Assembly (NCBI RefSeq): GCF_014077005.1
Contig: NZ_JACGVC010000047.1
Location: forward strand, 124,001-188,000
Length of the DNA: 64,000 nucleotides
DNA from: Colwellia sp. MB3u-45
GTDB lineage: Bacteria > Pseudomonadota > Gammaproteobacteria > Enterobacterales > Alteromonadaceae
Direction of reading: 5' to 3'
Shown: positions 1 to 64,000 of the stretch, piece by piece
How positions within the stretch are numbered: position 1 is the first letter of the stretch
Layout: the number at the start of each line of letters is the position of its first letter
Notes under the pieces: generated by a model
What the model saw: only the letters and a program-made list of their open reading frames with translations
Told to the model about the DNA's origin: nothing
Databases searched by the model: none
Translations under genes and position numbers: made by a program

Positions 1-838
1 CTGAAATCTCTTGAAAGGTGTTAACAATCTCTAACACCGAGGTACCATTACCTGTGCCTAAATTAATCGGTACACAGCCTTTAATGTCACTTAATGCCGC
101 TAACGCTTTAACATGCCCTTGGGCCAAGTCTACTACATGAATATAATCTCTAACGCCTGTGCCATCGGGGGTCTGATAATCGTCACCAAAAACTTGTAAT
201 TGCGCTAATCGGCCAACAGCCACTTGTGACACGTAAGGCAATAAATTGTTCGGAATACCATTAGGGTTTTCACCAATAAGACCCGATTCGTGTGCGCCAA
301 TCGGATTAAAATAACGTAAACAGGCGATTGACCATTGCTCATCACTGCGTGCGAGATCAAAGAGGATATTTTCGATCATCAGTTTGGTTTGACCATAAGG
401 ATTGGTCGCAGACGTTGGCATAGTTTCATCAAGTGGCGAGGGATTATTTTCACCATACACAGTTGCTGATGAACTAAACACTAAGTTTTTAACGTTATGC
501 TCTGCCATAACTTGCAACAGTGTTACCGAACCAGAGACATTATTATGATAATAACTTAATGGCAAAACACTCGACTCACCCACAGCTTTTAAACCGGCAA
601 AGTGCACTACAGCTTCAATGTCATGTTGCTCAAATACTTGCTTTAGTGCTTGGCGATCACAAATATCAGCTTGAATAAAGGTTACCGACTTGTCTGTTAT
701 TTGTTTAATACGGTCCAGCACTAATGTTGAAGAGTTTGATAAATTATCAACAATAACAATGTCTTTATCTAGCGCCAGTAATTCAATAACGGTATGGCTA
801 CCAATAAAACCCGTTCCGCCTGTGATCAACAAACTCAT
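1..838 (-). CDS. galE: UDP-glucose 4-epimerase, 3' end outside window
   Basis: Interconverts UDP-glucose and UDP-galactose in the Leloir pathway, feeding glycan synthesis in the cytoplasm. Translating the minus strand from the ATG at 836-838 gives an N-terminal Rossmann motif TGGTGFIGSH, then SSSATVYG and the catalytic Y-x3-K in NPYGQTK, then a conserved LRYFNPIGAHESG stretch, all typical of GalE of the extended SDR family. About 279 codons are present; the usual protein is near 338, so the C-terminal part lies beyond position 1. It begins 53 bp after the stop of the DHH-family gene on the same strand, so the two may be co-transcribed. Product call is secure. Confidence 0.95.
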   Translation of the reverse strand, partial: MSLLITGGTGFIGSHTVIELLALDKDIVIVDNLSNSSTLVLDRIKQITDKSVTFIQADICDRQALKQVFEQHDIEAVVHFAGLKAVGESSVLPLSYYHNNVSGSVTLLQVMAEHNVKNLVFSSSATVYGENNPSPLDETMPTSATNPYGQTKLMIENILFDLARSDEQWSIACLRYFNPIGAHESGLIGENPNGIPNNLLPYVSQVAVGRLAQLQVFGDDYQTPDGTGVRDYIHVVDLAQGHVKALAALSDIKGCVPINLGTGNGTSVLEIVNTFQEIS

Positions 839-891
839 CTTTAAATCCTTATAAGGTTAATGCTATTTATTTTTGAATACCCGAAAGTAAA

Positions 892-1848
892 CTATTGATA
901 ATATTTTGACACCAACGCAATGAATTTACCAAGTTTTTCTTTTGGTAGTTGATTGATGCCCGCCGCGGCCGCTCGACCACCACCGGTGTCAAATTGTGCA
1001 CAAAGTTCACCAGCGCCCACTTTATTATTAATAGGGGCACGAAGGCTTACCGTGTAACTCGCATCAATATTTAAGGTGATCACCGCATGCGCTTTATCAG
1101 GCTCCTGATTGGCTAATTCATTACCATAAACCCCACTGACTCTGCGCGACCAAGCGGCATCTTCAAGCTCAATGAGCTGCAAAGCTGCATCATCATGCAA
1201 TACGCTCGCCTGTTTAGCTTGTGCCATATCGCTTAAGTAGGCTTGCTCAAGAATGGCAAAAATAGAGTTGGCTTCGTTAATCAAGGTAAAGGGGTCTGGA
1301 TAACCCAATAAAGTAGTAAATAAAACATCAGGGGCAATATGTAAATCATCAACCGTGCGACCGTAGCCGTTATAGTTAATATAAATCCCTAAATTTTTCA
1401 GCTGTGTTTTTTCGTTATCTGACAAACCAGCTTGCTGCGCTAACTGCTCGGCCGCTGTTAACATATTATCGCCAAAAGCCCCAACAATAGCCCATAAAGC
1501 ATATTTGCCAGTTAAATATTGATTGACCAATAAACAGGTGCAAGTATTGGCGTCAATATCTATAATTTTATCTAAATGCGCAGAGGTCGGTATTTCACCC
1601 GTGCGATGATGATCTACATAAAACACCTCAACATTATTGGCAAGCAAGGCCTCTAAAGCGACAATGTTTTTTTCCATAGAAATATCAAGCACGGTAACAG
1701 AAGTTGCCTGGTCTACAGGTACTTGCTGTAATAATTGAATGTCGCGTTTAACGCCAGTGATCAGTGTTGAGGCTTTCGGTTGAGCCAAGCGCAGTTGTAA
1801 CAAGGCAATAATGCCATCAGCATCGCCATTAAAAACATCATAATGCAT
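892..1848 (-). CDS. DHH-family phosphoesterase, function unassigned
   Basis: A 318-residue protein with the DHH superfamily signature: NGDADG at residues 7-12, a VLDIS strand near residue 53, and VDHH at about residues 78-81, which together would bind the metal pair. A C-terminal GGGRAAAAG at about residue 290 matches the DHHA1 substrate-binding motif. The family includes RecJ, pyrophosphatases and oligoribonuclease/pAp-phosphatases of the NrnA type. This protein is short and lacks the extra domains of RecJ, so a small phosphodiester or pAp-type substrate is possible. Being downstream of the cys genes, which produce PAPS/PAP, makes pAp hydrolysis attractive, but that is inference only. A REP array separates it from cysC. 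Confidence 0.8.
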   Translation of the reverse strand: MHYDVFNGDADGIIALLQLRLAQPKASTLITGVKRDIQLLQQVPVDQATSVTVLDISMEKNIVALEALLANNVEVFYVDHHRTGEIPTSAHLDKIIDIDANTCTCLLVNQYLTGKYALWAIVGAFGDNMLTAAEQLAQQAGLSDNEKTQLKNLGIYINYNGYGRTVDDLHIAPDVLFTTLLGYPDPFTLINEANSIFAILEQAYLSDMAQAKQASVLHDDAALQLIELEDAAWSRRVSGVYGNELANQEPDKAHAVITLNIDASYTVSLRAPINNKVGAGELCAQFDTGGGRAAAAGINQLPKEKLGKFIALVSKYYQ

Positions 1849-1914
1849 GCAAAAATCTCCTATATAAATTGTTTACCGATAAAGTTAGCATAAGTTACTT
1901 GTAAGTTTGATCTA

Positions 1915-2428
1915 GCTTGGATTTTAGTCCATCGGGTTAATCGCCGGCTATCAATCATGTTAATCGCCTGCTGAGAGTTGACGGACTAAAGTCCGACCTA
2001 CATAAACAATCGCCCAAGGCTACATTATCACCCGTAGGTTTTATGTGGGCTATTGTAGGATGGACTTTAGTCCATCAAGTTAAATGAAATTTAACCGTCT
2101 TTGGCATCAATGCGAACGACAAAACAGTACCTTTTTCAGATTTTTTTTGGTCCATTACGTTAATGGCTCGCTATATAGTTGACGGACTGAAGTCTGACCT
2201 ACAAAACAATCATCGAAATCTACATTGTCACCCGTAGGCTTGATTTAGGTTGGACTTTAGTCCATCGGTTAAATGAAATTTAACCGTATTCGGCATCAAT
2301 GCCAATTGAAAAAATAATACCCGCTGCAAGTGTTTGCTAGCCCATCGCGTTAATCGCCTGCTAATGGTTGTCCGACTAAAGTCCGACCTACATCAACAAT
2401 TGCCCAACGTTACATTGTCACCCGTAGG
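1915..2428. repeat. Tandem composite REP array (three units)
   Basis: The cysC-to-DHH gap is filled with about three tandem units of 189-201 bp, judged by GTTGACGGACT-type boxes at 1977, 2178 and 2367. Each unit has a REP-like palindrome read as GTCCGACCTAC, a spacer with TACATTATCACCCGTAGG, an inverted REP GTAGGTTGGACTTTAGTCC, then a TTAAATGAAATTTAACCG linker. The last unit runs up to the cysC stop codon at 2430. A degenerate REP (GGATTTTAGTCCATC) opens the array. No coding potential is apparent. Confidence 0.85.
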
Positions 2429-2429
2429 A

Positions 2430-3032
2430 TCAATCAGTGATTAAGCCTTGCTTGATCAGATAATCAACCACTTGCTGCGCACATTGTTCAATACTGTTAT
2501 TAGCCGTGTCGATATGAATGGCCGGGTTTTCAGGCGCTTCGTAAGTAGAGTCTATACCGGTAAAATCTTTAATCTCACCTGCTCGTGCTTTTTTATATAA
2601 GCCTTTTGGGTCACGTTGTTCGCAGACAGCGATCGGAGTATCAATAAATACTTCAATAAATTCTCCGTTCTCAAGCTTGTTGGCTGCCATGGCACGATCA
2701 GCGGCAAAAGGAGATATAAACGCGGTTGAGACAATTAAACCAGCATCTACAAACAGTTTGGCCACTTCACTAATACGGCGAATGTTTTCAACTCTCTCTT
2801 CATCACTAAAGCCCAAGTCACCATTTAAGCCATGGCGAACATTGTCACCATCAAGTAAATAACTATGACAATGGCGTTGAAAAAGTAAAGCATCAACCGC
2901 ATTGGCAATGGTTGATTTACCTGAGCCACTAAGCCCTGTGTACCATAACAAACAAGCTTTTTGCTTTTTGATATCAGCGCGTTGTGTTTTGCTTACTTGT
3001 TGAGTGTGCCAAACGGTATTTTCAGTTTTCAT
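2430..3032 (-). CDS. cysC: Adenylyl-sulfate kinase (APS kinase)
   Basis: Phosphorylates adenosine 5'-phosphosulfate with ATP to give PAPS, the second step of sulfate activation. The 200-residue protein carries a P-loop GLSGSGKST at residues 33-41, the DGDNVRHGLNGDLGFS region that binds APS, and the conserved RDPKGLYKKARAGEI segment, all in the order of CysC. Length is typical of stand-alone CysC, and CysN in this cluster lacks a fused kinase domain, so the two complement each other. It lies downstream of the SLC13 permease on the same strand and its stop abuts a REP array. Confidence 0.96.
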   Translation of the reverse strand: MKTENTVWHTQQVSKTQRADIKKQKACLLWYTGLSGSGKSTIANAVDALLFQRHCHSYLLDGDNVRHGLNGDLGFSDEERVENIRRISEVAKLFVDAGLIVSTAFISPFAADRAMAANKLENGEFIEVFIDTPIAVCEQRDPKGLYKKARAGEIKDFTGIDSTYEAPENPAIHIDTANNSIEQCAQQVVDYLIKQGLITD

Positions 3033-3055
3033 ATTATTCCAGTTAAATTATTTAC

Positions 3056-3179
3056 ATAGCTGTAAGCTAAAAAAGCTTTAAGCTATCAGTTCAAAGCTGT
3101 CAGTAAAAACACAACCAAACGCCCAACTAATCTCTGATCTTTATTTTTTTACTGACAGCTGACAGCTTTAAACTAAACG
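3056..3179. repeat. MITE-like AGCTGTCAG inverted-repeat element
   Basis: The gap between the permease and cysC holds a perfect 15-bp inverted repeat, AGCTGTCAGTAAAAA at 3095-3109 against TTTTTACTGACAGCT at 3146-3160, flanked by further AGCTTTAAGCT and GACAGCTTTAAACT copies. Related sequence recurs near 5500-5540, 33215-33250, 38670-38740, 38990-39030 and 40181-40342. No ORF is present. It may form a stem in the cys transcript. Confidence 0.7.
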
Positions 3180-3198
3180 CTTCTCTTTTATTTTGATC

Positions 3199-4926
3199 TT
3201 AAAACGGAAAAACCACCGGTATCAAGATTAACACCACTACACTATAAGTCAGTGTTATCGGCCAACCAAATTTAATAAAGTCAGTAATTTTATAATTGCC
3301 GGCATTAAACACCATAATATTGGTTTGATAACCATAAGGGCTAATAAAACTGCCACTAGCGCCAAAGGCTACCGCCATCACTAAGGGTAAAGGGCTAACA
3401 CCTAAGCCAATGGCAATATTATAAGCTACCGGAAACACTAAAGCCGCCGCGGCGCTGTTGGTAATAACTTCGGTCAATATTAAGGTAATGAAAAATATCA
3501 CCACCATAGCGATTATGGCACTTTCACCTGCCAGTAATTGCTCAATTTCATGAGCAAAAATGCCTGCGACACCGCTATGCTCAAACGCTTGCGCTAAGGT
3601 TAATGCACCCAGCACAATGAGCCAAATTTCAATCGGGAATCGGCGCTTAATTTCATTCACCGTTAAACAACCAGTTAAAATCAATAACGCTAGATAAAAC
3701 ATTAGGCTCGACAACAAACTTATCGTAGTCACCATGGTCAGCGCAATAGCAATAATAAAGCCAAAAATAGCTAAAGAGTCACGCCAGCCTGACAGCATAT
3801 CATCGGGTTTATGACCAGAAAGAATAAAAAAGTTTTTCGTTAAATTAGTGCGCGCGCAAAAATCGGAGCCAACCGCTAAGACTAAAAAGTCACCCGCTTG
3901 CACTTTTATATCACCGAGTTTGCCAGAAAGCGACGTGCCCTCTCGGCGAATAGCGACAACGGCGGCATCAAATCTTGCCCTAAACCCTGCTGTTTTTAAG
4001 GTTTTACCTACAATAGCAGAATCAGGTTTAATCAATACTTCGGTTAAGTTTTCCCGTAACAAACCCTTTTGCTCAGCAAACAAAGTTAAGCCATCAAATT
4101 GCTGCAAAACTAAAACTTTGCTGATGTCACCACTAAAAATGAGTCTGTCATTTGGCTCTATTACTTCATCTGGCGTTACCGGGGAAATAAGCCGCCCGTA
4201 GCGTACTAACTCGACCAAAAATAAAGTGTCTAAATTTCTTAAGCCATTATCTTCAATGCTTTTTCCAATAAGTTTGGAGTTAGATTTTACTTGTGCTTCA
4301 ACCAGATATTCCTTATCACCTAACTGCTCGTTTGGCGTGTCAGCTAACGTATGTTGACGCAGTAATATAATCAATAAACAAGCAACCAGTGCAGCACCAC
4401 CCACGAGCGTAAAGTCAAAAAAACCTAAACTTTGTTGACCTTGTTCTAGCCATAGCGAATTAACAATTAAGTTAGTTGAAGTACCAATTAAGGTTAAAGT
4501 GCCACCAAGAATAGCGGCGAATGACAAGGGTAAGAGCAATTTACCAGGATTGACCACAGTATTTTTTTTCACTACCGAAATTAATGTAGCGACCACCGCC
4601 GTATTACTGATCAATGCCGAACTCAAAGCGGTAAATACAAGCGTTCTAAAACTTGCCGTAGACGCTTTACCATTGAGCATTAACGCTGATATACGCCTTA
4701 AAATACTGGTGCGTTCGTAAGCAAAAGAACATAACACCAATAATAATAACGTCACTAAACCAGGATTTACCGCATTGCTGAGAATGTCGTCAGTGCTAAC
4801 AAATGACGCCGCTAAACACAGTAACGTTGTACTACCAAAAACGCGCTCGGGTTTGTTTGGGAAAAAAACCAGCCCAATCAGCGTTAATGCAAATATTGCG
4901 ACCAGTAGCCACTGCGTATACAACAT
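3199..4926 (-). CDS. SLC13-family permease with two TrkA-C domains, probable sulfate transporter
   Basis: A 575-residue inner-membrane protein with about five hydrophobic helices at the N-terminus, a soluble middle of two TrkA-C-like domains (about residues 205-370, e.g. DTLFLVELVRYGRLISP and DFLVLAVGS), and a C-terminal helical bundle with the SLC13/DASS signatures SNTAVVATL and TNSAAAALVFPVA. This architecture is that of CitMHS/SLC13 transporters found in proteobacterial sulfate-assimilation clusters. Its place between cysN and cysC supports sulfate (or another oxyanion) import. It is separated from cysN by a REP array of about 450 bp. Substrate is inferred from context; dicarboxylate uptake is the alternative. 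Confidence 0.85.
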   Translation of the reverse strand: MLYTQWLLVAIFALTLIGLVFFPNKPERVFGSTTLLCLAASFVSTDDILSNAVNPGLVTLLLLVLCSFAYERTSILRRISALMLNGKASTASFRTLVFTALSSALISNTAVVATLISVVKKNTVVNPGKLLLPLSFAAILGGTLTLIGTSTNLIVNSLWLEQGQQSLGFFDFTLVGGAALVACLLIILLRQHTLADTPNEQLGDKEYLVEAQVKSNSKLIGKSIEDNGLRNLDTLFLVELVRYGRLISPVTPDEVIEPNDRLIFSGDISKVLVLQQFDGLTLFAEQKGLLRENLTEVLIKPDSAIVGKTLKTAGFRARFDAAVVAIRREGTSLSGKLGDIKVQAGDFLVLAVGSDFCARTNLTKNFFILSGHKPDDMLSGWRDSLAIFGFIIAIALTMVTTISLLSSLMFYLALLILTGCLTVNEIKRRFPIEIWLIVLGALTLAQAFEHSGVAGIFAHEIEQLLAGESAIIAMVVIFFITLILTEVITNSAAAALVFPVAYNIAIGLGVSPLPLVMAVAFGASGSFISPYGYQTNIMVFNAGNYKITDFIKFGWPITLTYSVVVLILIPVVFPF

Positions 4927-4990
4927 AATGTAAACCTAATCCAAGTTCTAACTACTGTTCGAAAAGTAAATATCGTAAAATTATAAAAAA

Positions 4991-5432
4991 TTGCCCAACA
5001 CTACATCATCACCCGTAGGCTCTATGTAGGTTGGACTTTAGTCCATCAGGTTAAATGAAATCTAACCGTCTTCGCATACATGCGAATGACAAAATAATGC
5101 CCGTTGCAGATGTTTTGTGGCCCATTACGTTAATGGCTCGCTATACAGTTGACGGACTAAAGTCCGACCTACAAAAATCACAAAAAAACGCCAACGCTAC
5201 ATTATCACCCGTAGGCGCTTGTAGGTTGAAGTTTAGTCCATCAGGTTAAATGAAATTTAACCGTCTTCGCATACATGCGAACGACAAAAAAATGCCCGTT
5301 GCAGATAACTTTGGCCCATCAGGTTAATAGCCCGCTATACAGTTGACGGACTAAAGTCCGACCTACAAAAAAATCGCCCAAGGCTACATTATCACCCGTA
5401 GGCTCTTAACGGTTGGACTGAAGCCCGACCTT
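4991..5432. repeat. Tandem composite REP array between cysN and permease
   Basis: More than two tandem units, with GTTGACGGACTAAAGTCC at 5148 and 5342 (period 194 bp). Each contains the REP pair, a TTCGCATACATGCGAA hairpin segment, a GCCCGTTGCAGAT linker and GGCCCATTACGTTAATGG. The array lies inside what would otherwise be one cys transcription unit. The remaining bases up to 5551 hold AGCTGACAGCTTAAAACTGACAGCT of the second repeat family. Confidence 0.85.
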
Positions 5433-5551
5433 TCAGTTAAAAAATAAATACCAACCTACAGTGATCACTATGCCTTAAACTTATTTTTTAACTTATAACT
5501 AAATTTTAACTGAAAGCTGACAGCTTAAAACTGACAGCTAACCTGCTATTT

Positions 5552-6955
5552 CTATTTCAATAAATCGCGTGCGCCCCAATGTGGGAAGTGCTTGCGAACT
5601 AAAGTGTTAAGTTCTTGCTCAAACGCTGAGTACTGATGATCTTGCTTCGCTTCAAGTGCGCCGTTAATCATACCCGCACCCACAGTAACATTACTCAATC
5701 GGTCAATAATAATAAAAGCACCCGTCGCTGGATTATCACCATAAGCATCAAAATGTAACGCTTCAGCTACTTCAAGTTGAGCAACTCCAATTTCATTTAA
5801 CGCTAATTGGTCAACAGGAAATTTCTCCAAGGTATTAACATCAATGCGGTGATCAATTTTTATTGCGTGCCCTGTGGTGAGCTTACTGCCGTGCTTAATG
5901 TAGTATTCACGGCCTGGTTCTAGTTCGTCTTCATGCATCCAAACAATAGTCGCACTTAGCTCTTTAGCCGAAGTAGGAATACTGCCCTTTTTAACAATCA
6001 TTTCGCCGCGACTGATGTCAATTTCATCTTCAAGGGTCAAAGTAACCGCCATACCGTGATCGGCGCGATCAATGTTGCCTTCAAAAGTTACAATTGATTT
6101 AATCTTACTTTGCTTACCTGATGGCAAGGCAACAATTTCATCACCAACGCGAATATGTCCTGAACCCACTGTGCCAGCAAAACCTCTAAAATCAAGATTA
6201 GGACGGTTAACATACTGTACTTGCAAACGAAATTGGGTAAAGTGTTTTTGATCATCTACCTTAATAGTATTTAATAACTTCATTAACGTAGCACCTGGAT
6301 ACCAAGGCATCTTAGTACTTTCGTCAACAACATTGTCACCATTAAGCGCTGAAATTGGCACAAAACGCACATCTTCAAAAGCTAAGTCATCGGCAAATTT
6401 ACGGTAATCTTTTTTAATCTCTTGATATCGGTCTTGGCTATAATCAACCAGGTCCATTTTGTTAACCGCCACTAAAACATGCTTAATGCCTAACAAAGAA
6501 CAAATATAAGAATGACGACGAGTTTGCACTTGCACGCCGTGGCGAGCATCAATCAAAATAATGGCCAGATCACAGGTTGAAGCGCCCGTAGCCATATTGC
6601 GGGTGTATTGTTCATGGCCTGGAGTATCGGCAATAATAAACTTACGTTTGTCAGTAGCAAAATAGCGATAAGCAACATCAATAGTAATGCCCTGCTCTCG
6701 CTCTGACTGCAAGCCGTCAACGAGCAAGGCTAGGTCAATAGCTTCACCGGTAGTGCCTGATTTTTTACTGTCGTTTTTAATCGCCGCTAATTGATCTTCA
6801 AAGATCATTTTTGAATCGTGTAATAACCGGCCAATTAATGTGCTTTTGCCATCATCAACGCTACCACAAGTAAAAAAGCGCACCATTTCTTTGTTTTCAT
6901 GCTGCTTCAAATAAGCTTCAATATCGGTTTCAAGTAAGTCTTCTGTATGACTCAT
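5552..6955 (-). CDS. cysN: Sulfate adenylyltransferase subunit 1 (GTPase subunit)
   Basis: The GTPase subunit of ATP sulfurylase, which drives formation of APS from ATP and sulfate together with CysD. Motifs are G1 GSVDDGKST at about residue 31, G3 [17 protein letters not shown] and G4 NKMD, followed by EF-Tu-like beta-barrel domains; no APS-kinase domain follows. The ATG at 6953-6955 is preferred because AAGGAA sits 6 bases upstream; an in-frame upstream ATG would add ten residues (to 6985) without a ribosome site. This gives 467 residues, normal for CysN. It starts 90 bp after cysD, in the usual cysDN order. Confidence 0.97.
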
Positions 6956-7045
6956 GTTTTTTCCTTGGAAATCTCTACTCGACAAATTGTCGATTTAATT
7001 AAAATGCTAACACCGTAAAATAAACTGAAATAAGATGACGAAGTT

Positions 7046-7945
7046 TTAAAAATAACCTTCCATCTTTTTCTTCTCCATTGAGCCTGCCGAATCGTGGTCA
7101 ATCACACGGCCTTGGCGCTCAGAGGTTTTGGTTAATAGCATTTCTTGAATAATTTCAGGTAAGGTGGTTGCGGTTGACTCAACAGCGCCGGTTAACGGAT
7201 AACAACCTAAGGTTCTAAAGCGCACACTTTTCATTTGCACCACTTCGTCTTTACCAATAGGCATACGGTCGTCGTCAACCATGATTAGAGTACCATCACG
7301 TTCAACTACCGGGCGTTTTTCGGCTAAATAAAGTGGCACAATTTTAATGCCTTCTAAATAGATGTATTGCCAAATATCAAGCTCGGTCCAATTTGATAAT
7401 GGAAAAACACGAATGCTTTCGCCTTTATTCACTTTGCCGTTATAAATGTTCCACAACTCAGGACGTTGGCTTTTAGGATCCCAACGATGATTTTTATCAC
7501 GAAATGAATACACACGTTCTTTCGCACGCGATTTTTCTTCGTCACGTCGAGCGCCACCAAAAGCGGCATCAAAACCATATTTATCAAGGGCTTGTTTTAA
7601 GCCTTGAGTTTTCATTATATCGGTATGCTTAGCACTACCATGCTCAAACGGACTAATATTCATCGCCATACCTTCGGCATTTTTATGCACGAGTAAATCA
7701 AAGCCATGTTCTTTCGCCATTTCATCGCGAAAGGCAATCATTTCTTTGAATTTCCAGTTGGTATCAACATGTAATAGTGGAAAAGGTATTTTTCCAGGAG
7801 CAAAGGCTTTTCGCGCAAGATGAAGTAGCACGGCGGAGTCTTTACCAACCGAGTAAAGCATCACAGGATTATCAAATTCTGCGGCAACTTCGCGCATGAT
7901 ATGAATAGATTCGGCTTCTAACTTTTGTAAATGGGTTAATTGCAT
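7046..7945 (-). CDS. cysD: Sulfate adenylyltransferase subunit 2
   Basis: Catalytic subunit of ATP sulfurylase, an ATP pyrophosphatase (PP-loop) of the PAPS-reductase family. The 299-residue protein has [17 protein letters not shown] at about residues 32-48, [13 protein letters not shown], the [15 protein letters not shown] segment and a C-terminal RQGRVIDHD, all in CysD order and length. It leads the cysD-cysN-permease-cysC unit. The 470 bp upstream hold a structured repeat region rather than an obvious gene; I could not identify a CysB site with confidence. Confidence 0.97.
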
Positions 7946-8417
7946 TGCTGACCACTAATGTTGGCATGATATTATTGATTATCATCATGCCACAGCAGCA
8001 AATCATTATCCATATAACTAAAAGCTTGTTTATACCAAAAAAGTATAAAGAGAAAGGAAGATTAAGCTTCTTATTCTAAAAATATAACCTACGCCAATTC
8101 AGTTAAGTAACTGAAATAAGTAACAGGGCTAAGTGACTACCTAATGGTAAGTGAGGAACAATAATCCAGCGCACATGGTTATTGCTCCAGACTAAACATA
8201 AGTAGCTAGATCGACGTAAAAGCATTTACTAATGCCGTGGAGCAATGTTCTTACATAAGTGTAAGTCATTAGAGTAATGCAGGAGCAATTACCGAGGTGG
8301 CTAGGAACGGCCCTGTAGGCACATGTTTATTGTTCCAGACTAAACATAAGTACCTACATCGCTTAGCCACGCAAATATTGTAGATTTAAACCAGCTTAAA
8401 ATAATCGATTATTTATT
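7946..8417. other. Structured intergenic region with a 42-bp direct repeat
   Basis: No gene is seen in this gap between pgi and cysD. A near-identical direct repeat occupies 8172-8213 and 8320-8361, both reading CACATG..TATTG.TCCAGACTAAACATAAGTA.CTA.ATCG. GGAACAATAA at 8154-8163 can pair with TTATTGCTCC at 8179-8188, and GGAGCAAT recurs at 8239 and 8282. CTTAC-ATAAGT-GTAAG lies between them. The region reads as a partly decayed palindromic element or a structured leader RNA for cysD; I do not recognise it as a known family. Confidence 0.6.
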
Positions 8418-10067
8418 TCAAATAGCAGTAGTTAAGTTACTTTTATAACGACGAATTAATGCCAGCGACGAGGCAGAAAGCTTTTCGCTGTCAATATCGC
8501 TCATCGGCTGCGCCATCACATTAAGTACTTCTTTGCCAAGTTGCTTACCTAATTCAACACCCCATTGGTCGTATGAGTTTATCTGCCAAATTACGCCTTG
8601 AACAAATATTTTATGCTCATACAGCGCTAATAAAGCGCCAAGGGAGTGGGGAGCTAACTGCTGCATTAAAATAGTATTACTTGGGGTATTACCTTTCATG
8701 GTTTTATGAGTAGCGAGCCTACTCGCTTCAGCCTCACTAGCGCCAGCATCCAACATTTCTGCTTTCGCTTGGGCCAAGGTTTTACCTTGCATTAAGGCTT
8801 CACTCTGAGCGAAACAATTAGCCACTAAAGCGTCATGATTAGCCAAGTGTTTACTAGTTGGGGCAAGAGAGAGAATAAAATCCGTTGGAATAATATCGGC
8901 ACTTTGATGCATTAATTGCATAAAGGCATGTTGGCCATTCGTACCTTCCTGACCAAAAACCACGGGAGCGGTTAAATAATTAAGCGTTTTACCGGTAATA
9001 GAAACCGACTTACCATTACTTTCCATATCGGTTTGCTGCAAATAACCCGGTAAAGCTCTCAGCGCATGGTTATAAGGTAAAATAGCTAAACTAGCGTAAC
9101 CTAAAGCATTTCGATTCCAAATACCGAGCAAAGCCATCATTACCGGCATATTCTGCTCAAACGGTGCGCTTTTAAAATGCTCGTCCATGGCATAAGCACC
9201 GGCTTTTAACGCGTTGAAATGACTATTACCAATAATCAATGCCAGTGGCAACCCCACCGCTGACCATAAAGAAAACCGGCCACCAACCCAATCCCACATC
9301 GGCAAAATATTATCGGCATTAAGTCCAAACGCTGTTGCCGCCTCAATATTACTACTAACCGCATACCAATGTTGAGCAATAACCTCTGCAGGTGAATAAT
9401 GAGGTTCAGCCAAAGCATTAAGCATCCAAGCTTTAACAACAACTGCATTAAGCAGGGTTTCTTGCGTAGTAAAGGTTTTAGAAATTACCACCACGAGCGT
9501 GGTTGCGGCATTAAGTTTAGCAAATTTTTCTTGCGCGGCATCGCCATCAACATTAGCCAGCACATGCGCTTTCAAACCTGACTGATGGTAAGGCACAAGT
9601 GCCGACAAGGCCACCTTAACACCGTAATAAGAGCCGCCAATGCCGATAGCAAGAATATCAGTAAACTTTTCACCAGTAACCGAACACACCTTACCTGAGT
9701 GCACATCATCAACAATGGCGGCCATTTTGGCTTCGGTGCTAATAACCTCATTGGCTTGCGCGCCTAACACATCAAGCTTAACCGAGTCAGGCGCACGTAA
9801 TACCGTATGCAAAACAGCGCGTTGTTCGGTAGTGTTGATCTTTTCACCCGAAAACTGCGCTGATATTTTACCCGCAAGATCAACCTGTTCAGCCAAGGTA
9901 AATAGTGGCGTAAACTCACTATCAACAATGTTTTGCTTAGCATAATCTAAGAACAAACCCGCGGCCGAAATCGTATAATTTTCACTGCGCTCATGATCGG
10001 AAAATAATGAAAAAATATTACGAGTTAATGCCAGTTCAGTAAACTGCGATAAATTAGTTACGTCCAT
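8418..10067 (-). CDS. pgi: Glucose-6-phosphate isomerase
   Basis: Interconverts glucose 6-phosphate and fructose 6-phosphate in glycolysis and gluconeogenesis, and here also supplies precursors for the adjacent polysaccharide genes. The 549-residue protein shows the two PGI signatures, DWVGGRFSLWSAVGLPLAL and the C-terminal QWGVELGKQLGK, plus the sugar-phosphate-binding segment AIGIGGSYYGVK and VVISKTFTTQETL. Length matches the E. coli enzyme (549). It lies last in the polysaccharide gene series, separated from galU by a REP-bearing gap, so it may have its own promoter. Confidence 0.98.
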   Translation of the reverse strand: MDVTNLSQFTELALTRNIFSLFSDHERSENYTISAAGLFLDYAKQNIVDSEFTPLFTLAEQVDLAGKISAQFSGEKINTTEQRAVLHTVLRAPDSVKLDVLGAQANEVISTEAKMAAIVDDVHSGKVCSVTGEKFTDILAIGIGGSYYGVKVALSALVPYHQSGLKAHVLANVDGDAAQEKFAKLNAATTLVVVISKTFTTQETLLNAVVVKAWMLNALAEPHYSPAEVIAQHWYAVSSNIEAATAFGLNADNILPMWDWVGGRFSLWSAVGLPLALIIGNSHFNALKAGAYAMDEHFKSAPFEQNMPVMMALLGIWNRNALGYASLAILPYNHALRALPGYLQQTDMESNGKSVSITGKTLNYLTAPVVFGQEGTNGQHAFMQLMHQSADIIPTDFILSLAPTSKHLANHDALVANCFAQSEALMQGKTLAQAKAEMLDAGASEAEASRLATHKTMKGNTPSNTILMQQLAPHSLGALLALYEHKIFVQGVIWQINSYDQWGVELGKQLGKEVLNVMAQPMSDIDSEKLSASSLALIRRYKSNLTTAI

Positions 10068-10120
10068 ATACCTATACTTTTAATAAATGAGTGTTAATAA
10101 AGAAAAATGCTAATACGCCC

Positions 10121-10397
10121 GATGGACTAGAGTTCAACCTACATAGAGCCTACAGATAACACCATAAAATTTTTAAGTTTATCTTTTGTAGCTCGGACTT
10201 TAGTCCGTCAACCACTCAGCAAGCAATTACTGTGATAGTTAAAATCCAAAAAATAAGCACTAATGCCAGCCATTGGCTAAAGAGCCATCAAACCTGATGG
10301 ACTAAAGTCCAACCTACAGAGAACCTACATAGAGCCTACAGATAACACCAAAAATTTTGCAGCTTATCTTTTGTAGGTCGGACTTTAGTCCGACAAC
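10121..10397. repeat. Composite REP pairs between pgi and galU
   Basis: Two imperfect units in the orientation opposite to the 1.9 and 5.0 kb arrays: GATGGACTAGAGTTCAACCTACA at 10121 and GATGGACTAAAGTCCAACC at about 10300, each followed by ATAACACCA spacers and GTAGNTCGGACTTTAGTCCG. The rest of the gap up to 10496 has ACTAACAGCTAATAACTT, a degenerate member of the second repeat family. No gene is seen in the 429-bp gap. Confidence 0.8.
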
Positions 10398-10496
10398 CAC
10401 AAAAATAAATAAACAGGAAAACCAGCCAACAAATAAACCAACAGCTATACGTTTTTTCTTGCTGCTTACTGCCAACTAACAGCTAATAACTTAAAT

Positions 10497-11402
10497 CTAT
10501 GTTTTTTGCATCAACTCAGTTAAATAACTTCTAAAGTCATCAGCCAATTCAGGATGACGCAAACCATATTCAACATTGGCTTTCATATAACCTAACTTAG
10601 AGCCACAATCATGAGACTTACCCGTCATATGAAAGGCTTCAACGGTTTCTTTTTCCATTAACATCGCAATAGCATCTGTTAATTGAATTTCGTCACCCGC
10701 ACCTGGAGGCGTAATTTTTAACAAATCCCAAATTTTTTCAGACAACACATAACGGCCAACCACAGCTAAGTTTGACGGCGCGTCTTCCATCGCTGGTTTT
10801 TCAACAATAGCCGTCATAGTTTTTGACTCGCCAGGCGCAAGCTCAACACCACCACAATCAACCACACCATAGCTACTTACTTGCTCCATAGGCACAGGCT
10901 CAACCATAATCTGGCTGTAGCCACCAACTTCGTTATAACGCGTTAACATCGCCGCTAAATTTTCAGTTTTTAAATCTGCCGTAGCGTCATCTAAAATAAC
11001 ATCAGGTAGCACAACAACAAATGGCTCGTTGCCGATAATAGGGCGAGCTTTTAATACCGCATGACCTAGGCCTTTTGCTTCACCTTGGCGCACATGTAAA
11101 ATGGTGACATCTTTCGGGCATATCGCTTGAATTTCATCAAGTAACTGGCGCTTAACCCGTTTTTCTAAAGTAGTTTCAAGCTCAAATGATTTATCAAAAT
11201 GGTTTTCAATGGCGTTTTTAGAAGAGTGCGTTACTAACACAATTTCTTTAATACCCGCCGCAATACATTCATTCACTATGTATTGAATAAGTGGTTTATC
11301 AACAATGGGTAGCATTTCTTTTGGAATGGCTTTTGTTGCAGGTAACATCCGTGTGCCTAAACCGGCTACAGGTATTACTGCTTTTTTTATTTTATTTGGC
11401 AT
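10497..11402 (-). CDS. galU: UTP-glucose-1-phosphate uridylyltransferase
   Basis: Makes UDP-glucose from UTP and glucose 1-phosphate, the precursor for the Ugd, UDP-glucuronate epimerase and GalE steps nearby. The nucleotide-binding signature [18 protein letters not shown] lies near the N-terminus, followed by VLPDVILDD with the metal-binding Asp, and [20 protein letters not shown]. The ATG at 11400-11402 has AAGGAC 7 bases upstream and gives 301 residues, the normal GalU length; the ORF could extend 34 codons upstream but that stretch is not conserved in the family. Confidence 0.96.
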
Positions 11403-11541
11403 CTTTGTCCTTAATTTCTTTACAGACAAATCACTGTAAAGCGAGTTATCGTCGTTGTCACTATGAAATAATAGTTTTTCGGTAAATAATAAAAATGATA
11501 CCAAAAGATATCATTTTTTAGCTATGTTATAAATTTAACAG

Positions 11542-12576
11542 CTACTTCTTGTAAAACTCTTTATACCATTTTACAAATTCAGCAACACCTTTTTTGACGC
11601 TAACTTGCGATTTATAACCTGTAGCATCAAACAAGTCATTTACTTCAGCGAAAGTTTGATAAACATCACCGGCTTGCATTTCTCGAAAGTTTTTATTTGC
11701 CTCAAGACCTAATTCATCTTCAATAGCTTTAACAAAGCCCATCAAATTAATGGGAGAGCCATGGCCTATATTATAAATAGAGTAAGGGGCTGAACTAGAG
11801 GCTGGCGAGCCACTTTCAACTTTCCATGTAATATCTCGTTCAGGTATCACATCTGCAATGCGAACAACACCTTCAACAATGTCGTCTACATGGGTAAAAT
11901 CACGCCACATGTCACCATTGTTGTTTATATCAATAGTCTCGCCATCTAAAATCTTTTTAGTAAAAATATAAGGCGCCATATCTGGTCGACCCCATGAGCC
12001 ATATACGGTAAAAAATCGTAAACCTGTTGTAGGAATGTCATAAAGATGAGAATAGCTATGCGCCATCAATTCATTAGATTTTTTAGTAGCAGCATAAAGT
12101 GAAACAGGATGGTCAACCGAATCGCTAGTAGAAAAAGGTGTTTTATTATTTAAGCCGTAAACCGAACTAGAAGAGGCATATATTAAATGTTCAATATTGT
12201 TATTACGACAACCTTCAAGAATAGTTAAATGGCCAATTAAATTAGAATCAGCATAGGCCATAGGATTATCAATTGAATACCTTACACCTGCTTGAGCTGC
12301 TAAATGAATAACCCTATCAAATTTTTCTTCGGCAAATAATGCAACTATACCCTCTCGATTGGTAAGTTCTAACTTTATAAACCGAAAAACCCCTTCTTCA
12401 TTCGCAGTGTTGTTAACAGTAAACTTATCTAACTCAGCTAAACGCGCAAGCTTAAGATTAACGTCATAGTAATCATTGAGGTTATCAATACCAACAACGT
12501 CATGGCCTTGAGCACATAATTTTTGTGCTACGTGAAAACCAATAAATCCGGCTGCGCCGGTAACTAAATACTTCAT
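11542..12576 (-). CDS. UDP-glucuronate 4-epimerase (SDR family)
   Basis: Predicted to convert UDP-glucuronate to UDP-galacturonate. The 344-residue protein has the NAD motif GAAGFIGFH at about residues 7-15, SSSSVYGLN, the catalytic YAATKKSNE, and family-specific stretches FFTVYGSWGRPDMAPYIFTK and NNGDMWRDFTHVDDIVEG. These match the LpsL/WbnF-type UDP-glucuronate epimerases rather than GalE. Its neighbour ugd produces the substrate, and galU the substrate of Ugd, so the three form a UDP-GalA branch of the polysaccharide locus. Confidence 0.9.
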   Translation of the reverse strand: MKYLVTGAAGFIGFHVAQKLCAQGHDVVGIDNLNDYYDVNLKLARLAELDKFTVNNTANEEGVFRFIKLELTNREGIVALFAEEKFDRVIHLAAQAGVRYSIDNPMAYADSNLIGHLTILEGCRNNNIEHLIYASSSSVYGLNNKTPFSTSDSVDHPVSLYAATKKSNELMAHSYSHLYDIPTTGLRFFTVYGSWGRPDMAPYIFTKKILDGETIDINNNGDMWRDFTHVDDIVEGVVRIADVIPERDITWKVESGSPASSSAPYSIYNIGHGSPINLMGFVKAIEDELGLEANKNFREMQAGDVYQTFAEVNDLFDATGYKSQVSVKKGVAEFVKWYKEFYKK

Positions 12577-12662
12577 TTAAAACCTTTAAATTTAACTTTT
12601 ATTGATTGCCTATTTGATTTTAAAATAGACATTTCCCACAAATATAACATCCGAAGAACGAC

Positions 12663-13829
12663 TTAATCGCTGCCAAATAAATCACGCGTGTACACTTTAT
12701 CTTTTACATCCGCCAATTCAATATCCATACGGTTTGACACAATCACATCAGATATTTTTTTAAAAGCATCAAGGTCGTCATAAACAGCAGAATTAAAAAA
12801 TTCTTTTTCTTCTAATACCGGTTCATAAATCACCACCTCTATGCCTTTAGCCTTTATACGCTTCATAATACCTTGAATTGAAGACGCTCTAAAGTTATCG
12901 GAGCCTGTTTTCATAATTAGGCGGTACACACCTACAACTTTGGGTTTTTTACTGATTATTGAGTCTGCAATAAAATCTTTTCGTGTAGTATTAGCATCAA
13001 CAATGGCGCGAATAATATTATTGGGCACGTCATTATAGTTAGCTAGTAATTGTTTAGTATCTTTAGGTAAACAGTAACCGCCGTAACCAAATGACGGGTT
13101 GTTATAATGAGAGCCAATTCGAGGATCTAAGCCAACACCTTCAATTATGTGCTTTGCATCTAAACCATGTGCTTCTGCGTAACTATCAAGCTCATTAAAG
13201 TAAGCTACGCGCATCGCTAGATAGGTGTTCGAAAATAACTTAACTGCTTCTGCTTCGGTAGAATCGGTAAACAATATGTCAATATTTTCTTTTATTGCGC
13301 CTTGGGCTAGTAAATCAGCAAATACCTTAGCGCGTTCACTTTGTTCGCCGACAATAATACGAGAGGGATAAAGGTTATCATGTAATGCTTTACCTTCACG
13401 TAAAAACTCAGGTGAAAACATAATGTTTTCACAGCCAAGTTCTTGTTTAATATTTTCAGTGTAACCAACAGGAACAGTTGACTTAATAATAATTACAGCA
13501 TTAGGGTTTACGGCCAAAACATCTTTTATAACCGCTTCAACAGACGAGGTATTAAAGTAATTGGTTTCTACGTCATAATCAGTTGGCGTGGCAATGATAA
13601 CAAAATCAGCATCGCTATAGGCTAAGTTCTTATCAAGCGTTGCTTTAAAATCGATAGTTTTATTAGCTAAGAAGTCTTCAATTTCAACATCGACAATCGG
13701 CGATTTTTTTTTATTTAATAAATCGACTTTTTCTTTAACTATATCAACAGCAATTACTTCATTGTGCTGAGCTAACAACATTGCATTTGATAAACCTACG
13801 TAACCCGTACCTGCTATTGCTATTTTCAT
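12663..13829 (-). CDS. ugd: UDP-glucose 6-dehydrogenase
   Basis: Oxidises UDP-glucose to UDP-glucuronate with two NAD+. The 388-residue protein begins [19 protein letters not shown] (Rossmann motif), has the [19 protein letters not shown] signature and the catalytic-cysteine loop [15 protein letters not shown]. Length equals that of E. coli Ugd (388). It lies directly upstream, in transcriptional order, of the UDP-glucuronate 4-epimerase gene, with an 86-bp gap. Acidic sugar production fits a capsule-like or acidic O-antigen. Confidence 0.96.
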
Positions 13830-13859
13830 TCCATTTCCAACTTAAAGTTTACTCGAATG

Positions 13860-14579
13860 TTATCGATTTAATAGATATCGGATTATAAAAGATGGATAAT
13901 CATTTATTAATCGTTTTCTTACATGTTTATGTAAATAAGCTCTTTGCAACCACCTAAGTCCCAGCTTCTTAATTAGAGGATGGTAATAATCTGGTTTAAT
14001 AGCCGTTTGTGTTAAAAACCCGCCACAGGTGAGAATTAATGATAATTTAGGGCAGTGTTTTTTACAACCAATCGCAAACTCTTCCTGCATAGGTGTACCC
14101 ATACCAACTACAACGTAGTAAGCATCAGATTTATTAATCTGTGTATAAATACTATCAAAGTTATCTTTAATAAAACCATGATGTTTATAAACAATATTTA
14201 AATCTGGAAATAATATTTTTAAGTTTTCACACGCTGAGTCAATTTCAGTTTCAGCGCCACCTATAAAAGCAACTTTGTACGCGTTTTCTGAAGCACAATT
14301 TAGAAAGTTTTTTCCAACTGATGATAAATCAAAACTCGCTCGAGATATTTTACTTTTCCTGCGTAAATTAGTTAAATGGCAAAGTGCCGTACCATCAACA
14401 AACCAATAATCGATTTCGTAAATTAATTGTTCATTGTTCGCAATTAACCTATAAGAAAAAGGATTAACAAAACTAACGATTCTAGCTACATCGCTTTCTT
14501 TTGATAAAACTTTAGAATCAAAGTCTTTAGAATCAAAAATTTTAGACTCTAAAGCTGAGTTAATAAAATTTCCCGCCAT
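13860..14579 (-). CDS. WecG/TagA/CpsF-family glycosyltransferase (GT26)
   Basis: A 239-residue cytoplasmic protein. The central and C-terminal part has family features: YKVAFIGGAETEIDSA, VVGMGTPMQEEFAIG, LILTCGGFL and a C-terminal basic GLRWLQRAYLHKHVRKRL membrane-association segment. Family members add the second sugar (ManNAcA, ManNAc or similar) to GlcNAc-PP-undecaprenol. WecA in this locus provides that acceptor. It overlaps the upstream glycosyltransferase gene by 31 bp and has GGAAG upstream of the ATG, indicating translational coupling. No ManNAcA genes are visible here, so the donor may be another sugar. Confidence 0.85.
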   Translation of the reverse strand: MAGNFINSALESKIFDSKDFDSKVLSKESDVARIVSFVNPFSYRLIANNEQLIYEIDYWFVDGTALCHLTNLRRKSKISRASFDLSSVGKNFLNCASENAYKVAFIGGAETEIDSACENLKILFPDLNIVYKHHGFIKDNFDSIYTQINKSDAYYVVVGMGTPMQEEFAIGCKKHCPKLSLILTCGGFLTQTAIKPDYYHPLIKKLGLRWLQRAYLHKHVRKRLINDYPSFIIRYLLNR

Positions 14580-15727
14580 TTTTTTCTTCCGCCTTTTTCA
14601 CATAAAAAATCATAATCAATTTTATTAAATATAAATTTGTTATTCGAATATTTAATAAGGGCACCCACAAGCCCGTAATCAACTTCCTCATTTATTTTTT
14701 TGTAAGGGTATAGCAATCCATACTTCAGCATCTTTAACTCAGATATAGCACTCTCATAATCTGTTAATGTATTACCAGATAGAACCTCTCTCGGCCCTGT
14801 CAAACAGTCTACACTAATGCAATCTTTACCCAAGATTAAAGCTTCGGCAAGTACATTCGGGTACCCCTCAAAATCTGAGTGTAAGATAAAACTATCGCAA
14901 GCTGCAATAATTGGAAATGGGTTTTCTTGATGGGAATAAAGTTTAATATCAGCATCACCGGCTTGAATTAATTGTTTAATATTATTTTCATTAGTTCCAC
15001 TACCTATAATTATTAATGTATCGTTTCTTTGGCTCTTTTTTATATAATATTGAAAACTTAAAACAAGAGATTCAAACCTTTTTTGGTCAGACAAACGTCC
15101 ACAAGCACAGAATAAATTGGAGTCTACATTACGTTCTCTAAATTCGTAGGCCCCTATATTTTTTTTTATTATTTCAATTGGGTAAGTGTTTTGGATAACA
15201 TCTACTAAATTATTAGGAACCTTAAAAGCTTTAACAAGATCATTTTTAATCCCATAGGAGTTACATAAAACTTTATCTGCGAGAGGGTAATATTTACCAA
15301 TTATTATTTTAGCTAACTTAAGAATTAAAGGAGAACGTGAGCCATATTGAGTAGATAGGTGGTTACGGACATTTATACATACCGGTATCCCTTTCTTCCT
15401 TGTAGCAATAATTGTTAAAACATTACTCCATTCTAGGAAAGAAATACATTTATCAATTTGATGACAACTTAAAATCTCTTTCAATGATTTAATTAAACTT
15501 AGTATACCAAACATTCGCTTATAGAAAAGACTACCATCTGATGTAGCTATAGAGATATAAAGAAAATCATACTTTTCGATTAAAGATAGTAATTCATTTG
15601 AAGGTTTATGTAATGATGTTATAAATATATTAATATCAGAAGAAATATAATTAGCAACTTTTAACATTTGCCTTTCAGCCCCCCCGTTTTCGATACGATC
15701 AATGACAAACAAATAATTTTTTTTCAT
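14549..15727 (-). CDS. Glycosyltransferase family 4
   Basis: A 392-residue GT-B fold glycosyltransferase. The N-terminus has the GGAERQMLKVANYI acceptor-loop motif and the C-terminal domain has CACGRLSDQKRFESLV and the E-x7-E donor motif in DFEGYPNVLAEALILGKD followed by DCLTGPREVLSG. It would add one sugar to the lipid-linked repeat unit on the cytoplasmic face. Sugar specificity cannot be read from sequence. The gene is distinctly A+T-rich, as are its upstream neighbours, in keeping with an exchanged glycan cassette. Confidence 0.88.
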   Translation of the reverse strand: MKKNYLFVIDRIENGGAERQMLKVANYISSDINIFITSLHKPSNELLSLIEKYDFLYISIATSDGSLFYKRMFGILSLIKSLKEILSCHQIDKCISFLEWSNVLTIIATRKKGIPVCINVRNHLSTQYGSRSPLILKLAKIIIGKYYPLADKVLCNSYGIKNDLVKAFKVPNNLVDVIQNTYPIEIIKKNIGAYEFRERNVDSNLFCACGRLSDQKRFESLVLSFQYYIKKSQRNDTLIIIGSGTNENNIKQLIQAGDADIKLYSHQENPFPIIAACDSFILHSDFEGYPNVLAEALILGKDCISVDCLTGPREVLSGNTLTDYESAISELKMLKYGLLYPYKKINEEVDYGLVGALIKYSNNKFIFNKIDYDFLCEKGGRKKWREILLTQL

Positions 15728-15792
15728 AATATAAATAATCTAATTAAAAGGTATAAAGTTAATAGGAGGTGCTTAAGAGATATAAAACATAA

Positions 15793-17025
15793 TCATACCT
15801 TGCCAAGTAACATAGTAAGCTGACGTTTCTGTCTGCCCTTTTTATTTGAAAAAAATCCCAATAGAAGTGGAAAGAAATAGAGCGTTTTATATTCTTCAGT
15901 GATGGACTCAGCCAAAGAGCCGATTAATAAGCTTAATAAACACCATAGTATAACTAGCTTAATAGGCGTTTCACTCTCTTTAAAAAATTTATATGTAGTG
16001 AATGAAATTAAATTAATGTAGTAAATCAAGCCAAAATAACCAAATTTAAACACATAAAAAAAGAGAACATTTTCAACTGGACCGTGATTTATTTTTAAGT
16101 AGGTATTTGATGGGCCAAAGCCGTCAAAGTTCTCTGATGTTAGAATGTTAATTGATAGAATAATTTCTCTAAAACGATGAGAGAATGTTGAAGAGAGTAA
16201 ACCATCAATGGAACTAAAGGCATTAAATACGACTAAAAAGTCATCAAAAAAGTAGATTGTGATTACCAGAAAAACAATGAAAAAAATTGAAATAGTCAAT
16301 ATTATATCTTTAACCGTACCTTTCATGATTAAGTAATAGCCGACTAATAACACAAATAACACAAAACCAGTTTTACTCATAGTAAATGCAAAACCAATAA
16401 ATAACAGTAACAATGTAGCTTTTTTATACTGAGTAAAGTCGACACATACAGTAAGTATCATACCTAAGATGAGGTATATTCCAAACATGGATGGATACCC
16501 AAAAAAACCACTAAACCTTAAAAAATGATATAAATTACCTTCATCTGATGTTCTCCCTTTATAAAGATCTAAAATAGGGTAACTAAATTGAAAGTAGACA
16601 AGAGATGAAAATAAAACCCCAAATAAAAGTAGTATTACTATAAAACGAGCAACACTCTCTAAACTATAAATCTCTGAAGCCTTCTTCCCAACAATAAAAA
16701 ACAAACAAAAATACAATGGTTTAAAGCATTCAATAATATCTTTAATAAGAATTTTTTCTTGGTTTTTTAATAGTTTGAATAAAAAAACAAATGAAAAAAA
16801 CAGTCCATAAATCACGTATTTTACAGCATTACTCTTAAAGCTGAATTTCAAAAAAAAGAAGCATAATAAAAAAAACAATAATGATAAAGGTAGAACTAAT
16901 TCATTTTTTAAATTCATACCCAAAATTTTCATCGGCATAAAATAAATTAAAAGAATAGGAATAATAAAAGCTATTGTTGGGATCCTAATAGCTTTTAGGC
17001 TTATATTTTTCAAAATTAAACTCAT
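15793..17025 (-). CDS. wzy: O-antigen/capsule polymerase (Wzy-like)
   Basis: A 410-residue integral membrane protein with around ten to twelve hydrophobic helices and a larger polar stretch near residues 255-300 (SIDGLLSSTFSHRFREI), the periplasmic-loop topology of Wzy polymerases and O-antigen ligases. It would join lipid-linked repeat units in the periplasm. Primary sequence is poorly conserved in this class; the call rests on topology and on its place among glycosyltransferases with wzx and wzz. A WaaL-type ligase is the alternative, less likely inside the variable cluster. Very A+T-rich. Confidence 0.75.
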   Translation of the reverse strand: MSLILKNISLKAIRIPTIAFIIPILLIYFMPMKILGMNLKNELVLPLSLLFFLLCFFFLKFSFKSNAVKYVIYGLFFSFVFLFKLLKNQEKILIKDIIECFKPLYFCLFFIVGKKASEIYSLESVARFIVILLLFGVLFSSLVYFQFSYPILDLYKGRTSDEGNLYHFLRFSGFFGYPSMFGIYLILGMILTVCVDFTQYKKATLLLLFIGFAFTMSKTGFVLFVLLVGYYLIMKGTVKDIILTISIFFIVFLVITIYFFDDFLVVFNAFSSIDGLLSSTFSHRFREIILSINILTSENFDGFGPSNTYLKINHGPVENVLFFYVFKFGYFGLIYYINLISFTTYKFFKESETPIKLVILWCLLSLLIGSLAESITEEYKTLYFFPLLLGFFSNKKGRQKRQLTMLLGKV

Positions 17026-17128
17026 AAGTTATTCGATAATAATAACGGCATATATTGTTATATAAGTAAGGTTTGTATTTAATAATAGGAGCCTTACTTC
17101 GTGGTTCTATAATATTAAAACTAATTGA

Positions 17129-18148
17129 TTAAAATAGAAGTTCTAATTTTTCGTATATTGAGTCACTTGAATATTTTTTTAAGGCTATACTGGATATAGT
17201 TTTAACATCCGGTTTATGTAAAACTATAATATCTAACGCTTCATCAATTGAATCAATCAATGCGCCGGTCTCTCCATTAACAATAGCTTCCTTTACACCA
17301 TAGCAGTTACGACCTATTGAATAACAGCCACAACAGCTAGCTTCCATATAAGCCAAACCTAATGACTCTTTAAAATTTGATAATAATAACATAAAGTGAC
17401 AAACGTTAAATAAATTAGCAACTTCAATTGGTGATAAAGCACCTAAAAAGGTTACATTATCAATAATGTTTTTTTCTGATATATAGGCTTTAATGCTTTT
17501 AGAGTCTTTACCTTCTCCTGCTATGTACCAGTGGCAGTTTATATCTCTCTCTATTAGCTTCATAAAAACACAAGTCATGTCTTCGAAACCTTTACCCCAT
17601 TCTAAACGGCAACAAGTGGCTATATTAATCAAATCATTGGGAGGAAATGCATTATTGTAAAATATTTTGGTATCGACTCCGTTTTTAATCACAATAATTC
17701 TTGCTTCGATATCAGTATAATCAGGGTGGTCTAATAAACTAGTTAAAAACTTTTCTTTCATATAATCAGATACCGCAATGACGTTTTTAGACGCCAAACA
17801 CAATCTAATAAACTGTTCTTTATAGAATGTTGAACTTAGCAAAAACTCAGGTTCTGAACCATGTAAATAAATTAATGTATTTTTTGGCTTGTATAGTTTA
17901 ATAAATAAACAAAATATTTTTTTATAAAACAGATCATTTATAATCACTTTATGATATTTTTTAGATTTGAATACATTGAGAAAGCTAAGGAATAACATTA
18001 TCATTTTTGGGAGATTAGCATATGATCTATTGATAGAAACGTCCCATCCTCTAGCAGTTAAAGTATCAAATAACTGCTTAGCAATTATACCTGCACCACC
18101 AACGGTTGGGGGCTGTTCTTGACTCAGGATAAGTATATTTTTTTCCAT
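17129..18148 (-). CDS. Glycosyltransferase family 4
   Basis: A 339-residue predicted GT-B glycosyltransferase: N-terminal ILSQEQPPTVGGAGIIAKQL acceptor loop, VIAVSDYMKEKF, ICNGVDT-type KNGVDTKIF, CCRLEWGKGFEDMTCVF and a C-terminal EGLGLAYMEASCCG-like donor motif (ESLGLAYMEASCCG) as in GT4 enzymes. The ATG at 18146-18148 (MEKNILIL) follows GAGAAG; an ATG four codons upstream (18160) is the alternative. It probably adds one sugar of the repeat unit; specificity unknown. Flanked by gaps of about 100-170 bp of A+T-rich sequence with no other gene. Confidence 0.85.
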   Translation of the reverse strand: MEKNILILSQEQPPTVGGAGIIAKQLFDTLTARGWDVSINRSYANLPKMIMLFLSFLNVFKSKKYHKVIINDLFYKKIFCLFIKLYKPKNTLIYLHGSEPEFLLSSTFYKEQFIRLCLASKNVIAVSDYMKEKFLTSLLDHPDYTDIEARIIVIKNGVDTKIFYNNAFPPNDLINIATCCRLEWGKGFEDMTCVFMKLIERDINCHWYIAGEGKDSKSIKAYISEKNIIDNVTFLGALSPIEVANLFNVCHFMLLLSNFKESLGLAYMEASCCGCYSIGRNCYGVKEAIVNGETGALIDSIDEALDIIVLHKPDVKTISSIALKKYSSDSIYEKLELLF

Positions 18149-18315
18149 TTTACTTCTCATTAAATAAAATATTGATAGGATTTATATTTTATAAATTTGA
18201 TGGCATATAATTAAAGGTGTTTACTTGTGTAATTAATATTTATTAAACTTTTAATTTCAAAGATATAGTTTGATTCCTACGTACAGACAAAGATAATGTA
18301 TTAGAAATTATTTTC

Positions 18316-19317
18316 CTATAGCTGCATCTTAAATAAAGCTATTTTTTTTACTTTTTGAATCAAGTTGATAGTAAACTTCAGATTCCATTCAAAAGGAATT
18401 GCATATAGCCAATAAACCAATATTTTTTGTATTTTACTATAACCGAATAATTCTAGAGACTTAGATTCTTTTAATAATTCTAATACCTTATAAAACGCTT
18501 TGTTATAATTATCATCTTGATAATATGGGGTTAAAAAAATCAGATGGCAAACATGTGTGGCTCTATATCTTATAATTTTATCTCTGTAAAACGATGTTCT
18601 ACTAGAATCTGAAAAGTATTCTAATAGAATATCTATAGCATCGAATATTTGATGCACTTTTAAACTAAGCTTCGTATGAGTAATGCTGCTATTACATTCG
18701 ACATAATGAACAAACGCTTTATCTAATTTTCCAACTCTTGTTGACTTGGTAATAATACGAGGCAGGGTCGCTAAGTCTTCACCAAAATCCAGCTCGCAAG
18801 GAAAAAAAACTTCTTCGAATAAAGAACGCCTAAATAGCTTGTTCCAAACGGCAACAATACCATCACCTGAAAAAACACCTAATAAATATTTATTTTGTGA
18901 AAAAACATCACTGTAGCCTTCCAAATCAGAACAATACTCAATTGGCTTATTCAACCGCTCTCGATAATAATCACTCACAACTATATCTAAATTATAGTTT
19001 GAAGCATGCAGATACAATAATTCGCAAGTACTTTTATCTATCCAATCATCAGCATCTAAAAACAATAAATATTCACCATAAGCATTTTCAACTAAGCAAT
19101 TACGAGATGAAGAAACACCTTTATTTATATTGTGTATTACTTTGACTTGATGATTAGCTTTTGCTATTACATCTAAAATGAACCTAGTTTCATCACTAGA
19201 ACCATCATTTACTACAACAATTTCAATATCTTTTAATGTTTGATTTAAAACACTTGTTAAACATGATTCGATTGTTTTTTCTGCATTATATACAGGGATT
19301 AAAACACTTACTTTCAT
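18316..19317 (-). CDS. Glycosyltransferase family 2
   Basis: A 333-residue GT-A glycosyltransferase. MKVSVLIPVYNAEKTIESCL opens the nucleotide-binding fold, followed by IEVVVNDGSSD-type EIVVVNDGSSDET, and the metal-binding DxD in FLDADDW near residue 93. The C-terminal part lacks obvious transmembrane helices, so it is a soluble or peripheral enzyme. It lies 5 bp downstream of the GT11 gene, so the two are almost certainly co-translated. Specificity is not predictable from sequence. Confidence 0.9.
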   Translation of the reverse strand: MKVSVLIPVYNAEKTIESCLTSVLNQTLKDIEIVVVNDGSSDETRFILDVIAKANHQVKVIHNINKGVSSSRNCLVENAYGEYLLFLDADDWIDKSTCELLYLHASNYNLDIVVSDYYRERLNKPIEYCSDLEGYSDVFSQNKYLLGVFSGDGIVAVWNKLFRRSLFEEVFFPCELDFGEDLATLPRIITKSTRVGKLDKAFVHYVECNSSITHTKLSLKVHQIFDAIDILLEYFSDSSRTSFYRDKIIRYRATHVCHLIFLTPYYQDDNYNKAFYKVLELLKESKSLELFGYSKIQKILVYWLYAIPFEWNLKFTINLIQKVKKIALFKMQL

Positions 19318-19322
19318 AGTTA

Positions 19323-20195
19323 TTACCCAATAGAAACTTTAAGCCAATCGTCAGGTATTAAGTCATTACACACTTTGCTTTTCATCCATTGTTCTGGAGT
19401 AATAACAACCTTATTAGAGTTATTATTCAACCAAGCCCCCCACCAACTGAATGAACTATTAGCAATAATATTATGCTTGCATAAACTCATAAGCTGAAGA
19501 TCACGGAATGATTTTTCATTCTCATTCCAATCTACATAAACGGCGTTAGTTAGCTTTAAGTTTTCTTTACACCATTCAATATCATTTGAAAAAATAACGT
19601 AAAATGGACTTATAATGTTATTTTCTATTTTTTCAATAGCACTGCGGTAGTATTTAATCCCACATATGCCACCAAATTCAGGATGATTGATATAATCCCC
19701 CCTCCTTATATGAATGGATACTGAATTTAGGTTCTCCATTGTATTTATTAATAATAAGTTCTTCTTTTCTGTAATAGGAGGGAAAATCAATTTACTTTTT
19801 ATTTCTGATTCTAAATGTTCAAAATATTTATAGCTTTGCCAATAACCTCGATAATACGTTGCCTCATGCACATTACCCAATAACCGAGGAATAAATTTAT
19901 ACTCTTCATTTTTTTGCTCAATCAATTCGTGATTATTACTTAGCCCTAATTTACGTTGTATTTTTCTAAATAGCCCTGCATCACCAGACGAAATATAATT
20001 TTTTTCTTGCAGAGTGCAATAATTTTCATTAATAGAGAATACTTTTTCTAACTCATACCCATTATGTAACTCATAGCTATCAAAACGTAAAATATCTAGT
20101 TTAATGACTTCGTTAAATTTAGTTTTTAAAGAATAATAAAAAGCATACTGAAATAACTGATTTCCTACTCCACCTATTATATTAACTATTTTCAT
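19323..20195 (-). CDS. GT11 glycosyltransferase (alpha-1,2-fucosyl/colitosyltransferase)
   Basis: A 290-residue member of the alpha-1,2-fucosyltransferase family GT11. It starts with the donor-site motif IIGGVGNQLFQYAFYYSLK, and carries the diagnostic SIHIRRGDYI near residue 158 and the C-terminal SSFSWWGAWLN stretch. GT11 enzymes transfer L-fucose, and some (E. coli O55 WbgN) transfer colitose from GDP-colitose. Because colD is two genes away and no pathway-ending fucose-only signature is seen, colitose is a real candidate donor. It overlaps wzx by 14 bp; GAGAG lies upstream of the ATG. Confidence 0.9.
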   Translation of the reverse strand: MKIVNIIGGVGNQLFQYAFYYSLKTKFNEVIKLDILRFDSYELHNGYELEKVFSINENYCTLQEKNYISSGDAGLFRKIQRKLGLSNNHELIEQKNEEYKFIPRLLGNVHEATYYRGYWQSYKYFEHLESEIKSKLIFPPITEKKNLLLINTMENLNSVSIHIRRGDYINHPEFGGICGIKYYRSAIEKIENNIISPFYVIFSNDIEWCKENLKLTNAVYVDWNENEKSFRDLQLMSLCKHNIIANSSFSWWGAWLNNNSNKVVITPEQWMKSKVCNDLIPDDWLKVSIG

Positions 20196-21516
20196 TTGAT
20201 ACTCTCTTATTTAATTCTATATGTGCTTGAATAGGCATAATTACAGATAATAAAGCCAAACTCGCACAAGTTGCTAAAATAACACCACTTGAACCCATCC
20301 CCAGGTTATTAACACAATAAATTGATAAGGGTATATTGATAACAGCTCCAAATATTGATAAATATAACTGCCATTTTAACTTACCAATTGCATTTAAAAA
20401 GCTCATATATAGATCACCGTATATTCGAATTAAAACAAACACACCGAAAAAAAAGAATAAATATGGAGGGTATTCTAAAGAACGAGCTAGCCAAAATTGA
20501 GTAACCCACTCTCCTAAAATGATGGCTAAAATAATAATAAAAGTCACGATAATAAAAAGATAGTTAAGGTTTTTGATGGTTTTTTTAATCCAAACAATAT
20601 CATTTTTAATAAATGCATCTGTATAAAGAGGTGTTAAAGGGGCTGACACTAAATACCACATGACGATAAAAGCTTGAAATAACTGCGCTACGATGCTGTA
20701 TGAGGTTACTGCTTCAGGACCCAATAAGTTTGTAATTATTAAGTTATCTGTTGAAAAGATAATAATCACACACAGTTGTATTATAAAAAACTCAATTCCA
20801 AGGCCCGCGATAGCCTTAACGTTATTAACTTTAAAATTTTTAACATGAGGTCTTAGTTCTTTTCTACTATAAAAAAATATAAATGTAAAAATAATTCCAA
20901 CAAGTAAATTGGAAAATCCATAAATAAAAGCCACTAGCAACAACGAAGAGTTACCATAAGAGTCAGCTAAGATGATTAAGGATATTACTATACTTTGATA
21001 TAATACGTTAGTTAATCCAATTAAAGCAGACTGATGGACGGCAAACAGTAGTTGTTTATACAAACCAATAACAAAGTTACTTAATGTAAAAAAAAAGACT
21101 ACTAAAATGACTTTTTGTAGATAACTTTCTTCTAAAAAAACAATATTTAAAGTGTGGGTCAAATTAACGGTATAAATACCAAATCCACCTATTATTAAAA
21201 GAAAAATAGTTGCACCAATAATGAGGATGTATGCTGCAGATATATATTCTTTTGCAAGTATCAGATTATTATTCGACATAGCCTCAGTTAAACGAATCTT
21301 CAAGCCATTACCAACACCCACATCGAAAGTATATACCCAAGACATAACTGAAAATATTGTAATCCAAACACCATAATGTTTCTCTCCTAAATAGTTGAGC
21401 ACTATCGGGATTGATATGTAACTTAGAAGCATGCCCAATATTTTAAATAGCAGCCCCCAAGATATATTTTTCTTAAGGACTAAATTTCTATTTATATTGA
21501 TATTCACGTTATACAA
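20182..21516 (-). CDS. wzx: O-antigen/polysaccharide flippase (Wzx-like, MATE/MVF-type)
   Basis: A 444-residue membrane protein with about twelve hydrophobic helices from residue 15 to the C-terminus, including YGVWITIFSVMSWVYTFDVG and NLLGPEAVTSYSIVAQLF, typical of Wzx/RfbX polysaccharide flippases. It would move the undecaprenyl-linked repeat unit to the periplasm for Wzy. The ORF begins at a TTG (21516) overlapping colD; a GTG at 21507 is an alternative start; neither has a strong ribosome site, suggesting coupling to colD. Placement in a Wzx/Wzy cluster supports the call. Confidence 0.88.
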   Translation of the reverse strand: MYNVNININRNLVLKKNISWGLLFKILGMLLSYISIPIVLNYLGEKHYGVWITIFSVMSWVYTFDVGVGNGLKIRLTEAMSNNNLILAKEYISAAYILIIGATIFLLIIGGFGIYTVNLTHTLNIVFLEESYLQKVILVVFFFTLSNFVIGLYKQLLFAVHQSALIGLTNVLYQSIVISLIILADSYGNSSLLLVAFIYGFSNLLVGIIFTFIFFYSRKELRPHVKNFKVNNVKAIAGLGIEFFIIQLCVIIIFSTDNLIITNLLGPEAVTSYSIVAQLFQAFIVMWYLVSAPLTPLYTDAFIKNDIVWIKKTIKNLNYLFIIVTFIIILAIILGEWVTQFWLARSLEYPPYLFFFFGVFVLIRIYGDLYMSFLNAIGKLKWQLYLSIFGAVINIPLSIYCVNNLGMGSSGVILATCASLALLSVIMPIQAHIELNKRVSNENS

Positions 21517-22684
21517 TTAATAATTTGGAGAGTGCAATTATTTCTTTTTCAATATCATTCTGATGATTACCTACAAATAAACCATGTTTATCAAGGTATT
21601 CTGCGGCCTCTAAAGTTCCTGAGACTTCGTAGTCGAAGTATTCAAGAACCTCTGTATTTTTAAGGAAGTTACCTGTCACAATTGGGCGACATTCAATGCC
21701 ATTTTTAGTTAATAACTTAACAAGTTCAGCTCTATTATATGGTGCATTTTCTTTTATAATTAATGAGAAGCCGAACCAACTACTATTGCCGGTTTCTTGT
21801 TGAATATTTAAGAAAGAGTGGTTTGAAAACAAACTTTGAAATAACTTTGCATTTTGGCGGCGTGTTTCGATAAAACTTGGCAGTTTCTTAAGTTGTTCAA
21901 TACCTATTGCACCACTCATTTCTAAAGGACGGACATTATAGCCTGGTAGCATAAATTTAAATGATTCCTCAAATGCATCATCACTTTTTTCACCGCTAAC
22001 TTTATTAAATTTAGGTAAATTACGTGTCCAGCCATGAGCTCGTATGCAAAGTAGAATATGGTAAAGCTCTTCATCATCAGTAACAACACACCCCCCCTCC
22101 ATTGTTGCAATATGGTGAGAAAAGAATGAGCTATACGTTCCCATTTTACCGAATGTACCTGCTTGCTTGCCATCGATGGTTGCCCCCATAGATTCGCAGT
22201 TATCTTCTAAAATAAAAATATTGCGTTCTGCAATAATTTCATTCATACGAATGTAATCGTTCGGGTTGCCAAGCAAATTAACCGATAAAATCGCTCTAGT
22301 CTTATCAGTGATTGCTGCTTCTAGTTTATCTAAGTCCATATTTAATGTTTGTCGATCAATATCTACAAACTTTACTTTTAAACCATACTGCTGAAGCGGA
22401 AAATAAGTAGTCGACCATGAAACAGCAGGAACAATTACTTCATCCCCACGTTTTAGTTTCAACGACTCGTTTTTAGTAAAAAATAACGCCGCAATCATTA
22501 ATAAATTTGCTGTTGAGCCAGAGTTAACCATTAGCGCATATTTAGAGCCAAAAAATTCTGCAAAATCTTTTTCATACTGCGCAACTTCTTTTCCCATAGT
22601 AAACATATCTGAGTCTATAACTCTTTGAATCGCCGAGTACTCATTTTCGTCCCATGTGCTGCTTGCTAGTGCATAATTAGTCAT
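21509..22684 (-). CDS. colD: GDP-4-keto-6-deoxy-D-mannose 3-dehydratase
   Basis: PLP- and glutamate-dependent enzyme of the DegT/DnrJ/EryC1 fold that removes the 3-hydroxyl of GDP-4-keto-6-deoxymannose on the way to GDP-colitose. The key evidence is the PLP-lysine position: the motif reads SFFSHHIATMEGG (His codons at 22112-22117), with His where aminotransferases such as perosamine synthase have Lys. VNSGSTANLLMIAALF, SVNLLGNPN and ILEDNCESMGA also match ColD. The ATG at 22682-22684 (MTNYALASSTW) aligns with known ColD starts; the GTG at 22696 is less likely. It overlaps colC by 8 bp. Confidence 0.9.
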   Translation of the reverse strand: MTNYALASSTWDENEYSAIQRVIDSDMFTMGKEVAQYEKDFAEFFGSKYALMVNSGSTANLLMIAALFFTKNESLKLKRGDEVIVPAVSWSTTYFPLQQYGLKVKFVDIDRQTLNMDLDKLEAAITDKTRAILSVNLLGNPNDYIRMNEIIAERNIFILEDNCESMGATIDGKQAGTFGKMGTYSSFFSHHIATMEGGCVVTDDEELYHILLCIRAHGWTRNLPKFNKVSGEKSDDAFEESFKFMLPGYNVRPLEMSGAIGIEQLKKLPSFIETRRQNAKLFQSLFSNHSFLNIQQETGNSSWFGFSLIIKENAPYNRAELVKLLTKNGIECRPIVTGNFLKNTEVLEYFDYEVSGTLEAAEYLDKHGLFVGNHQNDIEKEIIALSKLLIV

Positions 22685-23603
22685 TACAATACTCACTTAA
22701 ATAAAATTTATATGTTTTTTGGATACCAGTTTCTAACTCGGTTTTATAACTCCAGCCAAATTCTTTTAGTTTTTTATCATCTATTAGCTTTTGTTTCATA
22801 CCTACAGGTTTGGTTAAATCGTGTTTAAATTTTCCTTTATAGCCAACCACATTTGAAACGGTTTGATAATACTCATTTATAGTAAAATCAGTACCTAGGC
22901 CAACATTTAAATTTTGAGGCATTTTTTCAAAGTTATTTATTGAATAGAAAATAAAGTCGGCAAGATCTTCGGCATACATAAACTCACGTCGGGCCTCGCC
23001 ATCACCCCAAATATCTATTTCTTTTAGATTATTTTTCTTCGCTTCATCGATTTTTCTGATAACTGCAGGGATCATATGAGAATGATTAGGATCAAATTTA
23101 TCAAAACGACCATACAAGTTACACGGAATAATCGTTTTATATAGTAAATCAGAATTTTCTTTACAAATGTACTCGCATAATCGTGTACTAGTCACTTTTG
23201 CTAGCGCATAACCTTCATTTGTTGGCTCTAATTCACCTTTTAAAATTAAATCTTCTGCCAATGGATTCAACGCATCACGAGGATACATGCAAGAGCTACT
23301 TAAATTTAAAAATTTAGTTATGCCACTAGCATTAGCCGCAGTCAGAATATTAAGTCCCATCTGCATATTATCAACCAAAAATTTAACGGGTTGCGCCATA
23401 TTAGCCTGAATACCGCCGACGATACCTGCGGCATGAATTATCATATCGGGTTTGTATGTATTTATGTACTGCCTAACTGAATTTGCATCAAGGAGATTTA
23501 GTTCTGTGCTACTTGGTGATAAAAAATCATGATCATGCAGCTTTGCAATTTCAAGAATATTTCTGCCAACCATTCCATTAGCACCAGTTAATAAAATTTT
23601 CAT
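22677..23603 (-). CDS. colC: GDP-colitose synthase / GDP-fucose synthase family epimerase-reductase
   Basis: A 308-residue SDR enzyme: MKILLTGANGMVGRNILE (NADP motif), LNLSSSCMYPRDALNPL, NEGYALAKVTSTRLCEY (Tyr and Lys of the active site) and NLYGRFDKFDPNHSHMIPA, all features of the bifunctional GDP-fucose synthase family. Directly followed by and overlapping colD, and preceded by gmd, it most likely performs the C5-epimerisation and C4-reduction that finish GDP-L-colitose. GDP-fucose synthesis (fcl) is the alternative and both activities are possible; sequence alone does not separate them. Spacing to gmd is 11 bp. Confidence 0.82.
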   Translation of the reverse strand: MKILLTGANGMVGRNILEIAKLHDHDFLSPSSTELNLLDANSVRQYINTYKPDMIIHAAGIVGGIQANMAQPVKFLVDNMQMGLNILTAANASGITKFLNLSSSCMYPRDALNPLAEDLILKGELEPTNEGYALAKVTSTRLCEYICKENSDLLYKTIIPCNLYGRFDKFDPNHSHMIPAVIRKIDEAKKNNLKEIDIWGDGEARREFMYAEDLADFIFYSINNFEKMPQNLNVGLGTDFTINEYYQTVSNVVGYKGKFKHDLTKPVGMKQKLIDDKKLKEFGWSYKTELETGIQKTYKFYLSEYCND

Positions 23604-23614
23604 AAAATTTAAGC

Positions 23615-24739
23615 CTATTCAACAGCAACAGAAGTAATGTAGCCATGGTTTTTTAAAATAGCATGCTGCTTAGCTTTATCTAAATCACTAGATACCATTT
23701 CAGCACACATTTCTTCTACCGTTATTTGTGGTACCCAACCAAGTTTGGCCTTAGCTTTTGATGGATCTCCAAGTAGTGTTTCAACTTCAGCAGGACGGAA
23801 GTAACGTGGGTCAACTTTAACTATTACATCGCCTACTTTGAGCGCAGGAGCGTTATTACCGGTAATAGCTTTAACGGTAGCTACTTCGTCTATACCTTTA
23901 CCACTGAATTCTAGTTCTATACCCGCTTCTTTAGCTGATAAATTCACAAACTCACGCACACTGATTTGTTTACCTGTAGCAATAACAAAATCATCTGCAA
24001 CATCTTGTTGCAACATCATCCACTGCATACGAACGTAATCTTTTGCATGACCCCAATCTCTTAACGCATCGATATTACCAAGGTATAAACAACTCTCTAA
24101 CCCTTGTGAAATATTAGCAATGGCACGGGTAATTTTGCGTGTTACAAACGTTTCACCACGGCGAGGCGATTCGTGATTAAACAAAATACCATTACACGCA
24201 TACATACCGTAAGATTCACGGTAATTCACTACAATCCAATACGCATACATTTTAGCAACAGCATAAGGTGAGCGAGGATGAAACGGCGTTGTTTCCTTTT
24301 GTGGTGTTTCTTGAACTTCGCCATAAAGCTCGGAAGTTGACGCTTGATAAAACTTAGTTTTTTTCTCTAAACCTAAAAAGCGGATAGCTTCTAAAAGGCG
24401 AAGTGTACCCATAGCATCAACATCTGCCGTATACTCAGGGCATTCAAACGAAACCGCAACATGAGACTGCGCACCTAAGTTATATACTTCATCTGGCTGC
24501 ACATCATTTATAATACGCGTTAAATTAGAAGAATCTGTTAAATCACCATAGTGAAGAAAAAACTTTTGATTTTTTTCATGATTATCTTGATAAATATGAT
24601 CAACACGCTCAGTATTAAGTGAAGATGCACGGCGCTTAATACCGTGTACCTCATAACCTTTTTCTAATAAAAGCTCTGCGAGGTAACTGCCATCTTGGCC
24701 TGTTACACCGGTAATTAATGCTACTTTTGATTGTGTCAT
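23615..24739 (-). CDS. gmd: GDP-mannose 4,6-dehydratase
   Basis: Converts GDP-mannose to GDP-4-keto-6-deoxy-D-mannose, substrate of ColD. The 374-residue protein has [20 protein letters not shown] at the N-terminus, [19 protein letters not shown], the STSELYG active-site serine/threonine region and [10 protein letters not shown] with the catalytic Y-x3-K, and the [16 protein letters not shown] signature, matching Gmd of E. coli in order and length. It sits between manB (upstream) and colC (11 bp downstream), a standard GDP-deoxyhexose block. Confidence 0.97.
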
Positions 24740-24769
24740 ATCTAATTCCTAATTCTGATGTAAAAGATG

Positions 24770-26191
24770 TTATTTTTTTAACAACTCTAATAATTCTTTG
24801 GTTTTTTCTTGCATTAAAGCAACATTCCCTTTCGCTTCAACATTAAGTCTAACTACCGGTTCGGTATTTGACGTTCTTAAATTAAAGCGCCATTCAAAAC
24901 TACCTCTCTTATTTACAGTTTTAAATGATAGACCTATACCGTCGGTATAATCGATATCAACAGCTTGTTCTTTATAATGATTTAAAACTCGCTCTATCGC
25001 TAACTTCGGATTTTCTAGTTTTAAATTTATCTCACCTGAACTCGGAAAAGCTGCAATACAGTTTTTAACCATCGCTGATAATGTTTGTTTTTTGACTGAT
25101 AATAGCTCTGCAACTAACAACCATGGGATCATGCCACTATCACAATAGGCGAAGTCACGAAAGTAATGGTGAGCACTCATTTCTCCACCATAAACAGCAT
25201 CTTCCTTGCGCATCCGTTCTTTAATAAATGCATGCCCTGTTTTTGACATAATAGCTTCGCCATTATTCTGCTTAATAATTTGCTCTGTGTTCCAAATTAA
25301 ACGGGGATCATAAATTATTTTCTGTTGTTTTACATTTTCGTTGGAATCTTTTTTCAAAAACGCTTCTGCTAATAAGCCTACTATATAATACCCTTCGATG
25401 AACTCGCCTGTTTCATCGAATAAAAAACATCGATCAAAGTCACCATCCCACGCTATACCCATATTCGCGCCGTGCTCGCGAACTGCTTTAGCGGTATCTT
25501 CTCTATTTTCTATCAGTAAAGGGTTAGGGATACCATTAGGGAAATTACCATCCGCTTCATGTTGCACTTTAATAAACTCTATAGGAATACTGAATTTACT
25601 AAAGGCTAATTCTAACGCATCAACAACATGACCCGCTGCACCATTGCCTGAATTAACAACTAATTTAAGTGGGGTAATATTTTGTGGTGAAACATATGTT
25701 AGCAAATGCTCAACATAAGAATCTAAATTAGAAATTTGTTGATAATGCCCTCTTGATCTTACTTGCTTAGTTGAGCGGTTATCTTTCCATGGCTGACTTT
25801 CAGCAAGGGCTTTAATTGCATTTAAGCCGGTATCACCACTAATCGGCTTAGAGTCTTCTCTAACCAATTTCATGCCATTATAATTCATCGGGTTATGACT
25901 AGCAGTTACTTCAACACCACCACACATGCCTAAGTTTTTTGTGGCAAAATAGATTTCTTCAGTACCCGTCATACCGATATCAAAAACATTAACACCTTCA
26001 TCAAGCAGTCCATTAGAAAATGCTAATTTTAGTGCTTCTGAGGTTAAACGAATATCGCCACCTACAACAATTTTTTTAGGTTTGAGGTAAAGTGCAAAAG
26101 CTCGACCTATACGATAAGCTACCTCGTCGTTCAGTTCTTCACCTAATTTCCCACGAATATCGTACGCTTTAAAACAAGTTAATTCAGTCAT
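24770..26191 (-). CDS. manB: Phosphomannomutase
   Basis: Converts mannose 6-phosphate to mannose 1-phosphate for GDP-mannose synthesis. The phosphoserine loop [15 protein letters not shown], the metal-binding [12 protein letters not shown] (DGDxDR) and the sugar-recognition [10 protein letters not shown] motif are all present in phosphohexomutase order, with a C-terminal [12 protein letters not shown] phosphate-binding loop. The start is set at the ATG 26189-26191 ([14 protein letters not shown]), 10 bp after the manC stop, because conserved sequence begins there; upstream codons overlapping manC are unlikely to be used. Gives 473 residues. Confidence 0.95.
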
Positions 26192-26201
26192 ATTATATCG
26201 C

Positions 26202-27602
26202 TTACACTCGTCCATAACGGTCATCAAAACGTACAATATCATCTTCGCCAAGATATGAACCTGATTGAACTTCTATTATTTCCAAAGGTAATTGGCCGGG
26301 ATTTTCCAGTGCATGAACCACACCAATAGGTATGTAAGTAGATTCATTCTCTGTTACTAGGAAGGTGTTATCGCCATTTGTTACTTTTGCCGTTCCTGTT
26401 ACCACTATCCAGTGTTCAGCTCTGTGATGGTGCATTTGAATCGATAGCTTTTCACCAGGTTTAACCGTTATCCGTTTAACTTGGTAGCGAGTGCCATTAT
26501 CAATAGAGTCATATTTACCCCAAGGACGATAAACTTCACGATGATTTTTAAACTCGCCTCTACCTTCTGCTTTTAATTGTTCAACAATTTTCTTTACATC
26601 TTGTACTTTATCTTTACTTGCCACAAGTAATGCATCTTTTGTATCGACAATAACTAGGTTATCGATGCCAACCGTTGCAATTAACCTTTCGTTACCCTGA
26701 ATTAAACTGTTAGTTGTTTCATGATTTATGCTGTCACCAAAAACAGTATTACCGTTGGCATCTTTGTTATTTACATCCCATAATGCAGACCAAGAACCAA
26801 TATCACTCCAGCCTGCATCTAATGGTACAACAACTGCATCTGCTGTTTTTTCCATCACGGCATAATCAACTGATTCATCAGGACACTTTTCGAACTCTAC
26901 TTCATCAATTCGTATAAAGTCAGCATCATTTGATGTATTTGCCAATGCTTTTTCACATGCTTGATAAATATCGGGCCTAAATTTCTTTAGCTCATCTAAA
27001 TATCGGCTTGCTTTCATTAAAAACATACCACTATTCCAATAGTGCTCTTTACCATCAAAGTATTGTTCTGCTAAAGCTGCACAGGGCTTTTCAATAAATG
27101 AATCGACACAATAACCAATATTATCAACTACTTGGCCACGTTTAATGTAACCGTAGCCAGTATGAGCCTCTGTCGGCACAATACCAAAAGTTACCAACTT
27201 ATTATTTTCAGCTAGAGGGATCGCATTTTTAACTGCCTCAACAAACGCGGCTTGATTTTGAATTACGTGGTCTGCTGCTAAAACCAGAATTAAATCATCT
27301 TCTGAGTCTATGACAATTTTCGAAGCTAAAGCTATTGCAGGTGCGGTATTTCGACCAACTGGTTCTAAAACAATTGCGCCAGATTTTGCTATAGTCCGCA
27401 ATTGTTCAGCAACGATAAACCGATGTTCTTCATTACATATTACAATAGGTCTTGTAACAGATAAACCTGAAAGCCTTTGTATGGTTTGTTGTAGCATTGT
27501 TTCATCACCATTTAACGCGAGAAACTGCTTAGGATATAAGGAACGACTTAATGGCCATAGCCTTGAGCCGGAGCCTCCGGCCATAATAACAGGTGTGATC
27601 AT
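26202..27602 (-). CDS. manC: Mannose-1-phosphate guanylyltransferase / mannose-6-phosphate isomerase
   Basis: Bifunctional type II PMI/GMP enzyme that makes GDP-mannose and can supply mannose 6-phosphate. The 466-residue protein has the N-terminal nucleotidyltransferase signature [25 protein letters not shown]-type sugar-phosphate site ([12 protein letters not shown]), and a C-terminal cupin isomerase domain with RPWGKYDSI and the metal-binding [10 protein letters not shown]. It is paired with manB downstream (10 bp) and feeds gmd. Confidence 0.97.
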
Positions 27603-27633
27603 ATAAAATTTCCGTTTAAAATCATTTTTTTAA

Positions 27634-28113
27634 CTATTTATTATTTAAAAATAAATCAGCATTTCTATTTTCTTGAAAATACCACTTGCTGTGTTTATGG
27701 ATATTTTCATTCTCAAGAAGGTCTTTTTTAGTGAACCACGTATATTTGGAATGCTGCTTAAGCGGTAATGAAGCTAGCTCACCTTTAAACGTTATTTCAT
27801 AAGCAAGCACGATATAATGAGTTGAAAAGTCGTCTTCTGAAAAATTATCCTCATAGAAATGCTGATACAATCCTATAAAATTTGCGTTTGCAGCCCCGAT
27901 CCCTAACTCTTCTCTTAGAAGCCGTTTAAATGCATATTCAAAGGGTTCATCTTTTAACACTCTACCACCAGGAACAAACCAAAAGTTTTGGGCTGGCCGA
28001 TTTGTTCGTTTACCTAGTAATACACTTCCTTGATCGTTTCGAACAACTAAGTCAATCGATATTAAAGGTGTAGATTCAACTATTTTTTTAAAATCTGTTA
28101 GGGATAATTTCAT
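27634..28113 (-). CDS. gmm: GDP-mannose mannosyl hydrolase (Nudix)
   Basis: A Nudix-fold enzyme that splits GDP-mannose to GDP and mannose, thought to balance GDP-sugar pools or cell-wall turnover. The 159-residue protein shows the family-specific LISIDLVVRND and NFWFVPGGRVLKDEPF stretches and a variant Nudix box (GG..L...E.....F.R.LREELG) as in Gmm. The ATG at 28111-28113 (MKLSLTDF) is preferred over an upstream TTG at 28125. It lies just upstream of manC, as gmm often does in GDP-fucose/colitose clusters. Confidence 0.92.
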   Translation of the reverse strand: MKLSLTDFKKIVESTPLISIDLVVRNDQGSVLLGKRTNRPAQNFWFVPGGRVLKDEPFEYAFKRLLREELGIGAANANFIGLYQHFYEDNFSEDDFSTHYIVLAYEITFKGELASLPLKQHSKYTWFTKKDLLENENIHKHSKWYFQENRNADLFLNNK

Positions 28114-28198
28114 AAATTCACACAAAAATTAATTTTTTAAAATAATAAGTGTTAGTGCGTATTTCATTAAACTAATTTTATAATCAGTTTGAATCTGA

Positions 28199-29227
28199 TT
28201 ACTCATCGTACTTCCAACTAAAATGCCGAGCATACTTATTATAAAGAATAAACATCAACACAAATAACGCCAACTCAATACTTTCAGGTACTTGAAAATA
28301 TTCACCTAACACACCTAATATTGACATAAGTGCTGAAGCTATTGAAATAACCACTAGTGTTTGTCGTGAAGACAAACCTGCGCGTTGTAATATGTGGTGT
28401 AAATGATCTCGGTCTGGCTTAAAAGGAGATTTACCTTTACGGTATCTGCGTATAACTATGGCGAGCATATCCATTAAGGGTATGGCACATATCCATAATG
28501 CAGTTACTGGCCTAAACGATGCGCTTTCGCCTTGCGTGCCGATGGTTAATAGCCATATAACGCTTAAGCCAATAAACATGCTACCGGCATCGCCCATAAA
28601 TATTTTTTTGCTATAACTTTTGAAAAAACCTAAATTGAAAATTAAATAAGGCAAGGTTGCAGTAGCTAAAATTAATGGATAGCTTAAGTAACTCTTATTG
28701 CCGCTTATTAAAAATAATATCGCAATGGCGGTAAAGGTATTTAAACTTAAGCTGCCAATTAAACCGTCAATGCCATCAACCATGTTATAAGCATTAATCA
28801 CCACAATAATGGCAAAATAAGTAAATACAATACCTATAGGGCCCAGATCAATATCACCAAAACTAAATAAGTTGCCTAAGTTTGATATATAACCACCTAC
28901 GCCATAAATCATTAAACTGGCAATAATAACTTGCCCAACAATTCGAATGCGTACTTTAAGATCGAATTTGTCATCCAATGCGCCAATAAACACCATCATC
29001 GCAGAGGCAACTAAGTACATACGTAATTCTAAGGTATTAGGCAACCAAATTAGGCTGGCCGCTAATACTGCAGCAAATATTGAAATGCCGCCAATCAGTG
29101 GCACTTGTCCGTCATGGTGTTTACGTGCATTGGGTTTGTCTACTAAGCCAACATCAATGGCGATAGGTTTGAACACTTTTATTGCAATGAAAGCAAAGCA
29201 GAAGGCAGTTAAGGCAGCAATTATCAT
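28199..29227 (-). CDS. wecA: Undecaprenyl-phosphate GlcNAc-1-phosphate transferase
   Basis: Starts lipid-linked glycan synthesis by moving GlcNAc-1-phosphate from UDP-GlcNAc to undecaprenyl phosphate at the inner membrane. The 342-residue protein has about ten to eleven helices and the family's cytoplasmic motifs: GGISIF, GALDDKFDL (Asp pair), NAYNMVDGIDGL, FMGDAGSMFIG and the basic DRDHLHHILQRAG near residue 280. GGAG lies 9 bases before the ATG, and wzz lies 11 bp upstream. It makes this locus a Wzx/Wzy-type pathway with GlcNAc as first sugar, although related HexNAc transfer is possible. Confidence 0.93.
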   Translation of the reverse strand: MIIAALTAFCFAFIAIKVFKPIAIDVGLVDKPNARKHHDGQVPLIGGISIFAAVLAASLIWLPNTLELRMYLVASAMMVFIGALDDKFDLKVRIRIVGQVIIASLMIYGVGGYISNLGNLFSFGDIDLGPIGIVFTYFAIIVVINAYNMVDGIDGLIGSLSLNTFTAIAILFLISGNKSYLSYPLILATATLPYLIFNLGFFKSYSKKIFMGDAGSMFIGLSVIWLLTIGTQGESASFRPVTALWICAIPLMDMLAIVIRRYRKGKSPFKPDRDHLHHILQRAGLSSRQTLVVISIASALMSILGVLGEYFQVPESIELALFVLMFILYNKYARHFSWKYDE

Positions 29228-29238
29228 TATATATACTC

Positions 29239-30336
29239 CTATTTACTTGTAACTTCGGCTGTAACTTTAGCCGCAGTAGTCGAACCTGATATTGGCTCGG
29301 CTACTTGCTTAGCACTATTTGAATGGTTAATGTCATCTTTATTATTACCTTTATTAGAAAAGTAACGCACTAACACTATTAACACCGATAAAATGCCACC
29401 TAACATAGTACCTAGCACAACAATTAAAGCTCGTTTAGGTTTTGCTTTTTCTTCTGGTGCATTGGCAGGGTCAATGGTTTTTAACACATATTCTAGTGAT
29501 ACTTCAGCCAACATGATGGTTTTGGTTTGTTGCTCAATTAACTGATAGAACACCGTTTGCATGTCTGCTAGTTGAGTTTCTTGCAGCTTAGTCGATAAAT
29601 AATCAATACTACGTTGCGCTTCGGCTTTATCCTGATCGCGCATCGCGGCGTTAATATCACTTACTAGCCATAATAACCACTGTGTGGCAATTTCTGGTGA
29701 GTAATGCTCTATAGTTAGGGTGACCATGCCTGTTTCTTTATCCACTGCCACCACTAAAATATCTTTAAACGCTTGATAAGCTTCCCATGAAGAAGGTTCT
29801 GGCTGTTTTGGCGCTTCGACTTCTCGTAACCATGTTTTAGTTGTTGCGTTATAAACGTCGTCATTAAATATCAGTGTATTTGTTTGAGCATTCCAATTTT
29901 CAGCCGCTATTAAAGGCACTAACAACTGGTGTTTATTAATGAATTTTTCTAGAAATACTCGAGATTTTAACACTTCAAGCGCAAGGCCTGTTTTATCGGT
30001 GCCGCCACCGCCAAGATTAATACCGGCAAGGCTTGCTAAACCACCAAACTGACCAGCCATTTTCGCTAGCCCGCTTGCACCACCTTGTTCACTTGCTGGC
30101 GCTAGCAACGTTGTGGCTTGGTATATATTGGGTTGATTAATCGCATAGATAATTGATGAGATGGCGAACAAGCCACTAATAGCAATAATTAATAGTTTGC
30201 CTGACCATATAGCATACCAAAGCTCTGCCAGGTCAATTTCGTCGTCTTCGGGAAGGTGTTGTTGCTGATGATATTCGTTTGAATTCATTGCTTCGACTTC
30301 ATTTGAAGTACTTCCTTGCAATTTATGACTTTTCAC
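29239..30336 (-). CDS. wzz: Polysaccharide chain-length regulator (Wzz)
   Basis: A polysaccharide co-polymerase that sets chain length with Wzy in the inner membrane. The 365-residue protein has a cytoplasmic head, IDLAELWYAIWSGK before a first transmembrane helix at about residues 47-67, a large periplasmic domain, and a second helix near residues 305-325 preceded by the proline-rich DPANAPEEKAKPKRAL, the Wzz signature. There is no C-terminal tyrosine-kinase domain, so it is Wzz rather than Wzc. The ORF starts at a GTG (30336); an ATG at 30288 (MNSNEYHQQ) is a plausible alternative. Confidence 0.9.
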   Translation of the reverse strand: MKSHKLQGSTSNEVEAMNSNEYHQQQHLPEDDEIDLAELWYAIWSGKLLIIAISGLFAISSIIYAINQPNIYQATTLLAPASEQGGASGLAKMAGQFGGLASLAGINLGGGGTDKTGLALEVLKSRVFLEKFINKHQLLVPLIAAENWNAQTNTLIFNDDVYNATTKTWLREVEAPKQPEPSSWEAYQAFKDILVVAVDKETGMVTLTIEHYSPEIATQWLLWLVSDINAAMRDQDKAEAQRSIDYLSTKLQETQLADMQTVFYQLIEQQTKTIMLAEVSLEYVLKTIDPANAPEEKAKPKRALIVVLGTMLGGILSVLIVLVRYFSNKGNNKDDINHSNSAKQVAEPISGSTTAAKVTAEVTSK

Positions 30337-30605
30337 AATAACTCACATTTACGTTCATTTGATTATTATTCCTATGGGCGATTAGCTCGAAACTTTACTT
30401 TAAATGCCCAATTGTAGCGTATTATAACAAGATATTTGTATTTTTTAATAGTGGTTTATTGGTTTTATTTAAATTGCTTGTCAATTTTTGTGTTATTTAT
30501 TTAAACGAAAATATTTGACTATTTTAAGTTTACTGGCTGGTTGGGCTTTTGCCCTTTTTTGTTATATGTTCGTTTTGTGGTTGTCGGACTGAAGTAGCTT
30601 TAAGT

Positions 30606-31643
30606 TTACTTAGTCAAGAACTTGATATACCACGGCATTGCTTTGTCTATGCCTTGCTGAATACGGTATTCTGGTTGATAACCGATAAGTTCTTTAGCCT
30701 TTGATATATCAGCCTGAGAATGGCGTACGTCTCCAATTCTAAAATCTTGATATATAGCAGCTTTGGTATAACTCACATCATTAGCAGCTAACGCAGAAGC
30801 TAAGCTTGAAAATAATTCATTAAGTGTTGTTCTATCGCCTAGCGCAACATTATATATTTGGTTTTTGCCTTCCTCATTCGCTGTGGCAGCTAATATATTC
30901 GCTTGTACGGCATTTTCTATAAAACAAAAATCACGACTGGTTTCACCATCACCATTAACAAACAAGTCTTGGTTTTCTATCATCGCTGCTGTCCACTTAG
31001 GAATGACCGCAGCGTAAGCTCCATCAGGGTCTTGGCGTTTACCAAATACATTGAAGTAACGCAGGCCTGTGGCATTTAAGCCGTAGGTTTTATTAAATAC
31101 ATCAGCATAAAGTTCATTAACATATTTAGTCACGGCATAAGGTGATAGTGGCTTACCAATATTTGCTTCAACTTTTGGTAACGCGGGGTGATCGCCATAA
31201 GTAGAACTTGATGCGGCATAAACAAAAGTGGCTACTTTAGCGTCTTTTGCTGCGGTTAACATATTAACAAAACCTGTAATGTTGGCAGAGTTGGTTAAAA
31301 TAGGATCAGCTATAGAGCGAGGCACCGAGCCAAGCGCCGCTTGGTGTAACACATAGTCAACGTTAAGATTGTTAATAGTTAAGGCTTGCTGACAGTCATC
31401 AAAATTTCTAATGTCGCCTTTAATGAAAGTAAAGTTATGCCATTGCTGTGCTGATACCTCAGATTTTACTTCGTCTAAGTTACGTTGGTGACCGGTAGCA
31501 AAGTTGTCTAAACCGATAACTTCTTGATTCAATAGTAATAATGTTTCTAGAAGGTTTGAGCCAATAAAACCTGCAACCCCAGTAACAAGCCAAACTTTTG
31601 GCACTTGTTTAAGCTGCTTTTGTACTTCTTCATATTTTGACAT
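30606..31643 (-). CDS. tviC: UDP-N-acetylglucosamine(uronate) 4-epimerase, TviC/WbpP type
   Basis: An extended SDR epimerase of 346 residues that interconverts UDP-GlcNAc(A) and UDP-GalNAc(A). It has [16 protein letters not shown] near residues 19-34, [31 protein letters not shown] and [13 protein letters not shown], all strongly like TviC and WbpP. The ATG at 31641-31643 has GGAAG 7 bases upstream and is preferred to the ATG-like start at 31655. It pairs with the tviB-like dehydrogenase upstream, separated by a REP pair, so the likely product is UDP-GalNAcA. Confidence 0.92.
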
Positions 31644-31693
31644 TATTACTTCCATTTAATTTTAAATATTAAGTTTTATTGTATTCGCTGTAC

Positions 31694-31782
31694 GGTTGTC
31701 GGACTAAAGTCCGACCTACAAAACAATCACCTCAACCTATATTATCACCCGTGTGTTCGATGTAGGTTGAGCCTTCGGACTG
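31694..31782. repeat. REP pair between tviC- and tviB-like genes
   Basis: One composite REP unit: GGTTGTCGGACTAAAGTCCG, a 30-bp spacer with ATTATCACCCGTG, then GATGTAGGTTGAGCCTTCGG, where the second REP copy has diverged from the TTTAGTCC core. It sits between two genes of one pathway on the same strand and could influence the transcript between them. Confidence 0.75.
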
Positions 31783-31804
31783 CATTGCTGATTTAACCGC
31801 TACG

Positions 31805-33085
31805 CTATAAACGCATGTCTACTGACTCTTTTGGTAGTATATATTTTAGGTCATAAAGTACATGGTGTTGTTTACCTAGTTTGCGAATTTCGTCAACACC
31901 TAAGCTCTTAAATTGATTATGTGCTACCGCCAAAATAATAGCGTCGTAATGACCAGCTTCGGGTTTTTCTGTCAGGCTTAAATTATATTCGTGCTCGGCT
32001 TGTTCGCTTGAACACCAGGGGTCAGTAATATCAACATTCATGTTGTATTCTTTGAGCTCACTGACGATATCAACAATTTTGGTATTGCGTAAATCAGGAC
32101 AGTTTTCTTTAAAGGTTAGGCCCATAATTAACACATTGGCACCTTCTACCTGAATACGTTTGTGTAGCATGTTTTTGACTAACTGAGAGACAACATAAGC
32201 GCCCATACCGTCATTTAAACGCCGACCAGCGAGTATCATTTCAGGGTGGTAACCTACTGATTGCGCTTTATGTGTTAAGTAGTAGGGATCAACACCAATA
32301 CAATGACCACCGACTAAACCGGGGCGAAAGGGCAGAAAATTCCATTTTGTGCCCGCAGCTTCAAGTACTTCTAAGGTGTCGATATTGAGTTTGTTAAATA
32401 TAATAGACAGCTCGTTAATTAAGGCAATGTTAACGTCGCGTTGTGTATTTTCAATAACTTTTGCGGCTTCTGCAACTTTGATTGAACTCGCCTTATAGGT
32501 GCCTGCAATGATAATAGAGCGATATAAGTTATCAATAATTGTCGCTATTTCAGGCGTTGATCCAGAGGTAACTTTTAAAATACTAGTCACTCTGTGCTCT
32601 TTGTCACCGGGGTTAATACGTTCAGGTGAATAACCCGCATAAAAGTCTTTATTGAACACTAAACCCGATTTTTTTTCGACTACGGGAATACAAGCTTCTT
32701 CAGTTGCACCTGGATAAACCGTTGACTCATAAATAATAATGTCATTTTTACTGATCACTTTACCTAACATTTCGCTAGCTTTAAGTAATGGTGTTAGGTC
32801 GGGCTGTTTATGCTGGTCGATAGGCGTTGGTACGGTAACGATATAAACGTTGGAGTTTTTCAAGTCATCGGGTTGGCACGAATAACTTAGCTTGGTTGTT
32901 TCAGCTAATTCTTCATCACTAACCTCAAGGGTACTGTCTGAGCCATTATTTAATTCAGTAATACGTGCTTGATTGATATCGAAACCTAAGGTTTGATATT
33001 TCTTTCCAAACTCTACTGCCAGTGGTAAACCAACATAGCCTAAGCCTATTACGGCTATTTTTACATCATTTAAATCACGTGTCAT
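31805..33085 (-). CDS. tviB: UDP-N-acetylglucosamine 6-dehydrogenase, TviB/WbpO type
   Basis: Oxidises UDP-GlcNAc (or UDP-GalNAc) at C6 to the uronate. The 426-residue protein begins with [20 protein letters not shown], has [45 protein letters not shown] and the catalytic cysteine loop [16 protein letters not shown]; length and motifs are those of TviB of the Vi capsule pathway. This differs from the shorter Ugd at 12663-13829, which acts on UDP-glucose. AAGGA lies upstream of the ATG. Together with the TviC-like epimerase it predicts UDP-GalNAcA synthesis. Confidence 0.94.
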
Positions 33086-33316
33086 TTTGGGAGTCCTTTA
33101 CCTTTAATCGCGGTTATTAAAAAAGTTATAAGTTATTAGCTGTCCGTAGAATAAAACCTTCTGTTTAAAGTTTACTTGTCGGTTGATGTTTTTATCATCA
33201 GGTTTTAAGAGACAGCTGTCAGTTTGAAGTTTTGAGCTGTCATATTTAAAGAAAAATAGCTTTCAGATTACTTGTTTGTTTGGCTTTTATCCTATTAGGT
33301 TTTGTATTCGCTGTGC

Positions 33317-33408
33317 GGTTGTCGGACTAAAGTCCGACCTACAAAACAATTGCCTAAACCTACATGATCACCCGTGGGCTCGATGTAGGTTAGACTTTAG
33401 TCCATCAG
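33317..33408. repeat. REP pair abutting the SLBB gene stop
   Basis: A single composite unit, GGTTGTCGGACTAAAGTCCG to GTTAGACTTTAGTCCATCAG, ending two bases before the stop codon of the SLBB export gene. CCTACAT and ATGTAGG form an inner inverted repeat across the spacer. Further upstream, 33130-33255 carry GAGACAGCTGTCAG and TTGAGCTGTCAT, members of the second repeat family, so the 324-bp gap has no gene but two repeat families. Confidence 0.8.
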
Positions 33409-33409
33409 G

Positions 33410-36163
33410 TTAAATACCGCTGATTGCTGCAACAGCTACAGCCGCATTATAAATAATTTGTGTGGCTGTTGACCATAATGTTAGGTCATTCATATATTCA
33501 GAATCTAACGGCACTACAATGGTGTCGCCTGGTTTTAATCCGCCATCTACTGCGCCAGCAAACCAGTTACTTTCTTCAACCATTTTAATACTACCACTGG
33601 CCGATATAACGTAAATACGCTCGGCGTCAGCACGTTTTTTAATACCACCACTTTGCACGATATAATCTTCAGTCGACATTGTATTATTATATAAATGTGA
33701 TGATCCCACCTGAACTTGGCCAATAACATTAACTGAATTTGTCTTAGTCGGTACATAAAGTACGTCTCCGCCTTCTAGTAACACATCATTATTATTTGAA
33801 GCCATTAAACTGGGTAGATTAATCACTAAACGCCCTACTGGCTCTAATTTGGTAATATCGGCTAATATTTTTTGACCATCGTCGTAAGATGCTGAGCCAC
33901 CTTGCTCGGTCAAAGACTTAGAGGCCATTTCAATACGTAAGTCGCCAGCAAGCTTAATTAAATTTTTCTTTTCTAGTTCTTTTAACTTTATGCGAGTAAA
34001 TACTGACGCATCAGGGTGAGCATATTGGGTTAAACCGCCGGCTTTACTGACTAAGTCAGCTAAGGTTTCACCACGACTAATAGTATATTTTCCAGGAAAG
34101 ACAAACTCACCTCGTAATTCAACCACATGATTTTCACTCCAGGCCGGAATTTTATGTACATTCAGTCGATCTTTACTTTGCAAAGCAATATCGAAAACTT
34201 CATCTTTTTTTAAGGCTAAGCCTAGGTCGACCTCTAAAGAAATTTTTGTCGCACCTTTCAAAGTAAGTTTATTGCGAGTAACTTCTGCTCGTGCTAAGTA
34301 AGCCGACTCTTTCACGCCACCAGCGGCGGCTAATAAATCACTCACTTTTGCATTTTTCGCTAGCGGATAAACACCAGGAAATTTAACTTGGCCATCTACT
34401 TCAATCAGTTGAATAGGCTGGCCAGAAGCACCTTGTTGACGTAACTTTCTTAGCACTGGCGCTAACAAACGATTACGAGAAAACAAGCCCATTTCACGAA
34501 TATCGACTTCGTCGTCTAAACTACTATTGGTCATCTGTACTAAAGATTGATTGGCTAAACGCCCTGCTTCTTCAGTTACATCAGTGTCTGTTGCATATTG
34601 TGATGAACTGTCGCCATATTTTTCCCAAAACAATTTTTCTTTATGTGACGTTTTAGCCTGTTGCCGCTCTTTGGCAAAAAGTTGCTCTTGGGTAAAAGCC
34701 AATTGGTCTAATGATATTTTTTCATCCAGCTGCTTAGTAACATTAGCAAATATCAATAGTTTGTCGTTAGGTAATAAGACAAGGTTATCAACTGGGTTAG
34801 GTGTTGATTTATTAAGCGCCTTGGCTAAATTAAATTGTAATACTTCAATATTTCTCGCTTGGTCCTTTTGACGCACAATTAAGCCGTAACTTAAATCGGC
34901 AGAAGGCAAGATATGAGAGTCTAAATTAGGTAATAAATCAGCTACTTTAAGACCTTGTTGCCATTGATATTTGCCTGGGCGTGTTACGGCACCAATAATG
35001 GTAATTGACTGGTCATACATACCCGAGCTTTTTAACACCCGAATATAGTCACCGCTTTTTAGTAATTGTTTACGCGCTTTGCTATCCGTTAGGTCAATAT
35101 TCATGATGCTAAGTAAGCTATGTTGATTATAGCGTTCTACCATGGTTGATTGCGGATAAGCAGACGGTAATAAACCACCTGCCATTTCAATAATTTGATT
35201 GAAGTTATCACCAGCCTTTAGCTCGTATATAGCCGGACGCCTAACTTCACCCCGTATTGACACATTTTTACTTTGAGTTGGAATGAAAACCACATCGCCA
35301 GATTGCAACAAAATGTCGCTTGAAGAATCACCGTTTATGAGCAGGTCATATAAATCAACAGTTTGTACTATTTTGCCCGCGCGTTTTACTTCAATATTAC
35401 GTAATGAGCCAATATCGCTAACCCCACCGGCAGCAAAAATAGCGTGCGTAACACTTGAAAGTGAACTTAAGGTGTATGGGCCTGGTTTGTAGGCGTCACC
35501 TAAAACAAAAATACGCATAGAACGTAATTCAGCTAAACTGACCACCACGTTTACACCTATGATGCGTTGTTGAATTCTTTCAGCTAGAAATTTTTTCATT
35601 TCAGCAAACGCTAAGCCAACCACTTTTATCGGTCCAACATCCGGAATAAGTATATTGCCCTCGCGTGTTATCGGCAGTATGTATTCGGCATTTTCTTTAC
35701 CATATATTTGTATCGACAATTGGTCGCCAACGCCCAATATATAGTGATTAGGAATAGCAATGTCCATAGTAGGGGTAAAGGTGCTGGGCGCATTCGAAAA
35801 AACGTCGATACCAAATCTTGTTAGTGGCTTAAATAATTCAGTGTCACTTTCAAACTCAATAACCTCTGCTTGCCCTACCACATTATTTTCAACTGTAGAT
35901 CTTGGCACAACGGGTGTAGATGATAATTGTGTTTGTTGGTTGCTACCCGATATTTGCCCCATAACCGCATCGAGATCAACACCCATGTTTTGCGCTAATG
36001 CCTGCTGCTGAGATTTAGGTAAGTTTTTAAATTGCTCTATTTGCTGCTGGCTAATTTGCGCCGCGATAGCACTAAAAGAGAATGTAAAAACGACGAGAAG
36101 GCTTGTCAGTTGACGAATAAAATGCATCATTGGCGCGTATTTCTTCCTATATACGGGGGACAT
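33410..36163 (-). CDS. Polysaccharide export protein with multiple SLBB domains (Wza-like)
   Basis: A 917-residue secreted protein. After a signal peptide (MHFIRQLTSLLVVFTFSFS, cleavage near IAA-QIS) comes a coil-like Gln-rich stretch, a Poly_export domain at about residues 140-225 (YILGVGDQLSIQIYG), then about six SLBB-type beta-grasp repeats recognisable as GDAYKPGPYTL, GEVRRPAIYEL, GAVTRPGKYQW, GQVKFPGVYPL, GEFVFPGKYTI and a last GQVQVGSSHLY. No lipobox cysteine is seen at the N-terminus, unlike Wza. It probably forms or feeds an outer-membrane exit channel. The start may be the ATG at 36130 or 36127 rather than 36163; AGGAAG lies 12 bases before 36130. Confidence 0.88.
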   Translation of the reverse strand: MSPVYRKKYAPMMHFIRQLTSLLVVFTFSFSAIAAQISQQQIEQFKNLPKSQQQALAQNMGVDLDAVMGQISGSNQQTQLSSTPVVPRSTVENNVVGQAEVIEFESDTELFKPLTRFGIDVFSNAPSTFTPTMDIAIPNHYILGVGDQLSIQIYGKENAEYILPITREGNILIPDVGPIKVVGLAFAEMKKFLAERIQQRIIGVNVVVSLAELRSMRIFVLGDAYKPGPYTLSSLSSVTHAIFAAGGVSDIGSLRNIEVKRAGKIVQTVDLYDLLINGDSSSDILLQSGDVVFIPTQSKNVSIRGEVRRPAIYELKAGDNFNQIIEMAGGLLPSAYPQSTMVERYNQHSLLSIMNIDLTDSKARKQLLKSGDYIRVLKSSGMYDQSITIIGAVTRPGKYQWQQGLKVADLLPNLDSHILPSADLSYGLIVRQKDQARNIEVLQFNLAKALNKSTPNPVDNLVLLPNDKLLIFANVTKQLDEKISLDQLAFTQEQLFAKERQQAKTSHKEKLFWEKYGDSSSQYATDTDVTEEAGRLANQSLVQMTNSSLDDEVDIREMGLFSRNRLLAPVLRKLRQQGASGQPIQLIEVDGQVKFPGVYPLAKNAKVSDLLAAAGGVKESAYLARAEVTRNKLTLKGATKISLEVDLGLALKKDEVFDIALQSKDRLNVHKIPAWSENHVVELRGEFVFPGKYTISRGETLADLVSKAGGLTQYAHPDASVFTRIKLKELEKKNLIKLAGDLRIEMASKSLTEQGGSASYDDGQKILADITKLEPVGRLVINLPSLMASNNNDVLLEGGDVLYVPTKTNSVNVIGQVQVGSSHLYNNTMSTEDYIVQSGGIKKRADAERIYVISASGSIKMVEESNWFAGAVDGGLKPGDTIVVPLDSEYMNDLTLWSTATQIIYNAAVAVAAISGI

Positions 36164-36409
36164 AACTTAGATATAAAGTTAAACAGCATCGAGTTTATCA
36201 GTAAGTGTACTTTGATTACAGTAACTTTTTTAGCCGTTTATATTTTGCATTAATGATTAAAATAACAATAATCAAAAGCGATAACTGTCAGTTAAATAAA
36301 AACAGCTTTGAGTAAACAACTCCTTAAGTTATTAGCTCTCCGTTTGAAGTGAAACAGCTTTCATTATACTTGTCTGGTTCTTAATCATTACGCTATGTGT
36401 TACTAAACG

Positions 36410-36815
36410 GCTGACGGACTAAAGTCCGACCTACAAAACCATCGCTTAAACCTAGATTATCACCCGTAAACTCGATGTAGGTTGGACTTTATTCCATCAA
36501 GTTAAATAAAATTTAACTGTTTTCGCATAAATGCGAACGACAAAAAATGCCAACTGCAAATGTTTGTTGGCCCATTTCGTTAATAGCTGCCTATACAGTT
36601 GATGGACTAAAGTCCGACCTACAAAACAATCGCCTAAACCTACATTATCACCCGTGGGCTCGATGTAGGTTGGACTTTAGTCCATCAAGTTAAATGAAAT
36701 TTAACTGTTTTCGCATAAATGCGAACGAAAAAAATGCCAACTGCAAATGCTTGTTACCCCATTTCGTTAATAGCCGGCTATACAGTTGACGGACTAAAGT
36801 CTGACCTACAAAAAC
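36410..36815. repeat. Tandem composite REP array upstream of the POT transporter
   Basis: About two full units plus a third REP, with GACGGACTAAAGTCCG boxes at 36413, about 36600 and 36787. Each unit has the paired REPs with the CCTACATTATCACCCGTGGG spacer, TTCGCATAAATGCGAA (perfect 7-bp arms) and TGCCAACTGCAAATG linkers. It lies between divergent genes (the SLBB export gene and the peptide transporter). Upstream sequence 36285-36365 carries AACTGTCAGTT and CAGCTTT remnants of the second family. Confidence 0.85.
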
Positions 36816-37067
36816 ATGCTATTGTGCCTTGAAATTAACCTCCTAATTAAAGTGTGTCGGCAGCAAAATCAATTGGTTTGATATAACTTTACATTCATTA
36901 ACATAAAGATTAACCGCGCTTACTTGCCTTTCGATGCTACCAAAGGTATAAAGCGGGTTGATTAATAAAACTTTTAATTTATCTGAGCACGTTCAACCCG
37001 ATATATATTCATGTTGAAACAATAATAATTTTAAACCGTGTTTGGTATTACCTATCGAGGATTTTAT
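36816..37067. promoter_or_regulatory. Leader region of the POT transporter with an inverted repeat
   Basis: CGGGTTGA at 36954-36961 and TCAACCCG at 36993-37000 form a perfect 8-bp inverted repeat 68 bases before the transporter start codon, with an A+T-rich spacer. It could be an operator or an RNA stem. No recognised promoter consensus or riboswitch is claimed. CGAGG precedes the ATG at 37068 by 8 bases. Confidence 0.4.
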
Positions 37068-38600
37068 ATGAGTACCCCAAATTCAGAGGCTTTTTATGGC
37101 CATCCAGGCGGATTAAAAACACTTTTCGTCACAGAAATGTGGGAACGCATGAGTTATTACGGCATGCGCGCATTGCTTGTTCTTTTTATGACAGCAACCT
37201 TACAAGAAGGCGGCTTAGCATTAACTATTGCATCGGCAACCGCTATTTATGGTTTATATACGGGTACCGTCTATTTTATGGGCTTGCCCGGCGGTTGGAT
37301 AGCAGACAGATTACTGGGTGGGCAAAGAGCGGTTTGGTATGGCGGCATTATCATCATGTTTGGCCACATAGTTTTAGCTATCCCAAATGACAAAACTTTC
37401 TTTATTGGTTTAATCTTAGTTATTTTAGGTACGGGTTTATTAAAGCCTAATATTGGCGCTATGGTTGGCCAATTATATAGTGAAAATGATAAGCGCCGTG
37501 ATAGTGGTTATGCTATTTATTACATGGGCATTAACTTAGGTTCTTTCATTGGCTATTTAGTTTGTGGTTATTTAGCTTCAGATTTTGGTTGGCATTATGC
37601 TTTTGGTGCCGCCGCAATAGGTATGGCAGCAGGCCTTATTCAATATAAAATTACCACTCCAAAATTAGAAGGTGTTGGCGCAAAACCGGTTGCACCTTTA
37701 TCAGCAAAAGGTCAACGCACTAGCTGGATAATTATAGCGGCTTCGCTAGTTGCCATTGCAGTGGTCACTGTTTTAACCTTTGAAGGCATTGTGGTGATAG
37801 ACCCCATCGCCACAGCACAATATGTCGCAATAGCATTTACCTTAATTTTTGTTATTTATTATGCCATTATTTACTTTTTTAGTGACTTAACTGGCAATGA
37901 AAAGAAAAAACTTTGGGCACTATTATTAATTTGTATTGCCTCAGCTTTTTTCTGGTCTGGCTTTGAACAAGCCGGCTCATCATTAAACTTATTCGCTCGT
38001 GATTACACTGACCGTATGATAGGTTCGTTTGAAATTCCAACAGCATGGTTTCAGTTCTCTAATGCTATGTTTATTGTTTTGCTATCACCTTTTTTCGCCG
38101 CATTTTGGATTAAATTAGGTCAAAGAATGGTCACACCTGCCTACGGCATTAAATGTGCTGTTGGCTTAATTATTATGGCAAGTGGCTTTATCGTGATGTT
38201 TTTTGCCGCACAATATGCAGCGAGTGGCTTACAAGTTGCGCCCGGTTGGCTAATTACCACTTACTTTTTACATACAGTGGGTGAGTTATGCTTAAGTCCT
38301 ATCGCCTTAAGTGCGGTAAGTAAATTATCACCGAGAAGATTTGCTGGTCAAATGATGGGTGTATTTGTTTTAACCTATTCAATTGGTAATATTATTTCTG
38401 GTTTGCTTGCAGGTAATTACGATCCAAACAACGTTGAACAAATTCCAGCCTTATATATTCAAATCAGTCTATTTAGTATTGGTATTGGTATTATTATTTT
38501 ACTCATTGGCTTGAAATCTAGATTCTGGGAAGCGCTAGAAACAGAAGAAGATGACACTTCATCGCCAGTAAAAGGTAAAAGCACAACATCTACTGCATAA
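37068..38600 (+). CDS. Proton-dependent oligopeptide transporter (POT/PTR2 family)
   Basis: A 510-residue inner-membrane transporter that imports di- or tripeptides with protons. It has GGLKTLFVTEMWERMSYYGM (the ExxER-type proton site) near the N-terminus, GGWIADRLLGGQRAV (MFS loop), and the PTR signature AIYYMGINLGSFIG, followed by fourteen-helix topology typical of bacterial POTs. The ATG at 37068 is preferred to a GTG at 37038 because GAGG lies just upstream and MSTPNSEAFYGHP fits family starts. A strong terminator follows. It stands alone on the plus strand. Confidence 0.94.
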   Translation: MSTPNSEAFYGHPGGLKTLFVTEMWERMSYYGMRALLVLFMTATLQEGGLALTIASATAIYGLYTGTVYFMGLPGGWIADRLLGGQRAVWYGGIIIMFGHIVLAIPNDKTFFIGLILVILGTGLLKPNIGAMVGQLYSENDKRRDSGYAIYYMGINLGSFIGYLVCGYLASDFGWHYAFGAAAIGMAAGLIQYKITTPKLEGVGAKPVAPLSAKGQRTSWIIIAASLVAIAVVTVLTFEGIVVIDPIATAQYVAIAFTLIFVIYYAIIYFFSDLTGNEKKKLWALLLICIASAFFWSGFEQAGSSLNLFARDYTDRMIGSFEIPTAWFQFSNAMFIVLLSPFFAAFWIKLGQRMVTPAYGIKCAVGLIIMASGFIVMFFAAQYAASGLQVAPGWLITTYFLHTVGELCLSPIALSAVSKLSPRRFAGQMMGVFVLTYSIGNIISGLLAGNYDPNNVEQIPALYIQISLFSIGIGIIILLIGLKSRFWEALETEEDDTSSPVKGKSTTSTA

Positions 38601-38621
38601 TTATTTTGAATAATTAACAGT

Positions 38622-38654
38622 AAAAATAGCCAACTAGATGTTGGCTATTTTTTT
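38622..38654 (+). terminator. Intrinsic terminator after the POT transporter
   Basis: AAAAATAGCCAAC (38622-38634), loop TAGAT, then GTTGGCTATTTTT (38640-38652) running into further T residues. A 13-bp perfect stem followed by a T tract on the plus strand, 22 bases after the transporter stop codon. Confidence 0.92.
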
Positions 38655-38829
38655 GTCTATGAAAATTTATTAAGCTGTCAATAAAAGAAATGTTTAAGCT
38701 ATCAGTAAAAGAAAATAACTGTCAGCTTTCAGTAAAATATTAGAGTTCTTGGTTGATGGTTGAGCAAACGTTCTGTCGGCCGAACTTCAGTCTGTCAAAG
38801 GGACTGATTAAGATAGTTAATGCTTAAAA

Positions 38830-39468
38830 CCTGATGAACTAAAGTCCAAACTACATCGAGCCTACAGGTGATAATGTAAATTTAGGTGATTGTTTTGTAG
38901 GTCGGACTTTAGTCCGTCAAGCTTACAGAGAATACAAAACCTAGTGGCATAAAACCAACCAGACAAATAAACTGAAAGCTATTTTCTTTAAATCTGACAG
39001 CTCAAAACTTAAAGCTGAGCGCTGTCTTTTAAAACCTGATGGACTAAAGTCCAACCTACATCAAGCCTACATAGAACATACGGGTGATAATATAGATTTA
39101 AGCGATTGCTTTGTAGGTCGGACTTTAGTCCGTCAACCTTACAGCGAATACAAAACCTAGTGGCATAAAACCAAGCAGACAAATAAACTGAAAACTATTT
39201 TTCTTTAAACCTGACAGCTAAAAACTTAAAACTGAGCGCTGTCTCTTAAAACCTGATGGACTAAAGTCCAACCTACAACGGGCCTGAATAAAGCCTAAAG
39301 GTGATAATATAGATTTAAGCGATTGTTTTGTAGGTCGGACTTTAGTCCGACAACATTAAAGTGAATACAAAACCTAGTGGCATAAAGCCAAACAGACAAA
39401 TAAACTGAAAGCTATTTTTTAAATCTGACAGCTCAAAACTTCAAACTCAGCGCTGTCTTTTAAAACCT
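38830..39468. repeat. Three tandem ~205-217 bp composite repeats
   Basis: Units begin CCTGATGGACTAAAGTCC (first copy CCTGATGAACT) at 38830, 39035 and 39252, and the last ends at CCTAAGG at 39466, giving periods of 205, 217 and 214 bp. Each unit holds the REP pair, GAATACAAAACCTAGTGGCA, an AAACAGACAAATAAACTGAAA linker and AGCTCAAAACTTAAAGCTGA of the second family. The last copy runs straight into the ribosome site of the next gene. A degenerate REP lies at 38776-38800. This and the terminator explain the whole gap. Confidence 0.88.
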
Positions 39469-39486
39469 AAGGAGAAAACGCTATTG

Positions 39487-40125
39487 ATGATGTCTACACG
39501 AAATGAAATAAGAAAATCACTTAGGACTAAGCGCCAAAGCCTTAGTGAGGTAGAGCAGCAAGAGTTCTCCGGTGATTTACTCATTCAACTCAGCGCTCGT
39601 AGCGATGTGCTAGCGGCAAAAAACATTGCGCTTTATTTAGCCAATGACAGTGAGCTTGATGCTATGCCCTTTATAAAATGGTGTTGGAAAAACAACAAAA
39701 AGACCTACTTACCTGTTATTCATCCTTTTAGTCATGGGCAGTTATTGTTTCTCCATTATGATGAAAACAGTGTCATGAAAAAAAATAACTATGGCATTTT
39801 AGAACCTAAACTTGACGTGCGTTTGATTAAAACTATCGGCGAAATAGATATTATTTTTACCCCCTTGGTTGCGTTTGACCCATTAGGTAATCGTTTAGGC
39901 ATGGGCGGGGGATTCTACGATAGAACCTTAGCATCATGGTATCAACAATACCGTCATCAGAATCAAGAGCTTAACGTTGCACCAAGCAAGTTAACAAAGC
40001 CTTATCCAATAGGCTTAGCGCATGACATCCAATTAATAGACGCTATTCCCGCACAATTGTGGGATATTCCGTTACCTGAAATTATTACGCCAACAAGACA
40101 ATATAAGTTTGATAGCCATAAATAA
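39487..40125 (+). CDS. ygfA: 5-formyltetrahydrofolate cyclo-ligase
   Basis: Converts 5-formyl-THF to 5,10-methenyl-THF with ATP. The 212-residue protein has the N-terminal RKSLRTKRQSLS basic region, the phosphate-binding RLGMGGGFYDRTLA motif near residue 138 and PIGLAHDIQ, all typical of the 5-FTHF cyclo-ligase family. AAGGAG lies upstream; ATG codons at 39487 and 39490 and a TTG at 39484 are possible starts. In E. coli this gene follows zapA and the 6S RNA gene; here the upstream gap contains only tandem repeats. Confidence 0.93.
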   Translation: MMSTRNEIRKSLRTKRQSLSEVEQQEFSGDLLIQLSARSDVLAAKNIALYLANDSELDAMPFIKWCWKNNKKTYLPVIHPFSHGQLLFLHYDENSVMKKNNYGILEPKLDVRLIKTIGEIDIIFTPLVAFDPLGNRLGMGGGFYDRTLASWYQQYRHQNQELNVAPSKLTKPYPIGLAHDIQLIDAIPAQLWDIPLPEIITPTRQYKFDSHK

Positions 40126-40180
40126 AATCTGATTAATTCAATACGCTTGTTATAATACTGACCATAGATAGTTAAGAGCT

Positions 40181-40342
40181 AGCTGTTAGTTTTAAGCTCT
40201 CAGCTATCAGTCAGTTACAAAGACATAGTTAAAATATAGCTCGAAAACTTCTTTTGCTTTATAACTACCTCTTGCTGAATACTTATTACTTTTAACTGAT
40301 CACTATATTTTACTGACAGCTGACAGCTTAAAACTGATCGCT
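40181..40342. repeat. MITE-like element with ~30-bp terminal inverted repeats
   Basis: Imperfect inverted ends, 40181-40210 (AGCTGTTAGTTTTAAGCTCT then CAGCTATCAG) and 40313-40342 (reading CTGACAGCTGACAGCTTAAA then ACTGATCGCT), agree at 25 of 30 positions by eye. The 102-bp centre has no ORF. It is the cleanest member of the AGCTGTCAG family in the window and lies just upstream of rpiA. Confidence 0.72.
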
Positions 40343-40348
40343 AATTTT

Positions 40349-40372
40349 TTTATTTATTTATTTATTTATTTA
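40349..40372. repeat. Tetranucleotide run (TTTA)6
   Basis: Six perfect TTTA units (40349-40372) lie between the MITE-like element and the rpiA ribosome site, ending 13 bases before the rpiA ATG. Such runs can change length by slipped-strand pairing; whether this one varies is unknown. Confidence 0.85.
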
Positions 40373-40385
40373 AAACAGGCCTATT

Positions 40386-41042
40386 ATGACTCAAGATGAC
40401 ATGAAAAAAGCGGCAGCAATAAAAGCCCTAGACTATATCAAAGCAGATACCATTGTTGGTGTCGGTACTGGCTCAACGGTAAATTATTTTATCGACGCCC
40501 TTGCTACCATTAAAGATAAAATTATTGGCGTAGTGTCAAGCTCTGAAGGCTCAACTGAGCGTTTAAAATCATATGGTATTGAAGTGTTTGATCTTAACAA
40601 CGTTGACGGCATTGATGTTTATGTTGATGGCGCTGATGAAATTAGCCCTCACCTGCATATGATCAAAGGTGGTGGGGCTGCCCTTACCCGCGAAAAAATT
40701 GTTGCTGCGGTGGCAAAAACCTTTATTTGTATCGCCGATGACACTAAGCAAGTACCTATGCTAGGTCGTTTTCCATTGCCGGTAGAAGTGATCCCAATGG
40801 CGCGCAGTTATGTTGCCAGAGAGCTAGTGAAATTAGGTGGTGATCCGGTTTATCGCCAAGGGGTTATTACCGACAACGGCAATGTTATTCTTGATGTGCA
40901 TAACTTAAAAATAATGGACCCTAAAGCATTAGAAAATAGCATTAACGCTATTGCTGGTGTTGTGACTAATGGCTTGTTTGCTAATCGTCCAGCAAATGTC
41001 TTAATTATCGGCAGTGCAGAGGGTACAAAAATAATAAAATAA
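40386..41042 (+). CDS. rpiA: Ribose-5-phosphate isomerase A
   Basis: Interconverts ribose 5-phosphate and ribulose 5-phosphate in the pentose phosphate pathway. The 218-residue protein has [16 protein letters not shown] near residue 20 (phosphate-binding), [12 protein letters not shown], the catalytic [20 protein letters not shown] segment and [18 protein letters not shown], matching RpiA in order and in the usual length of about 219. CAGG precedes the ATG. As in other gammaproteobacteria, serA follows on the same strand, 109 bp downstream. Confidence 0.97.
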
Positions 41043-41151
41043 CACTTTAGAGTTTATACCCTATATGGTATTTTAGGTATCTAGCCATCTAAAAGCTTAT
41101 TTGAAATATATTTAAGTACATCAATGTTTGATCGAGAGAAGATAAACTATC

Positions 41152-42381
41152 ATGAGCAACAATTCATTAGCAAAAGACAAGATTAAGATACTACTTCTAG
41201 AAGGTGTTCACCAGAGCGCCCTTGAAGAGCTGAAAAATAAAGGCTATTCAAATATTGAATATATTAAAGCCTCACTTTCAGAAGCAGAGCTAATTAAGAA
41301 AATTGCCGACGTGCATTTTGTTGGTATACGTTCTCGCACTGACTTAAATAAAAATGTTTTAAGCCACGCTAAAAAGCTGGTTGCTATTGGTTGCTTCTGT
41401 ATTGGTACCAATCAAGTAGACAAAGCCGCAGCACAATCATTTGGTATCCCAGTATTTAACGCGCCATTTTCAAATACCCGCTCTGTCGCTGAGTTAGTAT
41501 TGGGCGAAACATTATTATTATTACGTGGTATTCCAGAAAAAAGTGCCCAAGCACATCGTGGTGTTTGGAATAAATCAGCTACGGGTTCAGTTGAAGCCAG
41601 AGGCAAAACCTTAGGCATTATCGGTTATGGTCATATTGGTATGCAACTTGGCATACTAGCCGAAACTTTAGGGATGAAAGTTCGCTTTTTCGATATTGAA
41701 ACTAAGCTGCCTTTAGGCAATGCCAGCCAAGCGCCGACTATGACTTCATTATTGAAAGAAGCGGATGTTATTAGTTTGCATGTACCTGAAACGCCACAAA
41801 CCAAAAATATGATGGGTGCGGCAGAATTTGAGGTCATGAAACAGGGTGTTATCTTTATTAATGCTTCGCGCGGCACTGTTGTTGATATTGACGCCTTAGC
41901 CGAGGCCTTAACCAGTAAAAAAGTGGCTGGTGCAGCAATTGACGTATTCCCAGTTGAACCTAAAAGTAATGACGATGAGTTTTTTAGCCCGTTACGTGCC
42001 TTTGATAACGTGATTTTAACGCCACATATTGGTGGCAGTACGAAAGAAGCGCAAGAAAATATTGGCCTTGAAGTAGCCAGTAAACTGGCTAAATATTCAG
42101 ACAATGGTTCAACATTATCTGCCGTTAATTTTCCTGAAGTATCCTTACCTGGCCATCTTGGCACCAGTCGTTTATTACACATTCACCACAATAGACCTGG
42201 GGTGTTAACGCAAATCAACCAAATGTTTGCCAAACTTAATATCAATATTGCCGCTCAGTATTTACAAACCGCTGACCAAATTGGCTATGTAGTTATTGAT
42301 ATTGAAGCTGAAAATGGCAAGTTAGCCTTAAAAGAATTAAAACAGATTGATGCAACAATCAGAGTAAGATTATTAAACTAA
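41152..42381 (+). CDS. serA: D-3-phosphoglycerate dehydrogenase
   Basis: First step of serine synthesis, oxidising 3-phosphoglycerate. The 409-residue protein (E. coli SerA has 410) has GIRSRTDLNKNVL, GCFCIGTNQVD, the NAD motif LGIIGYGHIGMQLGILAE, the catalytic GTVVDIDALAEAL and LTPHIGGSTKEAQENIG segments, and a C-terminal ACT domain (HHNRPGVLTQINQMFAKLNI) for serine feedback. An intrinsic terminator follows directly. Confidence 0.97.
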   Translation: MSNNSLAKDKIKILLLEGVHQSALEELKNKGYSNIEYIKASLSEAELIKKIADVHFVGIRSRTDLNKNVLSHAKKLVAIGCFCIGTNQVDKAAAQSFGIPVFNAPFSNTRSVAELVLGETLLLLRGIPEKSAQAHRGVWNKSATGSVEARGKTLGIIGYGHIGMQLGILAETLGMKVRFFDIETKLPLGNASQAPTMTSLLKEADVISLHVPETPQTKNMMGAAEFEVMKQGVIFINASRGTVVDIDALAEALTSKKVAGAAIDVFPVEPKSNDDEFFSPLRAFDNVILTPHIGGSTKEAQENIGLEVASKLAKYSDNGSTLSAVNFPEVSLPGHLGTSRLLHIHHNRPGVLTQINQMFAKLNINIAAQYLQTADQIGYVVIDIEAENGKLALKELKQIDATIRVRLLN

Positions 42382-42404
42382 TATCACTGCTGATTTGAAG
42401 AACT

Positions 42405-42437
42405 AAAAAGCCAAAGAATATTTTCTTTGGCTTTTTT
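42405..42437 (+). terminator. Intrinsic terminator after serA
   Basis: AAAAAGCCAAAGAA, a short TATT loop, then TTCTTTGGCTTTTTTA: a long A+T-flanked stem with a GCC/GGC core and a T run on the plus strand, 23 bases after the serA stop. Confidence 0.93.
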
Positions 42438-42593
42438 ATTTCTGCTACAGTTTACGCTATATCACACTATGTTAAGTGCCTAACTTGGCAAGCTAAATAC
42501 CGATTTACCATGACTCACCGTAAAAATTTACTTACCTCACAGCGACTTGCCTCACAACTACTTAACCCCAGCCTTGCTATACTTTCTGCAGAT

Positions 42594-42613
42594 AAAAGGC
42601 AGTAAAAACTGCC
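42594..42613 (-). terminator. Probable terminator of the thr operon
   Basis: Read on the minus strand, GGCAGT-TTTT-ACTGCC is followed by TTTT, about 40 bases after the thrC stop codon. The stem is only 6 bp but G+C-rich with a short T run, so it is a modest intrinsic terminator. Confidence 0.75.
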
Positions 42614-42653
42614 ATTTAACACTAGCCTGATCTTACGCTAACCAGCGCAGTAA

Positions 42654-43946
42654 CTAATTGAGTAAGTAAGCTCTAAGTTCAGCAAAGTCAGTTGAACTTG
42701 TGGTTGATAGAATGGTTTCACTCGCACAATCGGCAAGCTCTTTTGGCAAGCCTATCGGTTGTCCTAAGGTACTTTCAACAATATCTTTAAATTTAGCTGG
42801 ATGCGCGGTCCCCAAAAATACACCAAATTCAGTATCAAGGGCATTATATTGCAGCGCTCTATAAGCAACCGCCGCATGAGGTTCACTGATGTAGCCAAGT
42901 TTAGCCAGTTGGATCATCGCCATTTGTGTTTGCTCTTCATCAATTGATACTGAAGTGACACAATCTTGCTCAACTAATCCCGCTTTTAACATATGTTCTA
43001 TACGTGGCCAATTATTGGGGTTACTCACATCCATGGCATTAGAAATGGTTGCAACTGTTTCATTAGGTGTCCATTCGCCGGTTTTTAAATAGCGAGGCAC
43101 GGTATCATTGGCATTTGTGGCGGCAATAAAACGCTTAATAGGTAAACCTAAGGCTTTAGCAAAAAGTCCGGCGGTAAGGTTACCAAAATTACCACTGGGA
43201 ATAGCAAAAACAATATCGCTAAGTGCATCAGTGCCTTTTTGACGATAAAGTTGTGCAACCGCTTCAAAGTAATAACAAATTTGTGCCAACAAACGACTAA
43301 TATTAATCGAGTTAGCTGAATTTAAGCCAATAGCCTCTTTAAGCTCTTGATCATCAAAAGACTGTTTAACAAGCGTCTGACAGTCGTCAAACGTGCCTTC
43401 TACCGCAATAGTGCGAATATTACCGCCTAGGGTCGTAAACATTTTTTCCTGTAATAAACTTATTTTTCCTTTCGGATATAAGATCACGACATCAATGTTG
43501 TCAATACCGTGAAAAGCATGTGCCACGGCAGCGCCAGTATCACCGGAGGTTGCGGTTAAAATAGTGACTTTTTTACCCTCACCAAACGCTTGTAAACATT
43601 TGGCCATAAAGCGAGCACCAAAATCTTTAAACGCCAGTGTCGGTCCATGAAATAATTCTAGTATGGCTCTACGTTCACTAATAGGCTGTATTTGCGCTGG
43701 AAAATTAAAGGCGTCAGTAACAATTTCAGTTAACTGCTCTTCGGTTAAATCTTCACTAACAAAAGGGTAAAGTACTTTAACGCTACGCTCAACCATCGGC
43801 AGCGCAAGTAAGGCTTCAATATCATCAAAGCGGGGAATTTCTTCTGGAAAAAACAAGCCCTGATTACGCCCTAAGCCTTGCTTTACCGCGCCAGCGAAAC
43901 TGACTCTTTCATCGTTTTCTTTTAAATTATAAAATTTCACACTCAA
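42654..43946 (-). CDS. thrC: Threonine synthase
   Basis: PLP-dependent conversion of O-phosphohomoserine to threonine. The 430-residue protein has ELFHGPTLAFKDFGARF with the PLP lysine near residue 107, LTATSGDTGAAVAHAF, AIPSGNFGNLTAGLFAK and the C-terminal FLGTAHPAKFKD segment, matching the E. coli-type ThrC of about 428 residues. It is last in the thrABC operon, 52 bp after thrB. Confidence 0.97.
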   Translation of the reverse strand: MSVKFYNLKENDERVSFAGAVKQGLGRNQGLFFPEEIPRFDDIEALLALPMVERSVKVLYPFVSEDLTEEQLTEIVTDAFNFPAQIQPISERRAILELFHGPTLAFKDFGARFMAKCLQAFGEGKKVTILTATSGDTGAAVAHAFHGIDNIDVVILYPKGKISLLQEKMFTTLGGNIRTIAVEGTFDDCQTLVKQSFDDQELKEAIGLNSANSINISRLLAQICYYFEAVAQLYRQKGTDALSDIVFAIPSGNFGNLTAGLFAKALGLPIKRFIAATNANDTVPRYLKTGEWTPNETVATISNAMDVSNPNNWPRIEHMLKAGLVEQDCVTSVSIDEEQTQMAMIQLAKLGYISEPHAAVAYRALQYNALDTEFGVFLGTAHPAKFKDIVESTLGQPIGLPKELADCASETILSTTSSTDFAELRAYLLN

Positions 43947-43998
43947 TTCCTATATAGGGTTTAATCTCGAGGTTTAAAGCAACAGATAGCATTGCGCT

Positions 43999-44973
43999 TT
44001 AAGGTAAACTCACTGCACCTTGAGTATCAGCTTGGCAAACATGAACAAATCCTTCACTGCTGCCGTTAGCTGATGTTTGTAAATAATTGTCGTTTAACCA
44101 AGCAGCAAATTCTGTTGCTTTTGCTAGATCGTCTGTGACACAAAAAAGTGTTGGGCCTGAGCCAGAAATGCCAACCGCCAAACAGCCCTGTTGTGTTAAA
44201 TAACTTGCCGCTTCGCTGTAGCCAGGTAAAATTGATTTTCGATAAGGCTCAGCAACCACATCAGTTAATACCGCAAAGGCTTGCGCTTTATCACCGCGAT
44301 GACAAGCATCAACAAATGTGGCGAAATTCTGCCCAAAACTGATCAAGTCAGCACGAGAATAAGTGTTTGGTAATATCTCTCTTGCTGCTTTGGTTGATAT
44401 TTCAATGCCTGGGTATGCCATGACAAAATAACAATCTTGAAATGGCGGTAAATTACGGGCAATGATATCGTGGTCGGGCACCATTAGCTGCATACCCCCT
44501 AAAAAACATGGTGCAACATTGTCGTAGTGAAGACTACCACTAATTTGTGCTTCCATCTTTCCCATCATTTTTAACAGCGCTTGCTTTGAAAAGCTAAACT
44601 GATGGTACTTTTCATAAAAAGCATTTAAACCGGCAATGGCTGCCACCACTGAACAGGCGCTAGAGCCTAATCCGCTGCCCACTGGCATACGTTTATCTAA
44701 GCTTATTTTTACTTCAACACTCGCCTGTTTACTGGCAAATAATTCTTTATTAAACAAGAGTAAACACTGCCAAACAATATTTAGCTTAACATCACTGGGT
44801 AACTTATGTGCAAAATCACCGGTAACCGTTAATTGATCGCCGTCATTACTAGGGCTAACCGTCACTACATCACCCAATAATGTGCCATCAATGGGTTTAA
44901 CCGCTAAACCTAAAACATCAAAACCGACATTAACGTTGCCAATTGAAGCAGGTGCAAATACTGAAACGCTCAT
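43999..44973 (-). CDS. thrB: Homoserine kinase
   Basis: GHMP-family kinase phosphorylating homoserine. The ATP-binding motif PVGSGLGSSACSVVAA lies near residue 92, with an N-terminal VFAPASIGNVNVGFDVLG and a C-terminal GISGSGPTLFCV loop, as in ThrB. The ATG at 44971-44973 overlaps the thrA stop (TAATG), so translation is coupled; an upstream in-frame start at 44991 inside thrA is not needed. This gives 324 residues, slightly longer than E. coli ThrB (310). Confidence 0.97.
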   Translation of the reverse strand: MSVSVFAPASIGNVNVGFDVLGLAVKPIDGTLLGDVVTVSPSNDGDQLTVTGDFAHKLPSDVKLNIVWQCLLLFNKELFASKQASVEVKISLDKRMPVGSGLGSSACSVVAAIAGLNAFYEKYHQFSFSKQALLKMMGKMEAQISGSLHYDNVAPCFLGGMQLMVPDHDIIARNLPPFQDCYFVMAYPGIEISTKAAREILPNTYSRADLISFGQNFATFVDACHRGDKAQAFAVLTDVVAEPYRKSILPGYSEAASYLTQQGCLAVGISGSGPTLFCVTDDLAKATEFAAWLNDNYLQTSANGSSEGFVHVCQADTQGAVSLP

Positions 44974-47429
44974 TAGTGTTGTTGCTCCCATGCTAATGTT
45001 CTTAATAAATCACCAAAAACACCGGCAGCAGTTACCGCAGCGCCAGCACCATAACCCCGTAAAACGAAAGGTAATGGCTGATAATAGCGGCTATGAATCG
45101 CTAAAGCGTTTTCGCCATCTTTAACACTATATAAAGGATGTTCTTTACCGACAGCCTCGATAGTCACCTGACATTTCCCTTCAACAATGTTACCCATGTA
45201 CCTAAGCACTTTGCCATCCGCTTTTGCGAGCTTAATTCGCTCAGCAAAGGCCTGATCTAAGGTAGGTAAATTACTCATAAAGGTGGCTACGTCGCCACTA
45301 GCGTCAAATGAGTTAGCCAACACTGGCTCTATTTCAATGTCGTCTAGTTCTAACGCCATACCGGCTTCTCTGGCCATAATAAGCAATTTACGCGCTACGT
45401 CCATACCGCTCAGGTCATCGCGTGGATCAGGTTCAGTAAAGCCTTGTTCTTTGGCTAAATTAGTTGCTTGAGATAAGGTCATGCCCTCATCAAGTTTACC
45501 AAATATATAGGATAAAGAGCCTGATAATATCCCTTCAAAGCGCACCAGTTCATCACCGGCTTTCAGTAAATTTTGTAAGGTATCAATTACAGGTAAACCT
45601 GCGCCAACGGTCGTTTCATATAAAAATCGACGGTTGGTTTTTTGTGCTGCTGTTCGTAGTGCTTGATAATACTGCCAAGAGTCTGTGTTGGCTTTCTTAT
45701 TGGGCGTTACCACATTAAAGCCTGCTTCTAAGTAATCCACATATTGCAACGCGAGTGCTTCATTAGATGTACAATCAACTAATACAGGGTTAATTAAATG
45801 ATTTTGACGCACAAAGTCTTTAATGTTTTCAACATTAACCGCCACAGGTTGTTGCCTTAAGTTTTCCTGCCAATTTGCCGCATCGATACCTTCACTGTTA
45901 AATACCATGCCTTTACTATTAGCCAAACCATAGACTCTTAGTGAGATATTGTCTGTGGTCAGTTTTGCCTGTTGGCGCGCTATTTGAGCAAGTAACTCAC
46001 TACCTACCACACCACAGCCAACCAGAAATACATCGATAGATTTTTTGTGTGAGAAAAAGTTTTGATGACTCACTTTCATGGCATCAGTGCACTTTCTACT
46101 TTCGATAACGACAGAAATACTACGCTCTGACGAGTCTTGCGCAATCGCCACCACATTGACTCTGGCTTGTGCCAATGAAGCGAAAAATTTTGCCGCCACA
46201 CCTTGCTGATGATTCATACCATCGCCAACTAACGATACAATCGACATTTCAGGGGTTAATGATAACGGCTCTAGTAAACCGTTTAATAATTCCAATTCAA
46301 ATTCTTCTTGTAGACTGCGCTCTGCTTTAACGGCATCAGACGAGTAAATACAAAAACTAATACAATATTCGCTTGAAGATTGACTAATTAAAATTAAAGA
46401 AACATTTTCACGACTCATAGTAGCAAAAACTCGACTTGCCATACCTACCATGCCTTTCATACCTGGGCCAGAAACATTCACCATGGTTAAGTCATCTAGG
46501 TTTGAAATCGCTTTAACCCGCTTTTGCTGATCATTTTCATTAGCAATTAAGGTGCCTGGCGCGTCAGGATTACCGGTATTTTTAATTAAACAAGGGATAT
46601 GATACTGGGCAATCGGTCCAATCGTTTTAGGGTGTAAAACACTGGCGCCAAAATAAGACAGCTCCATCGCTTCTTGGTAAGACAAATAATCTAATAATTG
46701 CGCTTCTTTGATTAAGCGAGGATCCGCATTATAAACGCCGTCAACATCCGTCCAAATTTCGCAATACTCGGCGTCACTACAAACCGCTAATACAGCTGCA
46801 GAATAGTCTGAGCCATTGCGGCCTAAGGTGGTTATATTGCCCAGGCTGTCAACACCAATAAAACCAGGCATAAGCGCAATGGTATTGAGTTCGTTATATA
46901 CATGTTGAAACTTTTCTTTACATAACACCAAGTCAGCCACGGCATTCATAGCCACATCATTAGTGCGTAAAAACTTTTCGGGTTCAATAATACTCACTTC
47001 AATGGCGTCAACTGACAGTACCGATTGCAACAAGGCTACACTTAAGCGCTCACCAATACTGATAATACGCGCACGTATGTGTTCAGGACAAAATGACAGT
47101 AATGTGGCGCCATGCAAATATCGACTTAACTGGTGTTCCCAAGTGGCTAGTACTTGCTCGCTATGTAGCGGGCAAAAACTGGGCAATGTTGCCGATAAGT
47201 CGTTAATAATATTTTCAATTGCGTGTTTAAAATGCAGTAAGTCACTTTGCAACTTTTCTTCATTGGAAATATTCTCTGCCATCGCTACCAGATGATTAGT
47301 AACGCCCTGAGGCGCAGAGACAACAATAGCAAGACTAGAAGACTTACTTTTATTTTTGATGATATTTGCCACTTCAATAAAGCGCTGAGCTGAAGCCAAA
47401 GAGGAACCACCAAATTTTAATACACGCAT
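44973..47429 (-). CDS. thrA: Bifunctional aspartokinase I / homoserine dehydrogenase I
   Basis: First and third steps of threonine synthesis in one polypeptide. The 818-residue protein begins with the aspartokinase motif [12 protein letters not shown], has [13 protein letters not shown], two ACT-type regulatory segments (e.g. [19 protein letters not shown] and [19 protein letters not shown]), then a homoserine dehydrogenase half from about residue 465 ([40 protein letters not shown]). Length matches E. coli ThrA (820). It is preceded by a threonine/isoleucine leader peptide and attenuator. Confidence 0.97.
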
Positions 47430-47451
47430 TTTTACTCCTAAATCCTAAAAC

Positions 47452-47486
47452 AAAAAAAGCCCGTAACCTTATAGGTCACGGGCTTT
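47452..47486 (-). terminator. thr operon attenuator terminator
   Basis: Read on the minus strand: AAAGCCCGTGACC, loop TATAA, GGTTACGGGCTTTTTTT. A 13-pair stem (one G-T/mismatch position in the middle) with a T run, lying between the leader peptide stop (47510) and thrA (47429). It is the classical rho-independent terminator of an attenuation system. Confidence 0.95.
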
Positions 47487-47509
47487 ATAAAATTGACAAA
47501 TTCTACACG

Positions 47510-47581
47510 TCAGCCGATGACCACCATTCCGGTGAGGGTGGTAGTAATAATAATAATAATTCGGCTAAGTAGAATATTCAT
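47510..47581 (-). CDS. thrL: thr operon leader peptide
   Basis: A 23-codon ORF from the ATG at 47579-47581 to TGA at 47510-47512, too short for ordinary gene finding. It reads MNILLSR, then five consecutive Ile, three Thr, Leu-Thr and GMVVIG, so 6 of 23 residues are Ile and 4 are Thr. Together with the terminator hairpin directly after it, this is an attenuation leader: ribosome stalling at Ile or Thr codons when either aminoacyl-tRNA is scarce would prevent the terminator from forming. E. coli ThrL likewise is Thr/Ile-rich. A TTGACA box at 47612-47617 (minus strand) is close upstream, perhaps too close for a normal untranslated leader. Confidence 0.93.
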   Translation of the reverse strand: MNILLSRIIIIITTTLTGMVVIG

Positions 47582-47649
47582 AGGCTATAAAATGCCTGAT
47601 ATGGGTTTTTCTGTCAACTGATTTTTATGAATAAAAAAAACTAATATAT

Positions 47650-48050
47650 GTATAAAAGTGAGGTGGATTGAATATTTTTATAAAATATTCATCTAACAGC
47701 TCTGTTTTTAATTAAGCAGCTGTGATTAACACTGACATTTTTGGGCTTAATAAAGGTCATCTTAGACAACTCATCAAGTCTTCAAGGTGCCAATACTGTT
47801 TTTGCGGGCGACATAAAAACTGACTTTTAAATGGCACAACACGCGGTAATTTACACTTAAAGTATTTTCTCCCTACTCAGCAAAACAGTAAAACGCCCTC
47901 AACAATAATTTGATTTTTTGCCAACCTAACTAAAGCAGGATCCTACAGTAAAAAATTAACATCATGCTATTGTCCCGCTTGCCTTTAAAATGAAAATTTG
48001 TCTCAGTCGAGAAGCAGTATGGTCACTACAGTGCGGTATTTAAACGACGA
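47650..48050. other. Intergenic region without recognised gene
   Basis: About 400 bp between the thr promoter region and the convergent end of the metallopeptidase gene. I see no ORF with family features, no ribosome-site-linked small ORF, and neither of the two repeat families. CACTACAGTG near 48014-48023 and ACCACTGTAG at 48056-48065 are short related words. Upstream elements of the thr promoter should lie at its left end. Confidence 0.5.
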
Positions 48051-48779
48051 CTACGACCACTGTAGATAGGCTTGGTGTTGTTGCACCCAACGCTTGGCAC
48101 TTTGATATTCTGGATAATGCTCGGCCACTAATTGCCAAAATTTTGTCGAGTGATTCATGTGCTCCAAATGAGACAATTCATGAATAATAACGTAGTCAAT
48201 CACCCAAGTAGGCAGCATTTTCAATAAATAATTAAAACTCAATTCGCCGCGGCTATTACAACTTCCCCAACGTGCTTTGTATTTTCTCACTTTAAATGAC
48301 GAGGCATGCAACGACATTTGTTGTGAAAAAATCACAAGATTATGCTCAATGTAATCTTCAACACTGGCTTTAAACCAAGATTCGATTTGCGATTTTATTT
48401 TTGTGCTAACAATAGCTGAGTTTAGAGCCTGGGATTTATAGCGAGGGTTAAGCACTACGGTTAAACTTTGTGCTAACTTATTGTGCATAACATTTTTCTG
48501 ACCAAAATCAATCAGTACGCTATGAGGCAAACCATCAATATATAGGCTTGGATGCTTACCTAGCGTTTCATCAGAAAATTGCAGCGTAAAATGAGGGCTC
48601 AGCACTATACTTTCTTTTTGCTCGGCCACCTTTTGCTGCAACCACGGCAATTTAGCTTGTATAAGCTGCTCAACATAAGTTGTTTTAACAAACCTTGGCG
48701 CCCTAACAATAACTTTTGCGTTACTGACTTGTAACGCAATAGTCTTTCGGCGCGAACTACGTATCAGCTGATATTCCAA
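48051..48779 (-). CDS. YgjP-type (DUF45) zinc metallopeptidase-like protein
   Basis: A 242-residue protein of the M48-related YgjP/WLM-like family. The C-terminal half holds the zincin motif in IIHELSHLEHMNHSTKFWQL (HELSH plus downstream His) and the family stretch KARWGSCNSRGELSFNYLL with LPTWVIDYV before it. The N-terminal half starts YQLIRSSRRKTIALQV, a typical beta-rich start. Substrate is unknown for the family. Five 11-bp tandem repeats lie 76-130 bp upstream of its start codon. Confidence 0.88.
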   Translation of the reverse strand: MEYQLIRSSRRKTIALQVSNAKVIVRAPRFVKTTYVEQLIQAKLPWLQQKVAEQKESIVLSPHFTLQFSDETLGKHPSLYIDGLPHSVLIDFGQKNVMHNKLAQSLTVVLNPRYKSQALNSAIVSTKIKSQIESWFKASVEDYIEHNLVIFSQQMSLHASSFKVRKYKARWGSCNSRGELSFNYLLKMLPTWVIDYVIIHELSHLEHMNHSTKFWQLVAEHYPEYQSAKRWVQQHQAYLQWS

Positions 48780-48854
48780 AACGCTACCCTAAGACATCAA
48801 CTTATATCAAGTTAAGTGGATGTCTTTATTAGTCAACTTGCGATAAACAACACT

Positions 48855-48909
48855 GTCATATTATGGTCATATTATGGTCATATTACAGTCATATGATGCC
48901 CATATGATA
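48855..48909. repeat. Five 11-bp tandem repeats
   Basis: GTCATATTATG twice (48855-48876), then GTCATATTACA, GTCATATGATG and CCCATATGATA, ending at 48909. The unit of 11 bp is about one helical turn, so the same DNA face is presented five times. It lies between yebG and the metallopeptidase gene, in the likely promoter region of the latter. Confidence 0.8.
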
Positions 48910-48983
48910 ACTCAGTAAACTTTAGCTCAGAAGAGTAAAGTTATTCATAAGTTACTTCACGCCTACCGGTATTGAAAGCGTTG

Positions 48984-49388
48984 CTAAGCGGAGTCAGATT
49001 TAGCTTTACTACTCGCTTTAACGCCAGCTGCTTTAGGTTTTTTTACTGACTCAGTTGTAGCTTTAACGCTATCAGCTTCAACAGTGTCATTAGCTAACTC
49101 TACTGTGTCTTTCGTCTTTTTTTGACTGCTGCCAGCGGATTTTTTACTGACGACTTTAGCTTTTTTTGCCTGTAACGCAACAAGTACCTCTTCACGGTTT
49201 TGCGCTAAATAAACACTCAGTTCTTCACGGATACTTTCTGAAAGCTCGACCGGTGCTTGTTCAAAAATTTCAGATAAACCATCTGCAATATCAAGCATTT
49301 TGTCGTATTCATCTGCGGCTCTTTTATCCATGAATGTTTCTACCTCTACAGCTTTTCTTATGACGACATATCGACTTTCAACTGCCAT
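48984..49388 (-). CDS. yebG: YebG-family SOS-inducible protein with a basic tail
   Basis: A 134-residue protein whose first 75 residues match E. coli YebG (MAVESRYVVIRKAVEVETFM, EYDKMLDIADGLSEIFEQAP, an amphipathic helix SIREELSVYLAQNREEVL). E. coli YebG is 96 residues; here the tail from about residue 78 is longer and Lys/Ser/Ala/Thr-rich, resembling histone-like tails. Function in the SOS response is not established for the family. A perfect LexA-type box lies about 100 bp upstream (49489-49504), supporting SOS control. Confidence 0.92.
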   Translation of the reverse strand: MAVESRYVVIRKAVEVETFMDKRAADEYDKMLDIADGLSEIFEQAPVELSESIREELSVYLAQNREEVLVALQAKKAKVVSKKSAGSSQKKTKDTVELANDTVEADSVKATTESVKKPKAAGVKASSKAKSDSA

Positions 49389-49488
49389 TATTATCCCTTA
49401 ATTAACTATTATTTAACTATTTACCAAACTCGACTCATTGCTATGATGCAGTAAGATCATGCATATACCAGCACAACAGTAGCAACAA

Positions 49489-49504
49489 CTGTATATATTA
49501 ACAG
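49489..49504. promoter_or_regulatory. LexA (SOS) box upstream of yebG
   Basis: CTGTATATATTAACAG fits the gammaproteobacterial LexA operator CTGT-N8-ACAG exactly, with an A+T-rich alternating centre. It lies 101 bp upstream of the yebG start codon, in the intergenic region between dbpA and yebG, which is where the yebG promoter should be. Confidence 0.85.
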
Positions 49505-49711
49505 CATCATACCCTGATTACTTTAAATTACCAAAGGCTATTATTAACCCGCACTATTTTCATAATGGCTATCGTTCGATATATGACCTTACTATGCGTT
49601 AATATTTATCACAAGGTCAACAGGTGTAAAGCCCGATATTGAAAAATCAAGGTGAAGAGTGATGACACTTAAGTGATGACAGTAGGAGCTATGCTTTAGA
49701 AATGATAGTTT

Positions 49712-49761
49712 GGTGACTAACCAAGTACTCAAATTTGCCACTGAGTACCTAGTTAGTCACC
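49712..49761. other. 20-bp inverted repeat downstream of dbpA
   Basis: Arms 49712-49731 (GGTGACTAACCAAGTACTCA) and 49742-49761 (reverse complement, GGTGACTAACTAGGTACTCA) match at 18 of 20 positions, with a 10-base loop. It begins 22 bp past the dbpA stop on the minus strand. There is no T run after it in that direction, so it is not a standard intrinsic terminator; it may protect the 3' end of the dbpA mRNA. Confidence 0.8.
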
Positions 49762-49783
49762 TGGATATGCTAGGGGAACAGTC

Positions 49784-51169
49784 TTATTTTAATTCTTTAA
49801 CCCTAAAAGTACGGCCTTTTAACTTACCATGGGTTAATTTATTTAACGCTTTTTTAATCACCATTTTATCTACAGCGACATACGCCCAATTTGCGCCTAG
49901 TTGGATTTTACCCACTTGCTCAAAGGTTATGCCGTTTTCACCGGTCAATGCACCGACGATATCACCTGGTCGCACTTTTTGCTTTTTACCGCCGTCGATT
50001 TGTATTGTCGTCATTTTTGGCGTAAATATACTGCGCTCTAAAGCATCACTACTGGGCAATTCTTCGCCTTCAATGCTGCGCTCTAAGTAATCTTCTAACA
50101 AGCCAATTTTATAGCTGTCTTTTTTATTAAATAAAGAAAAAGCATAACCCGTGCTGCCTGCACGACCAGTGCGGCCAATACGGTGAATATGAACTTCACT
50201 GTCGTGGGCAATATGATAATTAAATACCGCATCAAGTGCTTCAATATCTAAGCCACGAGCAGCAACGTCAGTCGCCACCAGTATTGAGGCACTTTTGTTG
50301 GAAAAACGTACTAAGGTTTGATCTCGGTCTCTTTGCTCTAAATCACCATGTAAGGCGACAACACCAAACCCATAAGCCGCCAATTTATTAGCCACACTCT
50401 GGGTTTCTACTTTGGTATTACAAAATATGACGCTCGACTCAGGCTGATGAGTTAACAGCAGTAAACGAATCGCCATTAGGCGATCTTCATCATTTTCTAC
50501 CTGATAAAAGTGCTGTGAAATAGTGCTACTTTCATGGCTTGATTCTACTTTGATCACGGCTGGTGTTTGCAAATAGCTATTGGCGATTTTTTGAATCTGT
50601 TGTGCAAAGGTAGCGCTGAACAATAAGGTTTGTCTTTGCTGAGGCATTTTAGCCACAATGTTATCTAAAGCCGCTTGAAAACCCATATCAAGCATACGGT
50701 CGGCTTCATCTAACACTAAGGTGTCAACATGCTCTAATGACAAGGTGCCACGGCCTAAATGATCTTCGATTCGCCCTGGTGTGCCAACAATAATATGTGC
50801 GCCATGTTCCAATGAACCCACTTGCGGGCCAAACGGTGTACCACCACATAAAGTTAGCACTTTAATGTTATGCACAGCTCTTGCTAGCTTTCTAATTTCT
50901 TTCGCTACTTGGTCGGCTAATTCGCGTGTTGGACAAAGGACTAAGGTTTGAATTCTAAACTTTTTAACTTGTAGTTTATTCAAAAGGCCAAGACCAAATG
51001 CGGCTGTTTTACCAGAGCCGGTTTTACCTTGGGCAATAACATCTTGTCCCGCTAAAATAGCTGGTAGGCTTTTCGCTTGTATTTCTGTCATCTCATGGTA
51101 ACCCATTGATGAAAGGTTTTCTAAAAGTGCCGGTTGCAAGCTAAGTGATGAAAATTTGCTGTCGCTCAA
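49784..51169 (-). CDS. dbpA: ATP-dependent RNA helicase DbpA
   Basis: DEAD-box helicase acting on 23S rRNA in large-subunit assembly. Motifs: Q motif near MTEIQAKSLP, AQGKTGSGKTAAFGLG (I), VLDEADRMLDMGF (II), LLFSATF (III), VIFCNTKVE, ARGLDIEALDAVFNYH and HRIGRTGRAG (VI). The C-terminal 75 residues (from TTIQIDGGKKQKVRPGDIVG) form the RRM-like domain that gives DbpA its specificity for 23S helix 92, distinguishing it from RhlE or SrmB. 461 residues, like E. coli DbpA (457). Confidence 0.96.
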   Translation of the reverse strand: MSDSKFSSLSLQPALLENLSSMGYHEMTEIQAKSLPAILAGQDVIAQGKTGSGKTAAFGLGLLNKLQVKKFRIQTLVLCPTRELADQVAKEIRKLARAVHNIKVLTLCGGTPFGPQVGSLEHGAHIIVGTPGRIEDHLGRGTLSLEHVDTLVLDEADRMLDMGFQAALDNIVAKMPQQRQTLLFSATFAQQIQKIANSYLQTPAVIKVESSHESSTISQHFYQVENDEDRLMAIRLLLLTHQPESSVIFCNTKVETQSVANKLAAYGFGVVALHGDLEQRDRDQTLVRFSNKSASILVATDVAARGLDIEALDAVFNYHIAHDSEVHIHRIGRTGRAGSTGYAFSLFNKKDSYKIGLLEDYLERSIEGEELPSSDALERSIFTPKMTTIQIDGGKKQKVRPGDIVGALTGENGITFEQVGKIQLGANWAYVAVDKMVIKKALNKLTHGKLKGRTFRVKELK

Positions 51170-51282
51170 CGTAAAGTCCTAAGGTAAAAAATAATTGTCG
51201 CTATTTTACACGCTTTCGCTCAGGCAAACACAGCTTTAGACAATTAAATTATTAACCACTGGGCAGCTGACAAAAAGTAGCA

Positions 51283-52008
51283 TTAGTTAGCCAACAAATG
51301 CATTAGCATAGTGGCAAAAGCTTGCGGTGATTCTAATGGTAACATGTGGCCAGTATGGGGTATTTCTTTTAACACAATATGACTCGCGCCGTGCAGCGCT
51401 TGTTTTAATGAAGCAAGATCAACTAAGTTATCCGCATCGCCCACCAGCAAGGTAATAGGTAAGGATAATCGAGCTAAACCAGGCAATAAGTTGGGCCTAT
51501 GCATAGAAATTCTGAGTTGATGCAATAACACATCAACACCCAACGTGCGGTCCATAGCAACGATGATTTGCTTTATATCTTGATAACCTTGTCGATTAAG
51601 TTGCTTAATCTCTGGGTGTAATAAGTCATCAACACGCTTATCTGGAATACCACAATAACCGCGCTGGCTTATCAAATCAGTAGTACGTTTACGTTGCTTA
51701 ATTTCGGCTATGGGTAAATTTTTCGGAAAATTAGAGACTATGAGTAAGTGTTTAAGTTTATTGTCGAGCTTTAACGCTATGGCACTCGCAATATAACCGC
51801 CTAATGAAAAACCCACTAATATCGCCTTATGTGCAACGATTTTTTCTGCCAGAGCACTCACCACTTCGTCCATACAACCGGTATTTGGGATCGCCAAAGA
51901 AATTAATTGGTGATCTTCATGACATTGCTCTTGTAGCCGCTGCCATACAGGCAACCACAAATGCTCATCGCACATAGTACCGGGAATAAAGTAAATAGTT
52001 TGTGACAC
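51283..52008 (-). CDS. Alpha/beta hydrolase, substrate unknown
   Basis: A 241-residue alpha/beta-hydrolase fold protein. The nucleophile elbow is GFSLGGYIA (Ser near residue 68), the acid is probably the Asp in LLVGDADNLVD, and the catalytic His is in IPHTGHMLPLESP. An oxyanion loop FIPGTMCDEHLW lies near the start. The family covers esterases, thioesterases and lactonases; substrate cannot be called. It lies between dbpA and moeA on the same strand with gaps of 113 and 42 bp and has no obvious link to either. Confidence 0.85.
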   Translation of the reverse strand: MSQTIYFIPGTMCDEHLWLPVWQRLQEQCHEDHQLISLAIPNTGCMDEVVSALAEKIVAHKAILVGFSLGGYIASAIALKLDNKLKHLLIVSNFPKNLPIAEIKQRKRTTDLISQRGYCGIPDKRVDDLLHPEIKQLNRQGYQDIKQIIVAMDRTLGVDVLLHQLRISMHRPNLLPGLARLSLPITLLVGDADNLVDLASLKQALHGASHIVLKEIPHTGHMLPLESPQAFATMLMHLLAN

Positions 52009-52050
52009 TTTTATCCCTTGTAGGTTTTTTTGAGTGCTACTTTGTCTAAA

Positions 52051-53289
52051 TTATGATGCAAAGTAGCGCTCAAACAAGCGAACATTGACTACTTCTCCCG
52101 CTGGCACTCGACCTTGCTCAGCCGGTAAAACAATATAACAATTGGCCGACGAGATACTGGTTAAAATGCCGGAGCCTTGACTGCCTGTGCTATTGACCAT
52201 TAACTCGCCTGTGTGGTCATAAGAGAGAACACCGCGCTGAAAGTCCATGCGCCCGGGTGACTTTTTTAAATCAGTGATAGTTTTTGCTTTTAAGGTGATT
52301 GCCGGTGTTGAGTGGCAATTTTGTAATTTAATCAGCGCTGGCATGGCTAAAAGATCCGCGGTTACCATGGCAGAAACCGGGTTCCCTGGTAAGCCAAAAA
52401 ACACACTGTTCGGCAATTTACCAAAGGCAAAGGGTTTACCGGGTTTCATCGCTATTTTCCAAAAGGCAATTTCACCAATTTGTTCAAGCACGAGTTTAGT
52501 ATAATCTGCCTCACCTACTGACACACCACCAGAGGAAATCACGGCGTCAGCTTGGGCATCCGCTTGAATAAACGCTGATCTTATCGCATCTTCATCATCA
52601 GCAATAACGCCAAAATTAATGACATTAACGTTTAAGTTCTTTAGCATAGCCGCTAGCGCGTAACTGTTACTTTCAAAGATATCACCACTGCCTAAAGGCT
52701 CGCCTAATGCTTTTAGCTCATCACCTGTGGCAATTAACGCGACATTAAGCTGGCGAAATACGCTTAATTCGTTAATACCAAGAGAAGCTAATACACCAAT
52801 ATCAATAGCAGACAAACGCCGACCTTGAGTAAAAACCAGTTGGTCTTGCTTAATATCTTCACCGGCGTAGCGTACATTGTCAGCCAATTTACTCTGCCCT
52901 AAAAATTTAACGCTCTGGCCTACTACTTGGCAATTTTCTTGCATTTCTACGCTATCACAGCCAGCCGGCATTTTAGCGCCCGTCATAATACGAATACATT
53001 CACCTGCACCACAAACCCCTGCAAAAGGCTGCCCAGCCATAGAGCGACCAGCTAAGCTCAAGCTCGCTTGCTTGGCCAAACTCGCATGGGCGAAAGCATA
53101 ACCGTCCATAGCGGAATTATTATGCGGTGGCACATTAATTGGGCTAGTTATATCTGTTGATAAAACTCTACCTAAGCTTGCAGCTAAGCTAATATTTTTA
53201 AGGTCGGTAATCGGGGTAATAGCCGCTAGCATTGTTTCTAATGCTTGTTCAAAGGGCATTAATCCGGGTGCAGAATAACAATCAACCAT
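52051..53289 (-). CDS. moeA: Molybdopterin molybdenumtransferase
   Basis: Inserts molybdate into adenylylated molybdopterin. The 412-residue protein has the MoeA segments SLGRVLSTDITSPINVPPH, NSAMDGYAFAH, RIMTGAKMPAGCDSVEMQE, VALIATGDEL, the MoCF motif SSGGVSVGEADYTK and KPGKPFAFGKLPNSVFFGLP (GLPGNPVSAMV), ending in a beta-barrel domain. The ATG at 53287-53289 has GGAAGAG upstream; five more codons to 53304 lack support. It diverges from the moaA operon; together with moaA, mobA, modABC and moeB the window covers much of Moco synthesis. Confidence 0.96.
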   Translation of the reverse strand: MVDCYSAPGLMPFEQALETMLAAITPITDLKNISLAASLGRVLSTDITSPINVPPHNNSAMDGYAFAHASLAKQASLSLAGRSMAGQPFAGVCGAGECIRIMTGAKMPAGCDSVEMQENCQVVGQSVKFLGQSKLADNVRYAGEDIKQDQLVFTQGRRLSAIDIGVLASLGINELSVFRQLNVALIATGDELKALGEPLGSGDIFESNSYALAAMLKNLNVNVINFGVIADDEDAIRSAFIQADAQADAVISSGGVSVGEADYTKLVLEQIGEIAFWKIAMKPGKPFAFGKLPNSVFFGLPGNPVSAMVTADLLAMPALIKLQNCHSTPAITLKAKTITDLKKSPGRMDFQRGVLSYDHTGELMVNSTGSQGSGILTSISSANCYIVLPAEQGRVPAGEVVNVRLFERYFAS

Positions 53290-53450
53290 AATAAACTCTT
53301 CCAACTTATATTGTGTTTTATTTCTCTAGCTTTAACTAAACGCATTAAAACAGCGCGATTAAGCAACATTTGACTTTATACCAAGTTGATAAATCAAATG
53401 GTATGAGTTATCTACTTCTTAAATAATAATTATATTATTGAATATCATTT

Positions 53451-53480
53451 ACTATAACAAAGGTCTTTCTCTGTTATAGT
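53451..53480. promoter_or_regulatory. Inverted repeat in the moeA-moaA divergent region
   Basis: ACTATAACA (53451-53459) and TGTTATAGT (53472-53480) are perfect 9-bp arms with a 12-bp spacer, and GATTGCAATC (53481-53490), a perfect 10-bp palindrome, follows at once. It sits between the divergent moeA and moaA genes and is a candidate operator; it has TATAAC half-sites somewhat like ModE sites but does not match a consensus I am sure of. Confidence 0.55.
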
Positions 53481-53555
53481 GATTGCAATCATACTATGCT
53501 TACAAGTAGACAATATAAAATATTTAGATAGATGATATAGATATTATTTTTTTTC

Positions 53556-53690
53556 GCCGAGCTATCTTAGCTAAATTAGTTGCTGTGCAACTAACATGCT
53601 GTTTTAGCCGTAAACCAAATTTGAGTTTTAATTTGAGTTTGCCAGGGTTAACAAGGAAACTTGTTTACCTCCCGACATTGGAAAGGTGAC
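53556..53690 (+). ncRNA. Candidate structured 5' leader of moaA (possible Moco riboswitch)
   Basis: The untranslated region before moaA can fold well: TTAGTTGC-TGT-GCAACTAA (53576-53594, 8-bp perfect), enclosed by GCTAAA (53570) with TTTAGC (53603-53608), then AACAAG-GAAA-CTTGTT (53650-53665), a stem with a GNRA tetraloop extended by flanking pairs, and TTTACCTCCC against GGAAAGGTGA, which would cover the ribosome site. Moco-responsive RNAs sit before moaA in other gammaproteobacteria and use a GNRA loop. This is a fold-by-eye assignment and not a verified family match. Confidence 0.42.
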
Positions 53691-54662
53691 ATGTTAACAG
53701 ACAACTTCGGTCGCAAGTTTTACTACTTGCGCCTATCAATCACTGACGTATGCAATTTTAGCTGCGACTATTGTTTGCCCAATGGCTATCAATGTGACAA
53801 TGATAGAAAATTTCTTACACTGCCTGAAATAACCCGCTTAGCTTCGGCGTTTTCTGCTATGGGTACGGAAAAAATTCGTATTACCGGTGGTGAGCCCTCT
53901 TTACGTAAAGACTTACCTGAAATTATTGCCCGATGTAAGCAAACACCTGGCATTAAAAAGGTTGCTATCACCAGCAATGGTTACAAACTTCCTGAACATT
54001 TACCGGCTTGGATAGATGCCGGCATTGATGCCATAAATATCAGTATTGATACTTTAGACCCAAGACAATTCCATGCTATTACTGGCCACGACAAGCTTAA
54101 ACATATCCTCAAAGGTATTGATATGGCAGTGGCGGCAGGCAATATAGATGTTAAAGTTAATACCGTATTAATGCGTGAATATAATGGCTACGACATCGCC
54201 AGTTATTTAGCCTGGTTAAAAGACACCCCCATTACCTTACGCTTTATTGAATTAATGCAAACGGGTGATAATAAAGAATTTTTTGATGCTCAACACGTTC
54301 AAGGCTCACGCATAAAACAAAATCTGATTTTAGATGGCTGGTTACCTGTTATTAATGACAAGGCGGCAGGACCCGCACAAGAGTTTTATCACCCTGACTA
54401 TGCCGGTAAAATTGGCTTGATCATGCCTTACTCTAAAGATTTTTGTAATACCTGTAATCGCTTACGAATTAGTGCCATAGGTAAGTTACATTTATGTTTA
54501 TTTACTGAACAAGGCTTGTCGTTGAAAGACTACTTGAAAACTGATGATGTTGAACCTTTAAAAGCGGCTATCACCAGTATGTTGACTGATAAAAAGGAAA
54601 CGCACTTTTTACATGAGAAGCTGACTGGCGCAACGAAAAACCTAGCTATGTTGGGCGGTTAA
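53691..54662 (+). CDS. moaA: GTP 3',8-cyclase
   Basis: Radical SAM enzyme for the first step of Moco synthesis. The N-terminal SAM cluster CNFSCDYC (C-x3-C-x2-C) lies near residue 24, GGEPSLRKDL follows, and the C-terminal cluster CNTCNRLRISAIGKLHLC (C-x2-C-x13-C) is intact. The protein ends in Gly-Gly, the conserved activating tail. The ATG at 53691 (MLTDNFGRKFYYLRL) is preferred over a TTG at 53661 because homology starts there and AAAGGTG lies upstream. Gives 323 residues. It overlaps mobA by one base (TAATG). Confidence 0.96.
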   Translation: MLTDNFGRKFYYLRLSITDVCNFSCDYCLPNGYQCDNDRKFLTLPEITRLASAFSAMGTEKIRITGGEPSLRKDLPEIIARCKQTPGIKKVAITSNGYKLPEHLPAWIDAGIDAINISIDTLDPRQFHAITGHDKLKHILKGIDMAVAAGNIDVKVNTVLMREYNGYDIASYLAWLKDTPITLRFIELMQTGDNKEFFDAQHVQGSRIKQNLILDGWLPVINDKAAGPAQEFYHPDYAGKIGLIMPYSKDFCNTCNRLRISAIGKLHLCLFTEQGLSLKDYLKTDDVEPLKAAITSMLTDKKETHFLHEKLTGATKNLAMLGG

Positions 54663-55348
54663 TGGCGGTGGCAAATACGTTATTTCAACCCTGCTTAGGT
54701 GTGGTTTTAGCTGGCGGTAAATCTTCCCGTATGGGACAAGATAAAGCCAGCTTGCAACGGGAAAAACAAGACATGCTCAGTTATAGCATGTCTTTACTCA
54801 AAGCTGCCGGCAGTTCACAAGTACTGGTGAGTGGTGGCGAACAAGGTATTGACGATCTCGTTGCCAACCTCGGCCCCCTTGGTGGCATTCAAAGTATTAT
54901 CAAACAATTTAAACCCCAAGCACTATTAATTTTGCCGGTAGATTTACCTTTAATGACCTCGGTAGAACTTGCAAGATTAAAGCAAGTGGGCGAATTGAGT
55001 AACCAAGCATGCTACTTTACTGATAATTACTTGCCCTTGTATTTACCGGTTAATGCCTTTGTTGAACAGTTTTTTCAACAACTTTTAACCAAGCCGCATT
55101 CACAAGCTTCGTCACGACCTGATTCACCACTAAAGTCAAAAACAAGCTTTAGTCATGAACACGTCAGTGCGGATAAAGCAGCCAGTAAGCGAAATTTGAC
55201 CGGGCCTTCTGTGCGCAGTTTATTAGCACAAATTCCGCATAAGGTGGTTACACCAAAAAACAGCAAATGTTTATTTAACACCAATACGCCTGAGCAATGG
55301 CAACAGGCGCAACATTTATTATCTTTGCAAAGGAAATCTCATGTCTAG
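54662..55348 (+). CDS. mobA: Molybdenum cofactor guanylyltransferase
   Basis: Adds GMP to Mo-molybdopterin to make the bis-MGD cofactor. The 228-residue protein has LAGGKSSRMGQDKASL near residue 18, GPLGGI, and ILPVDLPLMTSVEL (metal-binding Asp). A hydrophilic Ser/Lys-rich stretch at about residues 140-182 (SQASSRPDSPLKSKTSF) interrupts the usual C-terminal half, making the protein longer than the E. coli enzyme (194). Tight coupling to moaA and moaB supports the assignment. Confidence 0.9.
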   Translation: MAVANTLFQPCLGVVLAGGKSSRMGQDKASLQREKQDMLSYSMSLLKAAGSSQVLVSGGEQGIDDLVANLGPLGGIQSIIKQFKPQALLILPVDLPLMTSVELARLKQVGELSNQACYFTDNYLPLYLPVNAFVEQFFQQLLTKPHSQASSRPDSPLKSKTSFSHEHVSADKAASKRNLTGPSVRSLLAQIPHKVVTPKNSKCLFNTNTPEQWQQAQHLLSLQRKSHV

Positions 55349-55871
55349 CAAATCTTCTATTCATTGTGGCGATGACTTCGTGCCATTAAATATCGCCGTA
55401 TTAACTGTTTCAGATACCCGAGAAGAGCACAACGACACCTCGGGCCAGGCACTCGTTGAACGATTACAAGCAGCAGGCCATACCTTAGCCGCTAAAGCAA
55501 TTTCAAAAGACGATGTTTACCAACTACGCGCTGTAGTTTCTCAATGGATCGCTGACGAGGCTATACAGGTCATATTGACCACTGGCGGCACGGGCTTTAC
55601 CGCAAGAGACAATACACCGGAAGCGTTATTACCTTTATTTGACAAAGACATTGAAGGTTTTGGTGAAGTATTTAGAACGATTTCTTTGGCTGAGATTGGC
55701 ACTTCAACCATTCAATCTCGTGCCTTTGGTGGCATGGCAAATAGCACAGTCATTCTATCTGTACCCGGCTCGACCAATGCTTGTAAAACGGCTTGGGACA
55801 AATTAATTGTTGAGCAACTGGATGCGAGTCATCGCCCCTGTAACTTTGTACCGCACCTAAAGTTTACATAG
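55341..55871 (+). CDS. moaB: Molybdenum cofactor biosynthesis protein B
   Basis: MoaB/MogA-fold protein of 176 residues, probably a molybdopterin adenylyltransferase. It has IAVLTVSDTREEHNDTSGQ at the N-terminus, the MoCF motif VILTTGGTGFTARDNTPEAL and the C-terminal ILSVPGSTNACKTAWDKLI. The sequence fits MoaB better than MogA. Eight bases overlap mobA. No moaC, moaD, moaE or mogA is seen in the window. Confidence 0.94.
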   Translation: MSSKSSIHCGDDFVPLNIAVLTVSDTREEHNDTSGQALVERLQAAGHTLAAKAISKDDVYQLRAVVSQWIADEAIQVILTTGGTGFTARDNTPEALLPLFDKDIEGFGEVFRTISLAEIGTSTIQSRAFGGMANSTVILSVPGSTNACKTAWDKLIVEQLDASHRPCNFVPHLKFT

Positions 55872-55894
55872 CATCAGCTATATCGATAGCACTC

Positions 55895-56734
55895 ATGCAG
55901 AAGCTAATGCCAAAACTAATACAAAAGTTAAGACAAAAGTTACTCCCGCTATGCATTATTTGGCTGGCCTTACAAGCCAGCCATGCTTGTGCACTCGACA
56001 AACCAAAACAGACTAAGCCCTTACGTATCGCGGTAGCCGCAAACTTTGCGCCTGCCCTTAAAATATTGCTGGCTAACCTACCCAACAAAGACGCTATTAA
56101 CGTTCAAATGATCAGCGCAGCGACCGGTACCTTATATCTGCAAATAAAACACGGCGCACCCTTTGATTTGTTTTTATCTGCCGATTCAATGCGACCTGAA
56201 TTACTTGAACAAGAAAAGCTAATAATAGCCGACAGTCGCAAAACTTATGCCTACGGGCAAATTGCTTTGTGGTCAGCTACTCGAGCATTATCTGGCTTAA
56301 GTGAGCTTAATCATTATTCCGGTAAGTTAGCTATTGCCAATCCAGATACCGCCCCCTATGGCAAGGCGGCTCAACAGGCGTTAACAAAATTATCGCTCTG
56401 GCCGCAGGTTCAAAACAATTTAATCACCGGTATGAATATCAACCAAACCTTTCAACAAGTTCGCAGTCAAGCTGTGCCGTTTGGTATTGTGGCGTACAGC
56501 CAATTAGCCATGAATAAATATCAAGGGATCATTATTCCGCCTGAATATTACCAGCCCATTTCCCAGCAATTAGTGATTATTAAATCTAGCCAACAAGTCA
56601 AATTAGCACAGCAAATCAGTGATTTTATTTTACAGGAAGATAACCAAGAGAAATTAGTACAACTCGGTTATTTACCGATAAAATCCATACCATTGATAGA
56701 AAAAAATAACCAGGTCAATACACAATATGACTGA
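55895..56734 (+). CDS. modA: Molybdate ABC transporter, periplasmic binding protein
   Basis: Binds molybdate in the periplasm for the ModBC importer. The 279-residue protein has a signal peptide (about residues 1-34, LLPLCIIWLALQASHACA), then the ModA fold: RIAVAANFAPALKIL, ISAATGTLYLQIKHGAPFDLF, the LAIANPDTAPYGKAAQQAL and FGIVAYSQLA stretches. Ser and Tyr ligand residues in these segments fit oxyanion binding. It overlaps modB by 8 bp, 23 bp after moaB, so uptake and cofactor synthesis appear to be co-transcribed. Confidence 0.95.
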   Translation: MQKLMPKLIQKLRQKLLPLCIIWLALQASHACALDKPKQTKPLRIAVAANFAPALKILLANLPNKDAINVQMISAATGTLYLQIKHGAPFDLFLSADSMRPELLEQEKLIIADSRKTYAYGQIALWSATRALSGLSELNHYSGKLAIANPDTAPYGKAAQQALTKLSLWPQVQNNLITGMNINQTFQQVRSQAVPFGIVAYSQLAMNKYQGIIIPPEYYQPISQQLVIIKSSQQVKLAQQISDFILQEDNQEKLVQLGYLPIKSIPLIEKNNQVNTQYD

Positions 56735-57425
56735 TATTTCAGCCGACTTACTCGCGCTTATAACCACCTTGAAAATGGCGGCGGTGACTACGGTTATCTT
56801 GCTCATAATAGGTACGCCAATGGCGTGGTATTTAGCCAAGTGGCAAAGTCGATTCAAAGTTTTTTTTGAGGCCGTGGTCGCTTTACCCTTAGTATTGCCG
56901 CCCACCGTATTAGGCTTTTACTTACTGTTAGCCTTTTCACCCACCTCCTTACCAGGGCAGTTATGGCAAAGTGCAACGGGCAGCCAGCTCGCCTTTAGTT
57001 TTAGCGCTATTGTTATAGGTTCAGTACTCTATTCACTACCCTTTGTTGTACAACCCTTACAAAAAGCTTTTGAACAGCTAGGTGATCACCACCTTGAGGC
57101 CGCCGCTATGCTGGGTGCTGGTCCGATAGATCGTTTCTTTAGTGTGGTACTGCCGTTAACTAAGGCCAGCTTTATTACGGCAACCGCATTAGGTTTTGCG
57201 CATACCGTGGGTGAATTTGGCGTGGTGCTGATGATTGGCGGTAATATTCCTGGTGAAACGCGGGTACTCTCTATCGCTTTATTCGATCATGTTGAAGCCT
57301 TTAATTACGCTAACGCCCACCTGCTCTCGGCCGGATTATTAATTGCCTCATTAATACTCTTGTCTTTGGTTTATTTATTGGGTAATAACTTCAATAAAAA
57401 GCAGCAAGGGACTGTGAAACTATGA
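56727..57425 (+). CDS. modB: Molybdate ABC transporter permease
   Basis: Inner-membrane permease with five to six helices, 232 residues. N-terminal TLKMAAVTTVILLIIGTPMA, PLVLPPTVLGFYLLLAF, and the EAA cytoplasmic loop near EAAAMLGAGPIDRFFSVVLP that contacts ModC. HTVGEFGVVLMIGGNIPGET is highly characteristic of ModB. Start overlaps modA, and its stop overlaps the modC start by 4 bp (ATGA). Confidence 0.95.
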   Translation: MTDISADLLALITTLKMAAVTTVILLIIGTPMAWYLAKWQSRFKVFFEAVVALPLVLPPTVLGFYLLLAFSPTSLPGQLWQSATGSQLAFSFSAIVIGSVLYSLPFVVQPLQKAFEQLGDHHLEAAAMLGAGPIDRFFSVVLPLTKASFITATALGFAHTVGEFGVVLMIGGNIPGETRVLSIALFDHVEAFNYANAHLLSAGLLIASLILLSLVYLLGNNFNKKQQGTVKL

Positions 57426-58639
57426 GCCGCATAGACAACTCAAATAATTCAAGCGCTATACGCAATATAAGCGACGAACAGCTAGCCGTTGCACAGCCAA
57501 AACGTGCTGCCCCCTCAACATTAGCCTTGGCGTTTAAATTGGCGTTTAGCCATCTTGAAATAAGCATTAAACAAAACATTAGCATTTCAGCGATTACCGG
57601 TATTTATGGTGATTCTGGCTCAGGAAAATCAAGTTTACTACGCGTTATCGCCGGCCTTGAACCGCGAGCAAAAGGCCAAGTTTCATTAAATGGCACAGTG
57701 CTACAAGATAGCGACAACAAAGCTTTTATTAAAGCGGAGAAAAGACAAATTGGGCTAGTTTTTCAAGACAGTCGTTTATTTCCACACTTAAGTGTTTACC
57801 AAAACTTAGCTTATGGCGCAAAACGCCAAACCAACCGACAACTGACCATTGAAAAGGTACTGGCGTTAACGCAATTAAACCAACTACAGCATCAAAATGT
57901 CACGCTGCTGTCTGGTGGTGAAAAGCAAAGGGTATCGATTGCTAGGGCGCTATTAGCCGAGCCTAAATTGTTGTTATTGGACGAGCCTTTCAGTGCCTTA
58001 GATAAAAGCACTAAATCGCAAATGTTGACGATATTAAAAGCCATTCAACAACAGCTTCAGCTGCCTATGCTTTATGTCAGTCACAGTTTAAGTGAGTTAC
58101 AATATATCGCCGATCAATTGGTGGTAGTTTCAGCAGGAAAAATAACCCAAGTAGCCCCTATTCACCAAGCAATTCACCAGCTAAACAGTCGCGGTGAAAC
58201 TAGCCCTAAAACCAGTTTGTCATTAACTATCGCTGAACATTTACCTGATTATGGCCTAACTCGACTGACACTACCGGCAAAAAAGAGCACAAGCAAAAAC
58301 CATAATATCTATTTACCCATACTAGAACAAAGCAATAGTCAGCGTTTAATTTCTCAGCAATTACCTTGCATTATTTATGCGCGCGATATTAGCATCAGTA
58401 AAACCAAACCCGAGCACAGCTCGATTGTAAATCACCTGCCGGCAAGTATTAGCGTAATACAATACAACAAAACCAATGCGTTAGTGACATTGAAAGCTAA
58501 CGAGCAAGAGTTTTACGCCCAAATAAGTTTATGGTCAGCAAAACGTATGGCGCTAACCACAGAGTCAAAGGTGTATATTCAATTTAAAGCCAATGCCGTA
58601 CATAGTTATTATTTTACGGAGCCAACAGCCAATGCTTAG
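57422..58639 (+). CDS. modC: Molybdate ABC transporter ATP-binding protein
   Basis: ATPase of the molybdate importer. Walker A GDSGSGKSS lies near residue 64, followed by a Q-loop VFQDSRLFPHLSV, the signature LSGGEKQRVSIARALLAEP and Walker B LLLLDEPFSALD. An unusually long C-terminal part (about residues 255-405) carries a TOBE/MOP-type segment (NHLPASISVIQYNKTNALVT) preceded by a linker that is not obviously conserved. E. coli ModC is about 352 residues, so this one is about 50 longer. Overlaps both modB and moeB. Confidence 0.94.
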   Translation: MSRIDNSNNSSAIRNISDEQLAVAQPKRAAPSTLALAFKLAFSHLEISIKQNISISAITGIYGDSGSGKSSLLRVIAGLEPRAKGQVSLNGTVLQDSDNKAFIKAEKRQIGLVFQDSRLFPHLSVYQNLAYGAKRQTNRQLTIEKVLALTQLNQLQHQNVTLLSGGEKQRVSIARALLAEPKLLLLDEPFSALDKSTKSQMLTILKAIQQQLQLPMLYVSHSLSELQYIADQLVVVSAGKITQVAPIHQAIHQLNSRGETSPKTSLSLTIAEHLPDYGLTRLTLPAKKSTSKNHNIYLPILEQSNSQRLISQQLPCIIYARDISISKTKPEHSSIVNHLPASISVIQYNKTNALVTLKANEQEFYAQISLWSAKRMALTTESKVYIQFKANAVHSYYFTEPTANA

Positions 58640-59378
58640 CAACCAAGAAAAATTACGTTTTAGTCGTCAAACCATGTTAAAAAACATTGGCGAACAAGGT
58701 CAACAAGCCCTTAAGAAGGCCAGTGTATTAATTATCGGTGTCGGTGGTTTAGGTAACCCTGCTAGTCTTTATTTAAATGCCGCCGGTGTCGGTAATATTT
58801 ACTTAGCCGATGGCGACAATATTGAACTTAGCAACCTGCACCGGCAAATATTGTTTACCGAAACAGATATTGGCCAAAATAAAGCCGATACCAGTGCAGA
58901 GAAGTTGCAACAGCTTAATAGCGCTACCAACATTGAAGTGCTCGATGAAATGCTTGATGCAGAACTGGCTGATTACTATCTGCCACTGGTTGATTTAGTG
59001 CTTGACTGCACTGACAACATCAACAGCCGTTATTTAATTAATCAAAAGTGTATCGAACATAAAAAGCCTTTAATTATTGGCGCAGCAACCGGCTTTGACG
59101 GACAACATATGTTTGTTAATCCGAACATAGCTGACAGTGCATGTTATCAATGTTTATTTCCTGCCCATAAAAAGCCGCCAGAAAATAATTGCCAAACTAT
59201 CGGCATATTAGGCCCAGTACTGGCTATTATTGGTGGTATGCAAGCATTGCAAGCCATTAAGTTTTTAACTGGCCATGCAGTCGCCACAAATCAATTAAAT
59301 ATTTTTGATGGTTTACATAATTCATGGCAGCAATTCACCCTAAAAAAGCAGGCTAATTGCCCTATTTGCTCAGGATAA
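58632..59378 (+). CDS. moeB: MoeB/ThiF-family molybdopterin-synthase adenylyltransferase
   Basis: Adenylylates the C-terminus of MoaD (or ThiS). The 248-residue protein has VLIIGVGGLGNPASLYLNAA (nucleotide site), DGDNIELSNLHRQ, DCTDNINSRYLINQ and paired zinc cysteines in ACYQCLFP and NCPICSG. Placement at the end of the mo operon favours MoeB over ThiF, though one enzyme can serve both. The ATG at 58632 (MLSNQEKLRFSRQTML) overlaps modC by 8 bp; the longer upstream start inside modC is unlikely. Confidence 0.9.
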   Translation: MLSNQEKLRFSRQTMLKNIGEQGQQALKKASVLIIGVGGLGNPASLYLNAAGVGNIYLADGDNIELSNLHRQILFTETDIGQNKADTSAEKLQQLNSATNIEVLDEMLDAELADYYLPLVDLVLDCTDNINSRYLINQKCIEHKKPLIIGAATGFDGQHMFVNPNIADSACYQCLFPAHKKPPENNCQTIGILGPVLAIIGGMQALQAIKFLTGHAVATNQLNIFDGLHNSWQQFTLKKQANCPICSG

Positions 59379-59527
59379 ATTTTAACGGGGTATATGGAAT
59401 TTATTGGGTAAGACTGGTGACTTATCAGCTAAAACAAGCCACCTTTTAAGATTTTCCTTTGACGTTTAAGCCTATGGTTAAGGCGTAAACTGAACTCAGC
59501 TTAGATCAGCTAAGTTTAGATCAAGAA

Positions 59528-60694
<1,167 letters not shown>

Positions 60695-60810
60695 TTAAAA
60701 CACTCCAAAATTTTATTTTCTGCTACATATTATAAATGATTTATTTCAAATAGTTTTGAAAAATGTCATTTTTTATACAATTTGTAACGAATAACTATAA
60801 ATTACCTGCA

Positions 60811-60840
60811 AAAAAAAACCCTGCGTAAAAGCAGGGCTTT
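60811..60840 (-). terminator. Intrinsic terminator of rplU-rpmA
   Basis: On the minus strand CCCTGC-TTTTAC-GCAGGG, flanked by AAAG on one side and an eight-to-nine T run on the other, about 20 bases past the rpmA stop. Strong intrinsic terminator separating the ribosomal genes from obgE. Confidence 0.92.
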
Positions 60841-60856
60841 ATAAGTTTGCGTATTA

Positions 60857-61114
60857 CTACTCAGCAACAATACTTACAAACTTGCGGTTTTTAGGACCTT
60901 TTACTTCAAATTGTACTTTACCATCAGATAAAGCAAATAGAGTGTGGTCTTTACCGATACCCATGTTGCTACCAGCGTGGAAACGAGTACCACGTTGACG
61001 AACAATAATGTTACCCGCTAAAACGGCTTCGCCGCCAAAACGCTTAACACCTAGGCGTTTTGCTTCTGAATCACGACCGTTACGTGTACTACCCGCAGCT
61101 TTCTTATGTGCCAT
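60857..61114 (-). CDS. rpmA: 50S ribosomal protein L27
   Basis: An 85-residue ribosomal protein with the conserved N-terminus [39 protein letters not shown] and [11 protein letters not shown], identical in order and length to bacterial L27. Its N-terminal tail reaches the peptidyl-transferase centre. It lies 16 bp after rplU on the same strand. Confidence 0.99.
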
Positions 61115-61130
61115 TGTAAATCGCTCCTAG

Positions 61131-61442
61131 TTAGCCGTTAATGCCAGTAATTTTCACTTCAGTGAACCATTGACGATGGCCCGCTTCTTTGCGTGAATGC
61201 TTACGACGTTTGAATTTAACAATTTTAACTTTGTCAGCGCGACCTTGGTTTACAACCTCAGCAACAACTTTACCACCAGCAATGTAAGGCGCGCCTACAT
61301 TGATGCTCTCGCCATCGGCGATCATTAAAACGTTTTCGAATTCTACTGCAGCACCAATTTCAAGTTCAATCTTCTCTAAACGAACTGTTTGGCCTTCAGT
61401 TACACGATGCTGTTTACCACCGCTTTGGAATACCGCGTACAT
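61131..61442 (-). CDS. rplU: 50S ribosomal protein L21
   Basis: The 103-residue L21 protein, which binds 23S rRNA together with L20. It has [18 protein letters not shown] at the start, [19 protein letters not shown] and [20 protein letters not shown] near the C-terminus. The ATG at 61440-61442 has GGAG 6-7 bases upstream and gives the standard length; the eight upstream codons to 61466 are not used by family members. First gene of rplU-rpmA, divergent from ispB. Confidence 0.99.
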
Positions 61443-61683
61443 AGCTACTCCGTACTGCGTCATCATCTAGGGACGACGCTTAAATTTAAAATTATAGGGC
61501 GCGAATTCTACGCGAAGAAATCAGTCAGAGCAAGCATAAAAGTAATGATTTATTATTATTTTTACTAAACTAAAAACTTATCACTCGGAAAACTTCTATC
61601 GTCATGAAATTCGTGTAAAATTACCCCGTGAAATTACTAGTATTCTAACACTAAAGTACATCTAAGGTAACTTGTTACGTTCT

Positions 61684-62655
61684 ATGAATATCAAAAATAT
61701 CCAAGCTTTGGCTCAACAAGACATGACAGCTGTCAACGATCTTATCTTTTCAAAACTTCATTCTGATGTGGCGCTGATTAATCAATTAGGCGTTTATATT
61801 ATTAATGGTGGTGGTAAACGTATGCGTCCCCTACTCACGGTATTAGCGGCAAGAGCTATTGGCTATCAAGGCAATGAGCATTTACAACTTGCAGCAATAG
61901 TTGAGTTTATCCATACCTCAACCTTACTACATGACGACGTTGTAGATGAGTCAAATATGCGCCGAGGCCGTGAAACCGCCAATGCTATGTTTGGTAACAG
62001 TGCTAGTGTCTTGGTAGGTGATTTTTTGTATTCTCGCTCATTTCAAATGATGAGTGAGTTACGTAACTTAAACATCATGGATATTTTATCCGATGCAACC
62101 AATATCATTGCTGAAGGTGAAGTGCTGCAATTAATGAATTGTAATGACCCCGACACCACAGAAGATAGCTACATGAAGGTTATTTACTGCAAAACAGCTA
62201 AATTATTTGAAGCCGCCACGCGACTTGCTGCGGTCATTGCCAAACAAGATCAAGCAACAGAAACCGCCATGCTAAATTATGGTAAACATTTAGGCACTGC
62301 CTTTCAGCTGGTTGACGACATTATGGATTATACCGCTGATGCACAAGCCATGGGCAAAAATGTTGGCGATGATCTCGCTGAAGGTAAGCCTACCCTGCCA
62401 CTTTTATACGCTATGGCACATGGCAATGAACAACAAAAAAGTATGATCCGCAGCGCGATTAAGCATGGCGATGGTATGGAGCATTTAGACGATATACTCG
62501 CCGCCATGAAAGAAACGGGCGCTTTAGTCTATACCCAAGATAAAGCCGAGCAAGAAGCAGATAAAGCCATTAATGCGATTGCCATACTGCCTGAGTCAGC
62601 ATACAAACAAGCCTTAATTTCATTAGCCCATATAGCTGCTAATCGTAACCATTAA
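61684..62655 (+). CDS. ispB: Octaprenyl diphosphate synthase
   Basis: Long-chain trans-polyprenyl synthase that makes the ubiquinone side chain. The 323-residue protein has GGGKRMRPLLTVLAARA, the first Asp-rich motif LLHDDVVDE, GNSASVLVGDFLYSRSF, and the second motif LVDDIMDYTAD, closely like E. coli IspB (323). MNIKNIQALAQQDM at 61684 aligns with known starts; a TTG four codons upstream has a nearer AAGG but is less likely. Divergent from rplU, followed by a terminator. Confidence 0.95.
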   Translation: MNIKNIQALAQQDMTAVNDLIFSKLHSDVALINQLGVYIINGGGKRMRPLLTVLAARAIGYQGNEHLQLAAIVEFIHTSTLLHDDVVDESNMRRGRETANAMFGNSASVLVGDFLYSRSFQMMSELRNLNIMDILSDATNIIAEGEVLQLMNCNDPDTTEDSYMKVIYCKTAKLFEAATRLAAVIAKQDQATETAMLNYGKHLGTAFQLVDDIMDYTADAQAMGKNVGDDLAEGKPTLPLLYAMAHGNEQQKSMIRSAIKHGDGMEHLDDILAAMKETGALVYTQDKAEQEADKAINAIAILPESAYKQALISLAHIAANRNH

Positions 62656-62667
62656 GTCTCTGGCCAA

Positions 62668-62716
62668 ATAAACAACAGTTATTTTATAACTAACTGTTGT
62701 TTATATTTATTTTTTG
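62668..62716 (+). terminator. Intrinsic terminator after ispB
   Basis: ATAAACAACAGTTA (62668-62681), a 9-base loop, TAACTGTTGTTTAT (62691-62704), then a T-rich tract to 62716. A 14-bp perfect stem on the plus strand, just after the ispB stop. Confidence 0.9.
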
Positions 62717-62794
62717 AGATTATTTTACAGCGCTAGTCAAGCCATAAAAATATTTGCTATAGTCTTCTTATCATTTTTGATAGTAGTATAAAGC

Positions 62795-63883
62795 ATGCCA
62801 AGCCAACCCAAAATTAACCGCCTAAGCATTACTCAACGCGCCTTTGGCACTTTAAGTAATGGCGAAAGCGCAACACTTTTTACCTTATCAAATACTCACG
62901 GTGTTCGAGTAAAAATCAGTAATTACGGCGGCATTATTGTTGCTTTGGAAACCTTAGATAAAAATGCTGTTTCAAGCGATATTGTCTTGGGTTATGACGA
63001 CATTAAAGCTTATGAAAATGACCCGTATTATTTAGGTGCTATTATCGGCCGTTATGCCGGTAGGATAGATCAAGGACTCTTGTCTATTGACGATAAAACT
63101 TATCAGCTTGATATCAATAATAATGACAATCAGCTTCATGGTGGTCACAAGGCGCTAAACAAAAAACTCTGGCAGGCAACCACTGAAATTTCGGCTGAAA
63201 AAATCAGCTTAATACTGCATCATACCAGTCCTGATGGTGATAACGGTTTTCCAGGCAATGTCGAGTTCACAGTAAAATATAGCCTTAATTGTCGCAACGA
63301 ACTAGCCGTAGAATACTTTGCCAACACTGATAAAACTACCGTAATTAACCTAACTCAGCATAGCTATTTCAACCTCGCTGGGCATAAATCTGGTGATATC
63401 TATCAGCATCAGATTCAAATAAACGCTGATTATTTTTTACCGATGAATGAAGATATTTACCCAACAGGTGAAATTAGAGCCGTGCTAAATAGCGCGCACG
63501 ACTTCAGTCAGTTATCCGCTTTAGGTAAAAACATTAATTCAAACGACGAACAAGTGATTATCGCTAAAGGATACGACAATTATTGGTTAAGCAATGATAA
63601 TGTTATCAGTGGTGAAATATTTGCAGCAAGAGCATTTGAACCTAACTCTGGCCGGCAATTAACTATGTATAGCGCTCAACCTTGCTTGATTTTATACACA
63701 GCTAATTATATTGATGGCAGCCAAACAGGTAAAGAACACTGCGTTTATCAACAACATTCAGCCTTTTGTTTTGAACCGCAAAACTTAGCTACCCGTATTA
63801 ACGGCGCTAATATAAACAACACCATAGTGCGGCCAGAACAGCCTTTTTATAGCCAAACTCGCTTTGTGTTTGAAACGGTATAA
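62795..63883 (+). CDS. galM: Aldose 1-epimerase (mutarotase)
   Basis: Interconverts alpha and beta anomers of galactose/glucose. The 362-residue protein has VKISNYGGIIVALE, the sugar-binding NDNQLHGGHKALNKKLW (catalytic His region), NLTQHSYFNLAG (second catalytic His) and the C-terminal ENC.FQ-like FCFEPQNLATRING, in GalM order. The gene stands alone on the plus strand after ispB; the other Leloir gene in the window, galE, is at the far left end. Confidence 0.92.
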   Translation: MPSQPKINRLSITQRAFGTLSNGESATLFTLSNTHGVRVKISNYGGIIVALETLDKNAVSSDIVLGYDDIKAYENDPYYLGAIIGRYAGRIDQGLLSIDDKTYQLDINNNDNQLHGGHKALNKKLWQATTEISAEKISLILHHTSPDGDNGFPGNVEFTVKYSLNCRNELAVEYFANTDKTTVINLTQHSYFNLAGHKSGDIYQHQIQINADYFLPMNEDIYPTGEIRAVLNSAHDFSQLSALGKNINSNDEQVIIAKGYDNYWLSNDNVISGEIFAARAFEPNSGRQLTMYSAQPCLILYTANYIDGSQTGKEHCVYQQHSAFCFEPQNLATRINGANINNTIVRPEQPFYSQTRFVFETV

Positions 63884-64000
63884 CGTGAATTACCTATGCA
63901 TCAGTGCTTGTTATGGATTCACGTTTATGCCGTCGAATAGCCGGTTAGCATGATGGGATGTCATGCTGAATATATTGCTAAATCAAGATGATGGACTAAA
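63884..64000. other. Right-end intergenic sequence entering a REP
   Basis: No gene in the last 117 bp. The final 11 bases (GATGGACTAAA from 63990) are the start of another REP-like repeat cut by the window edge. ATTCACGTTTATGCC and a GTGAATTACC mirror one another loosely near 63887-63930. Confidence 0.6.

Follow-up and report, generated by a model that had tools for sequence, protein, structure and literature searches.

The window analyzed here (the whole stretch of 64,000 nt from Colwellia sp. MB3u-45) contains, between its genes, short palindromic repeats that start with GTAG and stand in inverted pairs and larger units. What these repeats are, how they came to occupy their present sites and what, if anything, still acts on them are the questions that the locus raises.

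Repeat family and array architecture

In the window, the word GTAGGTYGGACTTTAGTCC is present in 28 copies with up to three mismatches (none in 100 dinucleotide shuffles), spread over seven intergenic places, and one further copy is cut by the right edge (C47:187993-188011, C47 being the contig of the window). A preliminary description of this DNA had named seven places and the edge, and these are confirmed; the inverted pairs and larger units that it reported are also real, with periods of about 188-217 bp. The search of the full genome and of relatives that it proposed finds 193 copies at two mismatches or fewer in the 4.17 Mb of this genome (59 contigs; none with the reversed control), and, at one mismatch or fewer, the word in 8 of 16 genus-mates (1 to 288 copies) and in none of the 61 more distant relatives sampled.

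The part of the genome examined closely, 213 kb around REPs, holds 172 copies (three mismatches or fewer), grouped into 35 clusters. All 172 stand outside open reading frames (ORFs) of at least 100 aa, the ORFs being our own calls and not a curated annotation, in agreement with the earlier statement that the repeats never fall inside a gene. An Rfam search returns no family over the repeats at the gathering score. The repeats are GTAG-type REPs in BIME-like arrays, and they form a new family of the already known GTAG-RAYT kind. The arrays of the window are listed below; G012 is a close relative, and the dyad is described in the next section.

1912..2391, unstranded: S1, six REPs of alternating orientation, flanked by an ORF (892-1848, -) and the adenylyl-sulfate kinase gene (2430-3032, -)
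5026..5366, unstranded: S2, four REPs, between 3199-4926 (-) and the cysN gene at 5552-6985 (-)
10124..10391, unstranded: S3, four REPs, no dyad, between the glucose-6-phosphate isomerase and galU-like genes
31701..31719, - strand: S4, single REP (three at the same site in G012)
33324..33403, unstranded: S5, tail-tail REP pair, 7 bp from the ORF at 33410 (eight REPs in G012)
36416..36809, unstranded: S6, five REPs, about one 188-bp unit more than in G012
38836..39348, unstranded: S7, six REPs with a period of 216-217 bp, head-head units without the dyad
63993..64000, - strand: S8, a cluster of three REPs (C47:187993-188386) whose first one straddles the right window edge

Each REP consists of GTAG, two bases and a 6-bp stem YGGACT/AGTCCR with a TT loop. 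GTAG starts 159 of the 172 copies (the search word itself contained GTAG, with three mismatches allowed). The stem covaries, since its pair 7/20 is T-A in 84 copies, C-G in 77 and T-G in 7, and is unpaired in 4 of the 172; the next pair outward of position 7 is a T-T mismatch in 103/172 copies. Among genus-mates, compensated variants of the stem occur (GGACT/AGTCC, GGGCT/AGCCC, GGCAT/ATGCC, GGAAT/ATTCC and GGCCT/AGGCC).

Adjacent REPs at most 400 bp apart form 65 head-head and 62 tail-tail pairs, and 10 further pairs point the same way; of the 127 inverted pairs, 118 have one C-type and one T-type partner. The head-head spacers are similar to one another and mostly 105-117 bp long (56/65); the tail-tail spacers vary in length between 27 and 99 bp. 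Passages of PMC3733652 describe this pattern, with conservation in head-head spacers and variability in tail-tail ones, as general among REP dimers. One head-head unit, folded as single-stranded DNA, is closed by a 19-bp end stem (z -6.5). Units of the head-head type have a median similarity of 0.91 within arrays (76 pairs) and of 0.71 between them (2004 pairs).

Two extra parts had been ascribed to every unit, and both turn out to be local. The pair CCTACAT/ATGTAGG, taken as words, is found in 3/62 tail-tail spacers, and TTCGCAT-AA-ATGCGAA (one mismatch allowed) in 5/65 head-head units, all five in the window. Nor are extra conserved parts foreign to ordinary BIMEs, as had been suggested: parts of PMC3733652 and PMC2817692 describe conservation, structure or IHF binding for some spacers of published BIMEs and of head-head REP dimers.

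The dyad behind T-type REPs

The sequence GTTAAAT-N3-ATTTAAC, which was absent from the earlier list of parts, is a widely fixed extra part of the REP family. At one mismatch or fewer, it stands behind 65 of 91 T-type REPs, whereas none of the 81 C-type REPs has it (Fisher p 2e-26), and in 64 of the 65 cases the distance to the REP is exactly 5 nt. From base composition, 0.18 copies would be expected in the genome. At four mismatches or fewer, the dyad is seen in 57/65 head-head units; it is missing from three arrays, including S3 and S7, and from a few other units. The copies in the window are the following.

2079..2095, + strand: dyad, 5 nt behind REP 2055-2073 (S1)
2268..2284, + strand: dyad, 4 nt behind REP 2245-2263 (S1)
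5050..5066, + strand: dyad with one mismatch, 5 nt behind REP 5026-5044 (S2)
5245..5261, + strand: dyad, 5 nt behind REP 5221-5239 (S2)
36501..36517, + strand: dyad with one mismatch, 5 nt behind REP 36477-36495 (S6)
36689..36705, + strand: dyad, 5 nt behind REP 36665-36683 (S6)

Among 65 dyad copies, changes affect 7 of 910 arm positions and 10 of 195 loop positions (the copies were taken at three mismatches or fewer, which lowers both figures). In an alignment of 41 units, three pairs of the REP stem are changed on both sides and none of its cells is broken; in the dyad, no pair is changed on both sides and 7 cells are broken. The REP thus preserves pairing and the dyad preserves sequence. 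A hairpin at the dyad is rejected on the same counts, obtained with units all picked for having the dyad. The 41 come from 49 non-redundant units, and the eight left out are mostly shorter or longer (one is of ordinary length), some being from G006 and G009 with other stems; the unbiased count of the dyad is the one over all 172 copies. In G006 (4 cases) and G009 (5 cases), the dyad also occurs 5 nt behind a REP with the stem GGAAT/ATTCC.

The dyad is numerous only in the genus-mates rich in these REPs (76 copies in the present genome, 105 in G008, 41 in G012, 29 in G006, 25 in G009, 11 in G016, and 1 in each of two others). Outside the genus, 26 of 141 genomes give one or two matches, about as the reversed control does, and about 528 kb of REP-bearing loci from other genera contain no dyad. 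Every one of the 67 dyads in the 213 kb examined closely adjoins a REP, 65 at three mismatches or fewer and the other two next to an apparently decayed REP (judged by eye); the 213 kb were selected for their REPs, and the genome has 9 more dyads, of 76 in all, elsewhere. That the dyad stands so regularly beside REPs suggests a module of the element and not an ordinary host operator.

The IHF consensus is WATCAANNNNTTR. It is found in 1/65 head-head units and 0/62 tail-tail units, with shuffled means of 0.77 and 0.3; an IHF site as explanation of the spacer is rejected, the consensus not being enriched. That the dyad would be a separate functional module, read as a duplex by a dimeric Colwellia protein or serving as a second recognition site of the transposase, is a tentative proposal that we consider unlikely; if true, the dyad would be held more strictly than the REP stem, having kept its 5-nt phase while that stem was exchanged from GGACT to GGAAT in G006 and G009, and the arrays would be tied to a factor different from IHF. 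As a short and concrete motif, the dyad could explain the conservation of the head-head spacers.

The intergenic regions of the window contain further elements. A second repeat, with words like CTGACAGCTTAAAACTGA, is found at 3146-3202, 5504-5560, 38984-39037, 39201-39254, 39415-39468 and 40303-40356; in S7, the head-head spacers contain it instead of the dyad, and repeats of this type (families D11 and D12) are present also in gaps of G005, G006, G010 and G012. A 43-nt direct repeat (8171-8213 and 8319-8361, 91% identical, 148 bp apart) is located in the gap that precedes the glucose-6-phosphate isomerase gene. At 53543-53705 (+), there is a Moco (molybdenum/tungsten) riboswitch (RF01055, 77.9 bits).

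Transposase linkage within and outside the genus

The repeats had been described as REPs mobilised by RAYT transposases. The GTAG head, the covarying stem, the alternation of orientations and the presence of a RAYT within or next to repeats of the same word in at least five other lineages speak for this; in the present genome, no such RAYT is found. The only Y1 transposase there is a decayed gene with three stops (L001, G000:C44:513263-513586), and the RAYT profile search of the assembly, carried to E 10, gives that gene only and no cognate short RAYT. No REP of this family lies within its 3.3 kb, so that a RAYT flanked by the same REP, as the preliminary description had envisaged, does not appear in this assembly. 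The flanks of the decayed gene read TATCAATGGGGTCA, GGGGTCA-type repeats that resemble the GGGGWSAS motif given, in passages of PMC3733652, for TIR-flanked relatives of RAYTs. The decayed gene belongs to a longer group, with open relatives of about 240 aa in G008, G009, G010 and others.

Short RAYTs were found weakly with a first profile, made from five Y1 proteins of about 205-237 aa, and were resolved with a second one, made from four of those weak matches. Among the matches listed (at least 106 stretches with a longer word, in named genomes), at least five hold a short RAYT, and a sixth fragment lies at the edge of a stretch (L181). The RAYT sits inside an array of the GTAGGTYGGACTTTAGTCC word, among these matches, in Lacimicrobium, Zoogloea and C. 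chukchiensis (with one stop in the last). In a Thiotrichaceae MAG, it lies between two inverted copies of the word, and in Catenovulum there is one copy, 132 nt off, on one side. All four complete short RAYTs exceed the NF047646 cut-off (REP-associated tyrosine transposase). The linked RAYTs are about 150 aa long and carry the motifs DHFH, WQ and YIVANP, which fits subclass 2.5, or group 3, as far as parts of PMC6006769 define it. The longer word is itself present, among the matches listed, in Catenovulum, Zoogloea, Thiothrix, Sideroxydans, Lacimicrobium and Marinomonas, as well as in a Desulfobulbaceae and a Lentisphaerae MAG.

Within the genus, a full-length short RAYT occurs in 6 of 17 genomes (G002, G003, G006, G009, G012 and, with a stop, G016); it was not found in the present genome (G000) or in G008, the genome with the most copies of the word. 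The REPs adjoining the RAYT have the stem GGACT in G016, GGCAT together with GGGCT in G006 and G009, GGGCT in G002, and GGGCT- and GGTCT-like stems in G003; in G012, they read GTAGGGGCGACTTTAGTCG. At the G012 locus (L198, on G012:C27), the full-length short RAYT is accompanied by a different REP pair, GTAGGGGCGACTTTAGTCG and GTAGGGGCGAATTTATTCG. In a group-3 REP of Marinomonas, a 5-bp palindrome lies two bases from GTAG, and the RAYT picks its cut site by GTAG (passages of PMC8266576).

With no cognate RAYT in the assembly, the REP family looks orphaned in this genome. Loss of RAYTs also happens in E. coli strains, according to parts of PMC3733652 and PMC8049555. Some contigs of the assembly (C33, C51 and C26) begin within REP arrays, and a RAYT inside an array could therefore be missing from it.

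Site history and origin of the arrays

Ten of the 35 clusters were compared with relatives and nine are testable (S0 was set aside, its flanks being 10-13 kb apart in both relatives). In G012, REPs are present at 8 of the 9 sites, and S9 has one decayed copy (by eye). Copy numbers in the present genome and in G012 are, from S1 to S9, 6/7, 4/2, 4/2, 1/3, 2/8, 5/3, 6/6, 3/1 and 7/0; at S6, the difference amounts to about one 188-bp unit gained or lost. The sparser relative G005 has no REP at S1, S2 and S4-S7 and one at S3 (6/7 empty), with no flank match at S8 and S9. With sites shared with G012 and copy numbers mostly different, dispersal between sites looks older than the split from G012, and the length of the arrays appears to be still changing by local gain and loss.

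In G006 and G009, several of the same gaps hold REPs with other stems. The loci L211-L218 of these two genomes, in gaps S4, S5 and S7, are REP arrays with the stems GGCCT, GGAAT and GGGCT. At S7, the dyad linker is identical and the stem differs in this comparison, and stems may therefore be exchanged in place or gaps re-used. No clean, aligned junction was obtained among the empty sites compared, and thus they define no insertion boundary or target; S6 of G008 was dropped as an empty site, the gap aligning at its edges only. In five unit pairs between the present genome and G012, changed positions number 17/220 in REPs, 52/491 in spacers (p 0.27) and 2/51 in dyads. On these five pairs, REPs differ about as much as spacers, no significant sign sets REPs or dyads apart as better kept, and hence nothing in them indicates maintenance at present.

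We consider it highly probable that the repeats are non-autonomous GTAG REPs in BIME-like arrays, dispersed in the past by a short group-3 RAYT. This enzyme, of about 150 aa, would have acted on single-stranded DNA and, judging from published work on that RAYT group, would recognise the GTAG head and the stem. The piece that moved was probably one head-head pair, about 145-150 nt long and made up of T-type REP, dyad, spacer and C-type REP; its ends can pair over 19 bp. The RAYT would later have been lost from this genome, or is missing at least from its assembly, and array length may still change by recombination or slippage between neighbouring repeats. Against this explanation stand the failure to find a cognate RAYT in this assembly or a full-length one in G008, the missing clean junctions, and the five unit pairs, which give no sign of present maintenance. 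The situation in G006 and G009, both single-contig genomes, also speaks against it, since the REPs around their RAYT have other stems despite many GGACT copies (74 and 63, respectively).

The same observation, with the RAYT flanked by GGCAT and GGGCT REPs, would also fit a GGACT family that is still mobile through RAYTs acting in trans, and the contigs that begin in arrays leave room for a RAYT in an assembly gap. Yet, compared with G012, none of the nine tested sites stands out as clearly new, and the assembly, with a completeness rating of 100%, shows no short RAYT; continuing mobility thus seems distinctly improbable. A different role, with the arrays kept by the host as structures at mRNA 3' ends or transcription ends, or as protein sites at the dyad, and with mobility secondary, is possible, though rather unlikely. 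The placement of the arrays and the high sequence conservation of the dyad agree with such a role. Of the 32 clusters with both neighbours seen (three further ones lie at an edge), 18 have co-directional, 13 convergent and 1 divergent neighbours, compared with 88, 21 and 16 among 125 background gaps of the same stretches (convergent excess p 0.007; divergent deficit p 0.20), and distances to 3' ends of genes (median 111 bp) are below those to 5' ends (median 245.5 bp). However, section 15 of PMC3733652 reports the same placement for REPs in general. Copy number, moreover, shifts freely among close relatives, with G005 lacking arrays at 6/7 sites, and REPs have diverged from G012 about as much as spacers in the small sample given above. 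Between 1700 and 11000, there are 13 terminator-like sites (shuffled mean 8.6, sd 2.7), of which only one (5411-5430) is in the surroundings of an array; promoter-like sites are at chance level there (21 vs. 22.0). The units of 188-217 bp with their fixed linkers also look like duplicated segments, as if they were what is left of a coding region that had been duplicated, or an ordinary DDE insertion sequence in miniature. Such an origin is extremely improbable: none of the 172 copies falls in an ORF of at least 100 aa, the GTAG head, the covarying stem and the RAYT neighbours fit REPs, and the same word is found in many other genera, without the dyad spacer in those loci examined.

Dispersal by a short RAYT, the preferred explanation, places the family beside several known systems. 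With the GTAG REP superfamily, as presented in the text of PMC3733652, it shares the GTAG head, the short stem, the 2-nt loop and the compensatory stem variants. The paired arrangement is common to both too, with head-head spacers conserved and tail-tail spacers variable, and so is the intergenic position between genes that are co-directional or convergent. That text, on which the comparison is based rather than on the consensus list of its Figure 1, does not name Colwellia. Tandem units, two REP types and alternating orientation recall the E. coli BIME-2 with its Y and Z REPs (passages of PMC2817692), but the Colwellia spacer lacks the IHF consensus and has instead the dyad behind one REP type. 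Like a REPIN, as described in parts of PMC3116915, the inverted REP pair folds into one long hairpin, and tandem clusters occur in both; in Colwellia, however, a fixed dyad is part of the spacer, tandem arrays predominate and the search of the genome yielded no RAYT. By sequence, the linked transposases resemble group-3 RAYTs, or TnpAREP subclass 2.5, with short REPs such as that of the Marinomonas REPtron Mb (parts of PMC8266576 and PMC6006769): the same protein motifs, about 150 aa, and a REP in which GTAG and two bases are followed by a short palindrome, whereas the stem and loop sequences of Colwellia differ. Among the matches listed in a literature search on Colwellia REPs and RAYTs, none describes this family.

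With differing stems, linked RAYTs, genomes in which no RAYT was detected and nearly empty relatives, Colwellia is a genus in which REPs can be compared gap by gap, and in which the fate of a REP population after the loss of its transposase becomes open to test.
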